This document shows, in pieces, positions 1 through 51,994 of a stretch of 51,994 nucleotides of DNA. The stretch comes from Butyrivibrio sp. (GTDB taxonomy: Bacteria; Bacillota; Clostridia; Lachnospirales; Lachnospiraceae). Both the position numbers and the translations under genes were made by a program. The stretch is taken from NCBI GenBank assembly GCA_024692165.1, contig JAILMY010000029.1, positions 1 to 51,994 on the forward strand, in the 5' to 3' direction. The notes beneath the pieces were generated by a model. The model was not told the origin of the DNA and did no database searches. It saw nothing but the letters and a program-made list of their open reading frames with translations. How positions within the stretch are numbered: the first letter of the stretch is position 1; the number at the start of each line of letters is the position of its first letter.

Positions 1-55
1 GTAGAGCACCTGACTCTTAATCAGGTTGTCCAGGGTTCGAGACCCTGGCGGTGCA
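1..55 (+). tRNA. tRNA-Lys (anticodon CTT), 5' end truncated by the window start
   Basis: Anticodon stem/loop CCTGA-CTCTTAA-TCAGG gives anticodon CTT; T-arm CAGGG-TTCGAGA-CCCTG, then acceptor strand and discriminator A. Confidence 0.9.
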
Positions 56-60
56 CGCCG

Positions 61-105
61 AGTACTGTTTTCGTGGGTATATCCCATGGGGATGGTACTT
101 TTTTT
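61..105 (+). terminator. Intrinsic terminator after tRNA-Lys
   Basis: AGTAC...GTACT outer stem with inner GTGGG/CCCAT, followed by T7. Confidence 0.6.
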
Positions 106-121
106 CGCGTTAAAGTGAGCC

Positions 122-254
122 ACGCAAGATAAAAGACATAAAATATTGTTCGTGGGGAGCTTGCTCACCTAAGAACTGTATTTTATGTCTTTTAATTTAT
201 GCGGCGAACGCCGCGTAAATGAGAAATTCGCAAAGCGAATTTCGAATCTTGCGT
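122..254. other. Multi-hairpin element with four-way-junction folding potential
   Basis: ACGCAAGAT (122-130) / ATCTTGCGT (246-254) encloses three hairpins: TAAAAGACATAAAATA 130-145 / TATTTTATGTCTTTTA 179-194; ATTTATGCGGCG 195-206 / CGCCGCGTAAAT 209-220; GAAATTCGC 223-231 / GCGAATTTC 235-243. Confidence 0.6.
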
Positions 255-367
255 ACCTAATCGAATGCCGCGACAACGACGCCAGAAGTGCAGAAATCTA
301 TGATTTCGTCGCACTTCACGCACAGCGTGTGAACAAGCGCAGCGGTTACGAGTCTGTCGGCATGGCT

Positions 368-1687
368 TCACCTCACCCCCACATACGCATCTACATCCTT
401 CACCTCATACTCCTTTATCCTCACCCCATCATAGCAGTGTTCAAACACAACCACCGCCTCGGCGCCCTTCTTTGTCTCATCCATCTTTCCCTGATAGGCC
501 CTGAAATTCCCCAAAGAATAAAACACCACGGTTTTTCTTCCAGATTCGCAGCTGATCTCGCTTACCTCCTGCACCACATGAGGATGACTTCCAATGACCA
601 CATCAGCTCCTGCCTCAGCCAAAAACTGTGCCATCTCCTTCTGTTCATCACTTACTTCGCTCTCATATTCATTCCCCCAATGGGCAAATACGATCACAAA
701 ATCCACCTCTGCCTTTGCATCTTCAATATCCTTCCTTACCTGCTGCCTCTCCTTCTCATCCCGGGGAAGGTAGTGTACCGCAAAAGGATATTTATCCGAA
801 GCATCCATTCCATTTGTCCCATATGTATAGGAAAAAAGCGCAAACTTAAGTCCGTTTCTTGAAATCACTTCATAGGGCCTGTATTCTTTATCTCCACTAT
901 TTTGTACTCCAATGGCCTTGATCCCATTTTCCTCATAAAAGGCAGTTGTCACATCAATTCCATAGATTCCCTTGTCGAGAGCATGGTTATTTCCACAGAC
1001 CGCAATATCAAATCCTGCAGCTGCCAATACCTTACCTACTTCCATGGGTGATCCAAACAACGGATATCCACTCACCGCAGATTCCTTATCCACAAGAACG
1101 GTTTCCGCCCCAAAAGCTGCTATATCGGCCTCTTTGATCTCTTTTTCAAAACCCTCATATAAAAATCCGTATTCGCCACCTTCATGGCTATTGGCGTAGT
1201 CCATGATCTCACGATGAATGATGTTATCCCCAAAAGCTATAAATCTGACCTCATTATCCACATTTTTCAGGCCAAAGGACTCCCATCTCCAAAGGGTATT
1301 ATTCCCCTCTGTATCCTCCAAAAGAAGGGTATCCTCATTCTCCCCTATAACCTTCATCCTGGTCACTTCACGGCCTATGTCAGAAGCAAACCATAACGGC
1401 TTAAGCTCTCCGTCTTTCAAAACGTCATAGATAAAAATATGCTGTGAAAGCTCCTTTTCATCCTCCAAAACCCAGAATGGCCTGTGCTTCCCAAATCGCC
1501 CTCTTTTCCATAAAAGCTCGATCTTTTCCGGCTCTCCGTCTCTGTCTATATCCGCAAAAAGAGTGTCCTGAACCTTTGTTGAAATACTGCGCTTCCACAG
1601 GAAAAATATGCAGCAAAAGGCTACTGCTATCCCAAAGAGAAGCAGTAGCCCCAAATATATCTTTCTTTTTTCTGATTTGCCCGTCAT
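368..1687 (-). CDS. CapA family (PGA_cap metallophosphatase-like) membrane-anchored protein
   Basis: N-terminal TM segment; VRFIAFGDNIIHREI..., AVCGNNHALDKG, VIGSHPHVVQ and FYSLGNF motifs typical of CapA/PgsA. ATG at 1687 overlaps the upstream stop (ATGA); the ORF track extends to 1717. Confidence 0.85.
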   Translation of the reverse strand: MTGKSEKRKIYLGLLLLFGIAVAFCCIFFLWKRSISTKVQDTLFADIDRDGEPEKIELLWKRGRFGKHRPFWVLEDEKELSQHIFIYDVLKDGELKPLWFASDIGREVTRMKVIGENEDTLLLEDTEGNNTLWRWESFGLKNVDNEVRFIAFGDNIIHREIMDYANSHEGGEYGFLYEGFEKEIKEADIAAFGAETVLVDKESAVSGYPLFGSPMEVGKVLAAAGFDIAVCGNNHALDKGIYGIDVTTAFYEENGIKAIGVQNSGDKEYRPYEVISRNGLKFALFSYTYGTNGMDASDKYPFAVHYLPRDEKERQQVRKDIEDAKAEVDFVIVFAHWGNEYESEVSDEQKEMAQFLAEAGADVVIGSHPHVVQEVSEISCESGRKTVVFYSLGNFRAYQGKMDETKKGAEAVVVFEHCYDGVRIKEYEVKDVDAYVGVR

Positions 1688-3927
1688 CTGTTTCCTACTC
1701 GGTAGCTTGATGTCCACTGAGGCTGCTCCGGAGCCTTGTCGGCCTCAACCCAGTTCCAGTCATCATCCAAATATCCGCCGGCTAATCTGTTTCTCCACTC
1801 GCTATCTGTCATGCGCTCAGATATAGGCATTTCAAACTGGTAGAAGCTGTAAACACTTCCTCTTCCAATGTGAAGCTTTCCGTCAATAGGGAATACCACG
1901 TACAAAGTATCAACCTTGCCTGTTCCAACCTCCAAAACTGTTCCATTTGGATCAGTAGCGATATCCGCAACAACAGGAGAAGGAGCCTGAAAACTGTCGG
2001 AAGGAGCCTCTTCCATTTCCTCCTTGTTCACTTCAATCCAAAAATGCTCTATATATCCGCCGTAGCATCTGATAAACTCGTAGTCATCCTCTGTTATCTC
2101 GGCATTTGTCAGCTCTTTTTCCGAAATCTCAAGAAGCCTTTTGGCAATCTCAGTAAGCTTTTCAAGGTTCTCCTTCTCACCGCTTCCTAACATTCCGCAT
2201 TCCTCAAGACCTTTCTTTGTCTTTTCAGAAAGAGCGATGAACCTGCTGTAGATCACCGGCTGAGGATCGACATATCCTCTGTCATCAAGGACTTCCATGT
2301 CTCCGCCGCCCATCTCCGCCATAAGCTGCTTCGAATAGAGAATGGTGTCGTGCTTAAGCTCTGCAAAAGAACCTGCAAAGGTCTCCAGATTCTTTTTTGT
2401 CCACTCTTCCGACTGCATGTAGGAAGGGTATCCCTCTTTCTTCTGCTCAAAAAGTGGTCTTAAAATATTAAGCCATCCGGAATACAGGCTTGCATCCCAC
2501 AGACTTGCATCAGAATTATCAAAATGCTCCCGGGCAAAAAACAGATTCTCATTATAGTTCTTGTACTCTGTGTCACCCTGCTCTTTCAATATATCAAGTG
2601 CAGTCTCGGAGCCAAGAGCTGCTGCCACGTCCAGAGTATCCGGAAGGTATCTTCTTTCGCCGTTTTCGTTTTCCTCAACAGCACTGTACACAAGTCTTTG
2701 CATGATTGCAGCGTCGATTGTAAAACGCTGGCCCAAAAATCGGTAGGACGGAATGACAGGATTCTCGCCCTCTCTTACAGGAATTGAATTGATCTTTGGG
2801 GGATCCAATGCCATGAGCTTCTCTCCACAGTCATTTAAGGCCGCTTCATTTCCGACAAGGTCTTTCGCCTCCGGAATCTGTCCGTAGGCACTTTCAATCT
2901 GTGTAATAACCTGGTCGTATCCGGGATCATCGGATGCTCCGGCAAAAAAGCCTGTGATCTTGTAAATGTCCTTCCAGGCCTCAGGATCCTTGTCTATGGC
3001 AAGACTCATTAAAACTGCACTCTTTACCATCTCCTGGCTTTCAAAAGGAAAACCGATTCTGCCATACCACATCATTGTGCGGAAATACTTCTCAAGGTTC
3101 TCATCACCCTCATAGTATCCCCTTGGCTTGTACTGGGTATAATCCTCATTTTTGCCGGTGAGGGCACATTCCTCAATCCCGGCAGCTTCCATTATCTTGT
3201 CGTACTCTGCATGTACTACGCTGTTAAATTCGGCATCATTGGGCACAGCAGATACTGCATTATCCTGCAAAAGCTCAGCTACGTAAAAGAACTCCATATT
3301 GCGAAGGGCTGCTTCTTTCCACTCAGATCCCTGAAGCTCCTTGTACTGGTTTACTGACTCCTCCATCATGCTCTGGGTAAGGGTCTTAAGCCTGTCGGAA
3401 AGAAAGTCCCTTTCTGTCTGTTTCATCAGATACGCAAAATACAGATGATACGTGTGCATAAGAGAGTCAACAGTTACAAAATTCGGGAACATCAGGTATC
3501 TGTTGCTTTCATATACATCAAAAAACTCATTATATGAATCTCTTACAACCGCAAAATTGTTTGTAATAAGCCCCTGTCTCAGCTCTGCAGCAGTCTCCGA
3601 GGCATATTCGTGAGATGGATTAAACCAGTTGTCAAATTCATCCTCATATTCAACATTGGAAAAATCCTCAGCAACCTTGTAGGGCTCCACAGAGGGCACA
3701 AGATTCACGTCATAGTATATTTCTTCATCAGTTACTTCATTTTCATTCTGTGCCTCAGCCACAGGCTCTTTTTCCGCCTCTGCCCCTGTCTGGAAATCAT
3801 CACTGTTATCTTCAGTTACCTGCTGCGAAGTAACATCACCGGCTGCTTCATCAGCCCTGGGCGCACTTCCACAGGCGCTCATCACCATTGTTGCTGCAAT
3901 AAGCGCCGCCAACACTCTTTTCTTCAT
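1684..3927 (-). CDS. DUF3160 domain-containing lipoprotein
   Basis: Lipobox MSACGS; FPNFVTVDSLMHTYHLYFAYLMKQTE and the long helical body resemble DUF3160. Confidence 0.75.
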   Translation of the reverse strand: MKKRVLAALIAATMVMSACGSAPRADEAAGDVTSQQVTEDNSDDFQTGAEAEKEPVAEAQNENEVTDEEIYYDVNLVPSVEPYKVAEDFSNVEYEDEFDNWFNPSHEYASETAAELRQGLITNNFAVVRDSYNEFFDVYESNRYLMFPNFVTVDSLMHTYHLYFAYLMKQTERDFLSDRLKTLTQSMMEESVNQYKELQGSEWKEAALRNMEFFYVAELLQDNAVSAVPNDAEFNSVVHAEYDKIMEAAGIEECALTGKNEDYTQYKPRGYYEGDENLEKYFRTMMWYGRIGFPFESQEMVKSAVLMSLAIDKDPEAWKDIYKITGFFAGASDDPGYDQVITQIESAYGQIPEAKDLVGNEAALNDCGEKLMALDPPKINSIPVREGENPVIPSYRFLGQRFTIDAAIMQRLVYSAVEENENGERRYLPDTLDVAAALGSETALDILKEQGDTEYKNYNENLFFAREHFDNSDASLWDASLYSGWLNILRPLFEQKKEGYPSYMQSEEWTKKNLETFAGSFAELKHDTILYSKQLMAEMGGGDMEVLDDRGYVDPQPVIYSRFIALSEKTKKGLEECGMLGSGEKENLEKLTEIAKRLLEISEKELTNAEITEDDYEFIRCYGGYIEHFWIEVNKEEMEEAPSDSFQAPSPVVADIATDPNGTVLEVGTGKVDTLYVVFPIDGKLHIGRGSVYSFYQFEMPISERMTDSEWRNRLAGGYLDDDWNWVEADKAPEQPQWTSSYRVGNR

Positions 3928-4002
3928 AACCTCTTCCTTCCTTCTGACTGAAATTCACGTTTACTCCAATTATCATAGTACATAAAGCGGCACAAATCAA
4001 AA

Positions 4003-4037
4003 ACGCGCCGACTCCGGGGTTAGCCGAAGCGGCGCGT
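4003..4037 (-). terminator. Terminator of the suf operon
   Basis: ACGCGCCG / CGGCGCGT stem with TTTTTGATTTG 3' on the minus strand, just after sufU. Confidence 0.7.
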
Positions 4038-4054
4038 AAGCGTCATTATTTAGC

Positions 4055-4498
4055 TTATTCGTTGGCTTTTTCAGGGTGCTCAAGCATCTCCTGCATTGTG
4101 TGCCAGCCAAGGACCGCACATTTTACTCTGGCGGGCATATGAGCCACATCCTGAAGCGCTGCTGCCTCATCAAGAGCCTCAATGCTCTCCTCATCAGTGA
4201 TCTCGCCCTTGATCATGCCCATGAAGGTTCCGGCAAGCTTTATGGCCTCATCCTTCTTCTTTCCTATGATCTGGTCAGCCATCATATCCACGGAAGCCTG
4301 GGATATAGCACATCCGCTTCCCTCATACATGGCATCTGTAATAACATCTCCGTCTATCTTAAGCTGCAAGGTGATATCATCGCCGCAGCTTGGATTAACA
4401 CCTCGAAGCACCAGGTCTGCCGACTCCATCTTGCCTTTATGAACAGGATGCATGTTATGCTCATTTACTATTTCACGATATAACTGCTTAAGCTCCAT
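4055..4498 (-). CDS. sufU: SUF system NifU-like scaffold protein SufU
   Basis: Conserved NPSCGDDITLQLKIDGD...GSGCAISQASVDMM and Cys-containing C-terminus; last gene of the suf operon. Confidence 0.93.
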   Translation of the reverse strand: MELKQLYREIVNEHNMHPVHKGKMESADLVLRGVNPSCGDDITLQLKIDGDVITDAMYEGSGCAISQASVDMMADQIIGKKKDEAIKLAGTFMGMIKGEITDEESIEALDEAAALQDVAHMPARVKCAVLGWHTMQEMLEHPEKANE

Positions 4499-5723
4499 AA
4501 CCCATAACCTCTCTTACAAGAGACAGCTTCTCAAGGAATCTGTCGACTTCCTCTTCTGTATTATAGAAATATACACTTGCTCTGGAAGTGGACCCAGCTC
4601 CGATAAACTGCATAAGAGGCTGTGCACAGTGATGTCCTGCCCTGATGCAAACATGATCATCATTGAGAACTGAAGACATGTCATGAGGGTGAACGCCATC
4701 CATTGTAAAAGTAACAATTCCACAGTGCTTTGAAGGATCCTTTGAGCCGTAAACCTTGATATAAGGGAGCTTTGCAAGGCCTTCCATAAGACGCTTTGTA
4801 AGTTTCTCCTCCTGCTCTTTTATGGCATCAAAGCCAACCTTTTCAAGATAATCAATAGCAGCGGCAAGACCTACAGCATCTCCTGCGTTTACTGTACCTG
4901 CCTCAAACTTATGAGGAAGCTCAGCATAGGTCGCATCTTCTCTTGTAACATATTCTATCATTTCTCCGCCTGTTAAAAAAGGCTGCATATTTTCCAAAAG
5001 CTCTTTTCTTCCATATAAGACACCGATTCCCATTGGTGCCATCATCTTGTGTCCTGAGAAGGCAAAAAAATCTGCACCAAGCTCCTTAACATCCACCTTC
5101 ATATGAGGTGTGGACTGTGCTCCGTCAACAACTACAACGGCGCCCTTTTTATGAGCATATTCGGCTATCTCTTTTACCGGATTTGTTACTCCCATTACAT
5201 TGGAAACATGGCCCAGTGCAACAATCCTGGTTCTGTCCGTGATCTTGGATTCATATTCCTCTTTGGAAATAACACCCTCTTCATCAGGCTCTAAGTATAC
5301 GAGCTTTGCGTGATTTTTCTTTGCTACCATCTGCCATGGAAGCATGTTGCTATGATGCTCCATAACTGTAATTACGATCTCATCACCCTCGCCTACGTTA
5401 TCCATGCCGTAACTGTAAGCCACCAGGTTCAGGGATTCTGTGGTATTTCTGGTAAAAATGATCTCCTCAGTGCCTACGCCCCCTATGAATCCTGCAACCT
5501 TCTTTCTTGCATCTTCATAGGCTTCGGTAGCTGCCATACTCCAGTCGTAAAGACCTCTTAAAGGATTGGCATTAGCTGTTTTATAAAAATTTGTCACAGC
5601 ATCCAGCACCTGATTGGGTCTCTGGGCTGTAGCCGCATTATCAAAATATACGTAATCGCCGGATTTCAGGATATCGAAATCCTCGCGAAATTCTGCCAGA
5701 TTGCTCATAAATCTCCTCACCAA
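4488..5723 (-). CDS. sufS: Cysteine desulfurase SufS
   Basis: YFDNAATAQRP, GHVSNVMG, VDGAQSTPHMKVDVKELGADFFAFSGHKMMAPMGIG, RAGHHCAQPLM active-site segment. Confidence 0.95.
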   Translation of the reverse strand: MVRRFMSNLAEFREDFDILKSGDYVYFDNAATAQRPNQVLDAVTNFYKTANANPLRGLYDWSMAATEAYEDARKKVAGFIGGVGTEEIIFTRNTTESLNLVAYSYGMDNVGEGDEIVITVMEHHSNMLPWQMVAKKNHAKLVYLEPDEEGVISKEEYESKITDRTRIVALGHVSNVMGVTNPVKEIAEYAHKKGAVVVVDGAQSTPHMKVDVKELGADFFAFSGHKMMAPMGIGVLYGRKELLENMQPFLTGGEMIEYVTREDATYAELPHKFEAGTVNAGDAVGLAAAIDYLEKVGFDAIKEQEEKLTKRLMEGLAKLPYIKVYGSKDPSKHCGIVTFTMDGVHPHDMSSVLNDDHVCIRAGHHCAQPLMQFIGAGSTSRASVYFYNTEEEVDRFLEKLSLVREVMGYGA

Positions 5724-5741
5724 AGTATGATATCGGATAGA

Positions 5742-6911
5742 TCATACAATGTTCTGAATATAGTAATGTACTCTCTGCATAAGCTCAGGATCAGGAATCA
5801 TTCTGGCTACACTCTCAAGTCTTGCCTTGATCATGATGCGCTTTGCCTCTTCCTCATCGATGCCTCTTGACTGCATGTAGAAAAGAAGATCCTCACCAAG
5901 CTGTCCGATAGTAGCTCCGTGTCTTCCGTCCACGTCCTCCTCCTGACAGAGGATAATAGGCATGGTTCTGTTGATAACGTCCTGACTAAGAAGCAGAGTA
6001 TCCTCCTGCTCATCGCCTGCAGAACCTGAACTTCCGTTTTTGAAATCAATGGTAAAACGAAGTGTCTTCTGGGCTTCTTCCATTAAAACGCCCTTAAACT
6101 GCATATTGGCGTTTGTCTTCTTACCTCTGTGATCAGCCACATAATTGATATCCAGGCTGTGGTCGCCCCTTCTAAGATATCCCATATCACTGGTAAAATC
6201 AGACTCTTTCTCTGAAAGGTTTGTATAACAGCCGGTCCATACATTCTTTCCCCCAAGTTCCAGGGAAATGACTCTGATAGCGCCCTTTTCAAAGCAGGCA
6301 CCGCCAAGATCATCGAAATGCACAAACTCTTTTCCCAAAAGCTGTGATCTTACAACTGTAACCTTTGCACCTTCCTCCGCAAGGATCCTGGTGCTGAGGC
6401 CAAGGAATCCCTTTGCCTCATTGTCTGAAGTAATGTCCATGATGATTGTCACTTCAGAATTCTTACGGGCATGGATGACATGAGCCGAAAGAGCCCCGTC
6501 TCCATCCTGCATGTCATAGCTTAGGATAATGGGCTTTTCTACCTTTACTCCCTCTTCCACAGTGTAGACATCTGCCTTTACTCCAAGAGAGTTCATCAGA
6601 TTGTCCACATCAATTCCCATACCGGTTCTAAGGGCCTGTTCCTTGTCCCTTGCGGAGGTATCGCCGTTTGGCTCTCCCGGAACACCGGTGGAAGAAAGGA
6701 TCCTCTCCTTGTTATCTCTAAAGATCTGTCCGGCCTCTTCAAAGGAAACCTCGCTCTTTAGACTAACGCCCTGAGGAACCTCCTTAGGCTTGGGAGACGA
6801 AAGCTTTTCAATTTCAATATCTGAAGCGTTTATCGCGCTGTCGTTTACATGAAGAAAATTGTAGGTAAATACAGGCAGCACGTTTACTTTCATATTTAAA
6901 TCAGTATTCAT
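5742..6911 (-). CDS. sufD: SUF system component SufD
   Basis: SufBD-family C-terminus (DVDGRHGATIGQLGEDLLFYMQSRGIDEEEAKRIMIKARLE); sits between sufB and sufS. Confidence 0.93.
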   Translation of the reverse strand: MNTDLNMKVNVLPVFTYNFLHVNDSAINASDIEIEKLSSPKPKEVPQGVSLKSEVSFEEAGQIFRDNKERILSSTGVPGEPNGDTSARDKEQALRTGMGIDVDNLMNSLGVKADVYTVEEGVKVEKPIILSYDMQDGDGALSAHVIHARKNSEVTIIMDITSDNEAKGFLGLSTRILAEEGAKVTVVRSQLLGKEFVHFDDLGGACFEKGAIRVISLELGGKNVWTGCYTNLSEKESDFTSDMGYLRRGDHSLDINYVADHRGKKTNANMQFKGVLMEEAQKTLRFTIDFKNGSSGSAGDEQEDTLLLSQDVINRTMPIILCQEEDVDGRHGATIGQLGEDLLFYMQSRGIDEEEAKRIMIKARLESVARMIPDPELMQRVHYYIQNIV

Positions 6912-6924
6912 AAAACCTGCTCCT

Positions 6925-8334
6925 TTAATGTCCGCTCATTTCAAGCTTGATAAGATTGTTCATCTCAACCGCATACTCAAGCGGAAGCTCCTTGGAAACC
7001 GGATTTGCAAATCCGCTGACGATCATGGCCTTTGCATCCTCCTCAGTGATACCACGGGACATGAGATAGAATACAGCTTCATCACTGATTCTTCCAATCT
7101 TGGCCTCGTGTCCTACATCAGCATCATTGGTACGGATATCCATTGCAGGAATAGTATCTGCTCTGGAAATACTATCGAGCATCAGTGAATCACAGGATAC
7201 GGAAGCCTTAGCCTTTTTAGCTGTCTTCTGAATTGTGACACTGCTTCGATAAGTTCCGATTCCGCCGTCCTTGGAGATGGACTTTGTGGAAATAACCGAA
7301 GATGTTCTCTCTCCGATGTGAACAACCTTCGCGCCTGTATCCAGGTTCTGTCCCTTGCCGGCAAAGGTGATACCGGTAAACTCCATCTTGGAACCATCGC
7401 CCTTGAGGATTGTCATAGGATAGAGGTATGAGGTATGGGACCCAAAAGAACCTGAAACCCACTCCATTATTCCGCCTTCCTCAACAACTGCTCTCTTGGT
7501 GTTAAGGTTGTACATATTCTTTGACCAGTTCTCAATAGTTGAGTAACGAAGTCTCGCATTTTTACCAACATAAAGTTCTACGCAGCCGGCATGAAGATTG
7601 GCAACGTTGTACTTTGGTGCTGAACACCCTTCTATGAAATGAAGGTCTGCACCCTCATCTACGATGATAAGTGTATGCTCGAACTGTCCTGCGCCTGCTG
7701 CATTTAATCTGAAGTATGACTGAAGTGGAATATCCACCTTTACTCCCTTTGGTACATATACAAAAGAACCGCCGGACCATACAGCGCCGTGAAGAGCTGC
7801 AAACTTGTGATCTGTAGGAGGCACAAGCTTCATGAAGTGCTCTTTTATCATATCAGCGTACTCGCCGTGAAGAGCGCTCTCAAGATCAGTGTAGATAACG
7901 CCCTGGGCTGCCACTTCATCTTTTACATTGTGGTAAACGAGCTCTGAGTCATACTGAGCTCCAACTCCGGCAAGAGATTCTCTCTCGGCCTGAGGAATTC
8001 CCAGTTTCTCAAAGGTGTTCTTGATTTCCTCCGGAACATCCTCCCATTTTCCCTTCATGTCAGACTTATGTCTTACATAGGAAGAGATTCTGGCCATATC
8101 GAGACCTTCTATGCTTGGTCCCCAGTTAGGCATCTTGATATTCTCGTAATGCTCAAGGCACTGGAGTCTGAAGTCTCTCATCCACTCAGGGTCATTCTTT
8201 TCCTCAGAAACCTTAAGAACTGTCTCTTTAGTAAGACCTTCTTCCATTCGGTAGAAGTCTTTTTCATTTTCTATATCTTTAAAATCGTATAAGCTGCGGT
8301 CAATGTCGGCCACAACCTGCTTGTTATCGGCCAT
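6925..8334 (-). CDS. sufB: Fe-S cluster assembly protein SufB
   Basis: HGAVWSGGSFVYVPKGVKVDIPLQSYFR...EGCSAPKYNVANLHAGCVELYV; SufB hallmark. Confidence 0.96.
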   Translation of the reverse strand: MADNKQVVADIDRSLYDFKDIENEKDFYRMEEGLTKETVLKVSEEKNDPEWMRDFRLQCLEHYENIKMPNWGPSIEGLDMARISSYVRHKSDMKGKWEDVPEEIKNTFEKLGIPQAERESLAGVGAQYDSELVYHNVKDEVAAQGVIYTDLESALHGEYADMIKEHFMKLVPPTDHKFAALHGAVWSGGSFVYVPKGVKVDIPLQSYFRLNAAGAGQFEHTLIIVDEGADLHFIEGCSAPKYNVANLHAGCVELYVGKNARLRYSTIENWSKNMYNLNTKRAVVEEGGIMEWVSGSFGSHTSYLYPMTILKGDGSKMEFTGITFAGKGQNLDTGAKVVHIGERTSSVISTKSISKDGGIGTYRSSVTIQKTAKKAKASVSCDSLMLDSISRADTIPAMDIRTNDADVGHEAKIGRISDEAVFYLMSRGITEEDAKAMIVSGFANPVSKELPLEYAVEMNNLIKLEMSGH

Positions 8335-8346
8335 CTGATATCCCTC

Positions 8347-9093
8347 TTAAATAAATCTCTCGAATCCGTGCTCGTTAATTTCATCAACCAAAGAGCCGTC
8401 GCCGGTGTGAACGATATTTCCCTTAACAAGAACATGAGTATAGTCAACGTGAAGTGACTCTAAGATCTTGGTGCTGTGGGTGATGATAAGAAGTGCTCCG
8501 TCCTTTTTCTTCTGATATTCCTCAACACCCTTAGATACTGTACGAACTGCATCTACATCAAGGCCTGAATCTGTCTCATCAAGGATTGCAAACTTAGGGC
8601 TGAGCATAAGAAGCTGAAGGATCTCTGCCTTCTTCTTCTCACCGCCTGAAAATCCAACGTTGAGATCTCTGTCTGCATAGGATTCATCCATGGAAAGAAT
8701 CTCCATTGCAGCCTTAAGAGATTTCTGGAAAGCAAGAAGCTTTACCGGTGCTCCTGTCTGCGCATGGTATGCATTTCTGATGAAGCTGCTAAGGGATATT
8801 CCCGGAACCTCATATGGGTTCTGGAAAGAAAGGAACATTCCGGCCTTTGCTCTCTTATCAGAAGAAAGATCTGTAATGTCCTGTCCCTCAAATATGATAT
8901 TTCCCTCGGTAACCACATAATGAGGATTGCCCATCAGTGTAAATCCCAGGGTGGATTTGCCGGCACCGTTAGGTCCCATGAGTACATGAGTCTCTCCCGG
9001 CTTAATATCAAGATTTATTCTATTAAGTATAGGAAGCTCGTTATCAATTGAAACTGATAAGTCCCTGACCTGCAATAAAGACTGCTCTGACAT
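8347..9093 (-). CDS. sufC: Fe-S cluster assembly ATPase SufC
   Basis: Walker A GPNGAGKST, FSGGEKKKAEILQL signature, ILDETDSGLD. ATG at 9093 (MSEQSLLQVRDL) is preferred to the ORF-track start at 9300, which runs through the promoter and into the tRNA-Gly. Confidence 0.95.
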   Translation of the reverse strand: MSEQSLLQVRDLSVSIDNELPILNRINLDIKPGETHVLMGPNGAGKSTLGFTLMGNPHYVVTEGNIIFEGQDITDLSSDKRAKAGMFLSFQNPYEVPGISLSSFIRNAYHAQTGAPVKLLAFQKSLKAAMEILSMDESYADRDLNVGFSGGEKKKAEILQLLMLSPKFAILDETDSGLDVDAVRTVSKGVEEYQKKKDGALLIITHSTKILESLHVDYTHVLVKGNIVHTGDGSLVDEINEHGFERFI

Positions 9094-9139
9094 TGTATTT
9101 TCCCTTTCTTGGTGTTTTCCTAGTAACATAGTAGGAATT

Positions 9140-9168
9140 ATAATAACACCACAATATTGCGGTGTCAA
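9140..9168 (-). promoter_or_regulatory. suf operon promoter with an internal near-perfect palindrome
   Basis: Minus strand TTGACA - 17 nt - TATTAT; the spacer plus part of the -35 is ACACCGCAATATTGTGGTGT (20-bp palindrome, one mismatched pair). Confidence 0.7.
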
Positions 9169-9215
9169 ATAAACTATATCGAAACACAAACAAATAAATA
9201 CTATCATAAAAGTGC

Positions 9216-9244
9216 TTGACATACTACATAAACTCACGTAAAAT
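9216..9244 (+). promoter_or_regulatory. tRNA-Gly promoter
   Basis: TTGACA (9216-9221), 17-nt spacer, TAAAAT (9239-9244), 19 nt before the tRNA. Confidence 0.7.
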
Positions 9245-9263
9245 ACAATCTTGTCAGCACCAT

Positions 9264-9334
9264 GCGGGTGTAGTTCAATGGTAGAACACCAGCCTTCCAA
9301 GCTGGATACGTGGGTTCGATTCCCATCACCCGCT
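9264..9334 (+). tRNA. tRNA-Gly (anticodon TCC)
   Basis: 71-nt cloverleaf GCGGGTG...CACCCGC; loop CTTCCAA gives TCC; TTCGATT T-loop; CCA not encoded. Confidence 0.95.
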
Positions 9335-9360
9335 TACTGATATTTTTTTTGCAATTTTTT

Positions 9361-9403
9361 CAAATGCGAATGATTTGCATTTGCAATTAACCGACGCTAT
9401 ACT
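9361..9403 (+). promoter_or_regulatory. Fur-family-type operator overlapping the promoter of the metal exporter/fur pair
   Basis: CAAATGCGAATGATTTGCATTTG (near-perfect 11-1-11 palindrome; core TGCGAAT-G-ATTTGCA resembles a 7-1-7 Fur/PerR/Zur box); -35 TTGCAT 9375-9380, 17 nt, -10 TATACT 9398-9403. Confidence 0.7.
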
Positions 9404-9447
9404 ACCCTGTAGTTATTAATTGTTTTTTATTGTCAGGAGATATAAAC

Positions 9448-10344
9448 ATGGAAATGATAATTGATGTAGTTTTAGATGCAGTGATCGACTCTTTGAAGAT
9501 CCTTCCGTTTTTATTTGTCACATATCTTATTATGGAGTACTTAGAGCACAAGACCTCTGAGTTCACTTCTTCTATAGTAGAGAAAACAGAATATCTTGGT
9601 CCTCTCTGGGGCGGACTTATCGGAATCTTTCCCCAGTGCGGATTTTCAGCGGCAGCTTCCAACTTCTATGCCGGAAGAGTCATAACTTTAGGAACACTGA
9701 TTGCCATCTACCTGTCCACATCTGATGAGATGGTTCCTCTTTTTATTTCAGAGCATGTTCCGCTTCCTGTACTTATTAAGATTCTTGCCCTCAAGGCTTT
9801 GATAGGTATTATAGCAGGATTTATCATCGATTTTGTTGTACATGCTTATCACAAGGCCAAGAATAGATCCGCCAACGACCCTATCAGAATTGAAGCTCTT
9901 TGTGAAAAAGAGCACTGTCACTGCGAAGATGAGGAACATGAAGGCCTTATAGGAATCGTCCGCTCAGCTTTTGTTCACACCATTCACATTTTCCTCTTTG
10001 TTCTTATTTTTACTTTGATCCTTGGATTTGTGATCGAGCTTATAGGGGAAGAAAATCTGGCAGTGCTACTTAAGACAAGCCCTGTTATAAGCCATATTCT
10101 GGCCGGTCTCGTTGGACTTATTCCAAATTGTGCAGCATCTGTTATCATCACAGAGCTCTACCTTGATGAGATGATAACTCTGGGAACCATGATGTCAGGA
10201 CTTCTTGTCAGCGCAGGCATCGGACTTTTAGTGCTCTTTAGAGTAAATGATGACAAGAGGGAGAATTTCAACATCGCTGTTTTACTTTTCTTTGTTGGAA
10301 CAATCGTAGGTCTTTTACTTGATGGATTTAAGATAGTCCTCTGA
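9448..10344 (+). CDS. Putative 10TM heavy-metal exporter (ArsP_2/putative manganese transporter-like)
   Basis: Internal repeat GLIGIFPQCGFSAAASNFYAGRVITLGTLIAIYLSTSDE / GLIPNCAASVIITELYLDEMITLGTMMSGLLVSAGIG; His/Cys-rich cytoplasmic loop; RBS AGGAG before ATG 9448. Confidence 0.75.
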   Translation: MEMIIDVVLDAVIDSLKILPFLFVTYLIMEYLEHKTSEFTSSIVEKTEYLGPLWGGLIGIFPQCGFSAAASNFYAGRVITLGTLIAIYLSTSDEMVPLFISEHVPLPVLIKILALKALIGIIAGFIIDFVVHAYHKAKNRSANDPIRIEALCEKEHCHCEDEEHEGLIGIVRSAFVHTIHIFLFVLIFTLILGFVIELIGEENLAVLLKTSPVISHILAGLVGLIPNCAASVIITELYLDEMITLGTMMSGLLVSAGIGLLVLFRVNDDKRENFNIAVLLFFVGTIVGLLLDGFKIVL

Positions 10345-10360
10345 TACAAAAGGAGCATAT

Positions 10361-10816
10361 ATGAGCTGCAAGATACATGCCGAATCCTACAATGAGATAA
10401 TAGAACGCAACTGGCCGGCGGGAATCAAGAAGACCCGTCAGAGAATGGATATTTTCGAGATCCTGTACGCTTCGGAGAATCCAATATCCGCCAATGACAT
10501 CTTCGTTGCCATCACCAGGAGCCATCCACAGGAGATGTACGCCATCTCCACCATATACAGAAATCTGCTGGCCTTCGAAAAAGCAGGAGTCATCACCAAA
10601 CACGTCCTTTCCACAGAGGACAACGCGGTATATGAGCTTAGCAGCAGGAGACATCACCACTATGCTGTATGTCTTTTGTGCCACAAGAAATTTCCAATTA
10701 ACGCCTGTCCGCTTCATATCATCGAAGAGGATATAGATAATTCTCTTCCAGGCTTTGAGATCACAGGACACACCCTGGAAGTTTATGGCTACTGTAAGGA
10801 TTGCAAATCGGAATAA
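10361..10816 (+). CDS. Fur-family transcriptional regulator
   Basis: Winged helix KKTRQRMDIFEIL...ISANDIFVAI...AISTIYRNLLAFEKAGVI, HHHYAVCLLCHK and CKDC metal-binding motifs. Confidence 0.9.
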   Translation: MSCKIHAESYNEIIERNWPAGIKKTRQRMDIFEILYASENPISANDIFVAITRSHPQEMYAISTIYRNLLAFEKAGVITKHVLSTEDNAVYELSSRRHHHYAVCLLCHKKFPINACPLHIIEEDIDNSLPGFEITGHTLEVYGYCKDCKSE

Positions 10817-10835
10817 ATAAACTAAATAATATAAG

Positions 10836-10875
10836 AAAAAAACCTTCACAACCCGTTTGGATCGTGAAGGTTTTT
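10836..10875 (+). terminator. Bidirectional intrinsic terminator
   Basis: AAAAACCTTCAC ... GTGAAGGTTTTT. Confidence 0.85.
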
Positions 10876-10938
10876 ATGTACTGACTAAAGCAATTGATTA
10901 TTAACTAGTTACACCTGATGTTTAAAAATCTAATTGAA

Positions 10939-11268
10939 TTAGTTGTTAGCTGTAGCCTCTGTTGTTGCCTCTGTAGCAGCCTCTGTTGACTCCTCAGCAG
11001 CTTCCTCTGTTGTAGCCTCTGTAGCTTCCTCAGTAGCCTCTGTTGTCTCCTCTGTAGCAACCTCTGTTGTCTCCTCAGCAGCTTCCTCTGTTGTAGCTTC
11101 TGTAGCCTCCTCAACAGCTTCCTCTGTTGTAGCTTCTGTAGCTTCCTCAACAGCTTCCTCAACTGTTGCCTCTACAGCTGGAGCCTCTGTTGCTGCCTCT
11201 CCGCAACCAGCAAGTACTGCTGCTGAAAGTGTTAAAACTGAAAGTAATGTTACGATGTTCTTTTTCAT
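10939..11268 (-). CDS. Small lipoprotein with a Thr/Glu/Ala low-complexity repeat as its whole mature region
   Basis: Signal peptide and lipobox LAGCGEAATEAP, then (EEATEATTEEA)n-like tandem repeats to the C-terminus. Confidence 0.75.
   Translation of the reverse strand: MKKNIVTLLSVLTLSAAVLAGCGEAATEAPAVEATVEEAVEEATEATTEEAVEEATEATTEEAAEETTEVATEETTEATEEATEATTEEAAEESTEAATEATTEATANN
10950..11180. repeat. Degenerate tandem repeat (coding)
   Basis: Recurring GCTTCCTCTGTTGTAGC(C/T)TCTGTAGC(C/T)TCCTC units encoding EEATEATTEEA. Confidence 0.75.
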
Positions 11269-11443
11269 AATATTCTATTCTCCTCTTCTACTGATGCTTG
11301 CAATATAAAATTGCATGTCAATTGCTTCAGTACGAGAATAGATTATACCCTTGAGTTTTTATCATGTCATGAACCCATTTGTGCATATTGTATTATGAAA
11401 TATCGTTTTCTTTGTACAAATGTTACAAAATTATTAATATATA

Positions 11444-12136
11444 TCAATTTGAAAAGTATCCGCCAAAGCTCACCGTACCTGAATCTGTCTCCGGATCATA
11501 GTCAAGAACCATCGACACTCCTTCATCCGACACATCCTTAAGGCTGTCACAGGCAAATACTCTCTGGGTTCCATTCAAGTCCTTTACTATAAATTCCCAC
11601 TGGAAGCTGTCTGTATGGATCTCAAGTGTTACACCCATAAGCGTATAGCCGGCTGCCAGCTTTTCACCTTCTCCGATCAGATTATCTGACAGATTATCTG
11701 TAGTCACATCTCTGAGAATTATGCTGGAAATATCAAATCCGGTCTTGTTTATAATATAGGCACCGATCTGCTTATTTTTCGCCAGCTCCTCATTGGCAGT
11801 GGTCTCTTCCTGATATGTTCCGTCCAGTTTCTTCTGGATAGCATCATATTGCCCCAGAAGAAGCTCTACTTCCGGGATCTTCTCATCGATCTTTTTATTG
11901 CTCAGCTTTGAAAAATCAGTCTCATATATGGCTGCTGCCTGGACTCCCAGCGCATCAAGCTCCGGTCTTAAGGAAGTATCTGCAATATCGAGATATTTCT
12001 CTTCTGCTGCTGCCTGATATTCCCTAAGCTGCCCTACAAATCCTTCTATCTCCCCCAGTTTCTCATCTGAGGCCTTACATCCCATCAGGGCAAACATCAT
12101 TATTATAGAAACAACTAGCGCAATTGTCTTTTTCAT
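11444..12136 (-). CDS. Uncharacterised lipoprotein
   Basis: Lipobox ALMGCKAS; no family recognised; start overlaps the upstream stop (ATGA). Confidence 0.75.
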   Translation of the reverse strand: MKKTIALVVSIIMMFALMGCKASDEKLGEIEGFVGQLREYQAAAEEKYLDIADTSLRPELDALGVQAAAIYETDFSKLSNKKIDEKIPEVELLLGQYDAIQKKLDGTYQEETTANEELAKNKQIGAYIINKTGFDISSIILRDVTTDNLSDNLIGEGEKLAAGYTLMGVTLEIHTDSFQWEFIVKDLNGTQRVFACDSLKDVSDEGVSMVLDYDPETDSGTVSFGGYFSN

Positions 12137-13293
12137 TTCTGCTCCATGCTGTAATAGTAGTCCATGATAAGTCCCACTACATATCTGTAGCTGACTTTAC
12201 CATCCGATACACCATTTACCTTCAGATTTGTATCAATAAAGGCATCTGCTGCCTTCTTTACGGTTTCAGTCTTAAATATAGCATTATCTTCCACTTCTTT
12301 CCAGCCGTCCTTGGACAGAAACTCGTTGTCGTACCTGACCCTGTCGGAAATCTTCACATGGGATTTGTATTCTTCTTTGCTCACCGCATTATAGAAATCA
12401 TTGTTTATATAGTTAAGAACCCCAAGATATCCGCTGTACTCAAAAACGATATCATCCGAGCCGATACAGGCCAGAAATCCAAAGAAATTAGCCTCATCTT
12501 CATATATATATCCGTGGGTATGGGCAAGCTCATGACACATGGTGAAGGGCTTATTCATGAGGTTCATCCTGTCGTTATAATTTGCCTCCATAGAAAAGGG
12601 AAAATAATATCCCTGCATGTACTGCTGACACATAAAGTCAGAGAAATACAGTGCCTTAGGCGTCACATAAAATCCCGACAGCCTTGGATACTGCTCTCCC
12701 AGCTTTTTCATGGCATCGATGGATGTCTTTTTCATATCACCGTAGTAAGCCACATTCCCATTTTCATCATGGGGAACCACCTTGGATAGGTCATTGCACT
12801 TTTTTACCACATAGTCCCTTAGCCTGGCCAGATCTTCGACAGTGTACTCTGTCGCCGCTTCCTCCTGACGGATGCTGAGCTTTGACGTGTGATACAAAAC
12901 GAAGCAGTTAAGGGTCATAAGAACTATGGTGATTGTCAAAAGAATCGGTGTAGTCCTGTAGAGGACATCGGAAATTGTATCAAAAGCCTTCTTTGCCGCA
13001 GAGGGCTTATCCGTCTTCCCGGTGAGCTTTCCCACTGCCATAAAGACCGTGTGGATCAGGATAAAAAGAACTGTGAAAATGATGTAGATCACCACGAGCA
13101 CCAAAAGAATTTCCCCTACAGAAAACGGAAATATGCTGGTAATTCTTCCGTAAATACCTGTTAGTAGCGGAAATATATTGGCGACATAGAAATCAGAAAA
13201 AGATCTGCTGAGCCAGGCCGCCACATTGATCAGGGCGCAGACTCCCAGAATCACGATGATGGGCAGTGAATATGCCCGATTATTCCTTCTCAA
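12133..13293 (-). CDS. DUF3810-like membrane protein with an HExxH metallopeptidase motif
   Basis: N-terminal TM segments; PFTMCHELAHTHGYIYEDEANFFGFLAC. Confidence 0.8.
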   Translation of the reverse strand: MRRNNRAYSLPIIVILGVCALINVAAWLSRSFSDFYVANIFPLLTGIYGRITSIFPFSVGEILLVLVVIYIIFTVLFILIHTVFMAVGKLTGKTDKPSAAKKAFDTISDVLYRTTPILLTITIVLMTLNCFVLYHTSKLSIRQEEAATEYTVEDLARLRDYVVKKCNDLSKVVPHDENGNVAYYGDMKKTSIDAMKKLGEQYPRLSGFYVTPKALYFSDFMCQQYMQGYYFPFSMEANYNDRMNLMNKPFTMCHELAHTHGYIYEDEANFFGFLACIGSDDIVFEYSGYLGVLNYINNDFYNAVSKEEYKSHVKISDRVRYDNEFLSKDGWKEVEDNAIFKTETVKKAADAFIDTNLKVNGVSDGKVSYRYVVGLIMDYYYSMEQK

Positions 13294-13391
13294 TAAAAAG
13301 TAACCCCCATTACTAATTATGTAATAACATGATATCAGTTCCTATGTTAGAATTAAAGTGTCAGATTATTACTGTAAGGAATGGGAATTGT

Positions 13392-14066
13392 ATGAAACTT
13401 TTAGTTGCTGATGATGAAGTTGAACTGGCCAATGCGCTGGTTGCAATATTAAAGCATAGTAATTACACGGTTGATGCCGTATATAACGGAAATGACGCCC
13501 TGGACTATGCTCTGGCAGGGGACTATGACGGTATAATTCTGGATATCATGATGCCCGGCCTTGATGGCATGGAAGTCTTAAAGAGCCTACGCGACAAAGG
13601 CATCTCTTCACCGGTTCTTTTCCTGACTGCCAAATCCGAGGTGGATGACAGGATAAAGGGCCTTGATCTTGGAGCCGACGACTATATTCCAAAGCCCTTT
13701 GACATGGGAGAACTACTGGCAAGAGTACGTGCAATGCTCAGAAGAAAAGCGGATTTTGCTCCTTCAAATCTTAGCTGCGGAAATCTCACTCTTGACAGGG
13801 CTACCTTCGAAATGTCCACCGAGGGACATGAAAAGATACGTCTCTCCGGTAGAGAATTCCAGATGATGGAAATGCTCATGACATCTTCGGGAAGGATCAT
13901 CTCCGTAGACACATTCATGGACCGTATTTGGGCAGATGGCGAAGCTGACGTGAACGTTGTATGGGTATATATCTCAAACCTCCGCAAAAAGCTCACCTCC
14001 CTTGAGGCCACCTGTGAGATAAAGGCTTCCCGTGGTCTTGGTTATTCCATCAATAAAACTACTTGA
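13392..14066 (+). CDS. OmpR-family response regulator
   Basis: Receiver MKLLVADDEVELANAL...DIMMPGLDG...KPFDMGELLARVRA plus winged-helix C-terminus. Confidence 0.93.
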   Translation: MKLLVADDEVELANALVAILKHSNYTVDAVYNGNDALDYALAGDYDGIILDIMMPGLDGMEVLKSLRDKGISSPVLFLTAKSEVDDRIKGLDLGADDYIPKPFDMGELLARVRAMLRRKADFAPSNLSCGNLTLDRATFEMSTEGHEKIRLSGREFQMMEMLMTSSGRIISVDTFMDRIWADGEADVNVVWVYISNLRKKLTSLEATCEIKASRGLGYSINKTT

Positions 14067-14074
14067 GGTTATCT

Positions 14075-15370
14075 ATGGTAAAAAAACTAAGGCGCAAATT
14101 TGTTGTTACTGCAATGCTTTCTCTTCTGGCAATTCTTGTGGTAATGATCGCCGTAATTAACATCACGAATGCAGTGGGGGTCTTCAAGGATACCGATAGT
14201 CAGTTATCCATTCTGACCTCCAATAACGGCCTTTTTCCCGGCATGGAAAGAAATAGCCACTTGGGTCCCTTCGGGCCTTTTGATCCCTTCTCCTTTGACA
14301 GACTGCAAAACGCCAAAGTGATGGAAATGCCCTATCAGTCCAGATATTTCGTGGTCTGGTTCGACAGTTCTCAGAATATATCCGCCATTGATCTTATGCA
14401 CATCGCCGCCGTTTCCGCTGAAGATGCCACAAACTACGGCCTTCAGGCTGCCGTTTCCGGCAAAGAAAAAGGTATGCTGCACTCCTACCGCTATCAGAAG
14501 GCAACCACTGATGAAGGCACCCTGTTCATTGTCTTTGTGGACATGTCCAACGCGCTACTGAACATTTACAGCCTCTTGTCGAAATCGATGCTTGTAGGGT
14601 TATTTGCTCTGGCAGCCATGTTTCTTTTAGTATTCATGTTCTCAACTCACGCTGTTGCGCCCGTTGTGGAATCCCTTGAAAAGCAAAAGCGCTTTATCAC
14701 TGATGCCGGCCACGAGCTCAAGACCCCCCTTGCCGTTATCTCGGCAAACGTCGATGTTCTGGAGCTGGAAGCAGGGAAAAATGAGTGGACCTCCAGTATC
14801 CGCAATCAGATAAAGCGTATGAACAGTCTGGTAAAAAACCTTCTTACTCTCTCAAGGATGGACGAGGAGAGGATGCGCGTTGTTTTTTCCGACTTTGATC
14901 TTAGCAAAACCGTTGAAGAGACTGCCACATCATTCCAGGCTCTTGCCGAGTCCAAGGGCAAGAACTATCAGACAGAAATTGAAAGCGGCATACATATCAC
15001 CGGAGATCAGAAATCAATTGAGCAGCTAACATCGCTTCTTTTGGATAACGCCATGAAATACTCTTCAGAAAAAGGCCTGATTCGCCTTACTCTTTCAAAA
15101 GATAAGCAGATCACCATGGAAGTATCAAACACCTGCGACTCTATTCCGGATGGAAACCTTGACCGACTCTTTGACCGCTTCTACAGAGCCGATTCCTCAA
15201 GAAGCCGCGATACAGGCGGATATGGCATAGGACTTTCCGTGGCAAGAGCCATAGCAAACTCCCACGGCGGAAACATTGAAGCCCTTAGGGATGGTGATAA
15301 GCTAATACGCTTTGTCGTTAAGCTTCCAAAGACGCTTCCCAAGAATATTGCTAAAGCAAATCACCCATAA
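14075..15370 (+). CDS. Sensor histidine kinase
   Basis: Two TMs, FITDAGHELKTPLAVI H-box, HATPase FYRADSSRSRDTGGYGIGLSVARAI. Confidence 0.92.
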   Translation: MVKKLRRKFVVTAMLSLLAILVVMIAVINITNAVGVFKDTDSQLSILTSNNGLFPGMERNSHLGPFGPFDPFSFDRLQNAKVMEMPYQSRYFVVWFDSSQNISAIDLMHIAAVSAEDATNYGLQAAVSGKEKGMLHSYRYQKATTDEGTLFIVFVDMSNALLNIYSLLSKSMLVGLFALAAMFLLVFMFSTHAVAPVVESLEKQKRFITDAGHELKTPLAVISANVDVLELEAGKNEWTSSIRNQIKRMNSLVKNLLTLSRMDEERMRVVFSDFDLSKTVEETATSFQALAESKGKNYQTEIESGIHITGDQKSIEQLTSLLLDNAMKYSSEKGLIRLTLSKDKQITMEVSNTCDSIPDGNLDRLFDRFYRADSSRSRDTGGYGIGLSVARAIANSHGGNIEALRDGDKLIRFVVKLPKTLPKNIAKANHP

Positions 15371-15483
15371 CCACGCCATTTCATGCTATAATTAAGTATC
15401 GAGTAAATCCAACTGAATATCGTTTTGTTCTGAATTTTGTTTTATGTCACTGAAAATCTGAAAATTCTGTATCGGAGGTGCAT

Positions 15484-15969
15484 ATGTATAAAAAAGGGGA
15501 TAAGGTTATAATTCTGGATTACAACGACAAGCCACTGGTTCCTCAGGTTGTGGGCGAGATTGAGGATGTTTATGGCCCTGACAGGGTCAGACTTATTATG
15601 CCAGATGGCGCCGGCTGCCTTGAATTCACCAACAGATTCAAGAAGATCGATGAGAAGACCTACGCCAAGTATCATGACGCAATTCTTCAAAGGGAAAAGA
15701 AACTCCCCATTGACCTTCAGCTGGATATCAGGAAGTTTGCGTCAAAACATCCCAGACGAAGAAAAGACGAAATCATCAAACAATTCGATTTGGATAAGCG
15801 CTATGTATCGATCATCAACGCATACATGGGCCGTGAAATGATGTATGGCAAAGAGAATATCAACGAGAGATTCCTCTTTGAATACAAGGAAGCCCTCTAC
15901 GGAATAGTAGAGACCAGAACCTTTTTCCATGAGCTGGATGACTCAATTGCCATCCCTGAGCTCCCTTGA
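15484..15969 (+). CDS. Conserved hypothetical protein
   Basis: ATG 15484 preceded by CGGAGGTG; 162-codon ORF; no recognised family. Confidence 0.7.
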   Translation: MYKKGDKVIILDYNDKPLVPQVVGEIEDVYGPDRVRLIMPDGAGCLEFTNRFKKIDEKTYAKYHDAILQREKKLPIDLQLDIRKFASKHPRRRKDEIIKQFDLDKRYVSIINAYMGREMMYGKENINERFLFEYKEALYGIVETRTFFHELDDSIAIPELP

Positions 15970-17424
15970 CTTTTGCTTCCTTGTAAAGGCTATGGAAAAA
16001 CCCAAAAGGATATACACATAAGGTGTAGATACCATCTGGGAAAAAGATATCTGACTGTAAATAAAATATGAAAACACTGGGAGAATGCAGATTGTAACTG
16101 CGTTCTCCTTTTCTTTTGCTGTAAATGCATTGCAGATAACACTTATAAAAAGTCCCAGATAAAGAGATGCGCCAATAAGTCCTCTTTCAATAAGCACAGT
16201 AAGAAGCTCACAGTGGGCATTTGTCAGCACATCTGCTCCAAACACGTTGAAAAATGAGCCGTTCCATGCCGGATCCTTCATGGCGTAGGGATAGAGGCAG
16301 TCCTGGCCCACTCCCACCAGCTTTTGCCAGGGAGAAAGACCAAGGAAAATATCACTACACATTCTCCAGATGATACCCCTTCCGTTTCCGAATTCATCAC
16401 TAAAGCTTCTGTAAAACACAATAATGCCAAGGACAGATGATATCGCTACCGCCGCCAAGATAATGCGTCTTATCAGAGCCTGTCTGTAGGATACATTTAT
16501 CTCTTCCAGAAGTCTTACAAGCCTGTATAGGAAAAAAGCTGCGGCCATGATCACAATTCCAATACGCATGGATACAAGCTTTGTAAGCAGATTTTCCTCA
16601 TAGGTGTAAAGTGATCCAAACAACACAAGGAGTAAATCTGCTGCCGCCATACCCATACCCAGCACAAAAAACTGAATGAGATACCTTTTTAGTGACTCTC
16701 TGCCGGTGCCTGTCAAAGAAATAAATGCCAGAAGCACATAACAAGCTATCACAATAAGAAGCGCCCCATCACTTCCCTGAAGGAATATTGCAGTAATCCC
16801 CGGGATCACATATATTCCCGACAGAAAAAAGAGCTTTGAAAAGGGCTTTTGGGCAAACATTATGCCCACACCCAGTGGTACAAACACCGAAAGAAAACCG
16901 GCATACCAGTTGATGTTTCCGATGGTGGCAAGATAGCCTGAGTCAGCACCGCCAAAAGACATAATAGAGATTCCAAAGCGGTTTGTGATCCCCAGAACAA
17001 ATTCAAAGAATGGGACAAGGAGTATAAGGCCCGCCACCCATACTGGCATCTTCTCAAGCCTCGAAAAGACAATGGCAGCAAAAAACATTAAAAGCAGAGA
17101 AAGAAAGCCGCATCTCCAGCCTTCCATTCCAAGGAAGGCCGTTCTCTTATCTACAGAAAAAGCAAAAGACAAAAACCCCGACAGAAGCGTTCCATAGAGA
17201 CAAAGCTCCGGTGTCTGCATGGGTTCAGGCTTTTTTACAGGCGCATAGGCTGTCCTGTCCTTATTTTTACTTAGTAAGGCAAGGAAATAAAGCGCAAAAA
17301 AGCAAAGACTAACTGCGATAAAACAGCTGGCCTTTGCCTCTCCAAGCTCATAATAGCCCCTATTCATATATAAAGGAACAATGCTACACACTGCTATCAG
17401 GTATAGCACCATAAGAAGCTGCAT
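15943..17424 (-). CDS. O-antigen ligase/polymerase-like polytopic membrane protein
   Basis: About 11 TM segments; GNINWYAGFLSVFVPLGVGI and LTNAHCELLTVLIERGLIGASLYLGLF typical of Wzy_C/O-antigen ligase family. Confidence 0.8.
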   Translation of the reverse strand: MQLLMVLYLIAVCSIVPLYMNRGYYELGEAKASCFIAVSLCFFALYFLALLSKNKDRTAYAPVKKPEPMQTPELCLYGTLLSGFLSFAFSVDKRTAFLGMEGWRCGFLSLLLMFFAAIVFSRLEKMPVWVAGLILLVPFFEFVLGITNRFGISIMSFGGADSGYLATIGNINWYAGFLSVFVPLGVGIMFAQKPFSKLFFLSGIYVIPGITAIFLQGSDGALLIVIACYVLLAFISLTGTGRESLKRYLIQFFVLGMGMAAADLLLVLFGSLYTYEENLLTKLVSMRIGIVIMAAAFFLYRLVRLLEEINVSYRQALIRRIILAAVAISSVLGIIVFYRSFSDEFGNGRGIIWRMCSDIFLGLSPWQKLVGVGQDCLYPYAMKDPAWNGSFFNVFGADVLTNAHCELLTVLIERGLIGASLYLGLFISVICNAFTAKEKENAVTICILPVFSYFIYSQISFSQMVSTPYVYILLGFSIAFTRKQKSRELRDGN

Positions 17425-17429
17425 TTTTG

Positions 17430-18188
17430 TTATTCTCCCAACATACTTTTTATCTGAGGATTATCAGGATTTATCTCAAAGGACAGGGCTTTTTTTGTCA
17501 CAGGGTGCTTTAGTTCAAACTTGTAGCTCACAAGACAGATATCCTTTATGCCCATTTCCTGCGAGTAGTTAACTGAAGCCTCCGATCCGTAGTTCTTTTC
17601 CCCAAGGATCGGATAGCCCAGGTGTGATAACTGAACTCTGATCTGGTGAAAGCGTCCGGTAAGGAGCTTTATCCTAAGAAGAGTCGTCTCCTCTGTCCTT
17701 TTTACTACCTCATACTCCAGCTGTGCCTTTTTTACATCACCGGCCACAGTCCTTATATTTTCCCCATTATCCAGAGTGATGACTCCGTCTTTAAGACTGT
17801 ACTTCTCCTTCTCGTTAATGACCGCCGCAAAACCATCCTCTTTTCTTATAAGATAATCCGTAAGACTGCCCCTTTCATCAGGTATCACACCATAGCAAAG
17901 GGCATAGTAGTATTTGCCTGTGGTCCGCTTTTTTATCTGCTCCGAAATATCCCCGGCGGCCTTCCTTGTCTTGGCCAGCACCACTACCCCTTCCACCGGC
18001 TGGTCAAGCCTGTGGACCGTGGCTACGTAGGGCGGCTTTCCTGCCTTTCTGTCCTTTCTGGCAAGGTAGTTCCTGGCGGCACTCACCAGATCCATGGTGT
18101 AAGCCTTTGCCCCCTCCGTTGCAACCCCGGCAGGCTTGTGGCATACCAATATGTCATTATCCTCGTAAATATATCTGATATCTCTCAT
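17430..18188 (-). CDS. RluA-family RNA pseudouridine synthase
   Basis: DILVCHKPAGVATEG, VHRLDQPVEGVVVLAKT, LLTGRFHQIRVQLSHLGYPILGEKNYG. Confidence 0.92.
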   Translation of the reverse strand: MRDIRYIYEDNDILVCHKPAGVATEGAKAYTMDLVSAARNYLARKDRKAGKPPYVATVHRLDQPVEGVVVLAKTRKAAGDISEQIKKRTTGKYYYALCYGVIPDERGSLTDYLIRKEDGFAAVINEKEKYSLKDGVITLDNGENIRTVAGDVKKAQLEYEVVKRTEETTLLRIKLLTGRFHQIRVQLSHLGYPILGEKNYGSEASVNYSQEMGIKDICLVSYKFELKHPVTKKALSFEINPDNPQIKSMLGE

Positions 18189-18261
18189 AGTGACTTAGCA
18201 TCATTGTCCGCATTTTGCGGCAGGTAATTGTTCTGAATAAAAATATAAATATAAAAAGAAA

Positions 18262-18294
18262 AAACTCCTGTCCGGAATTTACCGGGCAGGAGCA
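18262..18294 (-). terminator. Terminator of the HK-RR unit
   Basis: CTCCTGTCCGG...CCGGGCAGGAG then T-rich tract on the minus strand. Confidence 0.8.
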
Positions 18295-18299
18295 TCTTA

Positions 18300-18989
18300 T
18301 CATACTTTAAATCTGTATCCAACACCCCAGATTGTTTCAATGTACTGAGGATTGGATGTATCATACTCAATTTTCTCACGGATCTTCTTGATATGAACCG
18401 TTACGGTTGCGATATCACCGATGGAATCCATGTTCCAGATCTTTCTGAAGAGCTCTTCCTTGGTAAATACGTGGTTTGGATTCTCCGCAAGGAAAGTAAG
18501 AAGATCGAACTCCTTGGTGGTGAAGCTCTTCTCCTCATCATCCACATATACTCTTCTGGCGGTCTTATCAATCTTAAGTCCACGGATCTCAACAAAGTCA
18601 TTGGACTCATGACCTGAGCCAACAAGTCTTGAGTATCTTGCCATATGGGCCTTTACGCGGGCAACAAGCTCTGAAGGACTGAAAGGCTTGGTGATATAGT
18701 CATCTGCTCCAAGACCTAATCCTCTGATCTTGTCGATGTCATCCTTCTTGGCTGATACCATGAGGATTGGCACATCCTTCTTTTCTCTGATATGCTTACA
18801 AACCTCAAATCCATCCATTCCGGGAAGCATGAGGTCAAGAATGATCAGATCAAATTCTTCTGCAAGCGCTGTGGCAAGACCGGCATCACCTGTGTTTTCA
18901 ATCTTTACTTCGAAGTCACTGAGCTCAAGATAATCCTTCTCAAGGTCGGCAATGGCTTCCTCATCCTCAACAATAAGAATTCTACTCAT
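18300..18989 (-). CDS. OmpR-family response regulator
   Basis: MSRILIVEDEEAIADLEKDYL...DLMLPGMDG...TKPFSPSELVARV; winged-helix IWNMDSIGDIATVTVHIKKIREKIE. Confidence 0.94.
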   Translation of the reverse strand: MSRILIVEDEEAIADLEKDYLELSDFEVKIENTGDAGLATALAEEFDLIILDLMLPGMDGFEVCKHIREKKDVPILMVSAKKDDIDKIRGLGLGADDYITKPFSPSELVARVKAHMARYSRLVGSGHESNDFVEIRGLKIDKTARRVYVDDEEKSFTTKEFDLLTFLAENPNHVFTKEELFRKIWNMDSIGDIATVTVHIKKIREKIEYDTSNPQYIETIWGVGYRFKV

Positions 18990-19011
18990 ACACATTCACC
19001 TTTCTCTACTT

Positions 19012-20523
19012 TTAGATTTCATTCTCTACTGTAACTGCTTCAGAGTTGTCTGCATACTCAATATATTTCCTAAGAACGAAGTGCATGCAGGTTCCCTCTC
19101 CCTCATGGCTGGTAGCCCAGCTATAACCTCCATGATCCTCGATAATTTTCTTTACAATCGATAGTCCGATTCCACTTCCGCCCTGCTTGGAGTTTCTGGA
19201 AGCATCAGTTCTGTAGAATCTGTCGAAAATGTTAGGGATATCCTTTTGAGCGATTCCCTTACCATTATCCTCCAGCTCTACTCTGATGGAATCGATCTCA
19301 TCCAATATCCTGATATCGATCTGTCCTGTTCCATCATCTCTATCAAGATATTTGACACTGTTGCTGACAATATTGTTGACTACTCGCTTGATCTGCTCCG
19401 GATCCGCAACGATCTGGGTCTCCGGCCCTGTTAAGTTGGAATAGTTAAGCTGTATGGACTTGCTCTCAAGATCTGCTCCGATCTCTTCGATACAGTCTCC
19501 AAAATAATCAGCAACGTTGAGCTTAACAAAGTTATAAGGAATTCTGTTGTTATCAATGCTGGAATACAATGTCAGCTCGTTTATCAGATTATTCATATCG
19601 TTGGCTTTGCTATAAATAATCTTGATATATTTCATCTGCTTCTCAGGGTTGTCTGCAACGCCCTCGATAAGGCCCTGTGAGTATCCTTTGATAGCAGTGA
19701 TAGGTGTTTTCAGGTCGTGAGAAATGTTACTGATAAGCTCTTTGTTCTGTTTCTCACGCTCGATCTTTTCATCTGCGGATTCCTTAAGACGAAGTCTCAT
19801 GTCCTCATAATTACGGTACATGGCTCCAATCTCGCCCTTTTCCTTGATGTCCGTGGGCAGCATGTAGTCGAAATTACCGTCCTGAATATGCTGCATTGCC
19901 ACATTGAGCTCATCGATAGGTCTGAAAAAGCTTCTTCCGATCCACATTGTCAGCAAAAGGCTTGTAATAAGCAGTATCAGAATAATGGCAATCCCCATAT
20001 AAATTACCAAAGAAGCTGTGAGTGCTGTCCTGATGCCTGAGATGATGTACAGACTTCCCTGCTCACCCGTGGAAAAAAAGAAATCAATCTGTTTTACCAG
20101 ATGCTTGGAGGGTGTGTAGTAAATACCCTGGATATTTGTACCAAAGCCCGGTAATTCATCCATGACCTCATTGGCCCGGTCCATATTTGTCACATAATAT
20201 ACATCCGTGTCCCTCTTTACCAAAAGGAAGGAATACTTCGATGCTATACTCTTATCCAGGCTCTCTAAAAAAGTCTTATCCTCTAAAACGAACGGATTTA
20301 CCAAAAGGGCAAGGGCTATCTCCCTGGACACATCGTCCGCCATGTTGGAGAAGGACTCACTTGGATCAGATAACATACCATAATCCACGCCCCCCGATAA
20401 CTCCTGAACTCTCTGCTCATAATAGAGGTATCTTGCTATTGCCAAATATGATCCAACTGCCAAAACCACAGGTATAATGACTATCGCCATTGACGTAATT
20501 AAGAGTTTAGTACGAAATCGCAT
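19012..20523 (-). CDS. Sensor histidine kinase (HAMP, HisKA, HATPase)
   Basis: Two TMs flanking an extracytoplasmic sensor region; LISNISHDLKTPITAIKGY; FDRFYRTDASRNSKQGGSGIGLSIVKKI. Confidence 0.94.
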   Translation of the reverse strand: MRFRTKLLITSMAIVIIPVVLAVGSYLAIARYLYYEQRVQELSGGVDYGMLSDPSESFSNMADDVSREIALALLVNPFVLEDKTFLESLDKSIASKYSFLLVKRDTDVYYVTNMDRANEVMDELPGFGTNIQGIYYTPSKHLVKQIDFFFSTGEQGSLYIISGIRTALTASLVIYMGIAIILILLITSLLLTMWIGRSFFRPIDELNVAMQHIQDGNFDYMLPTDIKEKGEIGAMYRNYEDMRLRLKESADEKIEREKQNKELISNISHDLKTPITAIKGYSQGLIEGVADNPEKQMKYIKIIYSKANDMNNLINELTLYSSIDNNRIPYNFVKLNVADYFGDCIEEIGADLESKSIQLNYSNLTGPETQIVADPEQIKRVVNNIVSNSVKYLDRDDGTGQIDIRILDEIDSIRVELEDNGKGIAQKDIPNIFDRFYRTDASRNSKQGGSGIGLSIVKKIIEDHGGYSWATSHEGEGTCMHFVLRKYIEYADNSEAVTVENEI

Positions 20524-20607
20524 TATGTCCCCCTAGTTAGTATGGGTCAGTATACCTAATAAAATTATATCATAAAAACGTCAACGATTGAAAAATTTAT
20601 AAAAATG

Positions 20608-20633
20608 TAGCACCGGTTTTTTTACCGGTGCTA
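20608..20633 (-). terminator. Intrinsic terminator downstream of the GH43-like gene
   Basis: TAGCACCGGT-TTTTTT-ACCGGTGCTA, perfect 10-bp stem. Confidence 0.65.
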
Positions 20634-20641
20634 ATAAAGTC

Positions 20642-21580
20642 TTAATCATTAGGATATGCTTTTTTTATTCTGTCGTACTCTTCATCTGTTATTTCCATGA
20701 CTGTTCCGTGCTTAAAACCATAAGGGAAACTGAATGCATTGTCTGACCTTACAAATCGTCCTGTAGATATATCTTTTGCCACAAAGGGCACATATCCCTG
20801 CTTTTCTTTTTCACATCCGTAGAAATCAAGCATGAGGCACCAGCTTCCATCTGGAAGTTTGTAGCATGTGGGCGCTTCATACTGCCCTTCCTCAAGCTTG
20901 TTCATCTCTTCATCAAAGGCCGGCATCCTCTCATAGTCACCGGCGAGTGATCTGCCCCTCTCGAGAATTATATGCGCTGGATTGAAGTCACTTTTTACAA
21001 ATCTATAGTAATAACCATCCTCAAAAACAATGTTTGAATCGATGATCTGAGTGTCATCCTTTTTGCACAAAAGCTTTGGCTCTGAATAATTTATAAAATC
21101 ACTGGTCTTCGCATAAAAAATAGCCATGTGATTGTCTGAATTTGCCGGGTATCTGGATGACCAGTGTACCATGTAGTCTTTTGTATCCTCATCGTAAATG
21201 ATATCCGGAGCCCATGCACAGCCATAGTTTTCATCGACGACCTTTACCAGCTGCTGCTCAGACCAGTTTACAAGGTCCTCGGACTCCCATTTTGAAAGAA
21301 ATTTACTGCCCCCTCTGTTGATGCGATTCCAGTCACTCTTATATTTGCTTGAAAAATTCCTGGCAAGGGCCAGATCTGTAGCAAGAATAACAAAAGTGTT
21401 ATCCTTTTTTCTTGTTATAGTAAAGTCTCTTACTCCCATCTCCCCAAGATGGCTCTCCAGTACCGGATTTCCATTGTTTACCTGCTCCCAGTTAAATCCG
21501 TCTTTTGACAAGCCGAAATACACCTGCTCTCCATCAGGTGTAGTCTTTTCTTTGAAATGTGCAAATATATATGCGCTCAT
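20642..21580 (-). CDS. GH43-like five-bladed beta-propeller glycosidase, probably cytoplasmic
   Basis: VRDFTITRKKDNTFVILATDLA, CAWAPDIIYDEDTKDYMVHWSSR, YEAPTCYKLPDGSWCLMLD; no signal peptide; ATG 21580 with an AGGAGG RBS. Confidence 0.8.
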   Translation of the reverse strand: MSAYIFAHFKEKTTPDGEQVYFGLSKDGFNWEQVNNGNPVLESHLGEMGVRDFTITRKKDNTFVILATDLALARNFSSKYKSDWNRINRGGSKFLSKWESEDLVNWSEQQLVKVVDENYGCAWAPDIIYDEDTKDYMVHWSSRYPANSDNHMAIFYAKTSDFINYSEPKLLCKKDDTQIIDSNIVFEDGYYYRFVKSDFNPAHIILERGRSLAGDYERMPAFDEEMNKLEEGQYEAPTCYKLPDGSWCLMLDFYGCEKEKQGYVPFVAKDISTGRFVRSDNAFSFPYGFKHGTVMEITDEEYDRIKKAYPND

Positions 21581-21796
21581 TTTCTCCTCCTGTGTCCCCA
21601 TACATTTTGTTTTGAATAATTCAAAATATTATACTATATGCTAAATACTCTTGCATCATATTTCTGCCGTATGAATCCAATTATTTTTTGACTTGCTTCT
21701 TGCTATGAGAATTTATCTCTGATACACTTGAAAACGGATAGCGGAATACGTTTTCCTTTCAGTTTTTGAACTATTAATACCCAAGGAGGTTTAATA

Positions 21797-23377
21797 ATGG
21801 TAAATTGGAATAATCTTGATACACTCAAATCATTTGATGAGCTTAAGAAGGTCCCTAAGGTTGATCTTGTAGCTGCTATGACAGGCGAGAATGGTGCGAA
21901 GAGAGTAAAGGAGTACTCCGTTCCCATGGCTGGCGATATGTCTTTTAACTATGCAGCAAAAGAGGTTGATGACAAGGTGCTTGCAGCACTTTCCGAAGTT
22001 GCTAAAGAGGCTCAACTTTCTGAGAAATATGAAGCTCTTTACAACGGCGAAGTTATCAATACCGGTGAAAAGAGAATGGTTCTTCACCAGCTCACAAGAG
22101 GCCAGCTCGGCAATAAAGTCGTTGCTGACGGCGTAGACAAGCGTGAATTCTATGTAAAAGAGCAGAAGAGAATCGCTGATTTTGCAAACAAAGTTCACTC
22201 CGGTGAAATAGCAAACGCCAAGGGCGAGAAGTTCACAACAGTTGTACAGATAGGTATTGGCGGATCTGATCTTGGCCCAAGAGCTATGTATCTCGCTCTT
22301 GAGAACTGGGCTCACAGAACCGGCAACTTTAAAATGGAAGCCAAGTTCATCAGTAATGTAGATCCTGATGATGCATCAGCTGTTCTTAACAGCGTTGATG
22401 TAGCTCATTCAATCTTTATCCTTGTGTCAAAGTCAGGTACAACCCTGGAGACACTTACAAACGAGTACTTCGTTATCGATGCTCTTAAGAAGGCAGGTCT
22501 TGATTCATCCAAGCACATGATCGCTGTAACTTCTGAGACATCACCTCTTGCAAAGAGTGATAACTACCTTGAAGCATTCTTCATGGATGATTATATCGGC
22601 GGACGTTACTCATCAACATCAGGCGTTGGCGGTGCAGTTCTTTCCCTTGCCTTTGGTCCTGACGTATTCGCTCAGTTCCTTGATGGCGCCGCTGAGGAAG
22701 ATAAGCTTGCAACAAACAAGGATCTCCTTTCAAATCCTGCAATGCTTGATGCCATGATCGGCTTCTATGAGAGAAATGTCCTGGGCTATGACAGCACAGC
22801 AGTGCTTCCTTATTCACAGGGACTTAGCCGCTTCCCGGCACATCTCCAGCAGCTTGATATGGAGTCAAACGGCAAGAGTGTAAACCGCTTCGGCGAGCCT
22901 GTAGATTATGTAACAGGTCCTGTAATCTTTGGTGAACCCGGTACAAACGGACAGCACAGTTTCTATCAGCTTCTCCACCAGGGCACTGATATTATTCCTC
23001 TTCAGTTTATCGGCTTCAAGAACAGCCAGCTCAGAAACGATGTCAACATTCAGGACAGCACAAGCCAGCAGAAGCTCTGCGCTAACGTAGCTGCTCAGAT
23101 CGTTGCATTTGCCTGCGGCAAGAAGGATGACAACCTCAACAAGAACTTTAAGGGCGGACGTCCTTCAAGCATCATCATCGGCGATGAGCTCAATCCTAAG
23201 TCTCTTGGTGCTCTTCTTGCTCACTTTGAGAACAAGGTTATGTTCCAGGGCTTTGTATGGAACATCAACAGCTTCGACCAGGAAGGTGTTCAGCTTGGTA
23301 AGGTTCTTGCCAAGAAGGTTCTTGCTCACGAGACAGACGGAGCACTGGCTGAGTACAGCAAGCTTCTGAATATCTGA
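21797..23377 (+). CDS. pgi: Glucose-6-phosphate isomerase
   Basis: VVQIGIGGSDLGPRAMYLAL, VSKSGTTLETLTNEY, GGRYSSTSGVGG, FEPGTNGQHSFYQLLHQGT-like segment. Confidence 0.96.
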   Translation: MVNWNNLDTLKSFDELKKVPKVDLVAAMTGENGAKRVKEYSVPMAGDMSFNYAAKEVDDKVLAALSEVAKEAQLSEKYEALYNGEVINTGEKRMVLHQLTRGQLGNKVVADGVDKREFYVKEQKRIADFANKVHSGEIANAKGEKFTTVVQIGIGGSDLGPRAMYLALENWAHRTGNFKMEAKFISNVDPDDASAVLNSVDVAHSIFILVSKSGTTLETLTNEYFVIDALKKAGLDSSKHMIAVTSETSPLAKSDNYLEAFFMDDYIGGRYSSTSGVGGAVLSLAFGPDVFAQFLDGAAEEDKLATNKDLLSNPAMLDAMIGFYERNVLGYDSTAVLPYSQGLSRFPAHLQQLDMESNGKSVNRFGEPVDYVTGPVIFGEPGTNGQHSFYQLLHQGTDIIPLQFIGFKNSQLRNDVNIQDSTSQQKLCANVAAQIVAFACGKKDDNLNKNFKGGRPSSIIIGDELNPKSLGALLAHFENKVMFQGFVWNINSFDQEGVQLGKVLAKKVLAHETDGALAEYSKLLNI

Positions 23378-23409
23378 TCAAAGCCTTAGCGCTGATCCAT
23401 CAAACAATA

Positions 23410-23437
23410 AGAGAACTGGCAGTAATGTCAGTTCTCT
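23410..23437 (+). terminator. pgi terminator, AGAGAACTG-type hairpin
   Basis: AGAGAACTGGCAGTAATGTCAGTTCTCT followed by TTT. Confidence 0.8.
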
Positions 23438-23451
23438 TTTCCAATAAAAAA

Positions 23452-23480
23452 GAGAACTGACTGGTTTTCCATCAGTTCTC
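23452..23480 (-). terminator. mtnN terminator, AGAGAACTG-type hairpin
   Basis: GAGAACTGA c TGG TTTT CCA TCAGTTCTC; minus strand ends in CTCTTTTTTATT. Confidence 0.8.
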
Positions 23481-23506
23481 CGTAGCATTTATGAACTTTA
23501 TAAATA

Positions 23507-24202
23507 TCAAAGATTTGCGATCATCTCAAGAACCAGAGCTGCGCAGTCCTTTGCAGCCTTTGCCTCGAAAACAGGGTAGTCTACGATATCACTGCCATCT
23601 GCCTTGTCGGAAATAGCGCGGATGATAAGGAATGGAATGTTGTTAAGATAGCATCCCTGGGCGATTGCTGCCCCTTCCATCTCAGTGCACATTCCGTCGA
23701 AGTCTCTTTTGATAGCGTCCTTAATCTCTCCTGAGCTGATGAACTGATCTCCGCTGCAAACTCTTCCCTCAAAAACTCCAAGATCAGGAGCTGCTGCCTT
23801 GATGGCTGCCTTAGCTTTTTCACGAAGCCCGGAATCTGCAGTAAAAGCAGCTGTTCCAAGCTGGGGAACCTCCCCCTTCTTATATCCGAATACTGTGGCA
23901 TCCACATCGTGATAGCAGGCATCCGTTGAAAGAACAATGTCGCCAATGTTGATCCTTGCGTCAAGAGATCCGGCAACACCGGAGTTTATAACATGAGTTA
24001 CACCAAAGATATCCACCAGGATCTGCACGCAGATTCCTGCATTAACCTTCGCAACGCCACTTCTTACCACAACTACTTCAGTGTTTCCGATTGTACCTTC
24101 AAAGAACTCCATTGAGGCCTTTTTCACAGTGTTCTTAATATTCATCTTACTCTTGAGGGTTTCAACCTCAACTTCCATAGCTCCGATAATTCCTATTTTC
24201 AT
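23507..24202 (-). CDS. mtnN: 5'-methylthioadenosine/S-adenosylhomocysteine nucleosidase
   Basis: MKIGIIGAMEVEVETLKSKM, VINSGVAGSLD, TEMEGAAIAQGCYLNNIPFLIIRAISDKAD. Confidence 0.95.
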   Translation of the reverse strand: MKIGIIGAMEVEVETLKSKMNIKNTVKKASMEFFEGTIGNTEVVVVRSGVAKVNAGICVQILVDIFGVTHVINSGVAGSLDARINIGDIVLSTDACYHDVDATVFGYKKGEVPQLGTAAFTADSGLREKAKAAIKAAAPDLGVFEGRVCSGDQFISSGEIKDAIKRDFDGMCTEMEGAAIAQGCYLNNIPFLIIRAISDKADGSDIVDYPVFEAKAAKDCAALVLEMIANL

Positions 24203-24269
24203 ACTGTAATCCTTTCGCTTTGTTTACATAGTAAATCTGCGGACCTTTTCAGCCCGCAGATAAATTAAC

Positions 24270-24749
24270 TTATTCCGGATAGACAAGATGCTTCTCGTCA
24301 ATGTTTCTCAGGGTGTTATCCAGATATTTCTTTGCAAGGAATTTGGCCATTCCCAGATTCATATCCAGATAGTTACCACAATCTCTTGCACTTGCTCCTG
24401 GAACTTCCCCCTCGAATGTGCTCATAAACTCATACATTCTTGTAATAAGGGGAACAACATCCTTAGATTCCAGATCTCCTGCAAGAACTACATAAAATCC
24501 TGTTCTGCAGCCCATAGGACCAAAGTAAATTGTTTTGTCCTTGTACTCCGGATCATTTCTAAGGAAAGTAGCTCCAAGATGCTCCATTGTATGAACTTCT
24601 GCTGTATTCATGACAGGTTCCTTGTTAGGGGCTGTCATTCTAAGGTCGAAGGTTGTGATTGTCTCCGCTCCAACCTTGTCCTTTCTGGAAACATAGATTC
24701 CAGGCTCTAAATCTAAGTGGTTTACTGTAAAGCTCGCGATTTTTTCCAT
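24270..24749 (-). CDS. luxS: S-ribosylhomocysteine lyase LuxS
   Basis: NTAEVHTMEHLGATFLRN and GPMGCRTGFYVV; SARDCGNYLDMNL. Confidence 0.97.
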   Translation of the reverse strand: MEKIASFTVNHLDLEPGIYVSRKDKVGAETITTFDLRMTAPNKEPVMNTAEVHTMEHLGATFLRNDPEYKDKTIYFGPMGCRTGFYVVLAGDLESKDVVPLITRMYEFMSTFEGEVPGASARDCGNYLDMNLGMAKFLAKKYLDNTLRNIDEKHLVYPE

Positions 24750-24754
24750 TTTTA

Positions 24755-25624
24755 TCAATCCTTTGCCGGTTCATTAAATACCTCATAAGAATCTCTAAGG
24801 TATTCACGAATTTTATTATAATCGCGATTGGCTATTGCTGTATAGAGGGTATCTACCAAAAACAGCTGGGCAAATCTTGAACTTGTAATTCCACTCTTTT
24901 TATCAATCTCAGGAGAGGTAGCAAATAAAACATAGTCACAGCCTGTGGTCAAGGCATTGTTTCCAAGCTTGGTCACCGCGATAGTGCATGCCTCGCGAGC
25001 CTTTGCAATGTTAAAGAGCTGCATGATCTCCTTATTCTTGGCATTGTCGCTAAAGAAGATTGCTACATCATCAGGACTTATCTGGGATAATGTCATCATA
25101 TTCATATGATGGTCTTCATTGAAAACTACATTGTAGTGGATTCTAAGGAGTTTACAGTAAAGGTCATAAGCGGCTACAGAAGCAGTACCTACACCAAATA
25201 CCTGAATCTGACTTGCAGCAACAATCTTGGTTACTACATCGCTGAAGGTTCCGGCATCAAATAATCTGTAGGTTGTCTGCACAGCCTGCACGCTGGTAGC
25301 ACATATGTTATCAGCGATTGACTGGAGTGAAGTATACTCATTTACATCCTTAAATGCAATCTTAGGTCCGCCCTTGTCGGCCTGTGCCAGTGATGTATTG
25401 GCCTCAGCGTAGTAGGCATTTTTCAGGTCCTTAAGACCGCTATAACCAATAGCCTGCGCAAATCTTGTCCAGGCAGCCTGGGTTGTTCCTGAGAGTCTGG
25501 CCAGCTCTTTTATGGGATATTGGAACAGATCATCTTTCCTTTCCAATACATAATCTGCAACCAGTTTTTCGGAGGATGGAAGTGATTGGTAACAACTTTT
25601 AATCTTCTCACTTACTATATTCAT
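24755..25624 (-). CDS. MurR/RpiR-family transcriptional regulator (HTH + SIS)
   Basis: HTH_6 LPSSEKLVADYVL...LARLSGTTQAAWTRFAQAIGYSGLKDLK; SIS domain FGVGTASVAAYDLYCKL. Confidence 0.92.
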   Translation of the reverse strand: MNIVSEKIKSCYQSLPSSEKLVADYVLERKDDLFQYPIKELARLSGTTQAAWTRFAQAIGYSGLKDLKNAYYAEANTSLAQADKGGPKIAFKDVNEYTSLQSIADNICATSVQAVQTTYRLFDAGTFSDVVTKIVAASQIQVFGVGTASVAAYDLYCKLLRIHYNVVFNEDHHMNMMTLSQISPDDVAIFFSDNAKNKEIMQLFNIAKAREACTIAVTKLGNNALTTGCDYVLFATSPEIDKKSGITSSRFAQLFLVDTLYTAIANRDYNKIREYLRDSYEVFNEPAKD

Positions 25625-25872
25625 AATTCACTCCTATAATGCAAATCAGTTAAAAAATAGACGTATTTCCACCACATAAATAGTATACCCCATAATTAGA
25701 TTTAGTAACGAAATAAATTTTCAAACTTTTCAAAAGTAATCATAAAACTTTTATAAAATTAAGGAAAAAGTCTGAAATTAATGCTATATTCGATATAAGG
25801 CAGAGCTTTAGGCTGCATGGGAGTTAGCGGCCAAAACAATATATTTTTTCACCAGGAAAGGAGACTGAAATT

Positions 25873-26412
25873 ATGAAATGGGTATGTCAGGTTTGCGGCT
25901 ATGTACATGAAGGCGATCAGCCACCGGAGGCTTGTCCTGTATGTAAGGCACCTGCTTCAAAATTTACGCAGCAGGGAGAGGACATGGTTTGGGCAGCTGA
26001 GCATGTTGTTGGCGTAGCAAAGGGGGTTCCGGATGATATTATCGAAGACCTTCGCTCAAACTTTAACGCTGAGTGTTCAGAAGTTGGCATGTATCTTGCT
26101 ATGAGCCGTCAGGCTTATCGTGAGGGCTATCCTGAGGTTGGTGATTACTATGCAAAGGCAGCCTGGGAAGAGGCTGAGCATGCAGCCAAGTTCGCAGAGC
26201 TTCTTGGAGAAGTTCTCACCGATTCAACAAAGAAGAATCTTCAGATGCGTGTAGATGCCGAAAACGGTGCAACACAGGGTAAGACAGATCTTGCAAAGAG
26301 AGCTAAGGCTCTTGATCTTGATGCTATTCACGATACAGTTCATGAAATGGCTCGTGATGAGGCAAGACACGGAAAAGCTTTCAAGGGACTTCTTGAGAGA
26401 TACTTCAAGTAA
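25873..26412 (+). CDS. Reverse rubrerythrin (N-terminal rubredoxin domain)
   Basis: [25 protein letters not shown] at the N-terminus, followed by the EXXH-containing four-helix diiron domain. Confidence 0.95.
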
Positions 26413-26428
26413 TATGAAATGTTTATAA

Positions 26429-26493
26429 ATGATCAGTAAAGCTAAAAAGAGAACTGGCAGCATGTCAGTTCTCTTTTTAGCTTTACTGATCAT
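26429..26493. terminator. Very long perfect palindrome, bidirectional terminator between convergent genes
   Basis: ATGATCAGTAAAGCTAAAAAGAGAACTG - GCAGCATGT - CAGTTCTCTTTTTAGCTTTACTGATCAT; 28-bp perfect arms. Confidence 0.85.
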
Positions 26494-26521
26494 CAGACAT
26501 TATCCTTCTGATACTACTTAA

Positions 26522-27271
26522 TTATCTTATCTTCATTACATTCTCATACTGAATAACATCCCCATACTGTGCAAGAAGCTGCCTTGCCATGCAGTCCACC
26601 TTGCCGGAATCATCCTTCTTTCTTGGGTCGCAGTGTTGATTTCCGTAAATTCCCATGATCACAGCGTCTTTTCCAAGGGAGTCATATTCCTTTACAAAGT
26701 TCTGAACCATGGCATTCTCACGATATGCATTGTCATCATTTTCGTAGTATTTTACTGCCTGAGCAATGTTGTCCTTGGTGCGGCGATATTCCTCGCTGTC
26801 TTCACCAAAGGCCTTCAGCGCGTAGTCAAGGTACCTTTCTCCCGTTGAGAAGTACTGATGCCCCACGTCTGTTCCATGAAACACGGTATCAGGACACTGC
26901 TCTTTTATCTGCTTATAAAAGTCAAAATGCTCCGGAACATGCGCAAGGGTTCCTTCAAGATCCGCATAAACCTGCTCCAGAATAGTATCGTCCTCAGCCT
27001 TCATCCACATATTTAGGAATTGTGCTGTAAAATAAGGCTGCTCCACAAAAAGATCCCTAAGACCCTGCTCATCATAGAGCTTCTTCCAGGCCTCAAACTC
27101 CTTGTCATAAGCATGCTGCTTACCATGTTTTTCCCCGTATAGATAAATCTTTGCCTGCTCTTTTGGATAATGAGGCTTGTAGCTGACAGTATTGAAAATT
27201 AATCCGGCAATGAAACAAGCCAGCAGTACTATTGCCAAAAGTATCCCTCTAGTTTTCTTTCTGCTTACCAT
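26522..27271 (-). CDS. Membrane-anchored EreA/ChaN/TraB-like superfamily protein
   Basis: N-terminal TM; IYLYGEKHGKQHAYDKEF, LFVEQPYFTAQFLN, VIMGIYGNQHCD spacing resembling Tiki/EreA/ChaN folds. Confidence 0.5.
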   Translation of the reverse strand: MVSRKKTRGILLAIVLLACFIAGLIFNTVSYKPHYPKEQAKIYLYGEKHGKQHAYDKEFEAWKKLYDEQGLRDLFVEQPYFTAQFLNMWMKAEDDTILEQVYADLEGTLAHVPEHFDFYKQIKEQCPDTVFHGTDVGHQYFSTGERYLDYALKAFGEDSEEYRRTKDNIAQAVKYYENDDNAYRENAMVQNFVKEYDSLGKDAVIMGIYGNQHCDPRKKDDSGKVDCMARQLLAQYGDVIQYENVMKIR

Positions 27272-27292
27272 GTTTCTTGCCTCCCACTCCTT

Positions 27293-28336
27293 TTATCTTG
27301 TAAGTACTGTCACTTTGTGGTCGATGTACTCTGATGTTAGGGAAAAAGAACTCTCTATCCCTTCGGTGATATACACATCTCCATCCATAGTGATAAATAC
27401 GGCATCAAACCCCTCATGGTTCTTCCAATAATCTGTTGCCCCATCAAGTCCCTTTACAAAAAGAGCTGTGGAAAGCCCATCGCACATAAGGCCGTCCTCT
27501 CCGATTATGGTAACGGAGATAAGGCCGTTCTTAGCAGGTTTTCCTGTGCCTGGATCTAAAATATGCCAGTAGGTCTCCCCGTTTTCCTCAAAGTATCTTT
27601 CATAGCCTCCGGAGGTTATGATAGCCTTGTCCTTTGTTTCTATGACAGCAAAAACTCCGGATTTACTCTCTTTATATGGACTCTTTATTGCCACCTTCCA
27701 GTTTTCACCGCCGGGCTTTGTTCCGATGCACTGGACATTTCCCCCGAGGTTTATCAGAGCAGAGGTGACTCCCTGCCGCCTGAAATAATCAGCGATCCTG
27801 CTGCTGGTGTATCCCTTGGTAACACTGCCGAGATCGATCTGCATGCCGGGTTCTATGGTTGCGCTGCCATTATCAAGAGCTACCTTCCTGTAATCAACGC
27901 TCTGTAAAAGACTCGAAAGCTCTTTTTCCGATGGCACCTGATACTCTCCAGTGGTGAAACCCCAGGCCTTAAGGACTGGATAAATTGAAATATCAAGAGC
28001 GCCCTCTGTTTCCCTACAGATTTCAAGGGCCCTCGAAAGAAGATCACCTGTAATCTCAGAAAGCTCCGCCTTCCCATTACTGTTAAGGGCGCTGATCTCG
28101 CTCCCTTCATCGGTTACAGAGACCTTTTTCTCAATATCCCTGATCATGGCCTCAGCATCGGCAAGCACCTGATCATTACCATAGGCCTGAAGCTCCATTA
28201 TGGTGTCCATGGCAAAAAGACTTCTGGTCTCCATGATCTTAGTACCGGGCATACTGCTGCAGCCACTTAAAAGCACTGCACAGGCTCCTGCCAGCGCTAT
28301 ATTCTTTTTTAGTAGTTTCTTTAGCTCAATCCTCAT
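27293..28336 (-). CDS. apbE: FAD:protein FMN transferase (ApbE), lipoprotein
   Basis: Lipobox LLSGCSS; SLFAMDTIMELQAYG, DLGSVTKGYTSSRIADYF, GGNVQCIG, ITSGGYERYFEENGETYWHILDPGTGKPA. Confidence 0.92.
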   Translation of the reverse strand: MRIELKKLLKKNIALAGACAVLLSGCSSMPGTKIMETRSLFAMDTIMELQAYGNDQVLADAEAMIRDIEKKVSVTDEGSEISALNSNGKAELSEITGDLLSRALEICRETEGALDISIYPVLKAWGFTTGEYQVPSEKELSSLLQSVDYRKVALDNGSATIEPGMQIDLGSVTKGYTSSRIADYFRRQGVTSALINLGGNVQCIGTKPGGENWKVAIKSPYKESKSGVFAVIETKDKAIITSGGYERYFEENGETYWHILDPGTGKPAKNGLISVTIIGEDGLMCDGLSTALFVKGLDGATDYWKNHEGFDAVFITMDGDVYITEGIESSFSLTSEYIDHKVTVLTR

Positions 28337-28345
28337 AACCTGATA

Positions 28346-30088
28346 TTATCCGGCATAAACCAGCCCTTCAAACAAATCGTCAACCGAATCTCCTCCGATA
28401 GTTGCTGGGTACTCGGTGCTTGTAAACTGCATTCTGACAATTCTGCCATCCCCAAGCTGACAGTCAATCCAGTTCTCGGCATCTGTTCTAAGGGGCTTAA
28501 AGCTCTCGCCGGCAGAAATCACTGCTCCCTGCTCTGTTACATTACCATTTTCATCAACTACATCTGCTGTGATCTCTTTTGTGGAACGAATATCATCTGA
28601 GCACCATGACACTGTGTAATAGTCGCTGCTAAGCACAGGAATTCCGTCTGCTCCAACATTATAATCACCGTAGCAGATAAATGAACCAAAGCTGTCCTCT
28701 TTTCTTCCAAACTGCATCTTCTCAGGATCTGAGAAAAGAGGCTCTATATTGTATCCGTCACTATCCGAAGTCTCAAAAGAATGATAGTACATGGTGCCTG
28801 CTGCCTTTACATCGTCACCGGTAATGTCATACACCAAAAGTGCCCAGTAATCATCCATTTCAGGAATTGTCACATAGATATATTCCTTATTGTCACTAGT
28901 CTTAACATCGTAGAACTTAATAAACCTGTACTCAACAAAAAATGGCTCATCAATGGTCGCTGACTTGCCGTTTCTGATAAGTGTAAGATCCTTGGCATAG
29001 TCATCTCCGTTTTCATCCGGATCCTCAAACTCAGGAGTATATCTAAGATGCAGGCTTTCGTTGTCCTCATCATAGCTTGCGCTTGTAATATAAATATTCG
29101 CAGGAACTATATAGCTTCTGTTATCTGTTACTGCGAATCTCTCATCGATCATACCGGGAAACTCATCGTATCCGATAGTAATATCAGACATTCCGTATGC
29201 GTAGGCTGCAATCTCGTAAGGATTAAAGACCACATGAAGTCCGTCGTTTCCAAGATACCAGTTATAGCCATACTCGTAGTTTTCATAGTCCTCAGGATCG
29301 TTTTCCTTGGGATTAAATCTGTAGTGGGAAAGGCTGCTGTCCAGATCCATGAACTGGTCTTCGTCCTCAGCTGTCTCCAGGAGCTTATCCTTGATGACCT
29401 TATTAAACTCCTCTTCGTCAACCTTCACCACATCAGTAATTGCAATTTCTTTTCCGGTCTCTACATCATAGGTCTGCCCGCCGATTCCGTAGGAACCATG
29501 AACTCCGCCCAGAAAATCATAGCCATAGGAATAATAGCTGAGGATCTTCTCATCAGATCTTATTATGCTGATAGTATCCTCTGAAGCATAGGGACCATAA
29601 AATTCATATCCTTCTTTAAGGGAATTTTCAAAGTCCTCCTTGGCCATCTGTGTCTGTTCAGTGACATACTCCTCTGATCCTGCCTTGTCCGCAGCGGCAA
29701 GATCACTGAGGGTCTGATACATTTCAGGATAATAGTCCTTGCAGGAATCATCCATTAAAAGAACCTCATTGTAACCCTGGAACAGAAGGCCGTTGTTATA
29801 GGTAGAATAGTCTATCTCTGTGTCATCGGTTACCATATCGCCGTCGTAGTAGTTATAAAAATACTTTCTGGCTACGCGGTAGCTTGGCATTGGCTTTATT
29901 GTTGATACATCTGTAGCCTCGCCATCGTTGCCGCCTTCTGGAGTCTGCGCTGTTTCAGCTTCGCTACCTTCTGCGTTTTCTGTTTCTTCAAAGATACTGT
30001 CGTCTTTTCCGGCGTCATTTCCGCCTGCTCCACATCCGCAAAGTGCCAGGCATAATGCCCCCACTGTCAATAAATACTTTTTCTTCAT
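28346..30088 (-). CDS. DUF3298-like lipoprotein
   Basis: Lipobox LCGCGAG; SYGYDFLGGVHGSYGIGGQTYDVETGKEIAITDVV and the LHVVFNPYEIAAYAYGMSDITIGYDEF motif. Confidence 0.75.
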   Translation of the reverse strand: MKKKYLLTVGALCLALCGCGAGGNDAGKDDSIFEETENAEGSEAETAQTPEGGNDGEATDVSTIKPMPSYRVARKYFYNYYDGDMVTDDTEIDYSTYNNGLLFQGYNEVLLMDDSCKDYYPEMYQTLSDLAAADKAGSEEYVTEQTQMAKEDFENSLKEGYEFYGPYASEDTISIIRSDEKILSYYSYGYDFLGGVHGSYGIGGQTYDVETGKEIAITDVVKVDEEEFNKVIKDKLLETAEDEDQFMDLDSSLSHYRFNPKENDPEDYENYEYGYNWYLGNDGLHVVFNPYEIAAYAYGMSDITIGYDEFPGMIDERFAVTDNRSYIVPANIYITSASYDEDNESLHLRYTPEFEDPDENGDDYAKDLTLIRNGKSATIDEPFFVEYRFIKFYDVKTSDNKEYIYVTIPEMDDYWALLVYDITGDDVKAAGTMYYHSFETSDSDGYNIEPLFSDPEKMQFGRKEDSFGSFICYGDYNVGADGIPVLSSDYYTVSWCSDDIRSTKEITADVVDENGNVTEQGAVISAGESFKPLRTDAENWIDCQLGDGRIVRMQFTSTEYPATIGGDSVDDLFEGLVYAG

Positions 30089-30165
30089 TAATCATCTCTC
30101 CTCATAATTTGTTGTTCTGTAAAAATGTAAAGAGCCAAAGACTAGCCTTGACTCTTTTTATCATA

Positions 30166-31245
30166 TCACTGTAATTCATCCATGATGATCTTAACTATGG
30201 TATCAGTTGCGCTGTGAAGACTGCTCTTACTCATGTTCTCCAGGTATTTCTCCCTGTTCTCGTACAGGTCCTCAATGGTCTCCACAAGAATGTCTTCGTC
30301 AAGCTCATCGTTATCAATCACAAGAGAAAATCCCTGCTGCTCAAAGGATTTTGCATTGAGCATCTGATCTCCGCGACTGGATTTAGTTGAAAGCGGAATA
30401 AGAATATTTGGTTTTTTAAGCGCCAGAAGCTCACATATGGAATTTGCTCCGGCTCTTGAAACCACAATATCCGCCATGGCGAAGATATCCTTAAGCTCGC
30501 TCTTTACGTATTCAAACTGCTTATATCCGGGAACAGACAACTTAAGGTTATCCATCTTCTCTTTTCCACAGATATGAACGACATTAAAGTTTGGAAGGAG
30601 CCTTGGAAGGGCGAATCTTACTGTCTCGTTAACCGACTGCGCTCCAAGACTTCCGCCGATTACCATAAGAACCGGCTTGTCATCTGTAAATCCGCAAAGC
30701 TCTTTACCTGCCTGTTTGGATCCCTGGCTGAGTTCATCCCTGATGGGTGTTCCTGTAAGGATTGCCTTGTCTGCCGGAAGAACTCTCATGGTCTCCGGGA
30801 AATTACAGCAGATCTTGCTGGCTCCTGTCATGCTGAGCTTGTTGGCAAGGCCCGGTGTCATATCAGATTCATGTACAATATACGGGATCTTCAAAAAGCC
30901 AGCCGCCCTTACTACAGGTACGCTGACAAAGCCACCCTTTGAAAATACGATATCCGGATTAATTCTCTTAAGCAGGGATATTGCCTCGGAAAAGCCCTTA
31001 AGAACTCTGAAAGGATCAGAAAAGTTCTTGGGGTCAAAGTATCTGCGAAGCTTTCCGGTGGATATTCCAAAATATGGAATATTGAAGTCCTCTATGAGCT
31101 TCTTCTCGATTCCTGTGTATGAACCAATATAAAAAATCTCAAATCCTGCTTCCTTCAGTGCAGGAATAAGCGCAATATTCGGTGTTACGTGGCCTGCACT
31201 TCCACCACCGGTAAGCACGATTCTCTTTGTAGCTGTATCGCTCAC
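30166..31245 (-). CDS. murG: UDP-N-acetylglucosamine--N-acetylmuramyl-(pentapeptide) pyrophosphoryl-undecaprenol N-acetylglucosamine transferase
   Basis: IVLTGGGSAGHVTPNIALIPAL, FSKGGFVSVPVVRAA, HESDMTPGLANKL, VIGGSLGAQSVN, SRAGANSICELLALKKPNILIPL. GTG 31245 with an upstream GAAGG is preferred to TTG 31263. Confidence 0.93.
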   Translation of the reverse strand: MSDTATKRIVLTGGGSAGHVTPNIALIPALKEAGFEIFYIGSYTGIEKKLIEDFNIPYFGISTGKLRRYFDPKNFSDPFRVLKGFSEAISLLKRINPDIVFSKGGFVSVPVVRAAGFLKIPYIVHESDMTPGLANKLSMTGASKICCNFPETMRVLPADKAILTGTPIRDELSQGSKQAGKELCGFTDDKPVLMVIGGSLGAQSVNETVRFALPRLLPNFNVVHICGKEKMDNLKLSVPGYKQFEYVKSELKDIFAMADIVVSRAGANSICELLALKKPNILIPLSTKSSRGDQMLNAKSFEQQGFSLVIDNDELDEDILVETIEDLYENREKYLENMSKSSLHSATDTIVKIIMDELQ

Positions 31246-31269
31246 TTTTTTACCTTCTTCCAACTCTTG

Positions 31270-31521
31270 TTATGCGTTAGCCAGCTTCATAGCCTCTTCA
31301 ATAGCGTATGAAAGCTGATCAGGACAAGATGTGCTTTTGGAGCCGCATCTGATGCCGCGAAGTTTTGCAATCGCATCCTCGCCCTTCATACCCTCAACAA
31401 GTCTTGATACTCCCTGAAGGTTACCGTTACATCCGTTTGTAAAGCTTACATGTTTGATGATTCCACCCTCAACGTCTATATCTATCTGGGTTGAGCATGT
31501 TCCTTTTGTCTTATAAACCAT
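31270..31521 (-). CDS. TSCPD domain-containing protein
   Basis: GSKSTSCPDQLSYAIEEAM signature; GIIKHVSFTNGCNGNLQGVSRLVEGM. Confidence 0.93.
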   Translation of the reverse strand: MVYKTKGTCSTQIDIDVEGGIIKHVSFTNGCNGNLQGVSRLVEGMKGEDAIAKLRGIRCGSKSTSCPDQLSYAIEEAMKLANA

Positions 31522-31525
31522 AAAA

Positions 31526-31571
31526 ATACTATACTCCTGTCAAATAAAAATCTTGATACGGAGTATAGTAT
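31526..31571. repeat. 12-bp perfect inverted repeat upstream of the TSCPD gene
   Basis: ATACTATACTCC - 22 nt - GGAGTATAGTAT; the arm nearest the start codon contains the AGGAG Shine-Dalgarno. Confidence 0.8.
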
Positions 31572-31596
31572 ATCATTTTTGCCGTGCAAAGCCAAT

Positions 31597-32688
31597 TTAA
31601 TCCTCATGGCGAATAAGTCCCTGCTCCAGATATGGAACAATGTACTCATTTTCCACCCTTTCGGAAAACTCCCTTACACCTTCGATTGTCTCTTCGTAGT
31701 TGTCCAAAGTCATCTCGTAGTCCCCTGTGATTATCTGATCCAGCATCAGCCTGTTGATATCAGGGGAAAAATGTATGGTATCCATATAGTTATCCAGATT
31801 TGTAGCAACCTCTGGCTCATTCTGGAAGCAGAAAACCCTGACATTATCATAGGATAGCAGAGCCTTTGTCATCTGCTTTTCATTATAGATATAGGCATCC
31901 CTTTCACCGCTTCTTATGATTCCATCCCACCAAAGCATGGAGTAGATGGGGTAAAAGAAAATGAATTCCGTCTCCGGATGTGCCTCCACCTGCGCCGTTA
32001 AAAGAGCTATATTTGCATCCAGCTCGTTTTGATAGGCCGTCTCCTCCATCATGGGTGTTTCCACTTTTGCCCTGGTGTAAAGTCCCAAAGGCAGCTCCTT
32101 GTTAAAGCTTTTCCACTTTGCCCAGTTGTAGGAAAGTCCCTCATCATAATTTCCTATGAAAGAATTCGCCAGCTGATATGGAATCTTCGTAAGGATGACA
32201 TCCTTATTGAAAAGATACTGCACATCATTAAAGGGATTCCTGTCATACAGGTACATAGGACAGCCTGTGGATTCGTATGTGGTCTCTGCTGATGCGGATA
32301 AAGAAGAAGGGTCTATGTTATAGAAGACTCTCTTGATCTCGTGGTCCTCATAGGCCACATCCAGAAGATAGCACAGATCCGCTGTGGCTCCGTAGGATCT
32401 TATGGCCTTTATGGATGTTCCGCCAAAGGCCTCGTCATACCAGTAATTATTGTTGTTCTCCATAACTGAAGACCCGACAAGAAGAGTGTCATAGTCAAAG
32501 TTTCGAAGCGTCCCAACACACTGATACTCCTTGTCGTGAAGCACAGCCTTAAGTCCAAACCAGGGCTTGTGATAGTGATAGAAGGGGTCCAAAGCAAACA
32601 CTACCGCTGCCACCACAAACATCACAATAAGGATGCTGATAAGAAGCCTCTTTATGAAATTTGCCTCTTTGTTTTTATTTTCGTTCAC
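31597..32688 (-). CDS. Membrane-anchored SGNH/AlgJ-DltD-like protein, partner of the MBOAT protein
   Basis: N-terminal TM; VGSSVMENNNNYW and C-terminal DTIHFSPD spacing; next to an MBOAT gene. Confidence 0.65.
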   Translation of the reverse strand: MNENKNKEANFIKRLLISILIVMFVVAAVVFALDPFYHYHKPWFGLKAVLHDKEYQCVGTLRNFDYDTLLVGSSVMENNNNYWYDEAFGGTSIKAIRSYGATADLCYLLDVAYEDHEIKRVFYNIDPSSLSASAETTYESTGCPMYLYDRNPFNDVQYLFNKDVILTKIPYQLANSFIGNYDEGLSYNWAKWKSFNKELPLGLYTRAKVETPMMEETAYQNELDANIALLTAQVEAHPETEFIFFYPIYSMLWWDGIIRSGERDAYIYNEKQMTKALLSYDNVRVFCFQNEPEVATNLDNYMDTIHFSPDINRLMLDQIITGDYEMTLDNYEETIEGVREFSERVENEYIVPYLEQGLIRHED

Positions 32689-32705
32689 GTTTCATCTTCC
32701 TGTTT

Positions 32706-34256
32706 CTAGAATTGGAAGTAAATAAAGGTACTTACATTTGATAATGATACAAAAGACCAGATAAACAGTACTGTCAAAAAGGCGATGGTCTTTTTATCAA
32801 AGGTTGTATCTTCAATGATCTGCTGCGTATTCTTTCTGGTCATTACAATGGCGCTTACCATAAGCAGCACTATCATGGTAACCATATAAACAACAATCTG
32901 CGCGGAGTCCATGCCAAGCTGGGAAAAGAGCTGCCTGAATACATAGTTTTCTGCAATCTCAAGATTCTCAGCAGTTCTATAAAAGAATCCCGGATAGGTC
33001 CAGAAAAACAGGCGCTTAAACATCTGAAAAGCATAGGTCATATTCTGAGCTCCAAAGAACACCAGCGATATTACAAACATAAGGAAGGTCAGTGCATTTC
33101 CAAGAGCTCTCGGAATTGTTAAAAGCGGGGTTTGTCTAAGCAGATATTTTGCTTTCTTGTTATTATTGCCACTTACCGCTGCTGTGTGAAGTTCGCTTTC
33201 CTTAACTCCCACAATTCCAAGATTATCCCATACTACTAAAAGGCCCTGCATCATACCCCAGCAGATATAGGTCCAGCCTGCACCGTGCCAAAGTCCGCTC
33301 AAAACAAACACAATAATTACGTTAATGATAGTGCGGATTTTGCCCTTTCGGCTGCCCCCAAGAGGGATGTAAACATATTTGATAAAGAATCTTGAAAGAG
33401 TCATGTGCCAGCGCTGCCACAGCTCTTTTGCCGTTGCCGCCTTATAAGGCGAATTAAAGTTTGTAGGAAGCTTAAAGCCCAGCATCAGGCTGACACCTCC
33501 GGCCATGTCACAGTAACCGGAAAAGTCCAGGTAAATCTGGAAAGTATAGGCCAGCATCACCACGATAACCGTAATGGTATCCAGATAGTAGGTGTATTTA
33601 AAGCCATAGACCACGATCTTTGAAAGGGTATCTGCCAGGATCACCTTCTTGGCAAGGCCTATGATAAAGGACATGATGCCCTTTGCCATCCTGTCGGCAT
33701 CGTAGGTTCTAAGACTCTTGTCGTTAAACTGATCTATCATCTCTTTGTGAAAGGCTATTGGACCCTGGATCAGCTTGGGAAAATACACTGTGTACATCAT
33801 GTACTGCAAAAGAGGATAATGAGGTGCATCGCCTCTTGCCCTGTCCACGATAAAAGAAATCTGACCAAAAGTAAAAAAGCTGATTCCTATGGGCATCAGA
33901 ATCTGACGAGTTGTAAGCGCAGCCCCTGTCAGAGCATTTATATTGTCCACAAAAAATCCCATATACTTGAAATAGAATAAAAGCGCCAGATTAAATAAGA
34001 CTCCGATGACCTTTAAAGCCCTTTTCTGCCCGGATCCTGACATTTTTTCCATAAGGGCGCTTAGTCCGTAATTAACCGCAAGGCTTACCAACAGCACCAG
34101 CAAAAATGACAGGCCAAAAGAGTAATAGAAATACAGTGACATCAATATCAAAAAGACATCTGCCACTGCATGTTTTCCTGTTTTATTTATGAAATGCCAT
34201 CCGGCCAAAAGCATCGGCAGAAACAGCAGAATAAACCTGAAGGAATTAAATCCCAT
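32706..34256 (-). CDS. MBOAT-family O-acyltransferase (AlgI/DltB-like)
   Basis: SFFTFGQISFIVD, FPKLIQGPIAFHKEM, ELWQRWHMTLSRFFIKYVYIPLGGSRKG, VFVLSGLWHGAGWTYICWGMMQG. Start MGFNSFRF at 34256. Confidence 0.93.
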   Translation of the reverse strand: MGFNSFRFILLFLPMLLAGWHFINKTGKHAVADVFLILMSLYFYYSFGLSFLLVLLVSLAVNYGLSALMEKMSGSGQKRALKVIGVLFNLALLFYFKYMGFFVDNINALTGAALTTRQILMPIGISFFTFGQISFIVDRARGDAPHYPLLQYMMYTVYFPKLIQGPIAFHKEMIDQFNDKSLRTYDADRMAKGIMSFIIGLAKKVILADTLSKIVVYGFKYTYYLDTITVIVVMLAYTFQIYLDFSGYCDMAGGVSLMLGFKLPTNFNSPYKAATAKELWQRWHMTLSRFFIKYVYIPLGGSRKGKIRTIINVIIVFVLSGLWHGAGWTYICWGMMQGLLVVWDNLGIVGVKESELHTAAVSGNNNKKAKYLLRQTPLLTIPRALGNALTFLMFVISLVFFGAQNMTYAFQMFKRLFFWTYPGFFYRTAENLEIAENYVFRQLFSQLGMDSAQIVVYMVTMIVLLMVSAIVMTRKNTQQIIEDTTFDKKTIAFLTVLFIWSFVSLSNVSTFIYFQF

Positions 34257-34321
34257 TTGTTTTCTCCAATTTAAATCAAGAACATCACGAAGAGTATAAC
34301 AAATTCGAGACTGCAAGTAAA

Positions 34322-34356
34322 ACATCCGGAAGGAACCTATCGTTCCCTCCGGATGT
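34322..34356 (-). terminator. Terminator of the GH10 xylanase gene
   Basis: ACATCCGGA-A-GGAAC...GTTCC-C-TCCGGATGT, followed by TTTT on the minus strand. Confidence 0.75.
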
Positions 34357-34377
34357 AATAGCTTTTGTTTATTCTAA

Positions 34378-37300
34378 TTATTCAGCTGAAAGACGTATTG
34401 TTCCGAATACAGAAGGAGATGACCATCCGTTTCCTGTTGTGTCAGCCCAGCTAAGTGTTCCGCTTCTTGTGCCCTTCTCATTAGCATCGTTGATCTGAAG
34501 CTCAAGTCCAACTCTGCTTCCAGCCCACTTCTTGCTTGTCCACTTAAATGCTGCTTCAATAACATATCCGTCCTCTGTGACTGTTGCTACTGACTTCACA
34601 TTTTTCTCAACACAGTTTGTACCGTTAAAGCTGTGTTCGTTCACATAGTTGATTCTGTACTGCTTATCATCATCCTCATAAGATGTTGACTTGTTGTTGT
34701 TCTCATCGATGAACACTTCCAGAGAATCCTGCTCATGAGCCTGTGAAGAATCCTTGTTGAGAACAGCATCCTTTACCTCTACACGTACATAGAGATTCTT
34801 TTCATCCCAAAGAAGTTTTGCATTAGCAGAAACATTTGCTCCAAGGTTGATAGTAAGTGGAACTTCTTCAGCATTGTTCCATGCCTCATCACTTAAATCA
34901 CCGTCAATCTCAACTGTGCCCTTCTTAACTTCAAGAGCAGGCTTTAAGATTGTCTCTGCAAAGTATTTGCTGTTCTGATTAAGTGAAGTATCGCCAAATG
35001 CAAGTGTCTTTTCACCATCTGTTACAGCAACGTCAATCTTAACATTGCCTGTCTTCAGGGCTTCTTCATTAACATAAATACTCTTTATCTTCTGATAACC
35101 GGTATCTGTTGCATTTGCATTTTCTCTCTTAACTGTCATGGACTTTTTGCGATTGCCGTCGTCCACATAAATTGTAAAGCTGTCAGTATCATCAACTGTG
35201 TTATCAACAACAGAAACGTTGAAGAATAATTTACCGCCTTCTTCCCACATAGGAATAAATGTTGCTTTTGTCTCGGCGTCTCCAAACCCATAGCTATTGC
35301 CTGGTTTGAAGTGATTGCCTACTTTCTGTACAAGTGTTACTTCCTGCTTCTCAGGTTCAAGTTCTCCTGCACCGGCAAGAGCCCAGAAAGCGTTCTTAGC
35401 CTTGTAGTTATCATCGAAAAGAAGTGGATACTGTCTTGCACTTCCGTCTGATCCGCCGCCGTTACTATTCTGGTTCTGAAGCCATGAATGCTTATCTACA
35501 ACACCCCAGATTGTCATACCTGTGAAGTTTACGCCTTCATTCATAAGTCTTCTGATTGTGTCATAGAGCTCTTTATATCTCTCAGCAAGTCTCTCATCCT
35601 TTGAGTTAGCGCTGCCCTTATAATCAAGCTCTGTTACCTGAATCTGATCAACGATCTTATTGTAAGCTCTTGCTGCTTCCTTGAACTGCGTCATTGATGG
35701 CTGACCTGCAGCTACCTGATAGTGAGCCTGCATTCCCATACCATCAATTCTTGCACCTGGAGTAGCCTTAACTGTTCTAAGAAGTTCGCAGATACCCTTA
35801 ACCTTGCTTGTTACATACTCGTTATAATCATTGTAGAAAAGAGCAATGTTTGCAGGCATATACTTGTTAGCATATACGAATGCGTTCTGGATGAACTCAG
35901 GTGAGTGATATACTGCCCACCAGCTTGATTTCTCACTGTCACTTCTGTATGTGCCTGTGCCGTCGCTTACAGCCTCATTAACTACATCCCATCCGTAGAA
36001 CAGATCCTTATACTTGCTGCCGTCTGCTGTGAAGTGTGTAGCAACGCTCTTGATGTAGTACTCAAGACGCTTGTTCATAACTTCAGGTGTTACATAAGGC
36101 TTACTCTCATCATAATCCTCATGGAAGAAGTACTCAGGAGTCTGTGAGTGCCATACAAGTACATGACCTCTTACTCTGATCTTCTTGTCAGGATGCTCGT
36201 TGTTCCAGTTAACAAAATAATCAAGATATCTCTCAGGTGTGTCATAGTTCAGCTCAGGAACCTGAATATCTTCACCGTTAAGATTATAAGTGATGATCTG
36301 CGCACCTTTCTTGATCATTGAATCGGGCTTGAGCTCGTTACCAAGAGTTACACCGTTAAAGTGCTTTGTTACAAGATCCATCTCCATCTGATCAGAAAAC
36401 TCCATGTAACTGATTGCTGTACCAATAATGAAGTCTTCGCCAAGGATTGCTGTCATAGGATCGCGAAGATCTACGATATCGTACTCAACGCCCTTCTCAA
36501 CTGCTTCTGAAGGAGTTGTGTCAACAACGAACTCAACGCTCTCAAGTGTAGCTGAAGCAGGGAAATCCTGATCATTCATAGCCATGATAGCAAAGTGAGT
36601 AACCTCTCCGGATGTTGAAGGGAAAATAGTATATGATGTTTTTCCGCTCTGTCCATAGAAAGGCTGAAGCTCTGTGGCTTTGTTCTCAGATGTTCTGTTG
36701 TTGTCGTCATAGAGCTTAAATGCAAGGTTTAAAGTAGGCTCTTCGAACGTAACAGTAACAGATTTGATCTTTTCTGCATCAAGAGTCTCGCCGATTGGGA
36801 ACCAGTACTCCTGCCACTCAGCTTCATACTTAAGCTCCAGGGATGATTCCTCGCCTGTCCAGTGATTTGTAAGAGCAAGGTTATCTGCGTTAAATACCAA
36901 TTTGCCTTCTTCCTGTGCTGCTCCTGATCCTGGTTGTGGTGCTGGTGCATCTACAGTAATTTCTTTTACAGTTACGCTGTAGGGATATGATTCTACGCCC
37001 TCAGGCATTGACATGATTCCTACATATCTGACTGTTCCGTCATATGTAGGAACAACAGTATATTCGTCTTTACCAACGTAGGAATATCCTGCCTGTTTCT
37101 CGCTCATATCAGCATCATAAAGCTTGATGCAGATGTTGTTGCCCTGATCTGCAACCTTTACTGTTACACCCTTGAAATTTGCTGTGTCATAGGTCTGTCC
37201 AAGGTCATAGCAGAATTCCTGATACTGATCTGTGAAATTAAGCTTTCCTTTAACCTTTTCGCTCTGATTCCATCTTCCGAAGAACTCCGGACCCTGCAGC

Positions 37301-37629
37301 TCAGCTTCTTCTGCAGGAGCTTCCTCTTCCTTAGCCTCCTCAGAAGGCTCTTTGTCTTCCTTGGTCTCTTCGGCAACCTCTTTGTCTTCTGTTTCCTTGC
37401 CTTCGGCTTCAGAATCTTTTTCATCATCAGAAGCTTTTTCCTCTGAAGGTGTTTCCTTAGCTGCTTCCTCATCTTCCTGCTCGTTAGTTGTTTCACCTTC
37501 TGAAGCAACTACTTCAAGTGCCTGTTCCGGCTCAGTAGCAAAAGCTGTTACTGATGCAGGGCTTACGCTTGAAACCGCAAGCATTCCGGCCATGAGAATT
37601 GAAGACAACCCCAACGTCTTTTTGTGCAT
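34378..37629 (-). CDS. Secreted modular endo-1,4-beta-xylanase (two CBM22-like modules, GH10, two CBM9-like modules)
   Basis: Signal peptide MHKKTLGLSSILMAGMLAVSSVSPASVTAFA; GH10 acid/base WDVVNEAVSDG and nucleophile IQVTELDYKG; C-terminal CBM9 VEIDGDLSDEAWNNAEEVPL...AKLLWDEKNLYVRVEVKDAVLN. ATG 37629 with AGGAGGAGT RBS. Confidence 0.92.
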   Translation of the reverse strand: MHKKTLGLSSILMAGMLAVSSVSPASVTAFATEPEQALEVVASEGETTNEQEDEEAAKETPSEEKASDDEKDSEAEGKETEDKEVAEETKEDKEPSEEAKEEEAPAEEAELQGPEFFGRWNQSEKVKGKLNFTDQYQEFCYDLGQTYDTANFKGVTVKVADQGNNICIKLYDADMSEKQAGYSYVGKDEYTVVPTYDGTVRYVGIMSMPEGVESYPYSVTVKEITVDAPAPQPGSGAAQEEGKLVFNADNLALTNHWTGEESSLELKYEAEWQEYWFPIGETLDAEKIKSVTVTFEEPTLNLAFKLYDDNNRTSENKATELQPFYGQSGKTSYTIFPSTSGEVTHFAIMAMNDQDFPASATLESVEFVVDTTPSEAVEKGVEYDIVDLRDPMTAILGEDFIIGTAISYMEFSDQMEMDLVTKHFNGVTLGNELKPDSMIKKGAQIITYNLNGEDIQVPELNYDTPERYLDYFVNWNNEHPDKKIRVRGHVLVWHSQTPEYFFHEDYDESKPYVTPEVMNKRLEYYIKSVATHFTADGSKYKDLFYGWDVVNEAVSDGTGTYRSDSEKSSWWAVYHSPEFIQNAFVYANKYMPANIALFYNDYNEYVTSKVKGICELLRTVKATPGARIDGMGMQAHYQVAAGQPSMTQFKEAARAYNKIVDQIQVTELDYKGSANSKDERLAERYKELYDTIRRLMNEGVNFTGMTIWGVVDKHSWLQNQNSNGGGSDGSARQYPLLFDDNYKAKNAFWALAGAGELEPEKQEVTLVQKVGNHFKPGNSYGFGDAETKATFIPMWEEGGKLFFNVSVVDNTVDDTDSFTIYVDDGNRKKSMTVKRENANATDTGYQKIKSIYVNEEALKTGNVKIDVAVTDGEKTLAFGDTSLNQNSKYFAETILKPALEVKKGTVEIDGDLSDEAWNNAEEVPLTINLGANVSANAKLLWDEKNLYVRVEVKDAVLNKDSSQAHEQDSLEVFIDENNNKSTSYEDDDKQYRINYVNEHSFNGTNCVEKNVKSVATVTEDGYVIEAAFKWTSKKWAGSRVGLELQINDANEKGTRSGTLSWADTTGNGWSSPSVFGTIRLSAE

Positions 37630-37789
37630 ACTACTCCTCCTATATAGATTTATTATTTGTGCAATTATCCCCATAATGCACATGCATACTTAGATTATTA
37701 AGTATTTTTGCACATGACGCTTATCACAAAGTGCTATCCAATTGTCACATTTTGCCGAAATTTCATTATTTAGATGTAATAAAAAATGG

Positions 37790-37813
37790 CAAAGCCCAAA
37801 GGCTTTGCCAAAT
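37790..37813 (-). terminator. surE terminator
   Basis: TGGCAAAGCC-CAAA-GGCTTTGCCA followed by T-rich DNA on the minus strand. Confidence 0.75.
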
Positions 37814-37851
37814 GTTATATTATCAACATTATTTTGGATTATAAAAATAAA

Positions 37852-38571
37852 TTAGCTGATGTTCTTAACGATACCAACTGATACATAGTTGTCCAAAACA
37901 GCACCGAAATCTGTCCCTTCTTCCTGTTCGGGGGAATAAATACCGTCCACCATAAGATTAAGCCCACCGTCATGGAAGGTCTCAAGAACCTTGTATCTGT
38001 CGTTGAAAAAGGACTTTCTGGAAACCTTTCTGTCCCTTAATACGCCCTTGCACTCTGAAAGCTTGCACTGTGGGAAGTTAACGTTCCAGACCTGGCCTTC
38101 TACATACTCTTTTTCAATGAGCTCCGCCATAATCTCTTCAAGATAGCGGTCTGTTACCTCGTGGCATTCACTCATTCCCTCAGAAAAGGCAATGGACAAA
38201 TATCCCTGAAATTCACCTTCAAAAGCCGCTCCAAGAGTCGCGGAATACTGAATATCAGTAGCCAGATTATATCCGAAGTTTATACCGGACATGATGGCGT
38301 CAGGTTTTTCGTGCATTACGTTTAAAAGGCCGACTCTGATACAATCTGCAGGCATTCCGCTACAGGAAAATGCATGCACATTGTCGATACCCATATCATA
38401 GGGATGCACTTCTATAGAATTTCTAAGGGTAATACTGTGAGAGGCTGCGCTTCTCTGATCATCAGGGGCTACAACCCATACCTCACCGAATTCACTGGCT
38501 GTCAGGGCCAGACGATAAAGGCCGTCTGACTGTATTCCGTCATCATTTGTAATTAAAAATCTTTTCCCCAT
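37852..38571 (-). CDS. surE: 5'/3'-nucleotidase SurE
   Basis: FLITNDDGIQSDGLYRLA, VVAPDDQRSAASHSITL, MSGINFGYNLATDIQYSATLGAAFEG. Confidence 0.96.
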   Translation of the reverse strand: MGKRFLITNDDGIQSDGLYRLALTASEFGEVWVVAPDDQRSAASHSITLRNSIEVHPYDMGIDNVHAFSCSGMPADCIRVGLLNVMHEKPDAIMSGINFGYNLATDIQYSATLGAAFEGEFQGYLSIAFSEGMSECHEVTDRYLEEIMAELIEKEYVEGQVWNVNFPQCKLSECKGVLRDRKVSRKSFFNDRYKVLETFHDGGLNLMVDGIYSPEQEEGTDFGAVLDNYVSVGIVKNIS

Positions 38572-38587
38572 ACTTTTTCCCAATTTT

Positions 38588-38887
38588 TTATCTTGTAGTT
38601 GCCATCACATATCTCTTGCATACAAAAGAGATGGGCTGGATGAATCTGTTGAGTTTGATAGCGGCTCTCATGATGTTGAGCTCGTTATCGTTGTATGACA
38701 TGTGTCCGTCCTCAAGCTTTCTTGATATCTTGGTGTATACCTCAGGGTTGCTTGGGTGAAAATCTTCATTTATATCCTTTAAGTACTCACTGACTACTTT
38801 TCTCTGTCTCTTAGTGAGCATAACAGCAAATGTACTTGGATTCTTCTTCTGTAAATTATACAATCTTGTATTAAACACAGTCCACAT
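38588..38887 (-). CDS. Small hypothetical protein
   Basis: 99-codon ORF closely preceding surE; no recognised domain. Confidence 0.6.
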   Translation of the reverse strand: MWTVFNTRLYNLQKKNPSTFAVMLTKRQRKVVSEYLKDINEDFHPSNPEVYTKISRKLEDGHMSYNDNELNIMRAAIKLNRFIQPISFVCKRYVMATTR

Positions 38888-39029
38888 CTCCTATTCTTAA
38901 TTAAACACATCTCTAAACGCAAATGATATTTTGGATAAAAAATGTGAATATTTTGTGAATAAGAGGTGATAAATTTGAGAATATTATGAAACAAATTCCC
39001 GTATTTTTACGCACCGCTGAAATAAAATA

Positions 39030-39749
39030 TTAAAGTCTCTCCACAGCAGATAAAAACTGGGTATGACTGCTGATAACCGCAGTGGCTATGCCTTGAACAT
39101 CCTCAGCTTCTTTGGTGTTGATCCATATGGATCTGACGCCGGCATTTGTAGCACCTACAATATCAGCCTCATAGGTATCACCAACATACACAACATCATC
39201 TAAAGTCTCATCAGGATTTTCTTTTATGGCATTTGAAATACCCATCATAAAGAAATCCTTGCTTGGCTTTACCTTCCCAAAATCAGAGCTGGCCCAAACA
39301 TTCTTAAAGAACTTTCCTATTCCGTATCTGTCTAAAAGTTCCTTAAGCCCCTGTGAAGAATAAATGCTGTTGGACAGAACATACATGGAAATGCCGCGGC
39401 TGTATAGCTTTTCAAGCTGCTCCGGAAGGGTTTCAAAATTATCAAGGTCCGTTGTCAGCTGGATAAAATCTGCTTCTTCAAAAGGAGTCATGTAAAGAGA
39501 TTTAGTGCCAAACTTCCGGGCGTAAAGAGGGAGCTCCTCTTTTACAAAGGCCATTTCAAGTCCCTTGGCATGAAGATCCTCCACATGATGAAAGAGCTCC
39601 AGATTATATTCCTGTAATTCTTCAAAGGAGCACTTTTCACTGAAGGATTTCTCCCATAAAAAACGAAGTCCCTTATCAAAGTCCACTGCCTTGAAATCCA
39701 TTATTGTTCCGAAACAATCAAATAAAAGAATCATTCTGTTCCTCTTCAT
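39030..39749 (-). CDS. HAD-family hydrolase
   Basis: LLFDCFGTIMDF, YVLSNSIYSSQG, KVKPSKDFF, VVYVGDTYEADIVGATNAGVRSIWIN. Confidence 0.9.
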   Translation of the reverse strand: MKRNRMILLFDCFGTIMDFKAVDFDKGLRFLWEKSFSEKCSFEELQEYNLELFHHVEDLHAKGLEMAFVKEELPLYARKFGTKSLYMTPFEEADFIQLTTDLDNFETLPEQLEKLYSRGISMYVLSNSIYSSQGLKELLDRYGIGKFFKNVWASSDFGKVKPSKDFFMMGISNAIKENPDETLDDVVYVGDTYEADIVGATNAGVRSIWINTKEAEDVQGIATAVISSHTQFLSAVERL

Positions 39750-39870
39750 ATCTACTAACGTCTTTTAGGTAACGCCCATTGTAACAGAAACAATCTCCGT
39801 TGTCATTATACCCCCATAAATATATAATTATGGGAGAATTTACGATAATTTAATAGAATTGGAGAAGGCT

Positions 39871-40632
39871 ATGGGAAAAAAACTTGTATCATGGAATGTC
39901 AACGGTCTTAGAGCCTGTGTATCAAAGGGCTGCTTTCAGGAATTTATGGATAAAGAAAATCCTGATGTGATCTGCCTTCAGGAGACTAAACTTCAGGAAG
40001 GTCAGCTTGAAATGGATCTTCCGGGATATGAACAGTTCTGGAACTATGCAGAGAAAAAGGGCTACTCAGGAACAGCTATTTTTACTAAAGAAAAACCTCT
40101 TTCTGTTTCCTACGGAATGGGTATAGAAGAGCACGACCATGAGGGAAGAGTAATAACTGCAGAATACCCTGATTATTATCTTGTTACGGTTTATGTTCCC
40201 AATGCAAAAGAAGACCTTTCAAGACTTGAGTACAGACAGGTCTGGGAGGATGATTTCCTTAAGTTTATAAAAAATCTTGAAAAAAATAAGCCGGTTATCT
40301 ACTGTGGAGACCTTAATGTTGCCCACAAGGAGATAGACCTTAAGAATCCTAAGCCTAACAGAGGACATGCAGGATTTACCGATGAGGAGAGAGCAAAGTT
40401 CGACAATGTGGTTGGTTCCGGCCTCGTGGATACCTTCAGACATTTTTATCCTGATCTGGAGGGAGCTTATTCCTGGTGGTCCTACAGATTCAACTCAAGA
40501 GCCAAGAACGCAGGGTGGCGTATTGACTACTTCGTGGTTTCTGAGGCTCTTTTGCCTGAAATAGAAGATGCCAGGATTTACTCCGAGGCACTGGGTTCTG
40601 ACCATTGCCCTGTGGGACTGATACTTAAATAA
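39871..40632 (+). CDS. xth: Exodeoxyribonuclease III / AP endonuclease
   Basis: [82 protein letters not shown]. Confidence 0.95.
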
Positions 40633-40652
40633 AACTAAAGGATTTGATTCAA

Positions 40653-41627
40653 ATGGAAAACCTGGTATTTAGCTTAAATGCTACCCTTCCCATATTTCTT
40701 TTAATGGTGCTGGGATATATATTCAATAAGATTGGCATTATAGATGAGAAAGCAGCCAACTGGATGAACAAATTTGTTTTCAATGTAGCTCTGCCGGTTC
40801 TTCTTTTCGGAGATCTGGCAGAGCAGGACTTTTTCGGAACCTGGGACGGGAAATTCGTGTTGTTCTGCTTTTGCGTCACAATTATAAGCATCCTTGTAAT
40901 AACAGTTCTTGGGAAACTTCTGGTAAAAGACCCTTCGAGGAGAGGCGAGTTTATTCAGGGTTCCTACAGAAGCAGCGCAGCCCTGCTTGGTATCGCTTTT
41001 ATTCACAATATTTACGGAACTGAAAATACAGGAATGGCACCGCTGATGATTCTTGGAAGTGTGCCACTTTACAACATATTTGCAGTTATTATCCTGACGC
41101 TTTCTGCGGCAGATAACAAATCTGCTGATCCTGTTAATAAGAAGGCCAACCCTTCACTCATAAAGAAAACGGTCTTTGGCATAGTTACCAATCCGATCAT
41201 TCTGGGAATTTTCATTGGTCTTTTCTGGTCACTGCTTCGAATTCCGCAACCAAAGATTTTCTCAACCTTGGTTTCAAACTTAAGTGCTCTGGCTACGCCT
41301 TTGGGACTTATGTCCATGGGTGCCACCTTCGATTTTAAGAAAGCACTTAATAATGTCAGACCGGCACTGGTCGCCAGCTTCATCAAGCTCTTTTTACTGG
41401 TTGCCATTTTCCTGCCATTTGCCGTTATGTTCGGATTTTCCGGAGAAAAGATCGTCGCTCTGCTGGTAATGCTTGGCTCTGCCACAACCGTCAGCTGCTA
41501 CATAATGTCGAAGAGTATGGGGCATGAAGGAACCCTAAGTAGCAGTATCATCATGCTTACCACCTTCGGATGCTCATTTTCACTGACATTTTGGCTCTTT
41601 GTTCTCAAATCTCTAAGAATAATCTGA
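40653..41627 (+). CDS. AEC-family transporter (auxin efflux carrier-like)
   Basis: About ten TM segments; NKFVFNVALPVLLF, ALATPLGLMSMGATFD, GSATTVSCYIMSKSMG. Confidence 0.88.
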   Translation: MENLVFSLNATLPIFLLMVLGYIFNKIGIIDEKAANWMNKFVFNVALPVLLFGDLAEQDFFGTWDGKFVLFCFCVTIISILVITVLGKLLVKDPSRRGEFIQGSYRSSAALLGIAFIHNIYGTENTGMAPLMILGSVPLYNIFAVIILTLSAADNKSADPVNKKANPSLIKKTVFGIVTNPIILGIFIGLFWSLLRIPQPKIFSTLVSNLSALATPLGLMSMGATFDFKKALNNVRPALVASFIKLFLLVAIFLPFAVMFGFSGEKIVALLVMLGSATTVSCYIMSKSMGHEGTLSSSIIMLTTFGCSFSLTFWLFVLKSLRII

Positions 41628-41655
41628 CAGATAAATTATTCCATTATGAAAAAAC

Positions 41656-41684
41656 GGATGCCTATGTATCAAGCATAGACATCC
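41656..41684. terminator. Bidirectional terminator between convergent genes
   Basis: GGATG-C-CTATG...CATAG-A-CATCC with flanking A/T tracts. Confidence 0.75.
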
Positions 41685-41708
41685 TTTATTTTCTCATTAA
41701 ATCATTTC

Positions 41709-42638
41709 TTAGAATTCCGTCTTATCAAGAAAGGTCTTGATCTTGCCCCAGTAATTAGCAGAGTCTCTTACAACACCCTCGATATGTCCTGCTCCAAGAA
41801 TCATGCAATACTGCTTAGGACACTTGGCAGCCTCGTAGAGTCTTGAACACATCTGCGGATCGATGAGCTGATCGTCGTCTCCATGAATGAAAAGGGTAGG
41901 AGTACTGGATCTTGTCACTGCCTCGATGGGATTAACTTCGTTGATGTCATATCCGGCTCTTAAGTAAATGCTGATCCTTAAAAGAATAAGAACGACAGGA
42001 ATCGGTATAAATGAACCCTTAAAGCTCTTATATGTTGAAGCAAACTGCTCCCTTAATGTTGTATATGAGCTGTCGGCAATTGCTGCCTTTACATTTTCGG
42101 GAAGCTTTTCACCTGTGGTCATCAGGGTTGTGGCTGCACCCATGCTCATTCCGTGAAGAAGAATGCGGGCATCGGGATCTCTTTTTACAATCCAGTAAAT
42201 CCATTCCAGGATATCAAGCCTGTCATCGTAGCCATAGCCTACATATCTGCCTTCACTCTTGCCAAATCCCCTTAGATCCGGCATAAGACAGTTGATACCT
42301 TCCTCAAGATAATGCTTTACATAGACACCATTGCCCTCGTTATTGTCAAAGATACCGTGGATAACAATGGCATATCTGTGAGATTCATCCTTTGCCGGAA
42401 TATATGAGGCATGAAGTCTTGCCTGATCCATGGCGTCAAGGTACATGTCCTGTCTGTCAGGATGATTTCTTACAAACATTCTTCCTTCAGTTACTTCCTG
42501 ATCATAATCAGTGTCTGCATCTGTACGCTGCTTAGGTATCGATGATAGCCTGTAAAGATAATCACTAATTACATAGGTTCCACCAATCAGCGCAGAGAAT
42601 AATCCAAGTCTTAATAATGTGTTTTTCTTTTTTGCCAT
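41709..42638 (-). CDS. Alpha/beta hydrolase
   Basis: IVIHGIFDNNEG, LLHGMSMGAATTL nucleophile elbow, LFIHGDDDQLIDP, ILGAGHIEG. Confidence 0.88.
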   Translation of the reverse strand: MAKKKNTLLRLGLFSALIGGTYVISDYLYRLSSIPKQRTDADTDYDQEVTEGRMFVRNHPDRQDMYLDAMDQARLHASYIPAKDESHRYAIVIHGIFDNNEGNGVYVKHYLEEGINCLMPDLRGFGKSEGRYVGYGYDDRLDILEWIYWIVKRDPDARILLHGMSMGAATTLMTTGEKLPENVKAAIADSSYTTLREQFASTYKSFKGSFIPIPVVLILLRISIYLRAGYDINEVNPIEAVTRSSTPTLFIHGDDDQLIDPQMCSRLYEAAKCPKQYCMILGAGHIEGVVRDSANYWGKIKTFLDKTEF

Positions 42639-42767
42639 CTATAACTCCAATCATAAAGCTAATAGAATTTTCTTATTCGGTCACTTATATCATATCATTA
42701 TTTGGGAATAATATAGCAACTTTTCGATTTTCTTTTTATTTGCCATGTTTTATGATTATTTATGTAG

Positions 42768-44312
<1,545 letters not shown>

Positions 44313-44340
44313 TTATTGATCTATATTAACAAATAATCTG

Positions 44341-44379
44341 CTACCGGAAAAAATGGTTGACATGCCTTTTTTCCGGTAG
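44341..44379 (+). terminator. Terminator of the GH51 gene
   Basis: CTACCGGAAAAAA - TGGTTGACATGCC - TTTTTTCCGGTAG, perfect 13-bp stem. Confidence 0.75.
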
Positions 44380-44385
44380 TATTAT
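44357..44385 (+). promoter_or_regulatory. Promoter of the trp T-box leader, overlapping the GH51 terminator
   Basis: TTGACA (44357-44362), 17-nt spacer, TATTAT (44380-44385). Confidence 0.7.
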
Positions 44386-44399
44386 TTTTACCAAGTTAA

Positions 44400-44690
44400 T
44401 AATTTAAACCGTTGAAGCGGAGATAACGTCTATGATGCCTTCACAGAGAGCCTGAATCGCTGAGAACAGGTAAGATACACATATTCAAATGGACCGCTGA
44501 GGGTGCAGTGAAAAGCTATTCTGCTTAGTATTCTGCAACGTACGACACACGTTAGTTGTCAGGGATATGTTGGTATCCTGATAAAGCGCGTAGTTTACAC
44601 TACGAATTCAAGGTGGCACCGCGGATCATACAATTAAAGTATATTCGTCCTTGATAGAGACCTATCTCTGTCAAGGACTTTTCTTTTTCC
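44400..44690 (+). promoter_or_regulatory. T-box leader, predicted tRNA-Trp responsive
   Basis: T-box AAGGTGGCACCGCG (44610-44623); AGAGAGCC...GCTGAGA stem I motif; specifier TGG (44490-44492) followed by ACCGCTGAGGGTG; terminator GTCCTTGA...TCAAGGAC + TTTTCTTTTT (44647-44688). Confidence 0.9.
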
Positions 44691-44702
44691 TAAGGAATTG
44701 AA

Positions 44703-44736
44703 AGCATTCTGACAAGATAGCTCAGAACGCTTTTTT
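44703..44736 (+). terminator. Second terminator-like hairpin between the T-box and trpD
   Basis: AGC-A-TTCTG...CAGAA-C-GCT followed by TTTTT. Confidence 0.5.
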
Positions 44737-44783
44737 GTTACCACGCACTATAGAAAATAGAAAAACAACCGGAGGAAAAAGAA

Positions 44784-45803
44784 ATGATCAAGGACGCAAT
44801 CGTAAAAATCGTAAACAAAGAAGACCTCACATATGATGAAGCATACACCGTAATGAATGAGATCATGAGCGGAGAAACATCTCCTACTCAGAATGCAGCT
44901 TTTTTGTCAGCTCTTTCTACAAAGAGTGCAAGAGCTGAGACCACAGAAGAAATCGCAGGATGCGCAGCAGCCATGAGAGAGCATGCTACAGCTGTTGAGA
45001 CCGGAATGGATGTCTTTGAGATTGTTGGAACAGGCGGAGATAACGCTCACAGCTTCAATATTTCCACCACATCTGCTCTTGTTGCTGCAGCCGGTGGCAT
45101 GAAGGTTGCCAAGCACGGAAACAGGGCTGCATCTTCAAAGTGCGGAACAGCAGACTGTCTCGAGGCCCTTGGAGTAAACATCGACCAGAGTCCTGAAAAG
45201 TGTATTGAGCTTCTTGAAAAAGCCGGCATGTGCTTCTTCTTTGCCCAGAAATATCACACATCAATGAAGTATGTTGGCGCCATCAGGAAAGAACTTGGCT
45301 TCAGAACAGTTTTCAATATTCTAGGACCTCTTACAAACCCTGGAAAGCCTACAATGCAGCTTCTCGGTGTATATGACGAATATCTTGTAGTACCTCTTGC
45401 ACAGGTTCTTGTAAACCTCGGTGTAAAGAGAGGAATGGTCGTATACGGTCAGGACAAACTTGATGAGATTTCCATGAGCTCTCCGACCACTATCTGTGAA
45501 ATTAAGGATGGCTGGTATAAGTCTTACACAATTTCTCCTGAAGACTTTGGATTTAAAACCTGTAAAAAAGAAGATCTGGTAGGCGGCACACCTGAAGAAA
45601 ATGCTCAGATCACAAGAGATATCCTTTCTGGCAAGGAAACCGGACCAAAACGTGATGCTGTTCTTTTGAACGCCGGCGCATCACTCTATATTGGTGGAAA
45701 AGCTGACAGCCTTAAAGATGGTATTAAACTTGCAGCTGAAATCATAAGCTCCGGAAAGGCTACAGAAACCCTTAATAACCTGATTGAACTCAGCAATAAA
45801 TAA
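44784..45803 (+). CDS. trpD: Anthranilate phosphoribosyltransferase
   Basis: [51 protein letters not shown]. Confidence 0.97.
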
Positions 45804-45855
45804 AAGCCCATTACACTTGAAACAAGCTTTATGATAGATGCAAAGGAAATATATC

Positions 45856-46641
45856 ATGACAATTCTTGATGAAATCGCTGCGTATGCGAGGATAAGAGTA
45901 GAGGAAAAAAAGAAGGAAAAAGGTATTGATGCTCTTAGATTTGAAGCAGCCATGCTTATAAAAAAGGACTTTCCCTTCGAAAAAGCTTTAAGAAGCAACG
46001 ATATCTCTTTTATCTGCGAGTGCAAAAAAGCATCTCCTTCAAAAGGGATCATCGCCGAGGATTTTCCTTATACCGAAATTGCTATGGAATATGACAGGGC
46101 AGGAGCTGATGCAATCTCAGTCCTTACCGAACCTAAATATTTTCTTGGTAAAGATTCTTATCTTTCAGAGATCAGCTCACTTGTTTCCATTCCTTGCCTC
46201 AGAAAAGATTTTGTGGTTGATGAATACATGATATATGAGGCTGTTACTTTAGGGGCTTCGGCAGTTCTTTTGATCTGTTCCATTCTGTCAAAAGAGGAGC
46301 TTAGAAGGTATATAGATATTTGCCATAGCTTTGGTCTTTCAGCACTAGTTGAGGCTCACGATGAAAGAGAAGTACAAATGGCTCTTGAGTGCGGAGCGAG
46401 GATAATCGGTGTAAACAACCGAAATCTCAAGGATTTCTCGGTAGATACAGATAACAGCAAGAAGCTCAGAAGCCTTATACCGGACGATGTCATCTATGTT
46501 TCTGAAAGCGGAATAAAAGATTTTGACGATGTAAAAAAGCTTCGCGACATCGGTGTCAATGCAGTTCTTGTAGGCGAGACTCTTATGAGAGCTGAAAACA
46601 AAAAGAGAAAATTAGACGAATTAAAGGGAATTATTATTTAA
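45856..46641 (+). CDS. trpC: Indole-3-glycerol phosphate synthase
   Basis: FICECKKASPSKGIIAEDFPY, LRKDFVVDEYMIYEA, IIGVNNRNLKDFSVD, YVSESGIKDFDD. Confidence 0.97.
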   Translation: MTILDEIAAYARIRVEEKKKEKGIDALRFEAAMLIKKDFPFEKALRSNDISFICECKKASPSKGIIAEDFPYTEIAMEYDRAGADAISVLTEPKYFLGKDSYLSEISSLVSIPCLRKDFVVDEYMIYEAVTLGASAVLLICSILSKEELRRYIDICHSFGLSALVEAHDEREVQMALECGARIIGVNNRNLKDFSVDTDNSKKLRSLIPDDVIYVSESGIKDFDDVKKLRDIGVNAVLVGETLMRAENKKRKLDELKGIII

Positions 46642-46644
46642 GTT

Positions 46645-47277
46645 ATGACAAAAATAAAACTTTGCGGCCTGTCGAGATTTTCAGACGTAGCCGCGGCAAA
46701 TGTTTTTAAACCGGATTACGTGGGTTTTGTCTTTTGGAAAAAGAGCAGACGATACATCGGAAAAGAAACTGCCAAGCATTTAAGGCAGGAGCTCTCTCCT
46801 GACATCAAGACTGTTGGTGTATTTGTAGATGCAGATATTGATTTTGTCACCGAGCTTTTGAATGAAGGAATTATTGATCTGGCTCAGCTCCATGGCAGCG
46901 AAAATGAAAAATACATCCACCAGCTCCGGGAACAGACAGACAAACCGATCATTAAGGCATTTATCATTAAAAGTCAGGATGATATCGACACAGCAAACCT
47001 AAGCTCCGCAGACCATATTCTGGTGGATTCCGGCATGGGCGAAGGAAAAGGTTTTGACTATGAGTTATTGAAAGGGTTGAACAGACCTTACTTTCTGGCA
47101 GGAGGTCTTTTACCTGAAAATGTTAAAGATGCCATAAGTGAAGTAAGACCATTTGCAGTTGATGTCAGCTCTGGGATAGAAACTGACGGTCATAAAGATG
47201 CATCTAAAATGGGCAGCTTTGTGGCTAATGTAAGGCTGATAGATGCTCAGATTGCCACAACGACACCTGAGCACTGA
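46645..47277 (+). CDS. trpF: Phosphoribosylanthranilate isomerase
   Basis: IKLCGLSRFSDVAAAN, YVGFVFWKKSRRYI, IDLAQLHGSE, FLAGGLLPENV, AVDVSSGIETDGHKD. Confidence 0.96.
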   Translation: MTKIKLCGLSRFSDVAAANVFKPDYVGFVFWKKSRRYIGKETAKHLRQELSPDIKTVGVFVDADIDFVTELLNEGIIDLAQLHGSENEKYIHQLREQTDKPIIKAFIIKSQDDIDTANLSSADHILVDSGMGEGKGFDYELLKGLNRPYFLAGGLLPENVKDAISEVRPFAVDVSSGIETDGHKDASKMGSFVANVRLIDAQIATTTPEH

Positions 47278-47309
47278 TCATTATATAAGTTGGATTTAGG
47301 AGAAAAAAT

Positions 47310-48509
47310 ATGACAAACGCAAAAGGAAGATTTGGAATACACGGTGGACAGTATATTCCCGAGACCCTTATGAATGCTGTTATACAGCTTGAGGAAGCAT
47401 ACAACCATTACAAGGAAGATCCGGAATTTAATCGCGAACTTACAGAGCTCTTAAATGAATATGCCGGAAGACCTTCAAGATTATACTACGCAGAGAAAAT
47501 GACAAAGGATCTCGGCGGAGCAAAGATTTACCTCAAACGCGAAGATCTTAATCACACAGGTTCCCACAAAATAAACAATGTCCTTGGCCAGGCTCTTCTC
47601 GCCAAAAAGATGGGAAAGACAAGGCTTATAGCTGAGACAGGTGCCGGTCAGCACGGTGTTGCAACAGCAACAGCAGCGGCGCTTATGGGTATGGAATGTG
47701 TAGTTTACATGGGAGAAGAGGATACTAAGCGCCAGGCTCTTAATGTTTACAAGATGAAACTTCTTGGTGCTACTGTTATTCCTGTAACTACAGGAACAGC
47801 AACACTTAAAGACGCTGTTTCAGAAGCCATGAGAGAGTGGACTTCAAGAATTGATGACACACACTATTGCCTCGGTTCAGTTATGGGTCCTCATCCGTTC
47901 CCAACAATAGTAAGAGACTTGCAGGCAGTCATTTCCAAAGAAATCAAAGCTCAGCTTCAGGAAAAAGAGGGAAGGCTTCCGGACGCTGTAATCGCCTGCG
48001 TAGGCGGTGGGTCTAATGCCATGGGAAGCTTCTACAATTTTATTGAGGATAAATCTGTCAGACTTATCGGCTGTGAAGCAGCAGGAAGAGGAATCGATAC
48101 CTTTGAAACTGCGGCCACTATCAATACAGGAAAGCTTGGAATATTCCATGGCATGAAGTCATACTTCTGCCAGGATAAATACGGTCAGATTGCGCCTGTT
48201 TATTCTATTTCAGCAGGCCTTGATTATCCTGGAATCGGTCCTGAGCACGCTTTTCTTCACGATTCAGGCAGAGCTGAGTATGTGGCTATTACTGATGATG
48301 AAGCAGTAAATGCCTTTGAGTATTTATCAAGAATTGAAGGTATTATCCCAGCAATCGAATCATCCCACGCTGTTGCTTATGCAATGAAGCTGGCACCTAC
48401 TATGGATAAGGACAAGATTATAGTTATCACTATTTCCGGAAGAGGAGATAAGGATTGCGCAGCAATTGCCAGATATAGAGGAGATAAAACCATCAGCGAC
48501 AATGAGTAA
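47310..48509 (+). CDS. trpB: Tryptophan synthase beta chain
   Basis: [64 protein letters not shown]. Confidence 0.98.
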
Positions 48510-48564
48510 TCCACAAAAATCTTAAGTTATCCATATTTGTTCCTTTATTTAGGAGGTTTATCAT

Positions 48565-49332
48565 ATGAGCAAAATAAAAAACGCCTTTTCAGGCGGTAAG
48601 GCATTTATCGCATTCATAACCTGTGGTGATCCTGATCTTGAAACCACAAAAGAAGCTGTTAAAGCTGCTGCATCTAATGGTGCAGACCTTATAGAGCTTG
48701 GAATTCCCTTTTCTGATCCTACAGCAGAAGGTCCTGTTATTCAGGGCGCAAACTTAAGGGCTTTAAACGGCGGTGTTACAACAGACAAGATTTTTGATTT
48801 TGTAGTGGATCTTAGAAAAGAAGTATCTGTTCCCATGGTTTTCATGACCTACGCCAATGTGGTTTATTCCTACGGCGCAGAAGAGTTTATTGGAAAATGC
48901 AGAGAGATAGGTATTGATGGTCTGATCCTTCCGGATCTTCCCTTCGAAGAAAAAGAGGAGTTTAATGACATCTGTGTCAAGAATAATGTAGACCTGATTT
49001 CTCTTATCGCTCCAACATCCGAAAATCGTATTTCTATGATAGCAAAAGAAGCATCAGGCTTTATCTACATTGTTTCCAGTCTCGGTGTTACAGGAACCAG
49101 AAGCAGCATAACTACTGACCTTGATTCAATTATTGAACTTGTGAGGAAGAGTACCGACACACCTTGCGCCATAGGATTTGGTATTTCCACACCCGAACAG
49201 GCTGCCAAGTTCTCAGCCAAGGCAGATGGTGTTATTGTAGGATCAGCTATTATCAAGCTTCTTGAAAAGTACGGAAAAGAAGCACCTAAATATGTGGGAG
49301 AGTATGTTCACAGTATGAAGGCAGCCATGTAA
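48565..49332 (+). CDS. trpA: Tryptophan synthase alpha chain
   Basis: FITCGDPDLETT, IELGIPFSDPTAEGPVIQGANLRAL, GLILPDLPFEEKEEF, YIVSSLGVTGTRSS. Confidence 0.97.
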   Translation: MSKIKNAFSGGKAFIAFITCGDPDLETTKEAVKAAASNGADLIELGIPFSDPTAEGPVIQGANLRALNGGVTTDKIFDFVVDLRKEVSVPMVFMTYANVVYSYGAEEFIGKCREIGIDGLILPDLPFEEKEEFNDICVKNNVDLISLIAPTSENRISMIAKEASGFIYIVSSLGVTGTRSSITTDLDSIIELVRKSTDTPCAIGFGISTPEQAAKFSAKADGVIVGSAIIKLLEKYGKEAPKYVGEYVHSMKAAM

Positions 49333-49350
49333 ATCCGTATTAGGAGATGA

Positions 49351-49393
49351 AAAAGACCAAGAATCAGGTAAATATCCCGGTTCATGGTCTTTT
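49351..49393. terminator. Bidirectional terminator after trpA
   Basis: AAAAGACCA...TGGTCTTTT with inner GAATCAGG/CCCGGTTC pairing. Confidence 0.75.
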
Positions 49394-49430
49394 CTTTACT
49401 TCTTTATTTTTGAATTCACAGCACGAATCG

Positions 49431-50900
49431 TCAGCTGATGCTTCCCTTGATCCTCTGTAAGTTCTCGTCAGTCTCCTTGAGCATTTCCCGAAGAGAAAGG
49501 TTTTCATCATGTCCAAACTCGCAGATGGAATACTGAAGGTGATTCATATATCTGGTATTATCCGTAAGCAGTTTTGCATTCTGAACAGACATTTCTTCCC
49601 TAAGAAATTCTGCTTTTCCCTGCTCATCTGTAATCTCTAATACTGCAAACTCATCACCACGGATTCTTCCGTAAATACTCTTTTCTTCAAATACCTCTTT
49701 AAGGATTAAAGCCACTCTTTTAACTGCTCTGTCGCCTTCTTCCTTGCCAAACATGCTGTTAATGGTTTTCAAGGATTCCATGTGGATATATGCAACAATT
49801 GCATAGCTTCCTTCCTTAAACTCTTCCTTTAACAGATCATATGCCTTGGCAAAAAAGCCTCTTCTGTTAAGACCACCGGTCAGGTAATCCTGGTCTCCGA
49901 TATGATCAAGAACAGAGTCATCCCTTGCCAACTCTTCCTGAACTTCATAAAGTTCTTCGTTGGTCTTTTTCAGTTCTTTTTCAAGATATGAAACCCTTGA
50001 GGCTCCTGTAACAACGCTAAGAAGTGTATCAAAGAAATAATCAATGATCATATTTGCTGTGAACTCAGTTATCAGAAGTCCAAGCTGATACTCCCCTACA
50101 AATATAACTCCAGCCACAAGTACTGCAGGCTTATTCTCTGTAAGCTGAGAAATAATATCTGACACCTTTACTACTTTGTGAGCATCCATGGTGTCTTCGA
50201 GCTTTCCGTTTACAAGAGCGCTCTTAACGCAGATATGCTCAGGTCTTTTCCACCAGTATTTGACAGAATTCCTGATTTTCTGGTCATAAAGATAAATACC
50301 GCAGTTATTTAAACCGGACTTTTTGACACTCTCCGCAAAAACTTCGTAAACCTTCTCCTTGGGATACTTTCTGTTAAGGAGCATTTTTCCAACCCTTGAA
50401 ATAGCGGATAATGCTTCTGATTCAGGTTTGTCTACGAAGGAAAAAATCTTTGCCGCCTCATTAGAGGGAAGAGCCATATTATTAGCATAGAAAACCGCAT
50501 CACAAACTGCTTCATATCCCAACTGCTCAAACTGATCATGGTCAGTCTCAACTTCATTGACAGACATTACCTCCACATCCAGTCCTTCCTGCTTTGTAAG
50601 AGTAAGAACCGGAATACCCGAGAATTTATTCAGGAACGCATCCCTTTTAAGGATTGGCGCTCCTTTTCCAATCCTGTCTATATCAATGATGAGTGCATCA
50701 AAGTCCTCAGTATCTGCATAATCAAATACTGCCATATGCTGATAATCATATGGATTGTCTTCCTCATCCTCCGCAATAAGGTACTTGCCGGGCATGATGA
50801 CAAGGGTTATATCCTTGTCTCTTGCTGCCTGGCTTGCACCTACACAGATTCTTTTTACCTCTTTGTCCTCGAGCTCAGATACTAACAGTCCGATGTTCAT
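49431..50900 (-). CDS. GGDEF-domain protein with N-terminal periplasmic-binding/LacI-type sensor-like domain; no TM segment evident
   Basis: N-terminus MNIGLLVSELEDKEVKRICVGASQAARDKDITLVIMPGK...; GGDEF region DYLTGGLNRRGFF...YGRIRGDEFAVLE. Confidence 0.8.
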   Translation of the reverse strand: MNIGLLVSELEDKEVKRICVGASQAARDKDITLVIMPGKYLIAEDEEDNPYDYQHMAVFDYADTEDFDALIIDIDRIGKGAPILKRDAFLNKFSGIPVLTLTKQEGLDVEVMSVNEVETDHDQFEQLGYEAVCDAVFYANNMALPSNEAAKIFSFVDKPESEALSAISRVGKMLLNRKYPKEKVYEVFAESVKKSGLNNCGIYLYDQKIRNSVKYWWKRPEHICVKSALVNGKLEDTMDAHKVVKVSDIISQLTENKPAVLVAGVIFVGEYQLGLLITEFTANMIIDYFFDTLLSVVTGASRVSYLEKELKKTNEELYEVQEELARDDSVLDHIGDQDYLTGGLNRRGFFAKAYDLLKEEFKEGSYAIVAYIHMESLKTINSMFGKEEGDRAVKRVALILKEVFEEKSIYGRIRGDEFAVLEITDEQGKAEFLREEMSVQNAKLLTDNTRYMNHLQYSICEFGHDENLSLREMLKETDENLQRIKGSIS

Positions 50901-50911
50901 AGGCCCCTCAT

Positions 50912-51925
50912 TTATTCCTCAATATCGTCGTCGTCTCTGCTGTCATCTTCTTGAATTTCATCTGGAATATCATCAATATTATCAATATCGTGATCACCGT
51001 CAGAAATCTTTTCTCTAACCTTCGCTATCTGTGCTACTGTTACACCCTTATCAAGATTGATCATCTTAACGCCTGATGTAACTCTGCCGTGGATTGTGAT
51101 CTCATCCATTCTCAGCTGTATGATAATTCCGGCACTTGTGATCATCATTATTTCATTATCATCGTTAACAGCCTTAACACCGATAACATTTCCGGTCTTC
51201 TCGGTAATCTTGTAACACTTAACACCCTTACCGCCTCTGAACTGACTGTGGAATTCATCCAGAGTTGTACGTTTTCCATAGCCTTTTTCTGAAACAATAA
51301 GAAGTGAATCACCCTGAGTATTCAGCTGCATTCCAACAATCTCATCCGTGTCATCAAGCATCATTCCGCGTACACCGATAGAAGATCTTCCTGTTGAACG
51401 AACATCACTTTCATCGAAGTGGATACACATACCATTCTTAGTAACAAGGAATATTTCGGCATCTTTTGTTACTGTCTTTACCTCGATAAGCTCATCATCA
51501 TCTCTGAGAACAATAGCTACAAGTCCTGTCTTTCTGACATTTGAGAAGTCTGTGATAGGAGTCTTCTTTACAGTACCCTTCTTGGTTACCATAAACAGGC
51601 TCTTTTCCTCATCCTCGAAGCCCTTTACAGGAATCATGGCTGAAATCTTTTCTCCTGGTGCAAGCTGAAGGAGATTAACTATAGCCATACCCCTGGAAGT
51701 TCTTGATGCCTCAGGAATCTGATATGCCTTAAGCCTATATACACGGCCGGTATTTGTAAAGAACATAACGTAGTTATGAGTTGTTGTCATAAGGATATCT
51801 TCAACAAAGTCACTATCGATTGTTGTGATTCCCTTGATTCCCTTACCGCCGCGGTTCTGTGATTTGAAGTTATCGATAGACATTCTCTTGATATATCCAA
51901 GGTTTGTCATGGCGATAACTGTATT
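50912..51925 (-). CDS. gyrA: DNA gyrase subunit A, C-terminal beta-pinwheel portion only (5' part absent)
   Basis: TVIAMTNLGYIKRMSIDNFKSQNRGGKGIKG, LIVSEKGYGKRTTLDEFHSQFRGGKGVKCYKI; acidic C-terminal tail. Frame is closed upstream by a TAA at 51947-51949. Confidence 0.9.
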   Translation of the reverse strand, partial: NTVIAMTNLGYIKRMSIDNFKSQNRGGKGIKGITTIDSDFVEDILMTTTHNYVMFFTNTGRVYRLKAYQIPEASRTSRGMAIVNLLQLAPGEKISAMIPVKGFEDEEKSLFMVTKKGTVKKTPITDFSNVRKTGLVAIVLRDDDELIEVKTVTKDAEIFLVTKNGMCIHFDESDVRSTGRSSIGVRGMMLDDTDEIVGMQLNTQGDSLLIVSEKGYGKRTTLDEFHSQFRGGKGVKCYKITEKTGNVIGVKAVNDDNEIMMITSAGIIIQLRMDEITIHGRVTSGVKMINLDKGVTVAQIAKVREKISDGDHDIDNIDDIPDEIQEDDSRDDDDIEE

Positions 51926-51992
51926 AACATTTAGGGTGCTGCCATCTTACCAGGGCTTCTGCTGCACCAAGACGTGGAACATCATCTTTAAT
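51926..51992 (-). other. Fragment resembling an EAL phosphodiesterase domain, out of frame with gyrA
   Basis: Minus strand from 51992 reads IKDDVPRLGAAEALVRWQHPKC-stop; GAxEALVRWQHP is the signature of EAL domains. Confidence 0.6.
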
Positions 51993-51994
51993 AT

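What the first reader, a model, noticed from the sequence alone, without database searches (positions are those of the whole stretch)
122..254. Intergenic element that can fold into a compact four-way junction beside tRNA-Lys
Seen directly: a 9-bp outer stem (122-130/246-254) encloses three almost abutting hairpins of 16 bp (130-145/179-194), 12 bp with one G.T (195-206/209-220) and 9 bp (223-231/235-243). The first has a further GTTC/GAAC inner stem (148-151/173-176). Nearly every base between 122 and 254 is accounted for by pairing, and no coding gene explains it. Inference: a structured non-coding RNA, or a palindromic mobile/REP-like element inserted after the tRNA terminator. This is the window's best candidate for an undescribed non-coding element.
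Basis: partly seen in the sequence, partly recalled or inferred. Interest (0 to 1): 0.6.

Follow-up and report, generated by a model that had tools for sequence, protein, structure and literature searches.

The report
Portable four-way-junction RNA element in Lachnospiraceae
The stretch beside tRNA-Lys is a real folded RNA module, present about twenty times in this gut-bacterium genome and throughout its family, that sits just after the ends of important genes and even inside the RNase P ribozyme, keeping its shape while its sequence changes almost completely.

Summary
Window 117-260 (+) folds into the stated four-way junction (-67 kcal/mol, z -11.7). Seventeen Butyrivibrio orthologues, always directly behind tRNA-Lys(CTT), keep the fold although hairpin 1 is rewritten: 32 of 61 pairs have double-sided changes. 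A covariance model shows a dispersed family: at least 18 copies in this genome, copies in 102 of 150 genera sampled from its family, few elsewhere, none found in viral contigs or near RAYT-like transposases. Copies start 0-20 nt after a same-strand stop codon in 29 of 44 non-redundant cases (10 expected), including tuf, rplQ, rplL, rpsB and rpsI; others follow tRNA 3' ends. In 21 Butyrivibrio genomes a copy fills the P12 loop of RNase P RNA. Rfam's Clostridiales-1 (RF01699) matches the window 2 bits above cut-off, but true RF01699 copies form a separate sister family in the same genome. Best explanation: a co-transcribed, MITE-descended RNA module now fixed at orthologous sites, acting in cis on RNA processing or stability at functional 3' ends. 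The structure and family are strong; the biochemical role is inferred. New variant of a known kind (repeat-derived structured RNAs such as ERIC, NEMIS, EFAR; sister of Clostridiales-1).

The parts
1..56 (+). 3' part of tRNA-Lys (CTT); the contig starts inside the gene
   Evidence: Rfam tRNA match 1-55; complete tRNA-Lys(CTT) on the overlapping contig C234
60..105 (+). intrinsic terminator of tRNA-Lys
   Evidence: terminator scan: 18-pair stem and T-run; conserved in all orthologues
117..260 (+). whole four-way-junction element (Butyrivibrio type 1)
   Evidence: covariance model R2: 129.5 bits, E 2.4e-38, full length
117..130 (+). outer stem, 5' strand; 122-130 paired here, 117-121 also paired in about half of the orthologues
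   Evidence: fold; pair counts
131..193 (+). hairpin 1: long stem 131-146/178-193, fully rewritten between genomes yet paired; conserved tip loop GCTTGC 159-164
   Evidence: 23 of 27 pairs with double-sided changes; loop GCTTGC/GTTTAC/GCTCGC in most copies, 38 +/- 2.1 nt from the 5' end
195..220 (+). hairpin 2 with conserved GGCGAANGCC core and a conserved U.G pair
221..245 (+). hairpin 3 (223-231/235-243) resting on conserved GA 221-222 and GA 244-245, read as tandem sheared G.A pairs
   Evidence: conserved in alignments A1 and A2; the G.A geometry is inferred from sequence
246..259 (+). outer stem, 3' strand (246-254 paired in the window)
262..368 (+). degenerate 3' part of a second (type 2) copy, ending GAGTCTGTCGGCATGGCT
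   Evidence: same module repeated in G063, G036 and G033; folds on its own

Best explanation
The window holds one copy of a Lachnospiraceae family of about 130-nt structured RNA modules. Each is a four-way junction: a closing stem, one long hairpin of nearly fixed reach with a stable UU-type loop, a short GGCGAANGCC hairpin, and a third hairpin resting on a conserved G.A/A.G motif. It is co-transcribed with the RNA before it. It probably descends from a MITE-like repeat (its termini can supply TGA or TAA stop codons) but is now mostly inherited at fixed sites: after tRNA genes, directly after stop codons of housekeeping genes, and in the P12 loop of RNase P RNA. Most likely mechanism, inferred: the junction is the first stable structure behind a functional 3' end. 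It folds once the terminating ribosome or the processed RNA end clears it, blocks 3'-to-5' exonucleases, and exposes the roughly 20-bp hairpin 1 to a double-strand RNase such as RNase III. This would uncouple the upstream RNA from what follows.
For: Structure under selection: 147 double-change cells against 39 shuffled; 57 of 61 pairs, 768 against 221. G.U outnumbers A.C 33:14 (p 0.008), with the same bias in two smaller alignments. Length ruler: hairpin-1 loop 38 +/- 2.1 nt from the 5' end, three hairpins in 114 of 120 copies. Family. Position: 29 of 44 within 20 nt of a same-strand stop codon against 10.1 expected, no such effect on the start-codon side or behind opposite-strand genes; tRNA 3' ends a few to about 15 nt upstream; RNase P P12 in 21 genomes. 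Orthologous sites across genera: rubrerythrin, tuf, spoIVB. The rplL-rpoB gap and the end of rpsB are places where differential expression within an operon is common (established knowledge). Not a terminator: T-tract after 6 of 120 copies. Comparable repeats are described as transcribed and affecting mRNA stability (PMC1590033; PMC3733652).
Against: No RNA-seq, cleavage or half-life data; the RNase III and exonuclease steps are untested. The tRNA-Lys copy lies behind an intrinsic terminator, so it needs read-through or its own promoter. About 40% of copies have an opposite-strand gene upstream and need a promoter; -10-like boxes there are only weakly enriched (12 against 6.7 expected). Many Butyrivibrio genomes lack the copy at tRNA-Lys or in rnpB, so no single copy is essential. 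ORF calls were heuristic, and the copies studied were top-scoring ones.
Confidence: 0.4

Rival explanations
1. Selfish palindromic repeat (MITE or RAYT/IS200-type), moved through folded single-stranded DNA; positions at stop codons and RNA loops are merely where insertion does no harm, and its own terminal TGA/TAA makes insertion at a gene end tolerable.
For: Multicopy and dispersed; termini TGAGCC/TAAGCC give stop codons; tandem and partial copies, outer-stem-only remnants; sister RF01699 has many near-identically scoring copies per genome; a Y1-transposase-domain protein exists in the genome.
Against: No element of this family within 3 kb of 20 RAYT-like genes; copies in one genome are not near-identical; positions conserved across genera with compensating changes; strong strand and position asymmetry; none in 2.9 million viral contigs by pattern or in phages/plasmids by BLASTn.
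Confidence: 0.3
2. Trans-acting sRNA family: each copy gives a stable small RNA, processed from the upstream transcript or from its own promoter, which binds a common protein through the conserved loops and G.A motif.
For: Conserved unpaired or non-canonical core with variable stems; Rfam types the sister family as sRNA; -10-like sequences about 7-18 nt upstream of some copies.
Against: About twenty copies with different stems and no conserved single-stranded seed; a copy sits inside RNase P RNA; stop-codon placement points to cis action.
Confidence: 0.15
3. Simply a divergent copy of Clostridiales-1 RNA (RF01699).
For: 50.0 bits against cut-off 48, full-length alignment; same loop, stop-codon placement and host range.
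Against: 129.5 bits with R2; fifteen RF01699 copies of the same genome score 83-111 bits with RF01699 while RF01699 copies score at most 33 with R2; GGCGAANGCC hairpin in 0 of 19 RF01699 copies against 97 of 120 here.
Confidence: 0.12
4. Pairing of hairpin 1 is kept by template-switch mutation at DNA palindromes (PMC8794818) rather than by selection for RNA.
For: Hairpin 1 is rewritten wholesale while pairing stays near perfect.
Against: Does not explain constant arm length, conserved G.A motif, loop covariation CUUG/UUUA, G.U bias or double changes in outer stem and hairpin 3.
Confidence: 0.08

Closest known systems
Clostridiales-1 RNA, Rfam RF01699 (Weinberg et al. 2010, PMC2864571)
   Same: Multicopy intergenic RNA of Lachnospiraceae; closing stem plus three hairpins; long hairpin 1 with GCUUGC tip; copies start at stop codons; the window just passes the family cut-off
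   Different: RF01699 has a TGAT/ATCA-type closing stem, a long hairpin 2 carrying GAGGAA/TTCCGA, and an internal loop in hairpin 3; the window has none of these. Models separate the two families clearly
ERIC, NEMIS and EFAR repeats (MITE class; PMC3733652, PMC1590033)
   Same: Short palindromic-ended repeats of similar size next to coding sequences, transcribed, folding strongly; described as stabilising or destabilising mRNA
   Different: Here structure rather than sequence is conserved, sites are orthologous across genera, strand bias is strong, and one site is inside RNase P RNA; no transposase was tied to it
REP elements (PMC3733652)
   Same: Dispersed palindromes at gene ends whose termini can supply stop codons
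   Different: REPs are 20-40 bp single hairpins with GTAG/CGTC tags; no R2 element found beside RAYT-like genes
STRR repeats reported in cyanobacterial rnpB (recalled from memory, not tested)
   Same: Repeat inserted in RNase P RNA
   Different: Short tandem repeats, unrelated sequence and structure

Membership tests
Clostridiales-1 RNA (RF01699) | Score at or above the Rfam gathering cut-off (48 bits) | tested here: met
   50.0 bits, model 1-166; missed by the fast-filter scan of the whole window
Clostridiales-1 RNA (RF01699) | Scores best with this family rather than a sister | tested here: not met
   129.5 bits with R2 against 50.0; genuine RF01699 copies show the reverse. Caveat: R2 was built from relatives of the window copy
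Clostridiales-1 RNA (RF01699) | Long hairpin 2 arm and GGGAG/CGGAG internal loop of hairpin 3 | tested here: not met
   Alignment deletes most of hairpin 2's interior and both sides of the internal loop; sequences compared
Clostridiales-1 RNA (RF01699) | Four-way junction with GCUUGC-tipped hairpin 1 | tested here: met
MITE/REP-type mobile repeat | Dispersed multicopy intergenic palindrome | tested here: met
MITE/REP-type mobile repeat | Linked or matching transposase | tested here: not met
   No R2 element within 3 kb of 20 Y1-transposase (PF01797) genes; other transposase classes not tested
MITE/REP-type mobile repeat | Near-identical recent copies, target-site duplication | tested here: inconclusive
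   Copies in the genome are highly diverged and no duplication was seen by eye; element-free orthologous sites exist but boundaries are unclear
Intrinsic terminator | U-tract directly after the stem | tested here: not met
   6 of 120 copies, 2.6 expected; none in the window copy
ERIC/NEMIS/EFAR-like mRNA stability element | Transcribed and alters transcript stability | not testable with these tools
   needs RNA data

The most novel reading that the evidence does not exclude
A family-wide, portable RNA domain that Lachnospiraceae use as a general cis module at functional RNA 3' ends and inside RNase P RNA, read by a dedicated protein or nuclease that recognises its shape (fixed-length arm, UU-type loop, G.A motif) rather than its sequence.
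Probability: 0.3. Interest if true: 0.85.

Novelty: new variant of a known kind. Interest (0 to 1): 0.62.

Why it matters
An abundant RNA fold in one of the major bacterial families of the gut and rumen has no assigned function and is only marginally caught by Rfam. Its placement right behind stop codons of ribosomal-protein, tuf and other core genes, behind tRNAs and inside RNase P RNA makes a role in RNA maturation or decay directly testable, and would show how a repeat family can become a standard part of a genus's transcripts, including a ribozyme.

Tried and rejected
Default Rfam scan of the window found only tRNAs; the RF01699 match appeared only with permissive filters. BLASTn against phages and plasmids found nothing; a degenerate pattern found nothing in viral contigs. 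Intrinsic-terminator role rejected. RAYT mobilisation not supported. A -10-like promoter signal in front of copies with an opposite-strand upstream gene is only weak. miRNA-family matches are chance hits of long hairpins. One feature regex (RF01699 hairpin-3 core) was badly written, matched nothing in either family, and was ignored. Literature searches found no description of this element; the candidate list of PMC8040213 lies in supplements that could not be opened, so it may be listed there unnamed.

Full report
OBSERVATION. The energy is -67.1 kcal/mol against -27.8 +/- 3.4 for shuffles (z -11.7); the complement folds less well (-56.5). Only its extent needs redrawing: homologues and the covariance model give 117-260.

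ORTHOLOGUES. A BLASTn search of 79 genomes of the genus gave matches in 42. Contig names and lengths identify the genus as Butyrivibrio (for example contigs of 218,349 and 182,077 bases). The best-scoring matches all lie directly behind tRNA-Lys(CTT) and its terminator. Two forms occur there. Type 1, the window's, has closing stem GAGCCACGCAAGAT/ATCTTGCGTGGCTC; type 2 has GAGCCATGC/GCATGGCTC with an extra CGACA/TGTCG helix. Hairpin 1 has an almost completely different sequence in each genome, yet stays paired.

COVARIATION. On 17 type-1 orthologues aligned without structure, 91.3% of cells pair (77.1% shuffled), 32 of 61 pairs show double-sided changes, and 147 cells do (39 shuffled); sliding the partner by 1-3 columns destroys the signal. 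On 46 diverse copies 57 of 61 pairs show them, 768 cells against 221 (that alignment was fitted to the structure, so it leans towards it). These counts do not correct for relatedness, but the effect is very large by every measure.

FAMILY. Model R1, built from the tRNA-Lys copies, finds other copies across the genome and in 56 of 61 genus genomes. Model R2 finds 18 copies at E below 1e-8 and 24 at E below 0.01 in this genome, copies in 102 of 150 genomes taken one per genus from the family, and in only 4 genomes of other families among 118 of the class. Organism titles are almost all Butyrivibrio and other Lachnospiraceae. Non-Watson-Crick features are conserved: the hairpin-1 loop is GCUUGC, GUUUAC or GCUCGC in most copies; hairpin 2 carries the GGCG...GCC core in 97 of 120; GA before and GA after hairpin 3 are conserved in the tRNA-Lys sets, with one exception in type 2. 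The loop lies 38 +/- 2.1 nt from the 5' end, and 114 of 120 copies fold into three hairpins. In pairs flanked by Watson-Crick pairs, G.U exceeds A.C 33:14 (p 0.008) and 17:4 in the own-genome set, as expected for a molecule acting as this strand; models that allow G.U favour this somewhat.

RNASE P. One copy of this genome lies inside RNase P RNA, in the loop of helix P12. Of 72 rnpB sequences compared in the genus, 21 carry a full copy there, 37 have an ordinary P12 of 11-23 nt, and the rest have intermediates, several keeping little more than the closing stem. All 21 full copies fold with hairpins 1-3 intact. A similar closing-stem-only remnant occurs at the tRNA-Lys site of G022. The tRNA-Lys site of many other genomes has no element.

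POSITION. I read the surroundings of 120 copies. When the upstream gene is on the same strand, the element starts within 20 nt of its stop codon in 29 of 44 non-redundant cases, against 10.1 expected for a random place in the same gap (none of 200,000 simulations reached it). The start-codon side and opposite-strand neighbours show no such effect. In several copies the stop codon TGA or TAA overlaps the first bases of the closing stem. Other copies begin a few to about 15 nt after tRNA 3' ends (Gly, Arg, Leu). Upstream genes include rplQ, tuf, rplL, rpsI, rpsB, guaA, metG, ilvC, ychF, spoIVB, mraZ, glgD and rubrerythrin; the gene after the copy in L332 is rpoB. The same gene carries a copy in different genera (rubrerythrin in four, tuf in three), which points to inheritance in place. 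Copies behind opposite-strand genes show a weak excess of -10-like boxes (12 of 39 against 6.7).

RELATION TO KNOWN FAMILIES. Rfam RF01699, Clostridiales-1, matches the window at 50.0 bits against a cut-off of 48. Weinberg et al. 2010 list that motif as probably an RNA and probably not cis-regulatory, without further discussion in the main text (PMC2864571). In this genome 18 other loci pass the RF01699 cut-off, and the window copy is not among those returned. They often begin at stop codons too but have other sequence signatures, and RF01699 copies score at most 33 bits with R2. I therefore treat the window's element as a sister family rather than a plain member: it passes the score test narrowly and fails two structural tests. 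It works like, and may descend from, MITE repeats such as ERIC, NEMIS and EFAR, described as transcribed and as changing mRNA stability (PMC3733652, PMC1590033). Membership there is incomplete: no transposase link, no clear target duplication.

MECHANISM. Shown: conserved RNA-like fold, dispersed family, placement directly behind functional 3' ends, inclusion in RNase P RNA, strand asymmetry. Inferred: co-transcription; folding behind the terminating ribosome; exonuclease blocking; RNase III-type cleavage of hairpin 1. I put 0.4 on this cis processing/stability account, 0.3 on a mostly selfish repeat, 0.15 on a trans-acting sRNA family. A template-switch mutation process (PMC8794818) may help keep hairpin 1 paired but does not explain the rest.

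LIMITS. No expression data; heuristic gene calls; MAG assemblies; copies chosen by score; redundancy removed by hand from BLASTP clusters and visible repeats of the same flank. The P12 insertion and the tRNA-Lys site show gain or loss but not the direction or molecular mechanism.

Noticed in passing
window 1-121 and L003 (G000:C234) 1-121: Two contigs share their last 121 bases with one mismatch, and C234 stops exactly where the element's paired core begins, so the assembly broke at the element; this may reflect strain variation or the strong hairpins.
   Followed up: partly
L041 1287-1762 (G000:C176), and rnpB loci L187-L221: RNase P RNA of 21 Butyrivibrio genomes carries a full copy of the element in the P12 loop, others an ordinary short P12 or remnants.
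   Followed up: yes
L365-L380 (own genome), L345-L364 (other genera): Clostridiales-1 RNA (RF01699) is itself highly repeated in Lachnospiraceae (at least 17 per genome in many) and in this genome often begins at the TGA stop codon of the upstream gene.
   Followed up: partly
window 26429-26493 and 23409-23480: Near-perfect palindromes sharing the core AAGAGAACTGGCA/TGTCAGTTCTCTT, one of 31 bp with a 3-nt loop; look like a second small family of dispersed palindromes or bidirectional terminators.
   Followed up: no
L303 2501-2783 and L304 2357-2639: Two copies of the element in opposite orientations almost touch between convergent genes (rplQ and an unidentified gene), each starting at its own gene's stop codon.
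   Followed up: no
L117 (Treponema MAG contig): Three tandem matches to the hairpin 2-3 pattern about 76 bases apart in a contig labelled Treponema; may be a binning error or transfer.
   Followed up: no
L046 1165-1287 and 1315-1592: A copy lies just behind a T-box-like leader's terminator and before the ribosome binding site of the next gene.
   Followed up: no
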